Shown here in pieces: positions 1 to 31,879 of a stretch of DNA of 31,879 nt; positions within the stretch are counted from its first letter, which is position 1, and every line of letters starts with the position of its first letter. The notes under the pieces were generated by a model. That model had not been told where the DNA came from, made no database searches, and worked only from the letters and a program-made list of their open reading frames with translations. Position numbers and translations under genes: made by a program. The stretch covers positions 1 through 31,879 of IMG/VR virus record IMGVR_UViG_3300027782_000240; one strand, given 5' to 3'. Source of the DNA: a virus.

Positions 1-740
1 AAATTACCTTTGGCACTATAACTGGACTGTCAGAAGACAGAATATATGATGTCAGTGCACCACAAGGCCTGTTGTTGACTGACATACCAGCAAGTGAATC
101 AGGCAATTGTGATCAAATTACAAAGACACCGGCTCAACCAAGTCAACCCAGTGAAGCAAAGAAGTGGGAAATACGCACCGAAGTTCCATTGGCAGTGGTT
201 AGAGTAGAAGTTTGCACTTCTCCAAGCGGCAATGCCTTACCTGGCACCAATATCAAAATACATTTCAACAAGGCCATTTCTATAAAAGCCACAGGACCTG
301 CATTTGTCAGCATACTGAACACAGGATTGTTTAGTCCTACGCATCAAAAGATTGATCTCAAAGGCACCTATGCCAGCAAAAAATATGGAGACATATACAA
401 TGTGTCAGGCAAGGTGTTGACCCTGCAGCCAACTGAGCCACTCAAAGGCAACACCAACTACTATATAAACATAGACGCTGGCACGCTGATAGATACAGCC
501 TGTAATGTGGCATTCCCAGGTATCAGTGACACTACCACAGCAGCCTTTAAAACTGATGGTGCTGTGAGCACACCACCACAAAAACTAAGTGGCGGAAGCA
601 CATTGATTAAAATGCAATTTGATAGACCAGTTACTCCAGGACCTGGAATGTTTACAATAACCAAAGCCACCGGAGAATTGCTGACACAGTTTAGTTCAAC
701 AGACCTAGCAGTGAGATTTAGAGATAACCAACCGTTTTAA
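1..740 (+). CDS. Tail-tip / central fibre protein, C-terminal part (continues from the right end of the window)
   Basis: The reading frame is open from the first bases; the first possible internal start (TTG at 72) has no ribosome site, so the gene begins outside this end. The protein carries a bacterial Ig-like (SbsA/Big_5-type) segment at about nt 180-560, whose closing pattern (an NxxYYIN core, a TC pair, then AFKTDG) resembles one in the open gene at 31460-31580 (DYYIN, NCTC, WTFTTS). Overlapping the terminal AAAT of both ends joins the two parts in frame with no stop. The role would be the exposed distal end of the tail tip. Together the parts make about 1,389 residues. The join is inferred; without it this is a left-truncated structural gene of about 245 residues. 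Confidence 0.75.
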   Translation, partial: ITFGTITGLSEDRIYDVSAPQGLLLTDIPASESGNCDQITKTPAQPSQPSEAKKWEIRTEVPLAVVRVEVCTSPSGNALPGTNIKIHFNKAISIKATGPAFVSILNTGLFSPTHQKIDLKGTYASKKYGDIYNVSGKVLTLQPTEPLKGNTNYYINIDAGTLIDTACNVAFPGISDTTTAAFKTDGAVSTPPQKLSGGSTLIKMQFDRPVTPGPGMFTITKATGELLTQFSSTDLAVRFRDNQPF

Positions 741-756
741 GATCAAAGGATAAGCA

Positions 757-3072
757 ATGCCAACACTAATAGCACAAGCCAAACTGAGACAAGCCACTAG
801 ACTTACGGTGGTAGATAAAAAAATCAGTGCAGTCTTGACATCAGCAATCACTATCACCTGTATTGGTGCAAAAGTAAAACGAACCATAATTGATTTAGAT
901 TGTGTTAGCACTATATCGTTGACTCCAGAAAAATTCTTGACTATAGGTTTCAGCAATTTTACACAACCAGGCTATTTTCAAAGAGGTCAACGATATCAGA
1001 TCACAACATTAGGAACTGCTGATTATAATCTCATAGCAGACACAACAGGTGTCACATATCAAGTAGGGTCAGTTTTCACAGCAGCCAACACAGGCGAAGT
1101 AGTGCCGCCAGTAACAGGTCGTGCTATGTTGTTGACTAATCTTACAGTTAGCACGGTAACCTGTAAGTTTCCTACCTACATCCGTATTGATCTCGAAGCA
1201 CTGGGAATGGACAGTTATGAAGGACAAGATTGCATACTGCAATTAGATGAGGGTGTAGTTATACAAGGTAATTATCCAGGCAGTGAGTTTACACCTAATC
1301 CGCCTGAAGCCAGTTTTATGACTTTTAGGATTCCTAAATATTTTAGAAGTCAATTGTCTAGTAGTGTATCAAGTTCTAATTTGGTATTGAGAATTAAACA
1401 GTTGGCCAGCAGTCTAAACTCCGCAGTCAGCCTAAGTGCATTTGCTCAACGAAACCCAGGCAAGTTGGCCGCATTGGTTTTCTCTCTGGGATCTATAAAT
1501 GCAGTTGCTAGAAAGACAGCGGTAGGTGCTTCTGCTCTATCATCTATACTAACCACGGTAATGATTAACACAAGAGCAAGATTGTTTAACTCCAGTTTAA
1601 ATGTAAACATAGCAATATCAAGTGTTTACGATTTCTTTAGAAATCCAGGACTATCAGCAATGCCGGTTGTTAGTGCAATATCTGCAGCCGCAATTAGAAA
1701 TATTGGACCAATTACAGCATCACTAGAAGCAAGCCTGTCAATAGTAGCAAATTTTAGAAAGTTTGTTTATCTTGTTAAATCACTTGAAACTGTTTCAAAT
1801 ATAACTATAAACACCATTCTTTCTAAGACTTCAAGAACTACGCTATCTTTATCAACAGTGTCAACTGTTATTTCACAAAATACTCGACTAAGAGTAGCAT
1901 TTCCTGAAGCACAAAGTGTTCAATCAAGTTTATCTTGTTCCGGCAACAAACCAATGATAATATACACTCCAGGAGGTGGAGCACAATTTGGTTTATACGG
2001 AACTGTAAATGCAACAATTCAATGGGCTGACGGAACCGAACAGGTTGTGACTACTCCAGGTAGTTATAGTTATAGTGGAGCAGTTGGCACTGGGCTAACT
2101 ACTATCCGCGGAACTGTGACAAAATACGGACCTGGTCCTAATAATGCCACATACGCACACGGTTCAGCCAGTGTTTATAGTTTTGGAGACTTACCAATAA
2201 CACATTTGGACTACGCATTCCAAGGCTATAGTTTTGGACAAGACCACTTTGTCCCAGCCAAATTACCAACCACAATAACTTCTCTAAGAGGATTATTGTA
2301 TGGAGCCAATCAATATAGAGGTCGCGTGGTTGGCGATGGTTTGCCCCCCGGCTCTGCGGCTGCAGGTGGGTTTCGTGGTGCCAACAACTGGGATACCAGC
2401 AATGTGACAGATATGAGTTTTATGTTTTATGCAAATGCAAATAATGGTGGGTCAGGAGTCTTGGTGTCAGGCGGCCCGTTTTTTGGTATCAACAACTGGA
2501 ATACCAGCAGTGTTACCACAATGGAATCAATGTTTGAATTAAGTTTTATTAGTGCCGACATTTCTGGATGGAATACCAGTAGTCTAACTAATATAAAAAA
2601 TATACTAAAAAATCAGCCAACCAGTTTGTATACCGACTTATTAAATTGGGATGTCAGCAATGTGACTAATATGGAAGGAGCATTCCAAAGTGCTGGTATT
2701 GGCTATGTTAATACCTCTTTTGCCGCTTGGGATGTCAGCAGTGCAACCAATATGAAAAATATGTTTTTCTTGGCTACAGACGGTGGTAGTATCACAGGAT
2801 TTAGTGCTTGGAATACCGCTAATGTGACTAATATGGAAGATATGTTTAGAAGTGCAAAACTATCAACAAATGCCGCGGCTCGTTTAGATAACTGGGATAC
2901 TGGCAATGTGACTAATATGATAGGTATGTTCCGAAATGATTCAGGATCCGATATTAATAATACTACACAAGATTTAAGAGGTTGGTGTGTGACTCTTATT
3001 CCAACTCAGCCAACTAACTTTAGTAGTATTGAAGCCTGGACCTATAGACCAGTATGGGGCACCTGTCCATAA
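757..3072 (+). CDS. Tail fibre/adhesin with PKD-like domain and seven DUF285 (BspA-type) repeats
   Basis: A 771-residue protein with an ATG start 6 nt after AAAGGA (745-750). Residues 1-200 are an unrecognised N-terminal region. About 200-395 is Ala/Ser/Val-rich with short repeats of roughly 22 residues marked by basic residues, like those of the protein at 6830. About 398-470 looks like a PKD/Ig beta-sandwich (core ATIQWADGTEQV). Residues 538-728 carry seven copies of the DUF285/BspA pattern W-[DN]-[TV]-S-x-[VL]-T-x-M-x-x-M-F, and the protein ends in a WGTCP-type tail. DUF285 repeats are known from bacterial surface proteins and form leucine-rich-like solenoids. As part of a phage fibre block this is probably a receptor-binding protein. 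The fold assignment is good; the receptor is unknown. Confidence 0.85.
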   Translation: MPTLIAQAKLRQATRLTVVDKKISAVLTSAITITCIGAKVKRTIIDLDCVSTISLTPEKFLTIGFSNFTQPGYFQRGQRYQITTLGTADYNLIADTTGVTYQVGSVFTAANTGEVVPPVTGRAMLLTNLTVSTVTCKFPTYIRIDLEALGMDSYEGQDCILQLDEGVVIQGNYPGSEFTPNPPEASFMTFRIPKYFRSQLSSSVSSSNLVLRIKQLASSLNSAVSLSAFAQRNPGKLAALVFSLGSINAVARKTAVGASALSSILTTVMINTRARLFNSSLNVNIAISSVYDFFRNPGLSAMPVVSAISAAAIRNIGPITASLEASLSIVANFRKFVYLVKSLETVSNITINTILSKTSRTTLSLSTVSTVISQNTRLRVAFPEAQSVQSSLSCSGNKPMIIYTPGGGAQFGLYGTVNATIQWADGTEQVVTTPGSYSYSGAVGTGLTTIRGTVTKYGPGPNNATYAHGSASVYSFGDLPITHLDYAFQGYSFGQDHFVPAKLPTTITSLRGLLYGANQYRGRVVGDGLPPGSAAAGGFRGANNWDTSNVTDMSFMFYANANNGGSGVLVSGGPFFGINNWNTSSVTTMESMFELSFISADISGWNTSSLTNIKNILKNQPTSLYTDLLNWDVSNVTNMEGAFQSAGIGYVNTSFAAWDVSSATNMKNMFFLATDGGSITGFSAWNTANVTNMEDMFRSAKLSTNAAARLDNWDTGNVTNMIGMFRNDSGSDINNTTQDLRGWCVTLIPTQPTNFSSIEAWTYRPVWGTCP

Positions 3073-3131
3073 AACTTTTTTTACCTTTTATTGTCTTTTA
3101 TCAGTGATTATTTAGGTTTTCACTAAATACA

Positions 3132-3189
3132 TTGTCAGAAGACAACACTGACAACAGACAACCATATGTTGTCTGCTATGACAACATAT
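3132..3189 (+). promoter_or_regulatory. GACAAC-rich leader with overlapping alternative hairpins
   Basis: The 135-base gap before the gene at 3208 holds five GACAAC/GTTGTC elements. They form TTGTC(3132-3136)/GACAA(3141-3145), an 8-bp stem 3155-3162/3168-3175, and a 10-bp stem 3164-3173/3180-3189. The last two share bases and cannot coexist. The ribosome site AAGGAG (3195-3200) begins 5 nt after the last stem. The structures are seen directly; a role in translation control, processing or protein binding is inference. A CTAAATA box (3123-3129) lies just upstream. Confidence 0.5.
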
Positions 3190-3207
3190 CAACCAAGGAG
3201 ATACAAT

Positions 3208-3618
3208 ATGTCAGCAGCCTCAGATTATCTAGAAAAGAAATTACTAGACCACACTTTACGCAACTCAGCATTTTCACAGCCAGCCGGTTTATTTTTAGCA
3301 TTGTTTACAGGTGTAACAGGCCTTGAAACCAACGCACCTACACTAGAAGTAACCACAAACGGAACCAACGGTTATATCCGCAAGGCCATAGCCTTTGACG
3401 CAGCCACATTAGGTGCAGGCAGCACCAGCAACACCTCAACAGTGACTTTTGATCCCTGCTTGCTGGTAAACTGGGGCACTATCACTCACATCGCAGTGAT
3501 GGACGCAGTAAGTTCAGGAAATGTCTTGTTCTTCGGTGCAGTCACAACTGCAAAAACAATCGAGGTCGGCGACACATTCCAGGTGAGTGCAACCAACTTA
3601 TCTATTGCTTTAGCCTAA
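3208..3618 (+). CDS. Small virion structural protein, probable fibre-associated
   Basis: 136 residues. The start at 3208 is chosen over an upstream in-frame ATG at 3166 because AAGGAG (3195-3200) lies 7 nt before it and 3166 falls in the hairpin leader. The N-terminus (SAASDYLEKKLLDHTLRNSA, then an LFLALFTG segment) is of a type I associate with small structural proteins next to phage tail-fibre genes. The rest alternates beta-strand-like stretches and Gly/Thr loops, ending in a stretch resembling VGDTFQV. No enzyme motif is visible. It lies between two fibre genes and is followed by its own terminator, so it may be made at a different level from its neighbours. Likely a decoration or fibre-base protein; the exact role is unknown. 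Confidence 0.75.
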   Translation: MSAASDYLEKKLLDHTLRNSAFSQPAGLFLALFTGVTGLETNAPTLEVTTNGTNGYIRKAIAFDAATLGAGSTSNTSTVTFDPCLLVNWGTITHIAVMDAVSSGNVLFFGAVTTAKTIEVGDTFQVSATNLSIALA

Positions 3619-3630
3619 TCAAGGCTTTGG

Positions 3631-3665
3631 AGGCACCTGGGACACAATCCCTCGTGCCTTTTTTT
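3631..3665 (+). terminator. Rho-independent terminator after the 3208 gene
   Basis: AGGCAC (3631-3636) pairs with GTGCCT (3654-3659), and GGGA (3639-3642) pairs with TCCC (3648-3651) across a 2x2 internal mismatch, closed by a CACAA loop. A run of seven T follows from 3659. This is a standard intrinsic terminator shape in a 65-bp gap. Confidence 0.8.
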
Positions 3666-3683
3666 ACATACAAGGAATGAACA

Positions 3684-5489
3684 ATGACCAAGCCAGTAAT
3701 AGTAACCAGAGCAGGCAAAGGCTCAGCACTCACATTCGTTGAAGGTGATGCAAACTTTACCAACCTACAGAATGCTACTGTTACCGTTGCTGGCGATAGT
3801 GGCACTCCGCAAGTATTAGATCTCAATGACACACTGACCATTAGTGGTGGCACTGGTTTATCATCAGTGGCATCAGCAGGAGATATTGTCACTGTTAATC
3901 TAGACAACACCGCAGTCACAGCAGGTTCTTATACCAAAACATCAATCACAGTAGATGCACAGGGTCGTATCACAGCCGCTTCAAATGGCTCAGCAGACTT
4001 TGCCACAGCCGATGCAAGATCAGCCATATCAGTAACTGACGCAGGAGGCGATGGTAGTTTAGCCTACAACAATACCACAGGTGTTATCACTTACACAGGG
4101 CCAAGTGCCACTGATGTAAGAGCACACTTTTCAGCAGGCACAGGTATAACAATTACCAGTGGTGCCATTGCTACAACAATCACACAATACACTGATGCTG
4201 CCGCTCGTTCAGCCCTAAGTGGCTCAACTGGTATTTCATACAATTCATCAACAGGTGCAATTAGTTCTACCATTACACAATACACTGACACTGCCGCTCG
4301 TTCAGCATTGTCAGCCAGCCAGAACTTGACATACAATAGTTCTACTGGAGCATTTACAGGTCCTGATCTAAGCGGACTTCAAGTGACATCAGCCAAAGGT
4401 GCTGCCAATGGTTATGCCAGTCTTGACAGTTCTGGATTAGTTCCAAGTAGCCAACTACCAAGTTATGTTGATGATGTGTTAGAATATGCCGCAGTAATAA
4501 ATTTTCCGGCAACAGGTGAAACTGGCAAGATTTATGTAGCCACCGGACTTAATAAAACATATCGTTGGAGCGGTAGTGCTTATGTTGAGATTGCCGCAAG
4601 TCCTGGATCAACAGATTCAGTAACTGAAGGTTCAACTAATCTTTACTTTACCACAGCAAGGGCCCGTGGTGCATTTTCAGCATCAACAGGCATCAGTATT
4701 ACTGACGGTGCGGTTAGTTCGACTATCACACAATACACTGATGCAGGTGCAAGAGCCGCAATATCAGTAACTGATGCAGGCGGTGATGGATCAGCAAGTT
4801 ATAATTCGTCAACTGGTGTAATTACCTACACAGGTCCTGGATCTACAGATTACCGTGCGGCATTTACAGCAGGCACAGGTATAACAATTACCAGTGGTGC
4901 CATTGCTACAACTATTACTCAATATGCAGACTCAAATGCTCGTTCAGCCTTAAGTGGTTCTACAGGTATTTCTTACAATAGTTCGACTGGTGCTATCAGC
5001 GTGGCTAACACAGCAGTCACTCCTGGTGCCTATACCTATGCTTCAATTACCGTTGATCAACAAGGTCGTATCACAGCCGCTTCTAATGGTGCTACACCGT
5101 TGGTGTCGGGTGGTGCTCTAGGCACACCAAGTTCAGGCACACTAAGTAGTTGCACAGTAGATGGCACCAATCCTGTAGGTTTCATTGACCTACCAGCAGT
5201 AGGCACCAAATCATCAAGTTACACATTGGCTGTAGGTGATGTAGGCAAGTATGTGCAGGTGGCTTCAGGTGGTTCAATTACCATACCTAATGCAACATTT
5301 GCAGAAGGTGATGTTGTTGTTATCGTAAACAATCACACAGCGGCTATTACCATAACCTGCACCATTACAGATGCTTACATTGGTGGCACTGACACTGACA
5401 AAGCCTCAGTGAGTTTGGCTACCCGTGGAGTTTGCAACATCCTGTTCCTAAGTGGAACACGCTGTATCATAACTGGGAATGTATCATAA
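3684..5489 (+). CDS. Repetitive tail fibre protein
   Basis: 601 residues; ATG 7 nt after AAGGA (3672-3676). The body consists of repeated beta-structured modules (for example GTGITITSGAIATTITQY at about residues 150-170 and again near 395-415, and STGISYNSSTGAIS twice). A central segment at about 253-302 reads SSQLPSYVDDVLEYAAVINF, then GKIYVATGLNKTYRW; this module is familiar from tail fibres of aquatic phages. The C-terminus has GALGTPSSGTLSSCTVDG and a beta-rich tip (about 505-601). The function is probably a trimeric fibre shaft with a distal tip. DNA-level repeats within the gene, including a 46-bp exact repeat, suggest recombination between modules. Strong as a fibre, open as to receptor. 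Confidence 0.85.
   Translation: MTKPVIVTRAGKGSALTFVEGDANFTNLQNATVTVAGDSGTPQVLDLNDTLTISGGTGLSSVASAGDIVTVNLDNTAVTAGSYTKTSITVDAQGRITAASNGSADFATADARSAISVTDAGGDGSLAYNNTTGVITYTGPSATDVRAHFSAGTGITITSGAIATTITQYTDAAARSALSGSTGISYNSSTGAISSTITQYTDTAARSALSASQNLTYNSSTGAFTGPDLSGLQVTSAKGAANGYASLDSSGLVPSSQLPSYVDDVLEYAAVINFPATGETGKIYVATGLNKTYRWSGSAYVEIAASPGSTDSVTEGSTNLYFTTARARGAFSASTGISITDGAVSSTITQYTDAGARAAISVTDAGGDGSASYNSSTGVITYTGPGSTDYRAAFTAGTGITITSGAIATTITQYADSNARSALSGSTGISYNSSTGAISVANTAVTPGAYTYASITVDQQGRITAASNGATPLVSGGALGTPSSGTLSSCTVDGTNPVGFIDLPAVGTKSSSYTLAVGDVGKYVQVASGGSITIPNATFAEGDVVVIVNNHTAAITITCTITDAYIGGTDTDKASVSLATRGVCNILFLSGTRCIITGNVS
4132..4912 (+). repeat. 46-bp direct repeat within the fibre gene
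   Basis: The 46 bases at 4132-4177 recur exactly at 4867-4912, 735 bp apart and in the same reading frame, and each lies in a longer, more diverged repeat unit. A 20-bp match (GGTCGTATCACAGCCGCTTC) also occurs at about 3963 and 5063. Recombination between copies would add or remove 245 residues in frame. Confidence 0.85.
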
Positions 5490-6820
5490 TGAGTGGCTTC
5501 TTGTCATCAATGGTAGGTGCTACCTATGCAGCCGAAGGGCCGCCACCTGCTGTTCCTAATACCTGGTCCAGTTATACCTACAACACTGCGTTTACTTCTG
5601 TTCGTAGGTATACTGGTCTTGCAACACAGAGCATTGCTTTCCACGGTGTCTATAACACTGACAAATTGGTTATGACATTTATTGTAGGTAATAGTGCAGG
5701 CAGCAGCCATAGTTATGGTGTAGGCGTGTTTGACCTAGGCACTAGAGTATTTGCCAAGAGTTCATTGACCAGTTTTGGAACCAGTTTCACTGCTGGGAAT
5801 TATTTTCCAGGCAGTATTGCTGCCAATGTGACCAATGCCTATACCAGCAGTGAGTATGGTGTGATTACCGCGTTCAAGAATAACTCAGGGCACATCAAAA
5901 TCAACGGATACACTTTGTCAGGATTGGCTACTTGTTCAACCTCAAGTTTACCAACATTGACATTAGGTGCTGAAGCCACAATAACTACTGCTGGATTTGG
6001 TGATCCTTGTTGTGTATTTGTTTCACCTGCAGGAACAGGAGGCACTGGTGGTAGGTTTGCTGTCACTAGACGAGACAATGTAGTGGGTGATTATAATGCA
6101 CACTGGGTCTACAATCACAATGGTGCTTCTGCTCCTACTATATACAAAACAGCGTCTACTGGTGGTTCTCAAGGCTCAGGCAAAATGTATGCAGTTAGAT
6201 CAGGCATAGACGCTGCCAATTTTGCAACCTTCTACTCATTCGCTGGCAACAACAACAACTCCATTGCTGATCATTTCCGCCAAGGTAATGCCAGCAATGA
6301 TAAACTAACAATTAGTGATGGTGGCTTTGGCAGTTTTGGCGGTAACAGTTTTACAGCCTCAATGATCAAAGATGTGTCTGGTGATGTAATTATAATGAGT
6401 CAAGTCAATGCCAGCGGCACACCCAAACACAGCCTTGCTAGATGGACCAATGCTAATTCTCCAACTGCGAATCCTTCAGTGACTAGAAGCACTGTGAGGA
6501 CTTGGGGTAATTTGTATAATACAGGTTTTTGTGTTGCTGGTGATTTAACCACTGCCACAACCACACATAGAATATATCTTCCTGTTAGTGACAACAACGC
6601 AATGAGATTTGACTATGTAGATGCAACATCAGGATCAGGGTTTGGTCTTCCAGCAACAGTTACCACAGGATTAACATCTGGTGCAGGCACTTATCCATCA
6701 TACTACGAGGTGCTTGCATTACCTTGGTATAATTCAACCTACGGTCAGTATGTGATTTCTTGGGCACACCACTATGACGACGATACTGTTGATTTGACCT
6801 TCCATAAATTTAATCCTTAA
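5489..6820 (+). CDS. Unknown surface/tail protein in the fibre block
   Basis: 443 residues from the ATG at 5489, which overlaps the previous stop as TAATG (5487-5491); an in-frame ATG at 5432 lies inside the preceding fibre gene and has no better ribosome site. The N-terminus MSGFLSSMVGATYAAEGPPP suggests a short anchoring segment, then a Pro linker. The rest is rich in Ser, Thr, Asn, Gly and aromatic residues with strand-like repeats, and could be a beta-propeller or beta-sandwich reading a surface ligand (motifs such as DKLVMTFIVG and QYVISWAHHYDDDTVDLTF). No catalytic motif is recognised. Probably coupled in translation to the fibre gene and part of the adhesion apparatus. Confidence 0.75.
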   Translation: MSGFLSSMVGATYAAEGPPPAVPNTWSSYTYNTAFTSVRRYTGLATQSIAFHGVYNTDKLVMTFIVGNSAGSSHSYGVGVFDLGTRVFAKSSLTSFGTSFTAGNYFPGSIAANVTNAYTSSEYGVITAFKNNSGHIKINGYTLSGLATCSTSSLPTLTLGAEATITTAGFGDPCCVFVSPAGTGGTGGRFAVTRRDNVVGDYNAHWVYNHNGASAPTIYKTASTGGSQGSGKMYAVRSGIDAANFATFYSFAGNNNNSIADHFRQGNASNDKLTISDGGFGSFGGNSFTASMIKDVSGDVIIMSQVNASGTPKHSLARWTNANSPTANPSVTRSTVRTWGNLYNTGFCVAGDLTTATTTHRIYLPVSDNNAMRFDYVDATSGSGFGLPATVTTGLTSGAGTYPSYYEVLALPWYNSTYGQYVISWAHHYDDDTVDLTFHKFNP

Positions 6821-6829
6821 GGAAAGATT

Positions 6830-9800
6830 GTGGATCAATTCTACTTTGAATCAGGATATGTTGAGGCAAGTTATTTTGCCTATATAGCACAGGCCTCTTC
6901 TGATGTGACATTGACAGCAGAAGTGTCAGCACAAGTTGTTATTGCCGTCACCACCGGCTACTACATTCCTGACTACATTGTCATTGACTATTATCAAGCC
7001 AGTGCTTTGGCTGAAGGCAGTGCAGTAATTTTATCATCATTTGCGGTTACATCTGCAGGTAATAAAATACGCAATGTTAATTCAGAATTTGCATCTGTAT
7101 TTGCATCAGCAAGTGCAGTAAACAAGACAGTGAGTGCCAATGCGGTGTTTACTGCCGCATTTACACAAACTGGCACAATCAGTCACATTGAAGGGGCTGA
7201 TCTATTTGCATTTAGCAATGCGGCTATCTCTGTTCAAGTAAGTAGAATCCGTAGTAACAATATTGCCGCTTCTGCGGTGTTTGATGTTGCCACGGACTTT
7301 GTGGTCAAACGCAATGCCGACGCCGATGTTGACAGCATATTCTCAGCCATCATTAATGGACTACGCAGCCGTGACACAAATACACAAACGCAGGCTGCGT
7401 TTTCTTTTGATGCCACTGTCAGGGCTACCAAAGTATTTGCCAGTGCAATATCAAGTCAAAGTTCTGTATCACTAATACCAAACCGCTTAAGAAATAACAC
7501 AATAGACACAGTCGCAACGGCAACAACATCAGCCACTGGTCTTAGAATTAGATCATCGGCAGTCAACCTTGCTGACCAATTTAGTGTTGATGTTACCGCA
7601 AGAAAATATCGTGATGCTATCTTAACCGGCACAGGCGTTGCAGTTATTGAATGTCTTGCAGTTAAAACAGCAAGAGCATCAAGCAGTCAACAGGCACAGT
7701 TTACGCAAACTGCGTTGGCTGGTAAAATTCAACCGGCTAATGCTATTATAGAAAGTTTTGCTTCTATATTAGTTTCGAGAAATGCAGGACCGCGTGGTCG
7801 ACCAAGAAATCTTATTGATAATTTTGTCAATAGCAGTCCTGGTTTTTCAACTAATGCAAAGTTTGGAAGTCACAGTCTTAGTAGTGGCAATAATTTTGTT
7901 GGTGCCACCAATGCTAATAATTTTGTAGTTCCAACCTCAGCACAGTCATTCTATTTGGAAATGTGGCATTACCCAACCACAAGTGATACCAATTACGAAT
8001 TCTTTTTAATGTTTGAGTTTTTTACAATCAGTCAAACCAACACTGGCAAATATAAATTTCAAGGATATGGCGGTGATCCTAATAATAGTAGTAGTGCCGG
8101 GCTGGCTTATGGATATACTCATACTGTTAATCATACACTTAATCAATGGAATCATTTAGCAATAGTCAAACAAGGAAATAGTCTTTCATATTACATAAAT
8201 GGCACCAGAGTTAAATTTTGGGGCTATCCAACTACCACAGACAATCCTAACGAACAACTGCCATTCTACGGCTGGGGAGCCACAGGCAATCAAAGTGGCG
8301 GAGTATATGGTTCAGGAACTATTAGAACCTCTAATATTAGTTGCCGAGGCGGCCCATATTTACTAGATGAAGTTTTCTTTGTTCACGATACCACATTAGG
8401 ATTTAGTCCTACAAGTGCAAGCATAGATGTGCCTACTCAGGCAAGATCTAACACAACAGATACTAAATTTTTATATCACTTTGACAACAATGTCAACGAC
8501 GATGTAAGCATCCAACATCTAGGATCTGCTGGTCTAACTTCTGTAAGTGCTGTATCAGCCACGGTTGGTTTTATTACCAATGCTCAATCCAACATATCAG
8601 CCTCGAGTAGCGTTACCGCAACCATTGGCACCTTAGAAAGTATTGAACTTGAGGCCTTCAGTAATGCCGCTGTCACAGCCAATGCCAATAGACTTCGAGG
8701 ATACAATGTTGCTTGTTCATCGGCATCATCACTATCTGCTACTGCATTTAGAATAAAACAATTACAGGCAAACCTTACTGCCGCAGTATCCGTAGTAACA
8801 ACGACAGATAGATTGCGTGACACAGCCATTGCGTTATCAACATCTGTTGCAGTCACAGCCCAAGGCAATGCAATTAGAAGTGGTAGTGCAGGAATTTTTG
8901 CAAACGCCACAGTCACAGCAATAATTGGTAGACTCCACGACATTAATCTTGTGGCATTTGCCAATGGCACAACCACAGCCATAGCCGTTAGAAACGCGGC
9001 TGGCCAAAGTTCAATCACAGGATCATTTACACAGTCAGCATCAGCAGTCAAGACTGCCGTTAGTGCCAGTGCCGTAACATCCGAAAATAGTCTAAGTGTA
9101 ATCAATACTAGATTAAAATTTGCTTCTGCAAGTCTAAGCAGTCAAGGGTCAACACTAACATTAGCCAGCGAATTTCAAAGTCTTATTGCCAACCTAAACA
9201 GTAGATTCTTTACTGCTCACATCTACATAGATGATGATTATCTGGCTTCAGGCTACTACGAACAATTTGAAACCACAGCAGTAAAAACTGCTCGTGGCAC
9301 CGCCGCATTTGAATCCGTTGTCACTCTTGTAGTAGGTCTAACTGGTTCTGTATTTGCGGTAATGACTACATCATCACAGGCATCCGTAATTGCCACTGTG
9401 GTCAAGCGTGTGAGCGTTAGTGTTACACAGGCTTTAGCATCTAGTGTCAATGTGGTTGTTGCAAAGACTGCCCGAGGTGTTACATCAATCTCCGCGGTAT
9501 CTACAGTAGTCTGTATTGGTAATACTACCAGTGAAATTAGTCTTTTGGCATTGGCAAATGCCAATGTGTCAGCCACTGTTGGCGTCATAAGACGAACCAG
9601 CATTGGTTTAAGTAGTCAAGCAACATTCTTTGTCTTTACGCAAGACAGTTTGAACAAGGTTCTTGAAGCAGACTTTAGCAGTCAATTATCGACAAACATT
9701 GTTGCAGTCAAACGAGTCAGTGCTGTCATTGTTACTGAAGCAGTGGCATCTTCATTGTCAGTGGTAGTTAAAGCAGTAGCAGTTCTAATACCATTAGACT

Positions 9801-10420
9801 GCTCCTTTACTACAACAGTGACAGCCGTTAGAATAAAACAAATTAGCAGTAGTCAATCTGCTGTCACAACCGTAGTCACAGCGGCAGTCAAAACAGCAAG
9901 AGCACAGGCCGCAATTACTGCATCAAGCACATTGACAGCAAGTGTTGGTAAGATTGTTCGTGCTGTCATTGTCACTGAGTCTGTGGCCATTACCTTAACA
10001 GCCAATATTAGAATTGCTGGATTGGTTGTTCAATGTGCTGTGGCAAGCACCTTGTCAGTTAGTGGTGTAAGAACTAGAAGAGCAATAGCCACAATTGTCA
10101 GTCAGGCTACATTTACCGTAGCCACTGTTAAATTGGTTAGTGGTGCTGCCGCAATTGTCAGTGTCAGTAGTGTCAGTGCCACGGTTGGTGTAAGAAAACG
10201 ATTTACAGCCGCAATCACATCAGCAATGGTATTTGTGGTAGAAGTCCGTGAACTAAGACTGGATGCCATAGTTTATGTTATACCAGCAGAAGGGTGGAGT
10301 TATCGCATAGAAGGCGAAACAAGAAATTACACTATTATCAGTGAGTCAAGAGTAAAAGAAATAGTCGGAGAAAGCCGATTACACACCATAAACGGCGAAA
10401 GTCGCATACATATAATATAA
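6830..10420 (+). CDS. Giant repeat tail fibre with internal LamG/concanavalin-like domain
   Basis: 1,196 residues; GTG start with AAGGAA at 6819-6824. The protein is mostly a chain of Ala/Ser/Thr/Val repeats of roughly 22 residues, each marked by a basic turn such as RIRS, VKRN, RLRN or KTAR; I expect an elongated beta shaft. At about residues 326-558 a different domain interrupts the repeats. Its pattern (FYLEMWHYPTT, then WNHLAIVKQGNSLSYYING, then LLDEVFF) is that of LamG/concanavalin A-like lectins, which commonly bind sugars. Two SGYxE-type motifs occur, near the start and near nt 9245. The last about 45 residues carry a short repeat around GE[ST]R. Likely a long receptor-seeking side fibre. 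Confidence 0.85.
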   Translation: MDQFYFESGYVEASYFAYIAQASSDVTLTAEVSAQVVIAVTTGYYIPDYIVIDYYQASALAEGSAVILSSFAVTSAGNKIRNVNSEFASVFASASAVNKTVSANAVFTAAFTQTGTISHIEGADLFAFSNAAISVQVSRIRSNNIAASAVFDVATDFVVKRNADADVDSIFSAIINGLRSRDTNTQTQAAFSFDATVRATKVFASAISSQSSVSLIPNRLRNNTIDTVATATTSATGLRIRSSAVNLADQFSVDVTARKYRDAILTGTGVAVIECLAVKTARASSSQQAQFTQTALAGKIQPANAIIESFASILVSRNAGPRGRPRNLIDNFVNSSPGFSTNAKFGSHSLSSGNNFVGATNANNFVVPTSAQSFYLEMWHYPTTSDTNYEFFLMFEFFTISQTNTGKYKFQGYGGDPNNSSSAGLAYGYTHTVNHTLNQWNHLAIVKQGNSLSYYINGTRVKFWGYPTTTDNPNEQLPFYGWGATGNQSGGVYGSGTIRTSNISCRGGPYLLDEVFFVHDTTLGFSPTSASIDVPTQARSNTTDTKFLYHFDNNVNDDVSIQHLGSAGLTSVSAVSATVGFITNAQSNISASSSVTATIGTLESIELEAFSNAAVTANANRLRGYNVACSSASSLSATAFRIKQLQANLTAAVSVVTTTDRLRDTAIALSTSVAVTAQGNAIRSGSAGIFANATVTAIIGRLHDINLVAFANGTTTAIAVRNAAGQSSITGSFTQSASAVKTAVSASAVTSENSLSVINTRLKFASASLSSQGSTLTLASEFQSLIANLNSRFFTAHIYIDDDYLASGYYEQFETTAVKTARGTAAFESVVTLVVGLTGSVFAVMTTSSQASVIATVVKRVSVSVTQALASSVNVVVAKTARGVTSISAVSTVVCIGNTTSEISLLALANANVSATVGVIRRTSIGLSSQATFFVFTQDSLNKVLEADFSSQLSTNIVAVKRVSAVIVTEAVASSLSVVVKAVAVLIPLDCSFTTTVTAVRIKQISSSQSAVTTVVTAAVKTARAQAAITASSTLTASVGKIVRAVIVTESVAITLTANIRIAGLVVQCAVASTLSVSGVRTRRAIATIVSQATFTVATVKLVSGAAAIVSVSSVSATVGVRKRFTAAITSAMVFVVEVRELRLDAIVYVIPAEGWSYRIEGETRNYTIISESRVKEIVGESRLHTINGESRIHII
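10300..10420 (+). repeat. Short GE(S/T)R peptide repeats at the fibre C-terminus
   Basis: The end of the 6830 gene encodes RIEGETRNYTI, ISESRVKEI, VGESRLHTI and NGESRIHII: four copies of a roughly 9-10-residue unit with x-[GS]-E-[ST]-R-x-x-x-I. They sit immediately before the stop, a position typical of a trimerisation or docking tip. The repeat is seen directly; its role is inferred. Confidence 0.7.
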
Positions 10421-10430
10421 GGAGATTGAT

Positions 10431-10760
10431 ATGGCAATCCGTTCAGGATTTGAGCAAACTATCCAAGGACTAACAATCCAAAAGGACACAGAGGCTCGTT
10501 TAGTTTACACATTCGATTGGAGTGAATGGTTGCCTACCGGCGACACGATCTCCGCATCAACATACACCATCACAGCACGAACCAATGACCCAGATCCCTT
10601 GGCCATACACACGCAGGGCCGGACATCAACCTCTACCTATGTAGAACTCAAGGAAGGTCAAGAAGGCAAGATCTATACTGTGACTGTGCAAGTGACTACC
10701 ACAATGGGTTTGATTGATCGCAGAAACTTCCGCGTCAAAGTCCTAGCGAGGTCCGCATAA
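10431..10760 (+). CDS. Small Ig-like structural protein (possible fibre-tail adaptor)
   Basis: 109 residues; ATG 6 nt after AAGGAG (10419-10424). The chain alternates strands in an Ig/fibronectin-like pattern: LVYTFDWSEWLPTGDTISAS, TYTITARTNDP, then YTVTVQVTTTMGLIDRRNFRVKV. Small proteins of this kind with an SxWL and TVTVxVTTxxG pattern are frequent next to fibre genes in environmental phages and may link fibres to the tail. Its stop overlaps the next start as TAATG (10758-10762), so the two are translationally coupled. The fold is moderately supported; the adaptor role is a guess from context. Confidence 0.7.
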   Translation: MAIRSGFEQTIQGLTIQKDTEARLVYTFDWSEWLPTGDTISASTYTITARTNDPDPLAIHTQGRTSTSTYVELKEGQEGKIYTVTVQVTTTMGLIDRRNFRVKVLARSA

Positions 10761-10951
10761 TGACTATCAAAGAATTAGCCCAAGAAATCAAAACCATCAA
10801 AGAAAATCATCTTGCTCATATGGCAGAAGACATTGACCGTGTTGAAAGCAAGGTAGACAAGATAGACAATCGCATTTGGGCCATCTTGATTATTCTTTGT
10901 GGTGCTACCTTTGTGCCCGTGTTATTGGATTTTGTAAAAAGCATAAACTAA
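10760..10951 (+). CDS. XhlA-like small membrane protein (possible lysis/holin-type)
   Basis: 63 residues: a charged helical coiled-coil-like N-terminal half (TIKELAQEIKTIKENHLAHM, then IDRVESKVDKIDNR), followed by one membrane segment (WAILIILCGATFVPVLLDFV, about residues 39-58). This arrangement matches haemolysin XhlA-type phage proteins, which have the same HLAH, coiled coil and IxW-then-TM order and act with holins. It is coupled on both sides by TAATG overlaps (10758-10762 and 10949-10953). No endolysin gene is adjacent. Moderately sure of the family resemblance, less so of a lysis role. Confidence 0.6.
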   Translation: MTIKELAQEIKTIKENHLAHMAEDIDRVESKVDKIDNRIWAILIILCGATFVPVLLDFVKSIN

Positions 10952-11154
10952 TGCCAGCACCACAAGATTTACAGCAAGCCAGAATGGCTATATGCGAAAG
11001 TTGTCCAGAACTAACTACACTTAACAGATGTCAACAATGCGGGTGCTTTATGACACTGAAGACGAGGTTAATCGGTGCTCATTGTCCTTTGGGAAAGTGG
11101 CCGTTATATGAAGAATGGATGACGAAGAATTCAGAAGAAGGCTTAGCGAAGTAG
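10951..11154 (+). CDS. Small cysteine-rich (zinc-ribbon-like) protein
   Basis: 67 residues from the ATG at 10951, which shares TAATG with the previous stop; a possible upstream in-frame start lies inside the preceding gene. Cysteines are arranged CESC (about residues 15-18), CQQCGC (about 28-33) and HC (about 45), followed by PLGKWP. This looks like a zinc ribbon of a type common in phages, with an N-terminal ARMAICESCPE helix. No nuclease residues are evident. It overlaps the next gene by 40 nt. Binding of zinc and possibly nucleic acid or protein is inferred from cysteine spacing only. Confidence 0.7.
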   Translation: MPAPQDLQQARMAICESCPELTTLNRCQQCGCFMTLKTRLIGAHCPLGKWPLYEEWMTKNSEEGLAK

Positions 11155-11594
11155 CAGAGTGGCGATTTCCCAAAGTCAGCGAAACTGAGATTGCCAAAAG
11201 TCGCAAAATGGCCAGAGGCAAACACAAACCTATCACTGAAGACCAAGAGTTTGAAATAGGTGTTGAACTCATTGATGGAGTAAATCCCACAACAGTGCCC
11301 ATATTGGTCAAACTCAAACCCTGTGCAACAACCTGCGAAGACTGCGGCAAACACTGTCCCAATGGCAGACAAACCACTGCCAAAGTATATCCATCAAGAA
11401 CACTGGGCAATCATTGGCGTAAACGATGCGTGACCTGTCAACGATATCTTAACAAAGACACTGGCAAATACACTGTGCCAGACAACAATGCCTCAAATCA
11501 TTACAGCACTAGAATGAGTCCAGGACATCAAGTCACATTTGAAAATGATCAAGAAATCATCACAATTCATTCTGAAAATACGCAGTCGGAATAA
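11115..11594 (+). CDS. Unknown protein with CxxC-CxxC zinc-binding pattern
   Basis: 159 residues, starting inside the preceding gene (40-nt overlap). A charged N-terminal helix (DDEEFRRRLSEVAEWRFPKV) leads to a putative metal site: CATTCEDCGKHC at about residues 69-80 and CVTC at about 108-111. An ITIHSEN tail ends the protein. The two cysteine clusters with basic residues between them (TLGNHWRKR) resemble a treble-clef or zinc ribbon. I do not recognise a family. With its upstream neighbour it forms a pair of cysteine-rich proteins at the end of the fibre block, followed by a terminator. Confidence 0.7.
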   Translation: MDDEEFRRRLSEVAEWRFPKVSETEIAKSRKMARGKHKPITEDQEFEIGVELIDGVNPTTVPILVKLKPCATTCEDCGKHCPNGRQTTAKVYPSRTLGNHWRKRCVTCQRYLNKDTGKYTVPDNNASNHYSTRMSPGHQVTFENDQEIITIHSENTQSE

Positions 11595-11694
11595 ATAATA
11601 TTAGCAGGGACACAATATCCGTTAATCCTGGATGGTTTGGCTGTCACTAAATCAAAAAGTAGTTTCTTATTGCCATTAGAAACGAGCCCTGTTA

Positions 11695-11725
11695 GAAACC
11701 CGGTCTTTACCGGGTTTCGTCTTTT
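11695..11725 (+). terminator. Rho-independent terminator closing the fibre/tail transcript
   Basis: GAAACCCGG (11695-11703) pairs perfectly with CCGGGTTTC (11710-11718) around a TCTTTA loop, followed by GTCTTTT. It separates the structural block from the early region. Confidence 0.85.
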
Positions 11726-11746
11726 ATGCTTTGGCAAAATACATCC

Positions 11747-11775
11747 TTGTAAAATTTTTATCAATCTGTTATACT
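11747..11775 (+). promoter_or_regulatory. Sigma70-type promoter (TTGTAA-17-TATACT)
   Basis: TTGTAA (11747-11752) and TATACT (11770-11775) are separated by exactly 17 bases. It faces the early region just downstream of the terminator, with a start point expected near 11782. Confidence 0.8.
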
Positions 11776-11823
11776 ATATTACGGGCTGAGCCACCGTGTT
11801 TAACAGATTGGTAATCTTGATGA

Positions 11824-11851
11824 TTGCTTTATATTCTTACGGCTGTATAAT
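11824..11851 (+). promoter_or_regulatory. Second tandem sigma70-type promoter (TTGCTT-16-TATAAT)
   Basis: TTGCTT (11824-11829) and a perfect TATAAT (11846-11851) with a 16-base spacer. It would give a transcript starting near 11858, just upstream of the ribosome site for the gene at 11895. It lies inside the possible GTG-started extension of that gene. Confidence 0.5.
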
Positions 11852-11894
11852 AGTATTTGTAGTGACAGCACTACATAACTTAAAGGAAAACAAA

Positions 11895-12071
11895 ATGGTA
11901 AGCAAAGAACAAGTAGATAGAATAGTAGATGCAATTGAAGGCATCGGTTGTGTAAATGATATTGATACTGATCATAATTTTGATTTACTCATAAGTTGGG
12001 TTGTTGAAATAAACAAGAATTTAGAAGACATTGCTAATACATTCAAAAAAATTGAAGCAAAAATGAAATAA
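11895..12071 (+). CDS. Small early protein, unknown function
   Basis: 58 residues from the ATG at 11895, preceded by AAAGGAAAA (11882-11890). The protein is helical and acidic with a KExVDRIVDAIE helix, a short loop containing GCVNDIDTDHN, and a final helix rich in Lys and Glu. An in-frame GTG at 11796 would add 33 residues including a membrane-like segment (LVILMIALYSYGCIIVFVV), but it lacks a ribosome site and overlaps the second promoter; I prefer the short form while noting a membrane-anchored long form could be made from the first promoter. No family recognised. A terminator follows six bases after the stop. Confidence 0.65.
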   Translation: MVSKEQVDRIVDAIEGIGCVNDIDTDHNFDLLISWVVEINKNLEDIANTFKKIEAKMK

Positions 12072-12076
12072 GGATT

Positions 12077-12100
12077 GGGCACTTAGGTGCCCTTTCTTTT
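12077..12100 (+). terminator. Rho-independent terminator after the 11895 gene
   Basis: GGGCAC (12077-12082), TTAG loop, GTGCCC (12087-12092), then TTTCTTTT. A compact standard terminator that should insulate the non-coding region downstream. Confidence 0.85.
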
Positions 12101-12129
12101 AACCACATTTCCCCCCAATATTTTAGGTC

Positions 12130-12700
12130 CCTGCTAAATAAGTGTGACAGGCAAAACACTTAGGCATCATTGGCAATTCAAATCATTCTAGGCATATCAT
12201 CTAACACATAAGGTTGGCCCGCCGGTTATAATCGGGCTGTGGAAAAACCAGGGAATAACTGGACACGCAACATATTGAGGCACCCCCGTTGCCAAGGCAA
12301 CTATCCTGAAAAATCGGAAGTGGGTTGAGGTTGAAAACAAAGATAACCGACGCATTGATATAGTATGAATTGTTAGCATACGAACACACTGGCTATAAAC
12401 ATCTAGACACTAGGAACGAGGTCTAGAATACTTTTTAAAGTATATCGTGGCAGGTAAGGAAAAGCACAGAGTCCTTTAGCATACAGTGATCAAAACACCT
12501 GCTTCCATAAGTCTTGGCTGGGGCAACTCACATAAAGATAGACGGTGCCGCACAAAACGGTTCCGTCTGACTGAAACAATCTACATAAAGTTTCTAAAAC
12601 AAATAATATCTCACTTATTTCATACATCTTCTGTTTTAGAAAGCGAAGCGAAATACGAAATCGCGAAAGCGATTGAGTTGATGTCTGTAAGACATCATTA
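12130..12700 (+). ncRNA. Candidate large structured non-coding RNA
   Basis: The longest stretch in the window without a credible gene, yet densely structured. Perfect stems seen: 12139-12145/12156-12162 (7 bp); 12217-12221/12233-12237 (5 bp), whose loop bases 12223-12229 (CGGTTAT) are complementary over 7 bp to 12343-12349 (ATAACCG); 12288-12292/12297-12301 (5 bp); 12402-12408/12421-12427 (7 bp); 12428-12433/12438-12443 (6 bp); 12450-12455/12497-12502 (6 bp) enclosing 12456-12460/12472-12476 (5 bp); 12540-12550/12558-12568 (6+4 bp with one U-U mismatch); 12591-12600/12633-12642 (10 bp) enclosing 12601-12606/12615-12620 (6 bp); 12659-12664/12669-12674 (6 bp) capped by GAAA; and 12679-12686/12690-12697 (8 bp). 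TTAGCATAC occurs twice (12373 and 12476). Ends are approximate. The upstream terminator implies its own promoter; only a weak candidate (TTGGCA at 12170) is visible. Size and setting recall large phage RNAs such as GOLLD and ROOL, but I cannot match either. Confidence 0.6.
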
Positions 12701-12707
12701 GTAGTCC

Positions 12708-12803
12708 AAAATGTCTTAGAGGAATCGATTGGTAAAATGTCTTATTGACATTGCCACGGATTGGTGCTATACTATGTGTATGGTGTTATTTTACACTGAC
12801 ATT
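12708..12803 (+). promoter_or_regulatory. AATGTC/GACATT repeats around an early promoter (possible operator)
   Basis: AATGTC occurs at 12710-12715 and 12736-12741, and its complement GACATT at 12747-12752 and 12798-12803. The middle pair forms an inverted repeat with a 5-base spacer that covers the -35 box of the 12745 promoter. AAAATGTCTTA is directly repeated at 12708-12718 and 12734-12744. The layout suggests binding sites for a repressor or activator; no candidate regulator is identified. Confidence 0.45.
12745..12773 (+). promoter_or_regulatory. Strong sigma70-type promoter (TTGACA-17-TATACT)
   Basis: Consensus TTGACA (12745-12750) and TATACT (12768-12773) with a 17-base spacer. It drives the three-gene cluster 12818-13396. 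Confidence 0.9.
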
Positions 12804-12817
12804 TAGGTAGAACATAA

Positions 12818-13078
12818 ATGACACAAGTCAAGACAGCAAACATTACCAAACTAAACCAGTTTGAACTTAATCAAAAAGTCCTTACTACTGACTATGGTTT
12901 TTTGGGCACAATTAGAGAGTTTGGTTATCTCAATGACACAGCCTTTAACCGCGAATGGTTAGACGAGCAATCAAAACCTTGGACTTCAGATGAAACCACA
13001 GGTATTGTGGCTATTTTGAGTGTGCTACCCCGTGGTAGTGCTATTGTTCCAGTTTCTCGTTTAGAGGTAGCAGAATGA
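12818..13078 (+). CDS. Small early protein, unknown
   Basis: 86 residues; ATG 8 nt after AGGTAG. First gene after the promoter at 12745. The sequence has an FELNQKVLTTDYGFLGTIREFGY segment resembling a small beta-barrel (SH3-like) start, a WLDEQSKPWTSDETTG loop, then a strand-rich end (IVAILSVLPRGSAIVPVSRLEVAE). No motif of known function is recognised. Its stop overlaps the next start as ATGA (13075-13078), so the two are probably coupled. Early takeover or regulatory proteins often occupy such positions; that is inference from context only. Confidence 0.65.
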   Translation: MTQVKTANITKLNQFELNQKVLTTDYGFLGTIREFGYLNDTAFNREWLDEQSKPWTSDETTGIVAILSVLPRGSAIVPVSRLEVAE

Positions 13079-13230
13079 ATACCACCGAGACTATGATGGA
13101 ACAAATCCGCAGACTTAATCTTGAAGAAGCCCGTAAACACGAACTGAGAAAACAAGAGGCTATAAATAAAATACAAGCAAGAAGACAACTGCAAAAGGAA
13201 CAAAATGCCAGAACAACTATTCCTCAGTGA
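13075..13230 (+). CDS. 51-residue basic helical protein
   Basis: A short gene linked by ATGA overlap to the previous one. Almost the whole product is a charged amphipathic helix (METMMEQ-like start, then LNLEEARKHELRKQEAINKI), rich in Arg, Lys, Glu and Gln. A TATAAATA box (13161-13168) and the ribosome site AAAAGGAA of the next gene lie inside it. It overlaps that gene by 26 nt. Unknown function; supported by coupling and by the absence of any other reading of this stretch. Confidence 0.55.
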   Translation: MNTTETMMEQIRRLNLEEARKHELRKQEAINKIQARRQLQKEQNARTTIPQ

Positions 13231-13396
13231 ATACCTAAATGGTAATCGCACCGCCTGGGTATGCCGACGCATAGACCTTAAAGATTTCATAGTCATTGGC
13301 TACATTAATGGAATGGAACGAATGGGGCATCCGTTCCCAACCGAACAACTGGCAGACGACTATGCCGAAGATTGGGTATTCAAGAACAACGAGTGA
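13205..13396 (+). CDS. Small early protein, unknown
   Basis: 63 residues; ATG preceded by AAAAGGAA with good spacing, overlapping the previous gene. The product is mixed alpha/beta: a strand pair around RTAWVCRRIDLKDFIVIGYI, then a helix EQLADDYAEDWVFKNNE. No family recognised. Last gene of the 12745 transcript; the structured terminator at 13410-13480 begins 14 nt after its stop. Confidence 0.6.
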   Translation: MPEQLFLSEYLNGNRTAWVCRRIDLKDFIVIGYINGMERMGHPFPTEQLADDYAEDWVFKNNE

Positions 13397-13409
13397 CATC
13401 GTTGTGACA

Positions 13410-13478
13410 GCGGACTAGGGGTCTCACCCTTGTTCTACCACTCCCCCCGTAGTGGTCCGCAAAACGGGGGACTTTTTT
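13410..13478 (+). terminator. Terminator with upstream arm able to form a pseudoknot
   Basis: CCCCCGT (13444-13450) pairs with ACGGGGG (13464-13470), followed by ACTTTTTTG: a strong intrinsic terminator. Its 13-base loop contains GTCCGC (13455-13460), complementary to GCGGAC (13410-13415). A small hairpin AGGG/CCCT (13417-13420/13427-13430) lies between. The outer helix could therefore form a pseudoknot with the terminator, or replace part of it. The pairing is seen; any attenuation role is inferred. Confidence 0.7.
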
Positions 13479-13504
13479 GTGGCTTTTTTACAACAAACAA
13501 TCGG

Positions 13505-13533
13505 TTGACACTTTGGCTGTTTTGTCGTATAAT
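13505..13533 (+). promoter_or_regulatory. Consensus sigma70 promoter (TTGACA-17-TATAAT)
   Basis: Perfect TTGACA (13505-13510) and perfect TATAAT (13528-13533), spacer 17. It lies just downstream of the terminator and serves the gene at 13590. Confidence 0.92.
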
Positions 13534-13589
13534 TAGACATAGACAGCAAAAAGCACATCGCAAAATACGCCGTTTATGAGGAGCAGAAA

Positions 13590-13874
13590 ATGAAACGCAT
13601 TTATACACTTACCAGAGAAAAAGTTGTTTATTACCGCAAAGAAGTTGAACTAGACACTGACAACTGGGAACAGATTGGGGAGTTGTTAGAAGGTTTGGGC
13701 ATTGACGCAAACCAATACCAAACCTGGGCGGTGGTTCCGGTTGACATTCAGCAACAAATTATTGAGTATTTTGAGTCCAATTTGGAAGATGAAGATTTAA
13801 CCGACGACGAGTGCTACGACACTGAAGAATGGTGTGAAGCCAATGAATTTGATTTGGAGCAAGTTGTGGCATAA
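13590..13874 (+). CDS. Acidic early protein, unknown
   Basis: 94 residues; ATG preceded by GAGGAG with 6-nt spacing. The product is strongly acidic, above all in the last third (NLEDEDLTDDECYDTEEWCE), with an N-terminal RIYTLTREKVVYYRKEVELD strand pair. It is transcribed alone between two consensus promoters. Such small, highly acidic early phage proteins are often DNA mimics or host-enzyme inhibitors; here that is only a suggestion from charge and position. Confidence 0.65.
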   Translation: MKRIYTLTREKVVYYRKEVELDTDNWEQIGELLEGLGIDANQYQTWAVVPVDIQQQIIEYFESNLEDEDLTDDECYDTEEWCEANEFDLEQVVA

Positions 13875-13891
13875 CTGCAACACCCCAACGG

Positions 13892-13920
13892 TTGACACAA
13901 TTCGAGTTTGGTGCTATAAT
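13892..13920 (+). promoter_or_regulatory. Consensus sigma70 promoter (TTGACA-17-TATAAT)
   Basis: Perfect TTGACA (13892-13897) and TATAAT (13915-13920) with a 17-base spacer, in the 76-base gap before the ATPase gene. Confidence 0.92.
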
Positions 13921-13950
13921 ATAAACTTATTAACAAAGAAAGGGTGAAAT

Positions 13951-14811
13951 ATGCCTAAGACAGCAAAAAGCGTCATACCCACGCATAACGGGTTTTTCGG
14001 TAATCCAGCAGTGAGCAAGATACTGGCAGACCCAGTATTCACTCCCGGACTTAAGAAGCGTATCGCTGATGTCGCGGACTTAAACTCAGACTTAAACGAG
14101 TTCATCGACGGCGTGATTAGTGGTATTCACCGAAGTGCCGTTATTTACGGTCCCCCCGGACTTGGTAAGACGCATTCGGTTAGCGGTGCCCTCGCTCGTG
14201 CGGGCAAAGTCGAGAACGATGACTATGTTATCATTCGCAGTCATCTTACACCACTCGAACTATATCAGATGCTTTACTTTATGCGTCAGCGTGGCAAAAC
14301 CATCATCATCGATGACTGTGACGGCATACTGACTAACGAGATTGCCTTAAACATTATCAAAGGTGCCACTGACAATAAGTTCCGTCGAGTAGGCTGGCAT
14401 AGTAGTGTCGCGATTAAATCGCCCACCGGCAAAAGCATTCCCAGTAACTTTACTTTCGACGGCAGTTTAGTAGTGATTACCAATGTCCGTTTAGCCCAAG
14501 GCAAAGGCCGTATGAGCAATCACTGGGATGCTATTCGCAGTCGTATGACTCCGTTTCACCTCGCTCTCGAGGACCGTAGTGATCAGTATGCTCAAATTTT
14601 TTATGCTATGACTGAACTGGACTATTTGAGTGTCTCACCGGACACTACACTCGACGAAGAGCAAAAAATAGCATTACTAAAGTTCTTCCTCGATAACTTG
14701 GATTTGCCTCGTCGATTGGACTTGCGTATGCCCGAGACTATTGCTCGTGATATGAAGAGCCGCCCCGATAACTGGGAACGCCGTGCTCGTCGCTTTTTAG
14801 AAAGTGCCTGA
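13951..14811 (+). CDS. AAA+ ATPase
   Basis: 286 residues; ATG after AGAAAGGG. Walker A is GPPGLGKT (residues 67-74). Walker B is TIIIDDCD with D121 and D122. A sensor-1-like LVVITN ends at N178, and arginines in DAIRSRM (about 193-199) could be the trans-acting finger. The C-terminal region (about 200-286) is helical. This is the only replication-type or remodelling enzyme visible; roles could include helicase loading or DNA replication initiation, but no partner helicase is encoded. It starts a run of coupled genes, the next ATG beginning 1 nt after its stop. Confidence 0.85.
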   Translation: MPKTAKSVIPTHNGFFGNPAVSKILADPVFTPGLKKRIADVADLNSDLNEFIDGVISGIHRSAVIYGPPGLGKTHSVSGALARAGKVENDDYVIIRSHLTPLELYQMLYFMRQRGKTIIIDDCDGILTNEIALNIIKGATDNKFRRVGWHSSVAIKSPTGKSIPSNFTFDGSLVVITNVRLAQGKGRMSNHWDAIRSRMTPFHLALEDRSDQYAQIFYAMTELDYLSVSPDTTLDEEQKIALLKFFLDNLDLPRRLDLRMPETIARDMKSRPDNWERRARRFLESA

Positions 14812-14812
14812 T

Positions 14813-15250
14813 ATGAATGACATTACACTTTTACTAAATGCCCCGACTAATAGCAGTTTGTGGCAACGAAGAGAATATGTTGCCACCCCCGAAGTAAGAC
14901 AAAAAATCAGTGACGCACTTCGAGGCAAAAAACATAATTACAAAAACGGTAACTGCCGAGCAGTAGTAACGCCACTCGGTGAGTTTAACAGCACTCTCCT
15001 CGCTGGGCAAGCCCACGGCATTCAGGGTCAGATTGTTCGAAAAATTATTAAAAAAGGTGCTCGTGGGTGGTATTATAAAGATACACCCGGCACTGATGTA
15101 AATGCTCCGCATATTCAAAATCGTCGGGCTGTAAAAACACCGCTGGGCTCGTTCAAAAGCCGTGGTGCCGCCGCCCGAGCACACGGGTGTGATGTGTGTG
15201 TTATTGATCGTAAATGTATTCAGGGAGTGCCAGGTTATGAGTATATCTGA
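14813..15250 (+). CDS. NUMOD-repeat DNA-binding protein lacking a nuclease domain
   Basis: 145 residues from the ATG at 14813. The N-terminal part has a NUMOD3-like segment (TPEVRQKISDALRGKKHNYK, about residues 27-46). Two NUMOD1-like units follow: VVTPLGEFNSTLLAGQAHGI (about 53-72) and VKTPLGSFKSRGAAARAHGC (about 106-125), each ending in a GWYY or GYEYI strand. NUMODs are the DNA-contact modules of homing endonucleases. No GIY-YIG, HNH or LAGLIDADG core is visible, so this is either a stripped relic or a DNA-binding protein. It resembles its downstream neighbour and overlaps it by 14 nt. Confidence 0.7.
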   Translation: MNDITLLLNAPTNSSLWQRREYVATPEVRQKISDALRGKKHNYKNGNCRAVVTPLGEFNSTLLAGQAHGIQGQIVRKIIKKGARGWYYKDTPGTDVNAPHIQNRRAVKTPLGSFKSRGAAARAHGCDVCVIDRKCIQGVPGYEYI

Positions 15251-15695
15251 CATTGAACTGCTATTATCGAAAACTATCGATACACGAACACTTGTCTCAC
15301 CAGCGTGTAATGCTGACTTCCGTAATAAACTATCTCGGGCACATAAAGGCAGAAAAAAAACACAACAGCACATTCAGCGTATTGCTGATTCGAGAACAAT
15401 AAGAATATTCCAAGGTAAGAATGTAAATGAATGGAGTGAAATACTGAACGGCGATAAGGGTGAAATACGAAAACATATTAAAAATGGCACTATGCTTGAA
15501 TACCGTCCTTATCGTAGGCATATTGGTTTAAAAAGTATAAAGAACAAACATTTTGTAAAACAACTAATGACTCCAAAAGGTATTATGACATATGAACAAG
15601 CAACAAAAGCATTTGGTTGGAGCCAATCAGAAACGGTGCGTAATCGTGTCCGTTCAGACAACTATCCAGACTGGTATGAAATATGTATAAAGTAA
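15237..15695 (+). CDS. NUMOD-like protein, paralogue of the preceding gene
   Basis: 152 residues from the ATG at 15237. Its start (SISDIELLLSKTIDTRT) parallels the previous protein's NDITLLLNAPTN, followed by a NUMOD3-like FRNKLSRAHKGRKKTQQHI. A C-terminal NUMOD1-like unit reads LMTPKGIMTYEQATKAFGWS, ending WYEICIK. The middle (SRTIRIFQGKNVNEWSEILN) may be a further degenerate unit. No nuclease core is present. Tandem duplication followed by divergence is the simplest reading. It overlaps the next gene by 13 nt. Confidence 0.65.
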   Translation: MSISDIELLLSKTIDTRTLVSPACNADFRNKLSRAHKGRKKTQQHIQRIADSRTIRIFQGKNVNEWSEILNGDKGEIRKHIKNGTMLEYRPYRRHIGLKSIKNKHFVKQLMTPKGIMTYEQATKAFGWSQSETVRNRVRSDNYPDWYEICIK

Positions 15696-15964
15696 CGCTA
15701 GAAGAACACACAATCGCCTCAGCCACTGAGATGCGAGAACTTGAGAACACGGGTGTGATTGAAGTATATGAGCCCAAAAACTCTCGACACAAGTTCTTTC
15801 ATAATATAAAGACAGCACCATATCGAACCTACAAGGGCAGTTGGGGACAAGAACATATCAAGTGGGATGGTGAGGGTGCCGCAGTGGTTCGAACTACCGC
15901 GACTCGTGCTAGAGAGATCAAGCATTGGTTCAGCGATCAATTGTTTGGTGATCACAACGAATAA
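15683..15964 (+). CDS. Unknown early protein
   Basis: 93 residues; starts 13 nt before the previous stop. The protein has many His, Lys and aromatic residues (SRHKFFHNIKTAPYRTYKGS) and an acidic end. I see no catalytic or binding motif. Position after two NUMOD proteins and before an HNH-like one suggests an accessory early gene. It is supported by its coupling and by continuous coding density. Confidence 0.6.
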   Translation: MYKVTLEEHTIASATEMRELENTGVIEVYEPKNSRHKFFHNIKTAPYRTYKGSWGQEHIKWDGEGAAVVRTTATRAREIKHWFSDQLFGDHNE

Positions 15965-15995
15965 CTCGCTTTGTCATTCACTTATTTACGGGCGA

Positions 15996-16010
15996 CTATA
16001 AATAAACATA
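15996..16010 (+). promoter_or_regulatory. CTATAAATA box 5 nt from a start codon
   Basis: CTATAAATA (15996-16004) lies exactly 5 nt before the ATG at 16010, and no ribosome site separates them. As a -10 element it would start the mRNA at or next to the ATG (leaderless). The same box and spacing occur before 17034, and a related box before 16722. Confidence 0.5.
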
Positions 16011-16330
16011 TGAGCAGAAAAGGACCCAGACCTCAATGTTGGAAAGTGCCAGGTGAGATACCTCACAAGCAGTATTGTGCCTGGAGCCAAATGAAAGCAC
16101 AAGCCAACTATCGAGGAGAACTTTGGATGCTCTCATTCGAAGACTTCAGACAGTTATGGTTGGGTCGTTGGGATCAGAAGGGTCGAGGCATTGATGATTA
16201 CTGCTTGACACGAGAAGATCAACGAGGTGCTTGGGTTATGGGCAATGTCAGTTGCATACCCAGACACGAACACTTGAGAAGAACTGGTTTATACAAAAAG
16301 GAAAAACGGAAATGGCAACAAGAATCATAA
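16010..16330 (+). CDS. HNH-like / phage endonuclease-type small protein
   Basis: 106 residues from the ATG at 16010; an upstream TTG (15971) would extend across the CTATAAATA box and is disfavoured. The pattern RKGPRPQCWKVPGEIPHKQY, WSQMKAQANYRGE, then GRGIDDYCLTRED, GAWVMGNVSCIPRHEHLRR is that of a small phage protein family related to HNH/AP2-type nucleases, in which a W-xxN segment and C-xTR motif frame a metal or DNA site. It overlaps the next gene by 19 nt. The family resemblance is fairly clear; nuclease activity is not shown. Confidence 0.65.
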   Translation: MSRKGPRPQCWKVPGEIPHKQYCAWSQMKAQANYRGELWMLSFEDFRQLWLGRWDQKGRGIDDYCLTREDQRGAWVMGNVSCIPRHEHLRRTGLYKKEKRKWQQES

Positions 16331-16713
16331 AATACATACCAAAAAACACAGCCGCTGGCACTGAATACAGAGAGATTGAAGAGGACGACAAGCAATTCAT
16401 ATTGACCTCGTGCATACAAGCACTAACCATTATGGCTGAATACGATACCATCAGCAGTGATGATACTGATCGTAAATGGGTTAGAGAGCAATGGTGGCAC
16501 AAAAAAGACAAACGCTTACACAAGAGTCAGAATGGCTTGAATACCCCGTGTTCAGTGTTGGGCGGTATAGTGCATAATATGATGTTTAAAACACCGCTTC
16601 AACGAGACTTGAGCGACAAGCAAATGAAGGACATTGAATTTGTGTTCTTGTTGTTGAGCAACATCAGAGAAGACATTGCTGGCATTAGATTCCAGATTGG
16701 ATTCGGCAGTTAA
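16312..16713 (+). CDS. Unknown early protein
   Basis: 133 residues from the ATG at 16312, with AAAAAGGAAAA about 10 nt upstream inside the previous gene; an earlier in-frame start at 16231 lies deep in that gene. The protein is helical with DDTDRKWVREQWWHKKDKRL in the middle and RDLSDKQMKDIEFVFLLLSN near the end. No motif is recognised. It may belong to the early transcript; a TTAAATA box at its stop leads to the next gene. Confidence 0.6.
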   Translation: MATRIIKYIPKNTAAGTEYREIEEDDKQFILTSCIQALTIMAEYDTISSDDTDRKWVREQWWHKKDKRLHKSQNGLNTPCSVLGGIVHNMMFKTPLQRDLSDKQMKDIEFVFLLLSNIREDIAGIRFQIGFGS

Positions 16714-16721
16714 ATAGTTGT

Positions 16722-16988
16722 ATGAACAACGACTATTGGAACACTGGTTGGGACCCGCACCAAGCATTATTGCAATGTGAACAAAACATTATGCAATGTG
16801 CTGGTGCTATCAATCACGGCACTGAAGTAATGAAAGAACTTGCTGCCAAATACAATCATCAGCAAGAAGTTATTCAACAACTGCAATTCAATGATCGCAA
16901 ACTGCAACAATTGATTGATGCATTGAGACACCAGGTCATACAACAAGGTGCTCAACTAGAAATGTTCAAGATGCAAAACAACCAATAA
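16722..16988 (+). CDS. Coiled-coil protein, unknown
   Basis: 88 residues. The second half is a continuous heptad-like helix rich in Gln and Leu (HQQEVIQQLQFNDRKLQQLI, about residues 46-65, continuing to 80). No ribosome site precedes the ATG; instead TTAAATA (16710-16716) ends 5 nt upstream. It is closed by a terminator that overlaps its stop codon. Position just before the small terminase and the coiled coil would fit a virion or scaffold-type accessory, but no family is recognised. Confidence 0.6.
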   Translation: MNNDYWNTGWDPHQALLQCEQNIMQCAGAINHGTEVMKELAAKYNHQQEVIQQLQFNDRKLQQLIDALRHQVIQQGAQLEMFKMQNNQ

Positions 16989-17013
16989 GCCTGTTTTAGT
17001 CAGGCTTTTTTTT
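16987..17013 (+). terminator. Rho-independent terminator before the packaging genes
   Basis: AAGCCTG (16987-16993) pairs with CAGGCTT (17001-17007) around TTTTAGT, followed by a run of T to 17013. The 5' arm includes the last bases of the stop codon. It divides the early region from the late operon. Confidence 0.85.
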
Positions 17014-17016
17014 GGT

Positions 17017-17033
17017 CTATAATAAATAACAGT
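17017..17033 (+). promoter_or_regulatory. TATAATAAATA box before the small terminase
   Basis: TATAAT (17018-17023) overlaps AATAAATA (17021-17028), which ends 5 nt before the ATG at 17034. No -35 consensus and no ribosome site are visible. A likely late promoter giving a leaderless or nearly leaderless mRNA. Confidence 0.5.
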
Positions 17034-17429
17034 ATGAACGAAATTATTGACAGCGGGGCTGTGACTTTAAAGCCGCCTAAAAAAGAAAAGCAATTGGTAG
17101 AAGGCACGATTGAAGGCTATCCCATTGGCCGAGACAAAAAGGTTGTGCCCCCAGATGAGGTGCAAAAACTTGCAGCCTTGGGCTGTTCAAACCGTGATAT
17201 CGCAAACTTCTTTGGCATTGAAGAAAGCAATGTGAGTCGCCATTTTGCCGCCTTTATTACAAAAGGGCGTGAGGAGGTAAAGATTGCTTTACGCCGTGCA
17301 ATGCTGGACAATGCCTGCCGCAATCACTCAGCCGCAGTGCAAATATTCTTGGCTAAAAACCTACTAGGTATGAGTGATGTTCCTGTCAACACTGAAGACA
17401 AGAAGCCCTTACCTTGGAACGATGAATGA
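17034..17429 (+). CDS. terS: Terminase small subunit
   Basis: 131 residues. A helix-turn-helix-like segment (VQKLAALGCSNRDIANFFGI and following ESNVSRHF, about residues 43-70) is the DNA-recognition part. The following helical part (RRAMLDNACRNHSAAVQIFL then AKNLLGMSD) matches the well-known end of small terminases that assemble as rings. It recognises phage DNA and hands it to the large subunit encoded 300 nt downstream. Its stop overlaps the next start as ATGA. No ribosome site precedes it; see the TATAATAAATA box. Confidence 0.85.
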   Translation: MNEIIDSGAVTLKPPKKEKQLVEGTIEGYPIGRDKKVVPPDEVQKLAALGCSNRDIANFFGIEESNVSRHFAAFITKGREEVKIALRRAMLDNACRNHSAAVQIFLAKNLLGMSDVPVNTEDKKPLPWNDE

Positions 17430-17554
17430 AATTCTTAAAGAGATCACTAGAAAAGCGTGAAAGCACATTTGATGACATTTGTGCTCTTGAGCGTAGAGTC
17501 AATGTTCTGATTGTATTGGTGCTGGTGCAAATCATTGTGATTTTTTTGGACTAA
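17426..17554 (+). CDS. Tiny single-span membrane protein (possible lysis protein)
   Basis: 42 residues, coupled by ATGA to the small terminase gene. A basic/charged N-terminal half (KFLKRSLEKRESTFDD) is followed by LERRVNVLIVLVLVQIIVIF, a single membrane helix at about residues 21-40. In T7-like phages membrane lysis proteins sit between the terminase genes (18 and 19); this gene is in the same place. Spanin-like or holin-accessory function is inferred from position and topology only. Missed by length-limited gene calling. Confidence 0.6.
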   Translation: MKFLKRSLEKRESTFDDICALERRVNVLIVLVLVQIIVIFLD

Positions 17555-17566
17555 TGAGTAACGACA

Positions 17567-17731
17567 TTGACGCTGGCAGAACAGCATCTTTTCCTTGCAG
17601 TAATCATAGCCAACTACCTTTGGCTTCGTCCTTGGCTGACTGGCTTGGTCTGGGACAGAGATGTCATCATCACTCTCACAATAATAATTACGCTGACCAT
17701 ACTAGGTCAAGCCTACAATGCCTTTAAGTAA
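17567..17731 (+). CDS. Tiny two-span membrane protein (holin-like), TTG start
   Basis: About 54 residues from TTG at 17567, preceded by a weak GAG. Two hydrophobic segments, LFLAVIIANYLWLRPWLTGLVW (seen in two parts around a Pro turn) and VIITLTIIITLTILGQA, separated by DRD, give a class II holin-like topology. It follows two stops (TAA TGA) in the frame of the previous gene and overlaps the large terminase start by 14 nt. A competing ATG frame (17554-17726) gives a His/Cys-rich soluble product and looks less natural, although its TAATG junction fits this phage. Start choice is uncertain. Confidence 0.45.
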   Translation: MTLAEQHLFLAVIIANYLWLRPWLTGLVWDRDVIITLTIIITLTILGQAYNAFK

Positions 17732-18956
17732 TGCACAAGACACAGTGGCCAAGAACCCCGCACGATTCAGGGTGGTAGTTGCGGGTCGTCGCTTTGGTAA
17801 AACCCACCTTTCTATAAGAGAGTTATGCTATCACGCCAAGGATCCTGGGAAGGATGTATGGTATGTGGCACCTACCTACAAGATGGCACGACAAATTGTT
17901 TGGCGTAAATTAAAGAACAAACTACAAGATCTCAACTGGGTGGCCAAGACTAATGAAACAGAACTTACAATTATTCTTATCAACGGTAGCACTATCGCTC
18001 TTAAGGGTGCCGATAATTATGATAGCCTCCGTGGGGTGGGTCTTGACTTTATTGTTCTTGATGAGTTCGCGGACATCGACCCCGAAGCCTGGTATGAAAC
18101 CCTTAGACCCACCCTGTCCGACAAAGCAGGCAAAGCCTTGTTCATCGGCACGCCCAAAGGTATTGGTAACTGGGCTTATGAAATCTACCAGAACACACAG
18201 GATGACAGTGCCAACTGGCAATCATTCTCATACACTACACTAGACGGTGGACAAGTCCCACAAGAAGAAATTGATCAAGCCCGTAAGGATCTTGATGAAC
18301 GCACCTTTCGTCAAGAGTATATGGCCACCTTCGAAACATTCTCTGGCCGCATTTACTATGCCTTTGATCGTGCAGCCAATGTGCGTAAATACGAAGGTAA
18401 TACTCCTGATGTTCTTTATGTTGGAATGGATTTTAACATAGACCCAATGTCAGCAGTAATTGCTACCAGAATGGGCGATACCTTACATATCATAGATGAA
18501 GTGAGGATCTTTAGTTCCAACACACAAGAAGTGATTGGTGAACTGAAACAACGCTTCGGCAAAAGCAAACTTTGGGTCTACCCTGATCCTGCTGGCAATC
18601 AACGCAAGACATCAGCAGGTGGTGTCACCGATGTCACCTTGTTGAGCAATGCTGGATTCGTTGTCAAAGCACCTAGACACCACACACCAGTCCGTGATCG
18701 TATCAATGCTGTGAACTCTAGATTGTGTTCAAGCAGTGGTATAAGACACTTGATTATTGATCCTAAGTGTAAATATACAATAGAAGGTCTTGAACGACAG
18801 ACCTACAAAGAAGGAAGTAGCCAACCTGACAAAGACAGTGGCTACGATCATATGAACGACGCACTCGGGTATATGGTTGATTACCTATTTCCAGTGCGAA
18901 AAGATATTGACCCAAGCCTGCTGATACCACAGCGTTGGGGACACCGTGTGGTATAA
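17718..18956 (+). CDS. terL: Terminase large subunit (packaging ATPase and nuclease)
   Basis: 412 residues. ATPase: Walker A AGRRFGKT (residues 22-29); Walker B FIVLDE with D115 and catalytic E116; coupling motif GTPKG (144-148). RNase H-like nuclease: first aspartate in VGMDFN (D238), DPAGN at about 294, and YDHMNDALGY with D377 and D381. It cuts and pumps DNA into the prohead through the portal encoded next. The short length is normal for compact phage terminases. No ribosome site is seen; translation is probably coupled to the overlapping upstream gene. Confidence 0.95.
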   Translation: MPLSNAQDTVAKNPARFRVVVAGRRFGKTHLSIRELCYHAKDPGKDVWYVAPTYKMARQIVWRKLKNKLQDLNWVAKTNETELTIILINGSTIALKGADNYDSLRGVGLDFIVLDEFADIDPEAWYETLRPTLSDKAGKALFIGTPKGIGNWAYEIYQNTQDDSANWQSFSYTTLDGGQVPQEEIDQARKDLDERTFRQEYMATFETFSGRIYYAFDRAANVRKYEGNTPDVLYVGMDFNIDPMSAVIATRMGDTLHIIDEVRIFSSNTQEVIGELKQRFGKSKLWVYPDPAGNQRKTSAGGVTDVTLLSNAGFVVKAPRHHTPVRDRINAVNSRLCSSSGIRHLIIDPKCKYTIEGLERQTYKEGSSQPDKDSGYDHMNDALGYMVDYLFPVRKDIDPSLLIPQRWGHRVV

Positions 18957-18969
18957 CAAGGACAAGTAA

Positions 18970-20460
18970 ATGAACATTATTCAAACGCTATCAGATGAAC
19001 TTAAAAGACTACTGCAAGGTAATCTACTTTATGAAACCTATTTCCCACAGTGGCAATACCTACTAGAATCATATGTTGGTGGACAAGAATACAAAGACGC
19101 CAACCACCTAACACGCTATCAACTTGAAACAGACAATGAATACCGTGCTCGCATTGCCTCAACACCATTAGAGAATCATTGTCAAAGTGTGATATCAGTT
19201 TACAATTCATTCTTGTTCCGTGAAGATCCAGAGCGTGAATTCAACGGTCTTGAAGCAATGCCAGAACTTGAAGACTTCTTGTATGATGCAGACTTTGATG
19301 GTCGCAGCCTAGACGCATTTATGAAGGATGTTGCTACCTGGATGTCAGTGTTTGGACACGCTTGGATTATGGTAAGCAAGCCTAATGTTGGTGCAGTCAC
19401 AGTAGCCGATGAACAGGCCTTGGGCGTTCGCCCTTATGTTTCACTACTGACCCCAATGGTTGTGCTAGACTGGGAATATACCCGTGCTCCAAGCGGCCGC
19501 ATCACACTAAGTTACTTCCGCTACCTAGAAGAAACCACAGGCGATCTCAAGACAGTTAAGACTTGGACACCAGACCTAGTGACCACAGCAGTTATTGACA
19601 CCAAGAAATCAGTAATTCAAGAACTTATAGAAGAAGTCAACGGCCTAGGTATGATACCAGCCGTGTGTGCCTACAATGGTCGCAGTATCATCCGTGGCTT
19701 TGGCGTTAGTGATATCGCTGACATTGCTGATGCACAGAAGTTTATCTACAATGCCACAAGTGAAGTAGAACAAAGTCTAAGAATGGACAGCCATCCTAGT
19801 CTAGTAAAGACACCTGAGACACAAGCAGGCATTGGTGCTGGTAGTATTATTCATATGCCAGACAACTTGGATCCAGGCTTAAAGCCATACCTGTTAGAGT
19901 TTGGTGGTGCTTCAGTGGATTCAATATACAAGGCCATTGAACACGCTATTTCATCGATAGACAAGATGGCCAACACTGGTGCAGTTCGTGCAACTGAAAG
20001 CAAGGTTATGAGTGGTGTGGCTATGGAAACAGAGTTTCAATTGCTTAACGCCCGTCTAAGTGAGAAGGCAGACAACTTACAATTAGCAGAAGAACAGATG
20101 TGGAACATATGGTGTGCCTATATGGGCACTCAATGGTATGGTGAGATAGAATATCCAGGCTCATTCAACATCCGTGACACCGCTCAAGAAATCACACAAC
20201 TACAACAGGCCAAATCAGCCGCCACAAATCCCAAGGTATTTGACCTTATTGATGGTAAAATTGCGGAGTTCTTGGGTGAAGATCCGGCAGTTTATTTTGC
20301 CGCTGATATGGTGGAAGGTCAAGATGTTCTACCGGCTGAAACTGTATTTGAGCCGCACATTATGATTGACCCAGTCACAGGCAAAGAGTTTATTGCTCGC
20401 ACTGAACAAGAACATATGGACTATGCGGCACTAGGCTACTATCACAAAGATGAAAGTTAA
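18970..20460 (+). CDS. Portal protein
   Basis: 496 residues; ATG with AAGGAC upstream. The N-terminal half (YETYFPQWQYLLESYVGGQE, then YRARIASTPLENHCQSVISVY) and the helix-rich C-terminal half (VRATESKVMSGVAMETEFQL) are typical of siphovirus portals of the DUF4055-like kind. The dodecameric portal forms the DNA channel and binds terminase. Its place between large terminase and scaffold/capsid agrees. The next gene starts only 2 nt after the stop, with a GTG. Confidence 0.9.
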   Translation: MNIIQTLSDELKRLLQGNLLYETYFPQWQYLLESYVGGQEYKDANHLTRYQLETDNEYRARIASTPLENHCQSVISVYNSFLFREDPEREFNGLEAMPELEDFLYDADFDGRSLDAFMKDVATWMSVFGHAWIMVSKPNVGAVTVADEQALGVRPYVSLLTPMVVLDWEYTRAPSGRITLSYFRYLEETTGDLKTVKTWTPDLVTTAVIDTKKSVIQELIEEVNGLGMIPAVCAYNGRSIIRGFGVSDIADIADAQKFIYNATSEVEQSLRMDSHPSLVKTPETQAGIGAGSIIHMPDNLDPGLKPYLLEFGGASVDSIYKAIEHAISSIDKMANTGAVRATESKVMSGVAMETEFQLLNARLSEKADNLQLAEEQMWNIWCAYMGTQWYGEIEYPGSFNIRDTAQEITQLQQAKSAATNPKVFDLIDGKIAEFLGEDPAVYFAADMVEGQDVLPAETVFEPHIMIDPVTGKEFIARTEQEHMDYAALGYYHKDES

Positions 20461-20462
20461 GT

Positions 20463-20837
20463 GTGGAGAAAATAAAATACAAAGACATCCCTGCTGTTAG
20501 AAATTATCTAATAGAACAACAAGGCTATCGATGTGGGTTATGTGACGACATCATTGAACCAGGTAAGGCAGTATTGGACCACGATCATAGATCTGGGATA
20601 ATAAGAAGAGTTCTACACCGAGGCTGTAATTCAATGCTAGGCAAAATAGAAAACAATATGGCTCGCAGTGAAATAGATTTATTTCGTTTGATGAAGATAT
20701 CAAGTAAAGTAGCAGATTACATTAGCAACACCGCTACCAATTGGATACATCCTACATTTAAATCCAAAGAGGAGAAAAAGATGGCTTACAAGAAAAAGAA
20801 ATCACCAGGCAAGGGTGGCGGTAAGAAACGCTACTAA
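20463..20837 (+). CDS. Endonuclease VII-type HNH resolvase with basic tail
   Basis: 124 residues from GTG. The endonuclease VII signature is clear: C24-x2-C27, then LDHDH (residues 38-42), then H52-x2-C55-N56 and LGKIEN. The second zinc pair is His/Cys here, not Cys/Cys as in T4 gp49. Such enzymes resolve branched DNA ahead of packaging, which suits its place between portal and scaffold. The last 18 residues (MAYKKKKSPGKGGGKKRY) are very basic and begin at an internal ATG (20781) with its own strong ribosome site; see findings. Confidence 0.85.
   Translation: MEKIKYKDIPAVRNYLIEQQGYRCGLCDDIIEPGKAVLDHDHRSGIIRRVLHRGCNSMLGKIENNMARSEIDLFRLMKISSKVADYISNTATNWIHPTFKSKEEKKMAYKKKKSPGKGGGKKRY
20781..20837 (+). 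CDS. Possible internal 18-residue basic peptide inside the endonuclease gene
   Basis: An ATG at 20781 in the endonuclease frame has AAAGAGGAG (20766-20774) at ideal distance, one of the better ribosome sites in the window. Initiation here would release MAYKKKKSPGKGGGKKRY as a free peptide. It could equally be a fused tail of the endonuclease. Confidence 0.45.
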   Translation: MAYKKKKSPGKGGGKKRY

Positions 20838-20869
20838 ACCTGTTTATCAGAGTGATATGTAATCATTCA

Positions 20870-20899
20870 TATAAATAACTTATTAACACTCCAAGGAGG
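20870..20899 (+). promoter_or_regulatory. TATAAATA box and strong ribosome site before the scaffold gene
   Basis: TATAAATA (20870-20877) lies in the 71-base gap after the endonuclease gene, following a small ATATG/CATAT hairpin (20855-20859/20868-20872). CCAAGGAGGC at 20891-20900 is a near-perfect ribosome site. It may raise expression of scaffold and capsid. Confidence 0.45.
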
Positions 20900-20908
20900 C
20901 GATGCACA

Positions 20909-21592
20909 ATGTCAGATAATACATTGGTAACAGACAACGCAACTGATGCGGCAACTGAACAAACTGAAAATCAGGCACAAGCGACAAAAACTTATAGTCA
21001 GCAAGAAGTAGACAATATGATGGCCCGTATGAAAGGGTCGTTGGAAAAGAAACTCTTGAAGCCCTATGAAGACTTAGGCGACCCTAATGAACTTAGACAA
21101 CTTCGTGAAGAAGCCGCTAAGAAACAGCAAGCCGAAGCAATCAAGCGTGGGGAGTTTGAAAAGACACTACAAGAATTAGCCGCTAAAAAGGATGCTGAAA
21201 TCTCTAAGAGAGATAGTGTCATTAAAGAATACAAAGTGAATGTGCCTATTCTATCAGCCGCTGCCAAATATAATGCGGTAAATGCTGAACAGGTTAAGGC
21301 TCTACTCTCAACAAATGTAAGACTTAATGACAGTGGTGATGTAGAAGTAATAGACAGTAAGGGGTCAGTCCGTTACAATGACAAAGGTGAAGGCCTTGGC
21401 GTTGAGGACCTAGTGCGGGAGTTCCTAGATTCGAATCCGCATTTCAAACTTGCCAATCCTACAACTACAAATTCCAAAAGCAATATTGTAAGCAAAGGCA
21501 ATGCTCCGTTGGATGTAACCAAATTGGATATGAACAACCCAGAACATCGTGCCTTGTATAGAGAACATAGAAAGACACAGGGTCTTTCTTAA
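20909..21592 (+). CDS. Scaffolding protein
   Basis: 227 residues; ATG after AAGGAGG. A Thr/Asn/Gln-rich disordered start (about 1-30), then YSQQEVDNMMARMKGSLEKK, a long charged coiled-coil helix to about residue 110, a beta-rich central part (about 130-170), and a basic C-terminal tail ending HRALYREHRKTQG. Phage scaffolds of the GP20/DUF4355 kind have this order, the basic C-terminus contacting the capsid. Immediately upstream of the capsid gene, as expected. No protease motif, so removal without cleavage is likely. Confidence 0.85.
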   Translation: MSDNTLVTDNATDAATEQTENQAQATKTYSQQEVDNMMARMKGSLEKKLLKPYEDLGDPNELRQLREEAAKKQQAEAIKRGEFEKTLQELAAKKDAEISKRDSVIKEYKVNVPILSAAAKYNAVNAEQVKALLSTNVRLNDSGDVEVIDSKGSVRYNDKGEGLGVEDLVREFLDSNPHFKLANPTTTNSKSNIVSKGNAPLDVTKLDMNNPEHRALYREHRKTQGLS

Positions 21593-21617
21593 ACTTAACT
21601 TATAAAAGGAGTCTTAA

Positions 21618-22475
21618 ATGACTATTACTAACACAACAACCCTCAACGACCTATTGCCAAGTATCGTTGCAGAAGCATTATTCGTGGCAAGCGAGAAGTC
21701 TATTATGCGTGGACTTGTTCGCAACTACACATTGTCAGCAGGACAAGGTAAGACTGTTACAGTTCCTATCTATCCAAAGCAGACAGCGGCAGCATTGACT
21801 GAAGGAACTGCACCTAGTTTCACAGCAATCTCTACAGATGGTGCTACACTAACTGTATCAGAAGTTGGTCTAACTGCACAGATCAGTGACTTGGCTATTA
21901 TGGCTTCTAGTTCTAATGTAATCAGCGACATCGGTCGTTTGTTTGGCGAAGCAATCGCTCGCAAGATGGACGCAGACTTGTTGGCATTGGCTAACGGCCT
22001 ATCAGTAACTGTTGGTGGTGTTTCCACTGCGGCTACTCCAGCATTAATTTTCCAGGCTATCGCTAAACTACGCAGTGAAGGCTACGACACAGCAAATGAT
22101 TGTGCTATCGTTCTACACCCTAATGTGGCTTATGATGTTGCCAGCGTTTTAACATCTACTTTTGCCGCTCCTGCGTCAATGGTTGGTAATGACGCATTGC
22201 GTAACGGCTTTATGGGTATGTTAGGTGGTGTTCCAGTGTATCAATCTAGTTTAGTTGCTCAGTCAACTGCTTCTAGCAATGCTACTGGTGACTATGCCAA
22301 CTTGATTATGCACCGTGATGCATTTGGTCTAGCAATGATGCAAGACATCAAGATTGAAAGCCAAAGAGAAGCCACTAAGCGTGGATTTGATCTAGTTGGT
22401 TCTGCAATTTATGGTGTTGGTGAATTGTATGACGCGGCTGGCGTATGCGGAATTTTTGATTCCAGCATTCAGTAA
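21618..22475 (+). CDS. Major capsid protein (HK97 fold)
   Basis: 285 residues; ATG after AAAAGGAG, a strong site. The sequence has the features of an HK97-fold shell protein without delta domain: an N-terminal LLPSIVAEALFVASEKS helix, the E-loop region around TVPIYPKQTAAALTEGTAPS, the spine helix (SDIGRLFGEAIARKMDADLL) and A-domain strands (AIVLHPNVAYDVASV, GMLGGVPVYQSSLV). The C-terminal GFDLVGSAIYGVGELYDAAG is characteristic. It assembles the icosahedral head with the scaffold upstream. Confidence 0.92.
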   Translation: MTITNTTTLNDLLPSIVAEALFVASEKSIMRGLVRNYTLSAGQGKTVTVPIYPKQTAAALTEGTAPSFTAISTDGATLTVSEVGLTAQISDLAIMASSSNVISDIGRLFGEAIARKMDADLLALANGLSVTVGGVSTAATPALIFQAIAKLRSEGYDTANDCAIVLHPNVAYDVASVLTSTFAAPASMVGNDALRNGFMGMLGGVPVYQSSLVAQSTASSNATGDYANLIMHRDAFGLAMMQDIKIESQREATKRGFDLVGSAIYGVGELYDAAGVCGIFDSSIQ

Positions 22476-22488
22476 TTAGGAGAATAGA

Positions 22489-22998
22489 ATGGCTTTCATA
22501 ACAGAATCAGGGAATGTAACAAGTTTCGCTGAGTTTCAAGATGTGGTGAATAAAGATCAACGCCTCTTTGAAGCCAATGAAGGCCTCTCCGACGACATTG
22601 TGGAACAACAGTTGATTAGAGCGACAGAGCGTATCCTTTCAAAGATACGCTCGTCACCTTGGTGGAGGAGTTACTATGTAATTCGAGACTCTGCCACTGT
22701 TTACAATACGGCAGCAGACATTCCCGCAGTGAACGCAAATAGAATTAAGGCAAGACTTAATGACTTTACGGATCTCTGTGTGTTTACTGCACTAGGTGAG
22801 TTGATCTTACCGTCAATCGCAGACTTCGGCAACGAAGACAATGCTGAAAGACAGAAGATGGGCTACTACACTCAAAAGGCTGACGCACTATTTGGTGAGT
22901 TAATCACTAATGGTGACTGGTATGACTTTGACAACTCCGGGACCATAAGTTCCGCTGAGAAGTCTCCAGGTCAATACAACCTTAAGAGAGTAAGATAA
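22489..22998 (+). CDS. Head-tail connector (adaptor) protein
   Basis: 169 residues; AGGAG upstream. N-terminal helices (ESGNVTSFAEFQDVVNKDQR, VEQQLIRATERILSKI) and a C-terminal helix are typical of gp6/gp15-like adaptors that sit under the portal. The order (capsid, this gene, tail terminator, tail tube) agrees. The stop overlaps the next start as TAATG. The assignment is by position and helix pattern. Confidence 0.75.
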   Translation: MAFITESGNVTSFAEFQDVVNKDQRLFEANEGLSDDIVEQQLIRATERILSKIRSSPWWRSYYVIRDSATVYNTAADIPAVNANRIKARLNDFTDLCVFTALGELILPSIADFGNEDNAERQKMGYYTQKADALFGELITNGDWYDFDNSGTISSAEKSPGQYNLKRVR

Positions 22999-23393
22999 TG
23001 CGACAAGAAGTTCTAGATTATATCACGGGGTTAGCACTAGGAGGCTATCTTCTTTCACAAGAAGTGCCTTGGAGTGACAACACCATACCGCTTTACATAA
23101 AAAACTTGAAAAAGATTTATGTAGACAATGTAGAATATATCACAGAACCCTTGATTGCAACCTTAGGCACGCTGACTATCAATCAACAAACACAAAGCAC
23201 TCGGATCTATTTTGCCAACGACGCAAAAACAGTTCCTTCTAACTATGACGCCCTAGTATTAGATCTCATAGCCGCTAAAAACATTGACATCGCTGATGGC
23301 ACAAACCGTCGTGAAGCCAATGTCGCAGTGAGTTATGAGAACGATGTTATGGTAACAGAGATAGAAATACGATTTACAAAATTATCATCATAA
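22998..23393 (+). CDS. Tail terminator / completion protein
   Basis: 131 residues, coupled to the previous gene. The sequence mixes an N-terminal helix (RQEVLDYITGLALGGYLLSQ) with several beta strands, including a final VMVTEIEIRFTKLSS. Size, fold pattern and place just before the tail tube match tail terminator proteins that cap the tube and join it to the head. No sequence-level family match was possible; other head-tail joining roles remain open. Confidence 0.7.
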   Translation: MRQEVLDYITGLALGGYLLSQEVPWSDNTIPLYIKNLKKIYVDNVEYITEPLIATLGTLTINQQTQSTRIYFANDAKTVPSNYDALVLDLIAAKNIDIADGTNRREANVAVSYENDVMVTEIEIRFTKLSS

Positions 23394-23408
23394 AAAGGAG
23401 ATTGCCAA

Positions 23409-23897
23409 ATGGCATATATTAACCCACAACCAGGAACTGGCAACGCGGTGACCCTGAGCCTTGAAGTAGCGTCAAATGAAAGTGACATTACTCAAAGCAG
23501 CGGTCTATCGATACCAGCCCTACAAGATATGACTATCAATGCGGCTAACGATGTTTTTACTTGGAGCCAATTAGATTCAACTGCTAAGAAGCAGGTTGCT
23601 ACTACCTCTACTAACAGTATTTCAATGAATGTTGTTGTTGACACAGCCACATTCTTCGGAACTGTCGTAGCGGCCACAGTAACAGGCACTATGGCAGAAC
23701 AAGGTCTATTTGGTTGCAGTCGCAACAAGACATTGATTAACTTCATAATCAGAGTTGAAAACTCTACCACTGACACATTCATCAAAGGCACAGGATACAT
23801 CACTGGCCTTGCACCGACTGTGACAGCGGATGCACCTGTTTGGGTATCACCAGTTACTATCACAGTGACCGGCGAATACACAGTAGCGGCAACTTAA
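23409..23897 (+). CDS. Major tail (tube) protein
   Basis: 162 residues; AAAAGGAG site. Almost all beta: LQDMTINAANDVFTWSQLDS, TNSISMNVVVDTATFFGT, and a closing APVWVSPVTITVTGEYTV strand set, which is the typical end of siphovirus tube proteins. It forms the hexameric rings of the tail. A terminator follows directly, as usual for highly expressed tube genes. Confidence 0.85.
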   Translation: MAYINPQPGTGNAVTLSLEVASNESDITQSSGLSIPALQDMTINAANDVFTWSQLDSTAKKQVATTSTNSISMNVVVDTATFFGTVVAATVTGTMAEQGLFGCSRNKTLINFIIRVENSTTDTFIKGTGYITGLAPTVTADAPVWVSPVTITVTGEYTVAAT

Positions 23898-23899
23898 GA

Positions 23900-23947
23900 A
23901 CTCGGGAGCGAGTCAGGAATGGGGGCATAACAGCCCCCTTTTCTTTC
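23900..23947 (+). terminator. Terminator after the tail tube gene
   Basis: GGGGGC (23921-23926), loop ATAACA, GCCCCC (23933-23938), then TTTTCTTTC. A smaller hairpin ACTCG/CGAGT (23900-23904/23909-23913) precedes it. It probably lowers expression of the downstream tail-assembly genes. Confidence 0.8.
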
Positions 23948-23952
23948 ACTGC

Positions 23953-23961
23953 CTATAAATA
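23953..23961 (+). promoter_or_regulatory. CTATAAATA box after the tube terminator
   Basis: CTATAAATA (23953-23961) followed by AAAGGAA and the ATG at 23979. It could restart transcription for tail assembly genes below the terminator. Confidence 0.45.
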
Positions 23962-23978
23962 CAAAGGAACAAAGATTT

Positions 23979-24152
23979 ATGGATGTCTTAGATAACAAAA
24001 CAGACAAACAACTGCTAGAGAGTCTAATAGCAGAGATTGCCAAATGCACAAATGAAGTAAAATGTGCCCGTGGTGATCTAGAAAAGGCTCAAGGTCGTAT
24101 CAAGTTTCTCTTGGTATTGGCACACGAATTGATCAACAGACAAAAGGATTAA
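23979..24152 (+). CDS. 57-residue coiled-coil protein, unknown
   Basis: A short gene between the tube gene and the tail chaperones. ATG at 23979 with AAAGGAAC about 10 nt upstream. The product is one long charged helix (TDKQLLESLIAEIAKCTNEV then RGDLEKAQGRIKFLLVLAHE). Stop at 24150-24152, just ahead of the next start. No family recognised; a small tail-assembly accessory is plausible from position. Confidence 0.6.
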   Translation: MDVLDNKTDKQLLESLIAEIAKCTNEVKCARGDLEKAQGRIKFLLVLAHELINRQKD

Positions 24153-24155
24153 CAG

Positions 24156-24509
24156 ATGGACATTTCAACATTAGCAAAAAAACCCAAATTAGTAGAAATA
24201 GAAATCACGGACAGTGATCTCGTAGAACGCTACGGCGAAACACTCACTTTCTGGATGATGGATGAACTAGGTATTGATTCCTATTTCAAATTCTATAGAC
24301 TACAACAAGAACAAAAGACCAGCGAACTCAATGAACTGCTTCGTGATATGATTCGCAAAGCAGATGGTAGCCCCGCTTTGGGCCCCGATGAAGTGCTACC
24401 AGTTGATTTGGTATTAGGAGTGTTGGTAGGAGTAAATGATTTTTTGGGAAAGTCAAAACCCAAGAAATCGGAGAAGCAGACTGGGAATTCGCCGAAGTCA
24501 TCAGCATAG
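24156..24509 (+). CDS. Tail assembly chaperone (lambda gpG-like)
   Basis: 117 residues. A small, mostly helical acidic protein (ITDSDLVERYGETLTFWMMD, FYRLQQEQKTSELNELLRDM) located between tail tube and tape measure, as gpG-like chaperones are. It contains the slippery heptamer GGGAAAG in phase at 24446-24452, so a fraction of ribosomes would shift to -1 and make the longer GT form. The unshifted end (GKSKPKKSEKQTGNSPKSSA) is Lys/Ser-rich and probably disordered. It would bind tape measure and tube subunits during tail assembly. Confidence 0.85.
   Translation: MDISTLAKKPKLVEIEITDSDLVERYGETLTFWMMDELGIDSYFKFYRLQQEQKTSELNELLRDMIRKADGSPALGPDEVLPVDLVLGVLVGVNDFLGKSKPKKSEKQTGNSPKSSA
24446..24452 (+). 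other. -1 programmed frameshift site (G GGA AAG)
   Basis: GGGAAAG in the G frame reads G GGA AAG, the heptamer of lambda G/GT. A U UUU UUG (24440-24446) lies just upstream as an alternative. The -1 frame then runs open from 24452 to 24736. Confidence 0.85.
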
Positions 24510-24736
24510 GTAGAATGGCCAAAGCCTATGGACTATTGCCCAGCGAAGTCCGTAGCCGAGGCACATTGTATGATATCAAGGTCACTGAAGCGTTGGTTGC
24601 TTGGGAACATAGAATACACGAAGAAGCCAGCACAGGAGTCAAGCAACCACCCAAGTTGTCAGTGGATCAGATGCAGGCAATGATGGAGAGAGTAAAAAAT
24701 GAAAAACGCAAACAACAACATCACGATGCGGCTTAG
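24452..24736 (+). CDS. T part of the tail assembly chaperone, made by -1 frameshift (GT)
   Basis: The -1 frame continues from the slip site for 94 residues (KTQEIGEADWEFAEVISIGR, then AKAYGLLPSEVRSRGTLYD and ALVAWEHRIHEE), giving a fusion of about 193 residues with the G part. Protein-like sequence begins well before the ATG at 24515 and directly after the slip, so the frame is entered by shifting, not by separate initiation. The segment ADWEFAEVISIGRMAKAYGL shows clear T-domain-type helical character. The T part contacts tail tube subunits. Confidence 0.85.
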   Translation, partial: VKTQEIGEADWEFAEVISIGRMAKAYGLLPSEVRSRGTLYDIKVTEALVAWEHRIHEEASTGVKQPPKLSVDQMQAMMERVKNEKRKQQHHDAA

Positions 24737-24980
24737 AAATATTCAACAGAATACAACTCCCAACGCCTTGGCTCGTGTGGCCTATGACACATTCAAAGAA
24801 TACACACCCGTAGACAAAGGCAATGCTCGCAGTAAGACAAGATTAAAAAATGATGTTATCCACGCTGACTATCCCTATGCAGTGAGATTAGATCAAGGAT
24901 ACTCAAAACAGAAAGGTGGCGTTGGTATGACTGAACCCACTATCAAAGCAGTGCAGAAATATCTAGCAGACAAGGCGTAA
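24699..24980 (+). CDS. HK97 gp10-like minor head/tail protein
   Basis: 93 residues; overlaps the GT end by 38 nt, with GGAGAGAG upstream. The pattern VAYDTFKEYTPVDKGNARSK, then a YPYAVRLDQGYSKQKGG turn, matches HK97 gp10-like neck/tail completion proteins: a helix, TPVDxGxx, then beta strands and xYAxxxxxG. These usually sit near the connectors; here it is placed after the chaperones. A second ATG (24729) would remove 10 residues. Confidence 0.75.
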   Translation: MKNANNNITMRLRNIQQNTTPNALARVAYDTFKEYTPVDKGNARSKTRLKNDVIHADYPYAVRLDQGYSKQKGGVGMTEPTIKAVQKYLADKA

Positions 24981-24989
24981 GGAGCGACT

Positions 24990-27263
24990 ATGGCCACTAT
25001 TGAAGACTTCATTCTTAGATTCAAAACAATTGGTGAAGGTGCCATTAAAAGCACCAGTGCCAGCATACAGAATCTAAAAGCAGATGTAGAAAGTTTCGGA
25101 CAGGTTGGTGGCCCACTACAAAACACGCTGGGTGGTATTGTTAGTAAACTAGGACCTGTGGGCATTGCTGCCGCAGCCGCTGGTGCCGCTATGTCAGCAC
25201 TAGGAGGCACAGCACTCAAACTGGCCAATGAGGTTATGGACATTAGTGGTGCCACGGGAATAGCCGCAGGCACCATTAACAATTTCACAGCCAGTGTTAT
25301 TGCCGCAGGTGGTAAGGCAGAAGATTCCGCACAAATCTTATTCAAACTAAGACAAAGCACTGATGAAGCAGCCGATGGTAACGAACAACTGCAAAAAGCA
25401 TTTCAGAAGTTAGGTATTTTTGTAACTGATGCTAATGGAAATGTGCGTGATGCCAACGATATTTTTGCTGATCTTATTGCAAAATTTAGAGCAGGTGGTT
25501 TGAGTGCAGGTGAGTTAACGGCTGCTATTGATATCGCTGGTAAGACCATTAGAACTCTAGAAACAGAAAAACTTGCTAACATTGCTGATATTAGATACAC
25601 TGAAGCCGCCAAAGAACTAGACAAACTCAATGAAGCAATGGAGTCAATAAGTCATCAGATCAAAACACAATTGGTTATTGCGTTTGGTGAGTTTGCTAAA
25701 ATTATCAATGAGGGTGGTATCAGCAGTGGGATAGCCAAGATTACAGAATCCCTGGGAACCTTAGCAGGAAACATCCTCAACTTACCAACTGACTATCTTG
25801 CCAAGTTCTTAAATCTATTTGGAGCCGGCATAAAAGATCCAGTAGGACTTGGTAGTCCTTTCCACTTTTTGGTAAAGCAAGCCGAAAAAGATCGATTGAA
25901 ATTTCAAGCAGAGCAGGTAAAAATGAAAGAGGCTCAAGAAGCCGCAGCCGCAGAAGCACAGAGACTGGCTAAAAAGTTTCCAAAAGACAAACCAACAGAC
26001 AAACCTAACGAACAAGGTGGCTATGGACGCAGAAGTGACGCTGGTTTAGAAGCAGCCAAGCAGAGTGCTCAACGCATTGCTGAAATGGAAGCAGAAATCA
26101 CCAAACAAGGTAAGTTAAAAAGCAATTCAGAAAGACTTGCAAGTCTTATGTCACAGTCAGACAAAGAAACTGCTCAGACTTATAAATTAGCATCAGATAT
26201 TGCGGCAATCCAAATAAATTCTGAAGCCGATACTGCTAAAGAAAAATTGCGTATCGATGCCAATGACAAACTTAACAAATTAGAAAAAGAAAAAGAATTT
26301 GCTGCCAAGAAGACAGAGATTGTTGCCAAAGCGGCCGCAGATGAAGCCAACCTTGTCCAGCGTTTTCTAGAACAAAATAAGCGTGAAGCCGAAAGATTAG
26401 CAGAAGAACAAAAGAAAGAAGCCGAACGCATTGCTGAAATCATCCGCACCAGCAAGGCTCGCGGAGAAGAAGAGCAAGCATTGAACAAACAAATACAAGA
26501 ACGCAATAGACTATTGAACATAACACTAGGTGACACCGACAGAGAAAGAAACAATTTAATAGCCATAACAGACATAGAAGAAAAGCGTGAAGAGATCCTG
26601 CGTCGTATTAGGCAGATCAAAGACTTACCAGCCGCAGAAAGAGCCGCTAGAGAACAAGAAATAAATGACATCTTTGCAGAAAGAATTAAAATTACTGAAA
26701 GACAACAAGAACAAGATCTCAAGAATCAAGAAAACTTCAGCAAAGGATTTGAAAAAGCATTCAAGACTTACGCTGAATCAGCCAAGAACAATTTTGAAAC
26801 TGCTGGTCGTGTGTTTAGCAAGATAACACAAGGTATGGAAGACTCAATTGTAGACTTTGCCAAGACAGGTAAGTTTGAATTCCGTGGCTTTATTAACAGC
26901 GTTCTAGAAGAACTATTACGCAGTCAAGTGAGATCCTTGATAGCACAGACCTTTGGTGGCCTATTTGGCAGCACCAGCAAGCGAGGCACAGTCACTATCG
27001 GTGATATCATACCAGGCTTTGCCGCAGGCGGTCTAATTGGCACGAACGGCCCCGTGATTGTTGGTGAAAGAGGTCCTGAACTTCTAGTAGGTGCCGGTGG
27101 CAATCGTGTTATACCTAACAATGAATTAGCCAGTGGCACAGTAAACTACAACATATCAGCAGTTGATGCACAAAGTTTCAAACAATTAGTGGCGTCAGAT
27201 CCAAGTTTCATCTACGCTGTCACTGAACAAGGTAGACGAACCATACCGTCGGGTAGGAGATAA
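24990..27263 (+). CDS. Tape measure protein
   Basis: 757 residues; ATG after AAGGAG. Hydrophobic Ala/Gly-rich segment (VGIAAAAAGAAMSALGG, about residues 58-74) followed by a DISGATGIAAGTINNFTASV type region, which is typical of tape measure proteins. A long charged coiled coil spans about residues 300-600 (many Lys, Glu, Ala). The C-terminal part has AAGGLIGTNGPVIVGERGPE followed by LLVGAGGNRVIPNNEL, a known signature of phage tape measure C-termini. At 0.15 nm per residue it predicts a tail of about 110 nm, in the siphovirus range. It follows the chaperones as expected. Confidence 0.93.
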   Translation: MATIEDFILRFKTIGEGAIKSTSASIQNLKADVESFGQVGGPLQNTLGGIVSKLGPVGIAAAAAGAAMSALGGTALKLANEVMDISGATGIAAGTINNFTASVIAAGGKAEDSAQILFKLRQSTDEAADGNEQLQKAFQKLGIFVTDANGNVRDANDIFADLIAKFRAGGLSAGELTAAIDIAGKTIRTLETEKLANIADIRYTEAAKELDKLNEAMESISHQIKTQLVIAFGEFAKIINEGGISSGIAKITESLGTLAGNILNLPTDYLAKFLNLFGAGIKDPVGLGSPFHFLVKQAEKDRLKFQAEQVKMKEAQEAAAAEAQRLAKKFPKDKPTDKPNEQGGYGRRSDAGLEAAKQSAQRIAEMEAEITKQGKLKSNSERLASLMSQSDKETAQTYKLASDIAAIQINSEADTAKEKLRIDANDKLNKLEKEKEFAAKKTEIVAKAAADEANLVQRFLEQNKREAERLAEEQKKEAERIAEIIRTSKARGEEEQALNKQIQERNRLLNITLGDTDRERNNLIAITDIEEKREEILRRIRQIKDLPAAERAAREQEINDIFAERIKITERQQEQDLKNQENFSKGFEKAFKTYAESAKNNFETAGRVFSKITQGMEDSIVDFAKTGKFEFRGFINSVLEELLRSQVRSLIAQTFGGLFGSTSKRGTVTIGDIIPGFAAGGLIGTNGPVIVGERGPELLVGAGGNRVIPNNELASGTVNYNISAVDAQSFKQLVASDPSFIYAVTEQGRRTIPSGRR

Positions 27264-27265
27264 TA

Positions 27266-27886
27266 ATGACCACAGCATTTCAGACCGTAATTGATTACAG
27301 TCAAGCAATCAGTATCAACAAGAAAAAGAAAGTAGCACAAAGCACCAGTCGTGATGGCACAGTGAAAACCACCAGCCTGGGTGGACAGATATGGGAATTT
27401 GAAGTGTCATTGCCTAATGGACCCAAGTGGAGTGATTTCCGTGGCTTGATTGAAAAGATGGAAGCACTAGACAGAGTCACTGTAGGCACCATACAGATCA
27501 ATCTTGCAGGACAAAGTTGGCTTAATGGTTATCAAGGCAATCTCAGCAATGTCTCGGCTATCACAGTCACAGCAACCACTGGCAATACATTGACTATCAC
27601 AGGCGGAACCAGCGGACTCAGTGCAGGACAGTTTAAATTCAAAGCAGGTGACTTCATACAACTAGGAGCAGGTGGCAAGGTCTATACTGTGGCCGCTGAT
27701 GTTGCCTACAATTCAAACACCATTACACTACACAGACCCTTGCGTGATGCCGCAGGCACCTACACCTTATTGGTAGGACAGGCAGTGACTTGGTCAGTAA
27801 TATGCGTGAAGTTTCCTAATTGGAATATCTTTGCTAGAGACCAAGTGGCCTGGGATGGTCCTTTTGTGTTTGCGGAGAGTTTGTAA
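27266..27886 (+). CDS. Distal tail / minor tail protein
   Basis: 206 residues starting 2 nt after the tape measure stop. The sequence is beta-rich, with a SLGGQIWEFEVSLPNGPKWS segment, a central repeat-like domain (NTLTITGGTSGLSAGQFKFK) and a final WDGPFVFAESL. Position after the tape measure and this size fit the distal tail (Dit-like) or first baseplate protein. Its stop overlaps the next start as TAATG. Identification rests on position and fold-like pattern. Confidence 0.75.
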   Translation: MTTAFQTVIDYSQAISINKKKKVAQSTSRDGTVKTTSLGGQIWEFEVSLPNGPKWSDFRGLIEKMEALDRVTVGTIQINLAGQSWLNGYQGNLSNVSAITVTATTGNTLTITGGTSGLSAGQFKFKAGDFIQLGAGGKVYTVAADVAYNSNTITLHRPLRDAAGTYTLLVGQAVTWSVICVKFPNWNIFARDQVAWDGPFVFAESL

Positions 27887-28449
27887 TGGCCATTAGTCTT
27901 AGTGCCTACAAGAACATACAGACCAACCTGTTTGTGAAGTTAGACATACCAGGGTATGCCGTATTGACATTCAGTGACTATCACAAGGCCTACACCATAG
28001 CGGGGCTGAGTTATACTGGATTAGGTCAACTGTTGAGTATCGGCAGCACTGAAGACACGCTTCGTGCATCGCCTAGTGATATCTCAATTGCCATTGCTGG
28101 TGTGCCAAGTTCAAATGTCACTGACATCATTGACAACAGAATCAAAGGCAGTGAGTGCAAAATATTTCGTGGCTTCTTTGATGTCACTACTGGAGAACTC
28201 CTGAGCATTGCTGGCAACCCCGCTGGCAAGTTTCAAGGCATTGTTTCCAATTACGATATAACAGATGATTTGGATATAGGATCCAGCACAGGCACAGTGA
28301 TACTGACATTGACAGTGACTTCGGTTGTAGAAATGCTACAAGACAAGATCACAGGCAGACGCACTAACCCCAGTGACTTTGCCAGCGGTGATATGGCTCG
28401 TGTGCTACCATTACAAAGTTCTAATTTCAACTTCGGAGCCCCACAATGA
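27886..28449 (+). CDS. Minor tail protein / tail hub component
   Basis: 187 residues, coupled on both sides (TAATG at its start, ATGA at its end). The pattern LFVKLDIPGYAVLTFSDYHK, YTGLGQLLSIG, then SPSDISIAIAGVPSSN and NRIKGSECKIFRGFFD resembles the DUF2163-type minor tail proteins that link distal tail and tail tip. A GRRTNPSDFASGDMA segment is near the end. It lies between distal tail and tail-tip genes, the usual place for this family. Confidence 0.8.
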   Translation: MAISLSAYKNIQTNLFVKLDIPGYAVLTFSDYHKAYTIAGLSYTGLGQLLSIGSTEDTLRASPSDISIAIAGVPSSNVTDIIDNRIKGSECKIFRGFFDVTTGELLSIAGNPAGKFQGIVSNYDITDDLDIGSSTGTVILTLTVTSVVEMLQDKITGRRTNPSDFASGDMARVLPLQSSNFNFGAPQ

Positions 28450-31400
28450 GTTTTCTATCAGACATTGTAGACTTTGGTAAAACTGCTGTAGGCATTGTTA
28501 GTGGCAACAGCATATTCGGCACATTGGCTCGAACAGCCATACTAGGTTATGCAGTAAACAGACTTAGTCAGAGTGCTAACAAAGGACAGGATAGCGGCAC
28601 CAACAATATTGATGAAGGTGTAAGACTACAGGTCAAACCCAACGCTGATAGCAAGATACCAGTGCTCTATGGTTCAGCATTCTTTGGTGGCAACATCATT
28701 GATGCCGCAATGACCAACAGCAACAAGACAATGTGGTTTGCATTGGCTCTAACAGAAAAAACTGGTAGTCTATATTCAACCAGTGCAGCCACAACCTACT
28801 TGCTGAACAATGTCTATCTCAATGACCAACGAGTGCAATTCCAAGGCGATGGTATCACTGTTGATTACACACTAGATCGTGCAGGCACCATTGACCGCAA
28901 CGCCAGCGGACTTATTCAGATCTATTTCTATGCAGGTGGTAGAACAGCAGGACAAAAGCCTGTGGGCTTTGCAGGGGCAGTGGCCAACGCAGAAACATTA
29001 TTCCCCAACTGGACCTCTGGCACACACGCTTTAACCAATGTGGTGTTTGCATTGGTCAAGGTAGACTACAACAGAGACAAAGGTATTACAGGACTACCAG
29101 ATGTCAAGTTCAACATTGCCAGTTCAATGTTTACCCCAGGTGATGTCATATATGATTACCTAACCAACACCACTTACGGTGCAGGCATTTCCGCAGGTGA
29201 CATACTAACCACAGACATCACAGCACTCAACACCTACAGTCTAGCCAGTGTGGCCTATGCTGATCAAGGCACAGGAGCACAAACACTAGGCGATAGATAT
29301 CAGATCAATGGCCTCATAGACACTGCCAACACGGTGTTAGACAACTCAGAGGCCATACTAAATGCTACTGCAAGTTGGTTGAGTTATGACACACACGAAG
29401 GCAAGTGGGGCGTCATAATCAACAAAGCAGAAACCAGTGTAGCCGCTTTCAATGACACCAACATCATTGGCAACATATCAGTCAGCGGCACAGGCCTACA
29501 GGATTTATACAATGCTGTCAAGGTTCAGTTTCCACATAGAGAACTTCGCGACAGTGCAGACTTCTACAATATTTCTGTGCCAACAAGTTCGGTGCCAGCC
29601 GATTGGTCACCATTCAGTCTCAACACCAATGAAGAGCCCAAGACCTTAAACATAACCTATGACATCATCAATGAGCCCGTTCAGGCACAGATGTTGGGCT
29701 TGATTGAACTCAAACAGAGCCGCATAGACAAGGTCATACAATTCAAAACAGATTGGACCTACTACAATCTCAAAGCCGGTGATGTCATCGATGTGACTAA
29801 TTCAAGATTTGGTTTCAGTGCCAAACTGTTCCGCATAATTGCTGTGAAAGAACAGCAGGACAATGACGGTGCATTGATGATGGACATCACTGCATTAGAA
29901 TACAATGTGAATGTGTATAGTGTGGCTGACCTATATCGCTTTACTCGCAGTGATGCCAATGGTATTATAACATTTGGTAGCATAGGCACACCAGGCACAC
30001 CCACAGTCAGCAAGGTAGAAATTGACAGTCGTCCTAGAGTGCAGATCTCAACCACTGCACCAACAGGCATTGTAGAAGCCATTGAATTTTGGTTAAGCAA
30101 CGATGTCAGTCTTGCTGACGCCAATCGCAGTTATAGAGTTATATCAGTAGAGCGTCCTGTAGGCGGCGGTGTTTACACCAGCGGCACCGCAGTGACATTT
30201 GAATATGACAGTGTGAGCAGTAGTGATTTTGTTGTCAAGACCAGAGGCATAAACACAGCCACAACAGGTCCTTTCAGTGCAGTCAGCGGATTAGTCAACT
30301 TTGTGCCGAGACAGACCACACAGGCCATTGACTCCAGCACTTCATTGTTCAACAGCACAGGCGGACTACTAGGTGCATTGAGTCTAGTATCCCTGTTAAG
30401 CAAGGTCAGCGATTTATTCGGATCCGGTGATACCAGCAAGAGTCTATTCACAAGAATATTTGAAACATTTCAAAGCACAACAGGTCTTGATATCCTTGGA
30501 CAAGCATCAGGTGGTAGTTTGGTTGTGGCCAGTAATCTCACAGTCAAAGCAGACACAGTAAATCTTACCACAGCGGCTACCAGCGTTGATTTTAAAACAC
30601 CTCTATTGGCCACAGGCGGACCTGCCGTAGAAGTAAAAATAAAACCAGGTGTTAAAAACAAAGACATCTTGGCCTACAATAAAGAAACAGCACAATGGCA
30701 AACCATAAGTGATTGTGTTGTCTGTGATTTTGTTAATACTCCGCCAGCCGATGAAGCGTCAACTCCTTGCAAACTTATAGTAGCCAGCAAATCACCAGCA
30801 AGTAATTTTGGAGGTGTAGACGCTAACACAGATGTGTGTGTGGCATCATCCAATGTGCCGTTTGTAGGCAGTTATTTTATACAATTTAACCTGCAACAAG
30901 AAAGACTAGGAAGAACACCTGGTTTAGCATCTACAATAACAACAACAACGGAATACAAATACAAAATTGCACAGGCTGGCACCACTGACTTTACTTTTTG
31001 GGGTGCGGCCAATAACACAGTTGGCACTGAATGGTTTGCTACTTCACCCGCTACAAATTTTCCTACAGGCAAAACCCTTGATGTTATCACAGTAGGCAAA
31101 CGATATAAAATTAGAACGGTGGGATCAACTACCACAGCACAGTGGCGAAGCATTGGTGTTGATGATGCGGCAACTCCTGCAGTTGATCTTGAATTTATTG
31201 CTACAGCCACGCTAAGTCCAGTGTATGTAGGATCAGGAACTGTAAAAGAAGCCACAGGTTCAGGTTGGGTCTATGGTCCTCCGGGAGCATTTAAAACCAG
31301 TGTAAACACTCCGGGATTTGTTGCCAAGTCTGCAGTCAGTCAATTAGTCAAAGGCACAGGCAGTTTTAAACTTTATACAACCAATGGCGACCTTGTAGAA

Positions 31401-31879
31401 ACATTGCCTGTGGCTAACACAATAATTCACACAGACATTGTAGAACTGCCGTTCAAAGACAGAAAGCCTGGCACTGACTATTATATAAACTGGACTGCCG
31501 GCGTAGTTACCAATTGCACCTGTGAAAATGATGCAATCGAAGTATCAGAAAATTGGACATTTACAACCAGTCTTACACCAGTAACAGCCTTGGTCAAACC
31601 AGGTGGTGCCGCTCAGTTCACATACGATATTAACGACCAAAGAACTAACAAAGGAGCAAAAATACAGTTTACTCCGACACCGTTAGGCACATTGTGTTTG
31701 ACCAATCAAACACTGGTATTGACCTTTGGCACAAAGATGAAAAAAGGGTCAGGCAGTGTGACATTCACTGACAGGCTTACAGGCACCGTAGCAGCCAGTC
31801 TAAGTGTCAGTGCCGCCACTGTGAGCGTAGAAGGAGATAAAACACCAGCAGGTGTTGCAATTCCAGTAGGCACTAAAAT
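28446..31879 (+). CDS. Tail-tip / central fibre protein, N-terminal part (runs off the window)
   Basis: An ATG at 28446 within ATGA opens a frame with no stop to the window end (1,144 residues). N-terminus: SFLSDIVDFGKTAVGIVSGN and LARTAILGYAVNRL, then an IPVLYGSAFFGGNIIDA segment, as in lambda J-like/TipJ tail-tip proteins. Strand-rich domains follow; a hydrophobic stretch GGLLGALSLVSLLSKVSDLF lies at about residues 640-660. The last third (from about nt 31300) has bacterial Ig-like repeats. Joined with nt 1-740 through the shared AAAT it makes 1,389 residues. It forms the tip that contacts the host and receives the fibres encoded downstream. Confidence 0.88.
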   Translation, partial: MSFLSDIVDFGKTAVGIVSGNSIFGTLARTAILGYAVNRLSQSANKGQDSGTNNIDEGVRLQVKPNADSKIPVLYGSAFFGGNIIDAAMTNSNKTMWFALALTEKTGSLYSTSAATTYLLNNVYLNDQRVQFQGDGITVDYTLDRAGTIDRNASGLIQIYFYAGGRTAGQKPVGFAGAVANAETLFPNWTSGTHALTNVVFALVKVDYNRDKGITGLPDVKFNIASSMFTPGDVIYDYLTNTTYGAGISAGDILTTDITALNTYSLASVAYADQGTGAQTLGDRYQINGLIDTANTVLDNSEAILNATASWLSYDTHEGKWGVIINKAETSVAAFNDTNIIGNISVSGTGLQDLYNAVKVQFPHRELRDSADFYNISVPTSSVPADWSPFSLNTNEEPKTLNITYDIINEPVQAQMLGLIELKQSRIDKVIQFKTDWTYYNLKAGDVIDVTNSRFGFSAKLFRIIAVKEQQDNDGALMMDITALEYNVNVYSVADLYRFTRSDANGIITFGSIGTPGTPTVSKVEIDSRPRVQISTTAPTGIVEAIEFWLSNDVSLADANRSYRVISVERPVGGGVYTSGTAVTFEYDSVSSSDFVVKTRGINTATTGPFSAVSGLVNFVPRQTTQAIDSSTSLFNSTGGLLGALSLVSLLSKVSDLFGSGDTSKSLFTRIFETFQSTTGLDILGQASGGSLVVASNLTVKADTVNLTTAATSVDFKTPLLATGGPAVEVKIKPGVKNKDILAYNKETAQWQTISDCVVCDFVNTPPADEASTPCKLIVASKSPASNFGGVDANTDVCVASSNVPFVGSYFIQFNLQQERLGRTPGLASTITTTTEYKYKIAQAGTTDFTFWGAANNTVGTEWFATSPATNFPTGKTLDVITVGKRYKIRTVGSTTTAQWRSIGVDDAATPAVDLEFIATATLSPVYVGSGTVKEATGSGWVYGPPGAFKTSVNTPGFVAKSAVSQLVKGTGSFKLYTTNGDLVETLPVANTIIHTDIVELPFKDRKPGTDYYINWTAGVVTNCTCENDAIEVSENWTFTTSLTPVTALVKPGGAAQFTYDINDQRTNKGAKIQFTPTPLGTLCLTNQTLVLTFGTKMKKGSGSVTFTDRLTGTVAASLSVSAATVSVEGDKTPAGVAIPVGTK

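Follow-up and report, generated by a model that had tools for sequence, protein, structure and literature searches.

Positions 12093–12744 of a small siphophage sequence lie between the terminator of one gene and the promoter of the next and contain no credible gene, which raises the question of whether the stretch encodes a functional RNA and, if so, of what class and to what end. A preliminary description proposed a large functional RNA here, possibly of a new class. The sequence analyzed (hereafter, the window) is one IMG/VR virus record, IMGVR_UViG_3300027782_000240, of 31,879 bases that codes for a terminase large subunit (TerL), an SPP1-type portal, a lambda-type tape measure, and tail proteins. 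Judged by TerL, its nearest deposited phages are the lake phage DSL-LC06 (54%) and 31–32-kb pelagiphages. Both ends of the window (1–4 and 31876–31879) have AAAT in common and the open frames at the two ends fuse in frame, which raises the possibility that the record is an almost complete circular map of ~31.9 kb.

The functional unit is built around a core, preceded by a leader that starts near 12134 and followed by a 3' domain that runs to about 12697 (Table 1). The borders first drawn for it (12130–12700) are nearly exact, and the flanking signals and reading frames agree with the account of some 570 bases without a credible gene between a terminator and a promoter.

Table 1. Features of the RNA locus in window coordinates.
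Feature	Position	Strand	Evidence
Intrinsic terminator of upstream gene, left border	12077..12092	+	Terminator scan
CTAAATA box, T4-late-promoter-like; probable RNA promoter	12134..12140	+	Box frequency in small-phage copies
5' leader of the RNA	12141..12200	+	Comparison of relatives
Conserved RNA core, 390 nt	12201..12590	+	65 distinct full-length homologs; covariation
Pseudoknot 1	12201..12206 (CUAACA) / 12371..12376 (UGUUAG)	+	Compensatory changes
Hairpin H1	12216..12238 (12216-12220/12234-12238)	+	12219/12235 E=0.01, tree-aware null
Hairpin H2	12248..12262 (12248-12251/12259-12262)	+	Double changes in all 4 pairs
Multi-branch domain closed by 12272-12278/12355-12361	12272..12361	+	Covariation
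Long helix domain; hairpins 12402-12427, 12429-12442, 12457-12475	12386..12488	+	Covariation
Pseudoknot 2	12450..12454 (GCAGG) / 12498..12502 (CCUGC)	+	Compensatory changes
3' rod hairpin AGACGGUGCCG...CGGUUCCGUCU	12540..12568	+	99.5% paired
GAAA-capped hairpin, 3' domain	12659..12674	+	Sequence
Terminator-like hairpin; probable transcript 3' end	12679..12697	+	Downstream hairpin in relatives
Sigma70-type promoter of next gene, right border	12745..12773	+	TTGACA-17-TATACT, 11 of 12

When folded as a single sequence, the stretch is modestly better than shuffles (z of about -2.2). Because single-sequence stems only modestly beat chance, proof had to be comparative and relatives were sought. The flanking ORF 11115–11594, used as bait, led to six contigs, in one of which (L007) the flanking protein is only 41% identical to that of the window while the noncoding stretch is 88% identical; the neighboring ORF 12818–13078 yielded no relatives. 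Further copies were identified with DNA patterns derived from the noncoding stretch and then confirmed by nucleotide profile. The RNA was detected in about 98 IMG/VR contigs, comprising 65 distinct full-length copies that are 49–100% identical to that of the window (nucleotide profile). The segment common to all copies has sharp limits, those of the core, and the parts that recur across contigs are the core, a 3' hairpin, and the terminator-like hairpin. Carriers range from small siphophages of ~30 kb to T4-like phages (contigs of up to 364 kb), and the RNA is so far known from uncultured phage contigs only.

In L006, a close relative of the window, the core is missing and a structured but unrelated stretch stands there instead, so not every phage of the group depends on the RNA. 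At positions 6700–6990 of this contig, the leader (window 12095–12180) is kept and is followed by a different, well-folding noncoding stretch (z of -3.1). That stretch was rejected as a diverged copy since the profile does not detect it, and a pattern derived from it matched its own contig alone and revealed no relatives. Two other copies (L056, 4078–4443; L059, 939–1314) lack precisely hairpin 12329–12348, which shows that the RNA can do without this arm.

Of the six reading frames, none runs uninterrupted across the core in more than 1 of the 65 copies, and indels and stop codons in the copies led us to reject a coding gene. A conserved protein, the finding that the preliminary description had said would overturn its reading, is absent from the stretch. 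G-U pairs are kept at many places and would be A-C on the other strand, which identifies the + strand as the RNA. Two marks of a large structured phage noncoding RNA, namely a structure kept by covariation and the lack of a conserved ORF, are present.

The evidence for the structure comes from several comparisons. RNAalifold, applied to 28 copies, returned 82 pairs, 26 with double changes. In the model that includes two pseudoknots, 99.5% of cells are paired, as compared to 93.2% in shuffles (0 of 500), and pairing drops to 33–42% of cells when partners are slid. Double changes occupy 171 cells versus 44 in shuffles, and 27 of 93 pairs changed on both sides. Covariation was evaluated with a script modelled on R-scape, not R-scape itself (G-test with APC, substitutions reshuffled along the tree). 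Among all column pairs, 8 reached E ≤ 0.05 in 65 copies, 7 of which are canonical and in proposed helices; with 48 copies there were 9, of which 8 are canonical. The covariation check that had been suggested for this locus, run with this R-scape-like script, therefore indicates that base pairs are kept by compensatory change. From these comparisons, the RNA is predicted to fold into a 390-nt body, in which some 16 helices are combined with two pseudoknots, and an additional 3' hairpin domain.

Pseudoknot 1 is paired in 98–100% of copies, with compensatory changes in 5 of its 6 pairs (for example, CUGACA/UGUCAG in L059 and L063); taken singly it is weak (best p of 0.006). Its 3' strand is in the loop of hairpin 12363–12381. 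Pseudoknot 2 is 100% paired across copies (best p of 3.5e-4) and occurs as GCAGG/CCUGC, GUAGG/CCUAC, and GUUGG/CCAAC. Hairpin H1 is formed by GCCCG/CGGGC in some copies and by GCGGG/CCGC in others. The multi-branch domain contains hairpins 12288–12301 and 12329–12348, and its pairs 12290/12299, 12292/12297, and 12331/12346 each have E < 0.01. Within the long helix domain, hairpin 12457–12475 displays the highly conserved loop AAAGCACAGAG. The 3' rod hairpin exhibits one-sided changes only. Across the RNA, the letters of stems vary more than those of loops and junctions. Unpaired A's at alignment positions 12534 and 12587, in a repeated motif ACAUAAA, become G's together (AA/GG, E=0.05, 48-copy test), which may reflect either a tertiary contact or common descent.

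Some long stems of the window, such as the 11-bp stem 12591–12601/12632–12642, are absent in relatives. The kissing contact that the preliminary description placed at 12223–12229/12343–12349 did not survive comparison. Although the two segments are complementary in the window, the contact is not conserved: several of its seven pairs form in only 13–43% of copies, and compensating changes are almost absent in relatives. The GAAA-capped hairpin, in turn, is real. In T4-like copies the corresponding place is taken by a hairpin that has a GA/GAA internal loop and precedes the end hairpin. Of 64 copies, 30 carry this GA/GAA hairpin (0.06 expected), with 16 different stems among them. In 59 of 64 copies (5.9 expected), the core is followed by a perfect hairpin of 7 bp or more; its stem letters vary freely, and T's often come after it, but the T runs are short. 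The terminator-like hairpin is the probable 3' end of the transcript.

The beginning of the transcript can be approached in the small phages. Among 25 small-phage copies, 19 (2.8 expected) have a box of the TATAAATA/CTAAATA type, which has the form of the T4 late promoter, at 22–72 nt before the core. The same type of box precedes structural genes at window positions 3123, 20870, and 23954, and these three and the box at 12134 are all intergenic and before late genes in this ~32-kb siphophage. Despite these T4-late-like boxes, no gp55-like factor was noticed in the window phage. In the group of phages to which the window belongs, the RNA is probably transcribed rightward from this box along with the structural genes, and the form of the box leads us to infer late expression. 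That argument extends to small phages only, since the box was found within 1200 nt upstream in just 1 of 27 T4-like copies. The leader is replaced by an ORF in some relatives (L037, L062, L064), and in T4-like phages its position is taken by a SegE gene or its companion ORF.

A second conserved structured RNA, of about 125 nt, lies nearby at 11590–11718 and features an ATAAATA box, a hairpin with an invariant loop UUGCCAU, and an intrinsic terminator. Its homologs, 14 distinct sequences counting that of the window, show compensating changes in 8 of 24 pairs, and 5 of 329 cells are unpaired versus 29 in shuffles. The loop (window 11670–11676) is the reverse complement of AUGGCAA, which is the start of ORF 10431 (window 10431–10437) and also starts ORFs, or what remains of them, that precede the large RNA in L062, L064, L094, and L047. 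This complementarity suggests that the second RNA might be an antisense regulator of AUGGCAA starts. Between the two RNAs, positions 11747–12092 comprise a small ORF (11890–12071) with its own sigma70-type promoter and terminator; a similar insertion was identified in L022.

The genomic setting of the large RNA differs between two groups of carriers. In small siphophages it follows tail-end genes about 2.5–6 kb upstream of terL, and this locus is unchanged even where TerL is just 48–55% identical to that of the window. In the second group, the RNA lies directly behind a SegE-like GIY-YIG gene (Pfam SegE_GIY-YIG, PF19835; 1e-32), with or without a small companion ORF, and because neighboring genes match gp46/gp47-type and T4-type portal families, these carriers are considered T4-like phages. 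Several small phages have the SegE gene after the RNA instead, whereas many small-phage copies, including that of the window, have none. A SegE-type endonuclease may spread the RNA between phages, by analogy with SegB and the T4 tRNA genes, and the link may explain how the RNA reached both phage groups; no SegE cleavage site was identified. SegB is reported to promote amplification of anti-defence loci (PMC13096335).

The preliminary description could not match a GOLLD or ROOL consensus and suggested that the RNA may be a new class. Consistent with this, Rfam 15 returned no family for the window at the gathering score, and none at permissive values either, for the stretch itself (up to E=10) or for nine relatives (up to E=1). 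The models that gave no match in the window or these relatives include GOLLD, ROOL, group I and II introns, and RNase P. Weak matches to STnc490, OmrA-B, skipping-rope, and isrG were far below gathering scores and were rejected. Neither ARAGORN nor Rfam detected a tmRNA (tRNA-like domain, tag frame) in the window or relatives, and ARAGORN detected no tRNA in the window or in 37 loci. Screening of 50,697 deposited phage records revealed no real DNA match, and a single DNA pattern applied to 84,980 bacterial and archaeal genomes (species) gave 4 matches, all chance by profile; that pattern catches about 60% of known copies, and rare prophage copies may escape it. In the stretches read upstream of terL in the nearest phages by TerL (DSL-LC06, HTVC111P, and HTVC112P), there is no annotation gap of similar size, and Melnitz has merely a short gap after its SegE homolog. 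The literature found on large ornate RNAs, in a limited library, describes GOLLD, ROOL, and OLE and not this RNA (PMC12286853). Since no known family was matched, we consider the RNA a separate class within the large structured phage RNAs rather than a member of GOLLD or ROOL.

Collectively, covariation, the lack of a coding frame, and wide occurrence in unrelated phages support the initial proposal of a large functional RNA. The comparisons establish its structure, strand, borders, and distribution, and that it is noncoding. The explanation that we favor overall, and consider probable, is a free-standing gene for a structured, noncoding, trans-acting RNA of a new class that is directed at the host. 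Its product would be an RNA of about 500–560 nt that, in the window group, is transcribed from the late-type box to the end hairpin, folds into the body and 3' domain described above, and acts in trans as RNA or as an RNA-protein particle. We infer that it most likely acts on a host component that all carriers encounter, for instance the machinery of translation or RNA processing, and not on a structural protein of the phage. Siphophages with SPP1-type portals and T4-like phages keep the same loops amid different gene neighbors, and the greater conservation of loops and junctions relative to stem letters points the same way. The RNA probably does a job needed by many unrelated phages. More specifically, the class could be an RNA machine or RNA-only particle that acts on a conserved host target and spreads with a SegE-type endonuclease, a tentative proposal that we would sooner doubt than accept.

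The strongest rival, itself compatible with a host target and in our view rather unlikely, is that copies of a late phage RNA self-assemble, in the manner of GOLLD or ROOL, into a closed particle that holds or sequesters cargo. GOLLD and ROOL are unrelated to each other and both form cages, and GOLLD levels go up during lysis (PMC12286853). The present RNA is likewise large, phage-borne, free-standing, and noncoding, with more than one pseudoknot, but it is shorter, matches neither of them in sequence or structure, and has no tRNA genes nearby in the 37 loci.

It is improbable that the RNA is a novel ribozyme or a relic of some mobile, intron-like element spreading with the SegE endonuclease. 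Large ribozymes typically have a size, pseudoknots, and invariant junctions like those of this RNA, and the GIY-YIG gene adjoins it in T4-like copies and several small phages. However, no intron model was matched, and no gene is interrupted: on either side lies intergenic sequence or the natural end of an ORF, and these flanks vary from phage to phage. Moreover, many small-phage copies are without SegE, and the RNA occupies one fixed locus across very diverged small siphophages.

It is very unlikely that the RNA acts in cis on the gene that follows, as a riboswitch or attenuator in its leader. The terminator-like hairpin after the core, followed by SegE in several small phages, would fit such a role, but the RNA is not upstream of and in line with the same gene in all copies: downstream genes differ between phages, and the next gene in the window has a separate promoter. 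In T4-like phages the RNA lies behind SegE and in 16 of 37 copies the ORF that comes next is encoded on the opposite strand, which rules out a leader function there. Least likely of all is a DNA element such as an origin or packaging site, for although the stretch is noncoding, conserved, and 2.5–6 kb upstream of terL in small phages, the kept G-U pairs, the pseudoknots, the loops more conserved than stems, the oriented promoter box and end hairpin, and the different location in T4-like phages argue against it.

To our knowledge, only a few classes of large structured RNA are described in bacteria and phages, OLE, GOLLD, and ROOL among them, and what several of these classes do is still unknown. 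The occurrence of the RNA in siphophages of ~30 kb as well as in T4-like phages of up to hundreds of kilobases makes the host-directed role that we favor testable. The RNA is also a compact structural target for asking whether large phage RNAs form cages as a rule, and its association with SegE suggests that homing endonucleases may carry noncoding RNA genes other than those of tRNAs.

Among known systems, the RNA resembles GOLLD and ROOL in kind and not in sequence or fold. It shares with GOLLD the properties of a large structured, free-standing, noncoding phage RNA. GOLLD is frequently, though not universally, located near tRNA genes, a setting that this RNA lacks. GOLLD rises in lysis (PMC12286853), and the RNA described here is argued to be late in small phages. 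With ROOL it has in common several pseudoknots, a phage origin, and no coding frame; it differs in lacking a tRNA island. At about 500 nt it is shorter than either (about 660 to over 800 nt), and it matches the Rfam model of neither. The arrangement in T4-like phages recalls SegB and the T4 tRNA region, where a GIY-YIG endonuclease gene also adjoins stable-RNA genes, but the endonuclease here is SegE-like (PF19835), the RNA is not a tRNA, and in many small phages it has no adjoining endonuclease. Group I introns of T4-like phages are likewise structured, pseudoknotted phage RNAs with a GIY-YIG gene nearby; the present RNA differs from them in having no group I match and no interrupted gene and, in our reading, in the order of its two pseudoknots, which does not resemble that of a P3/P7 core.
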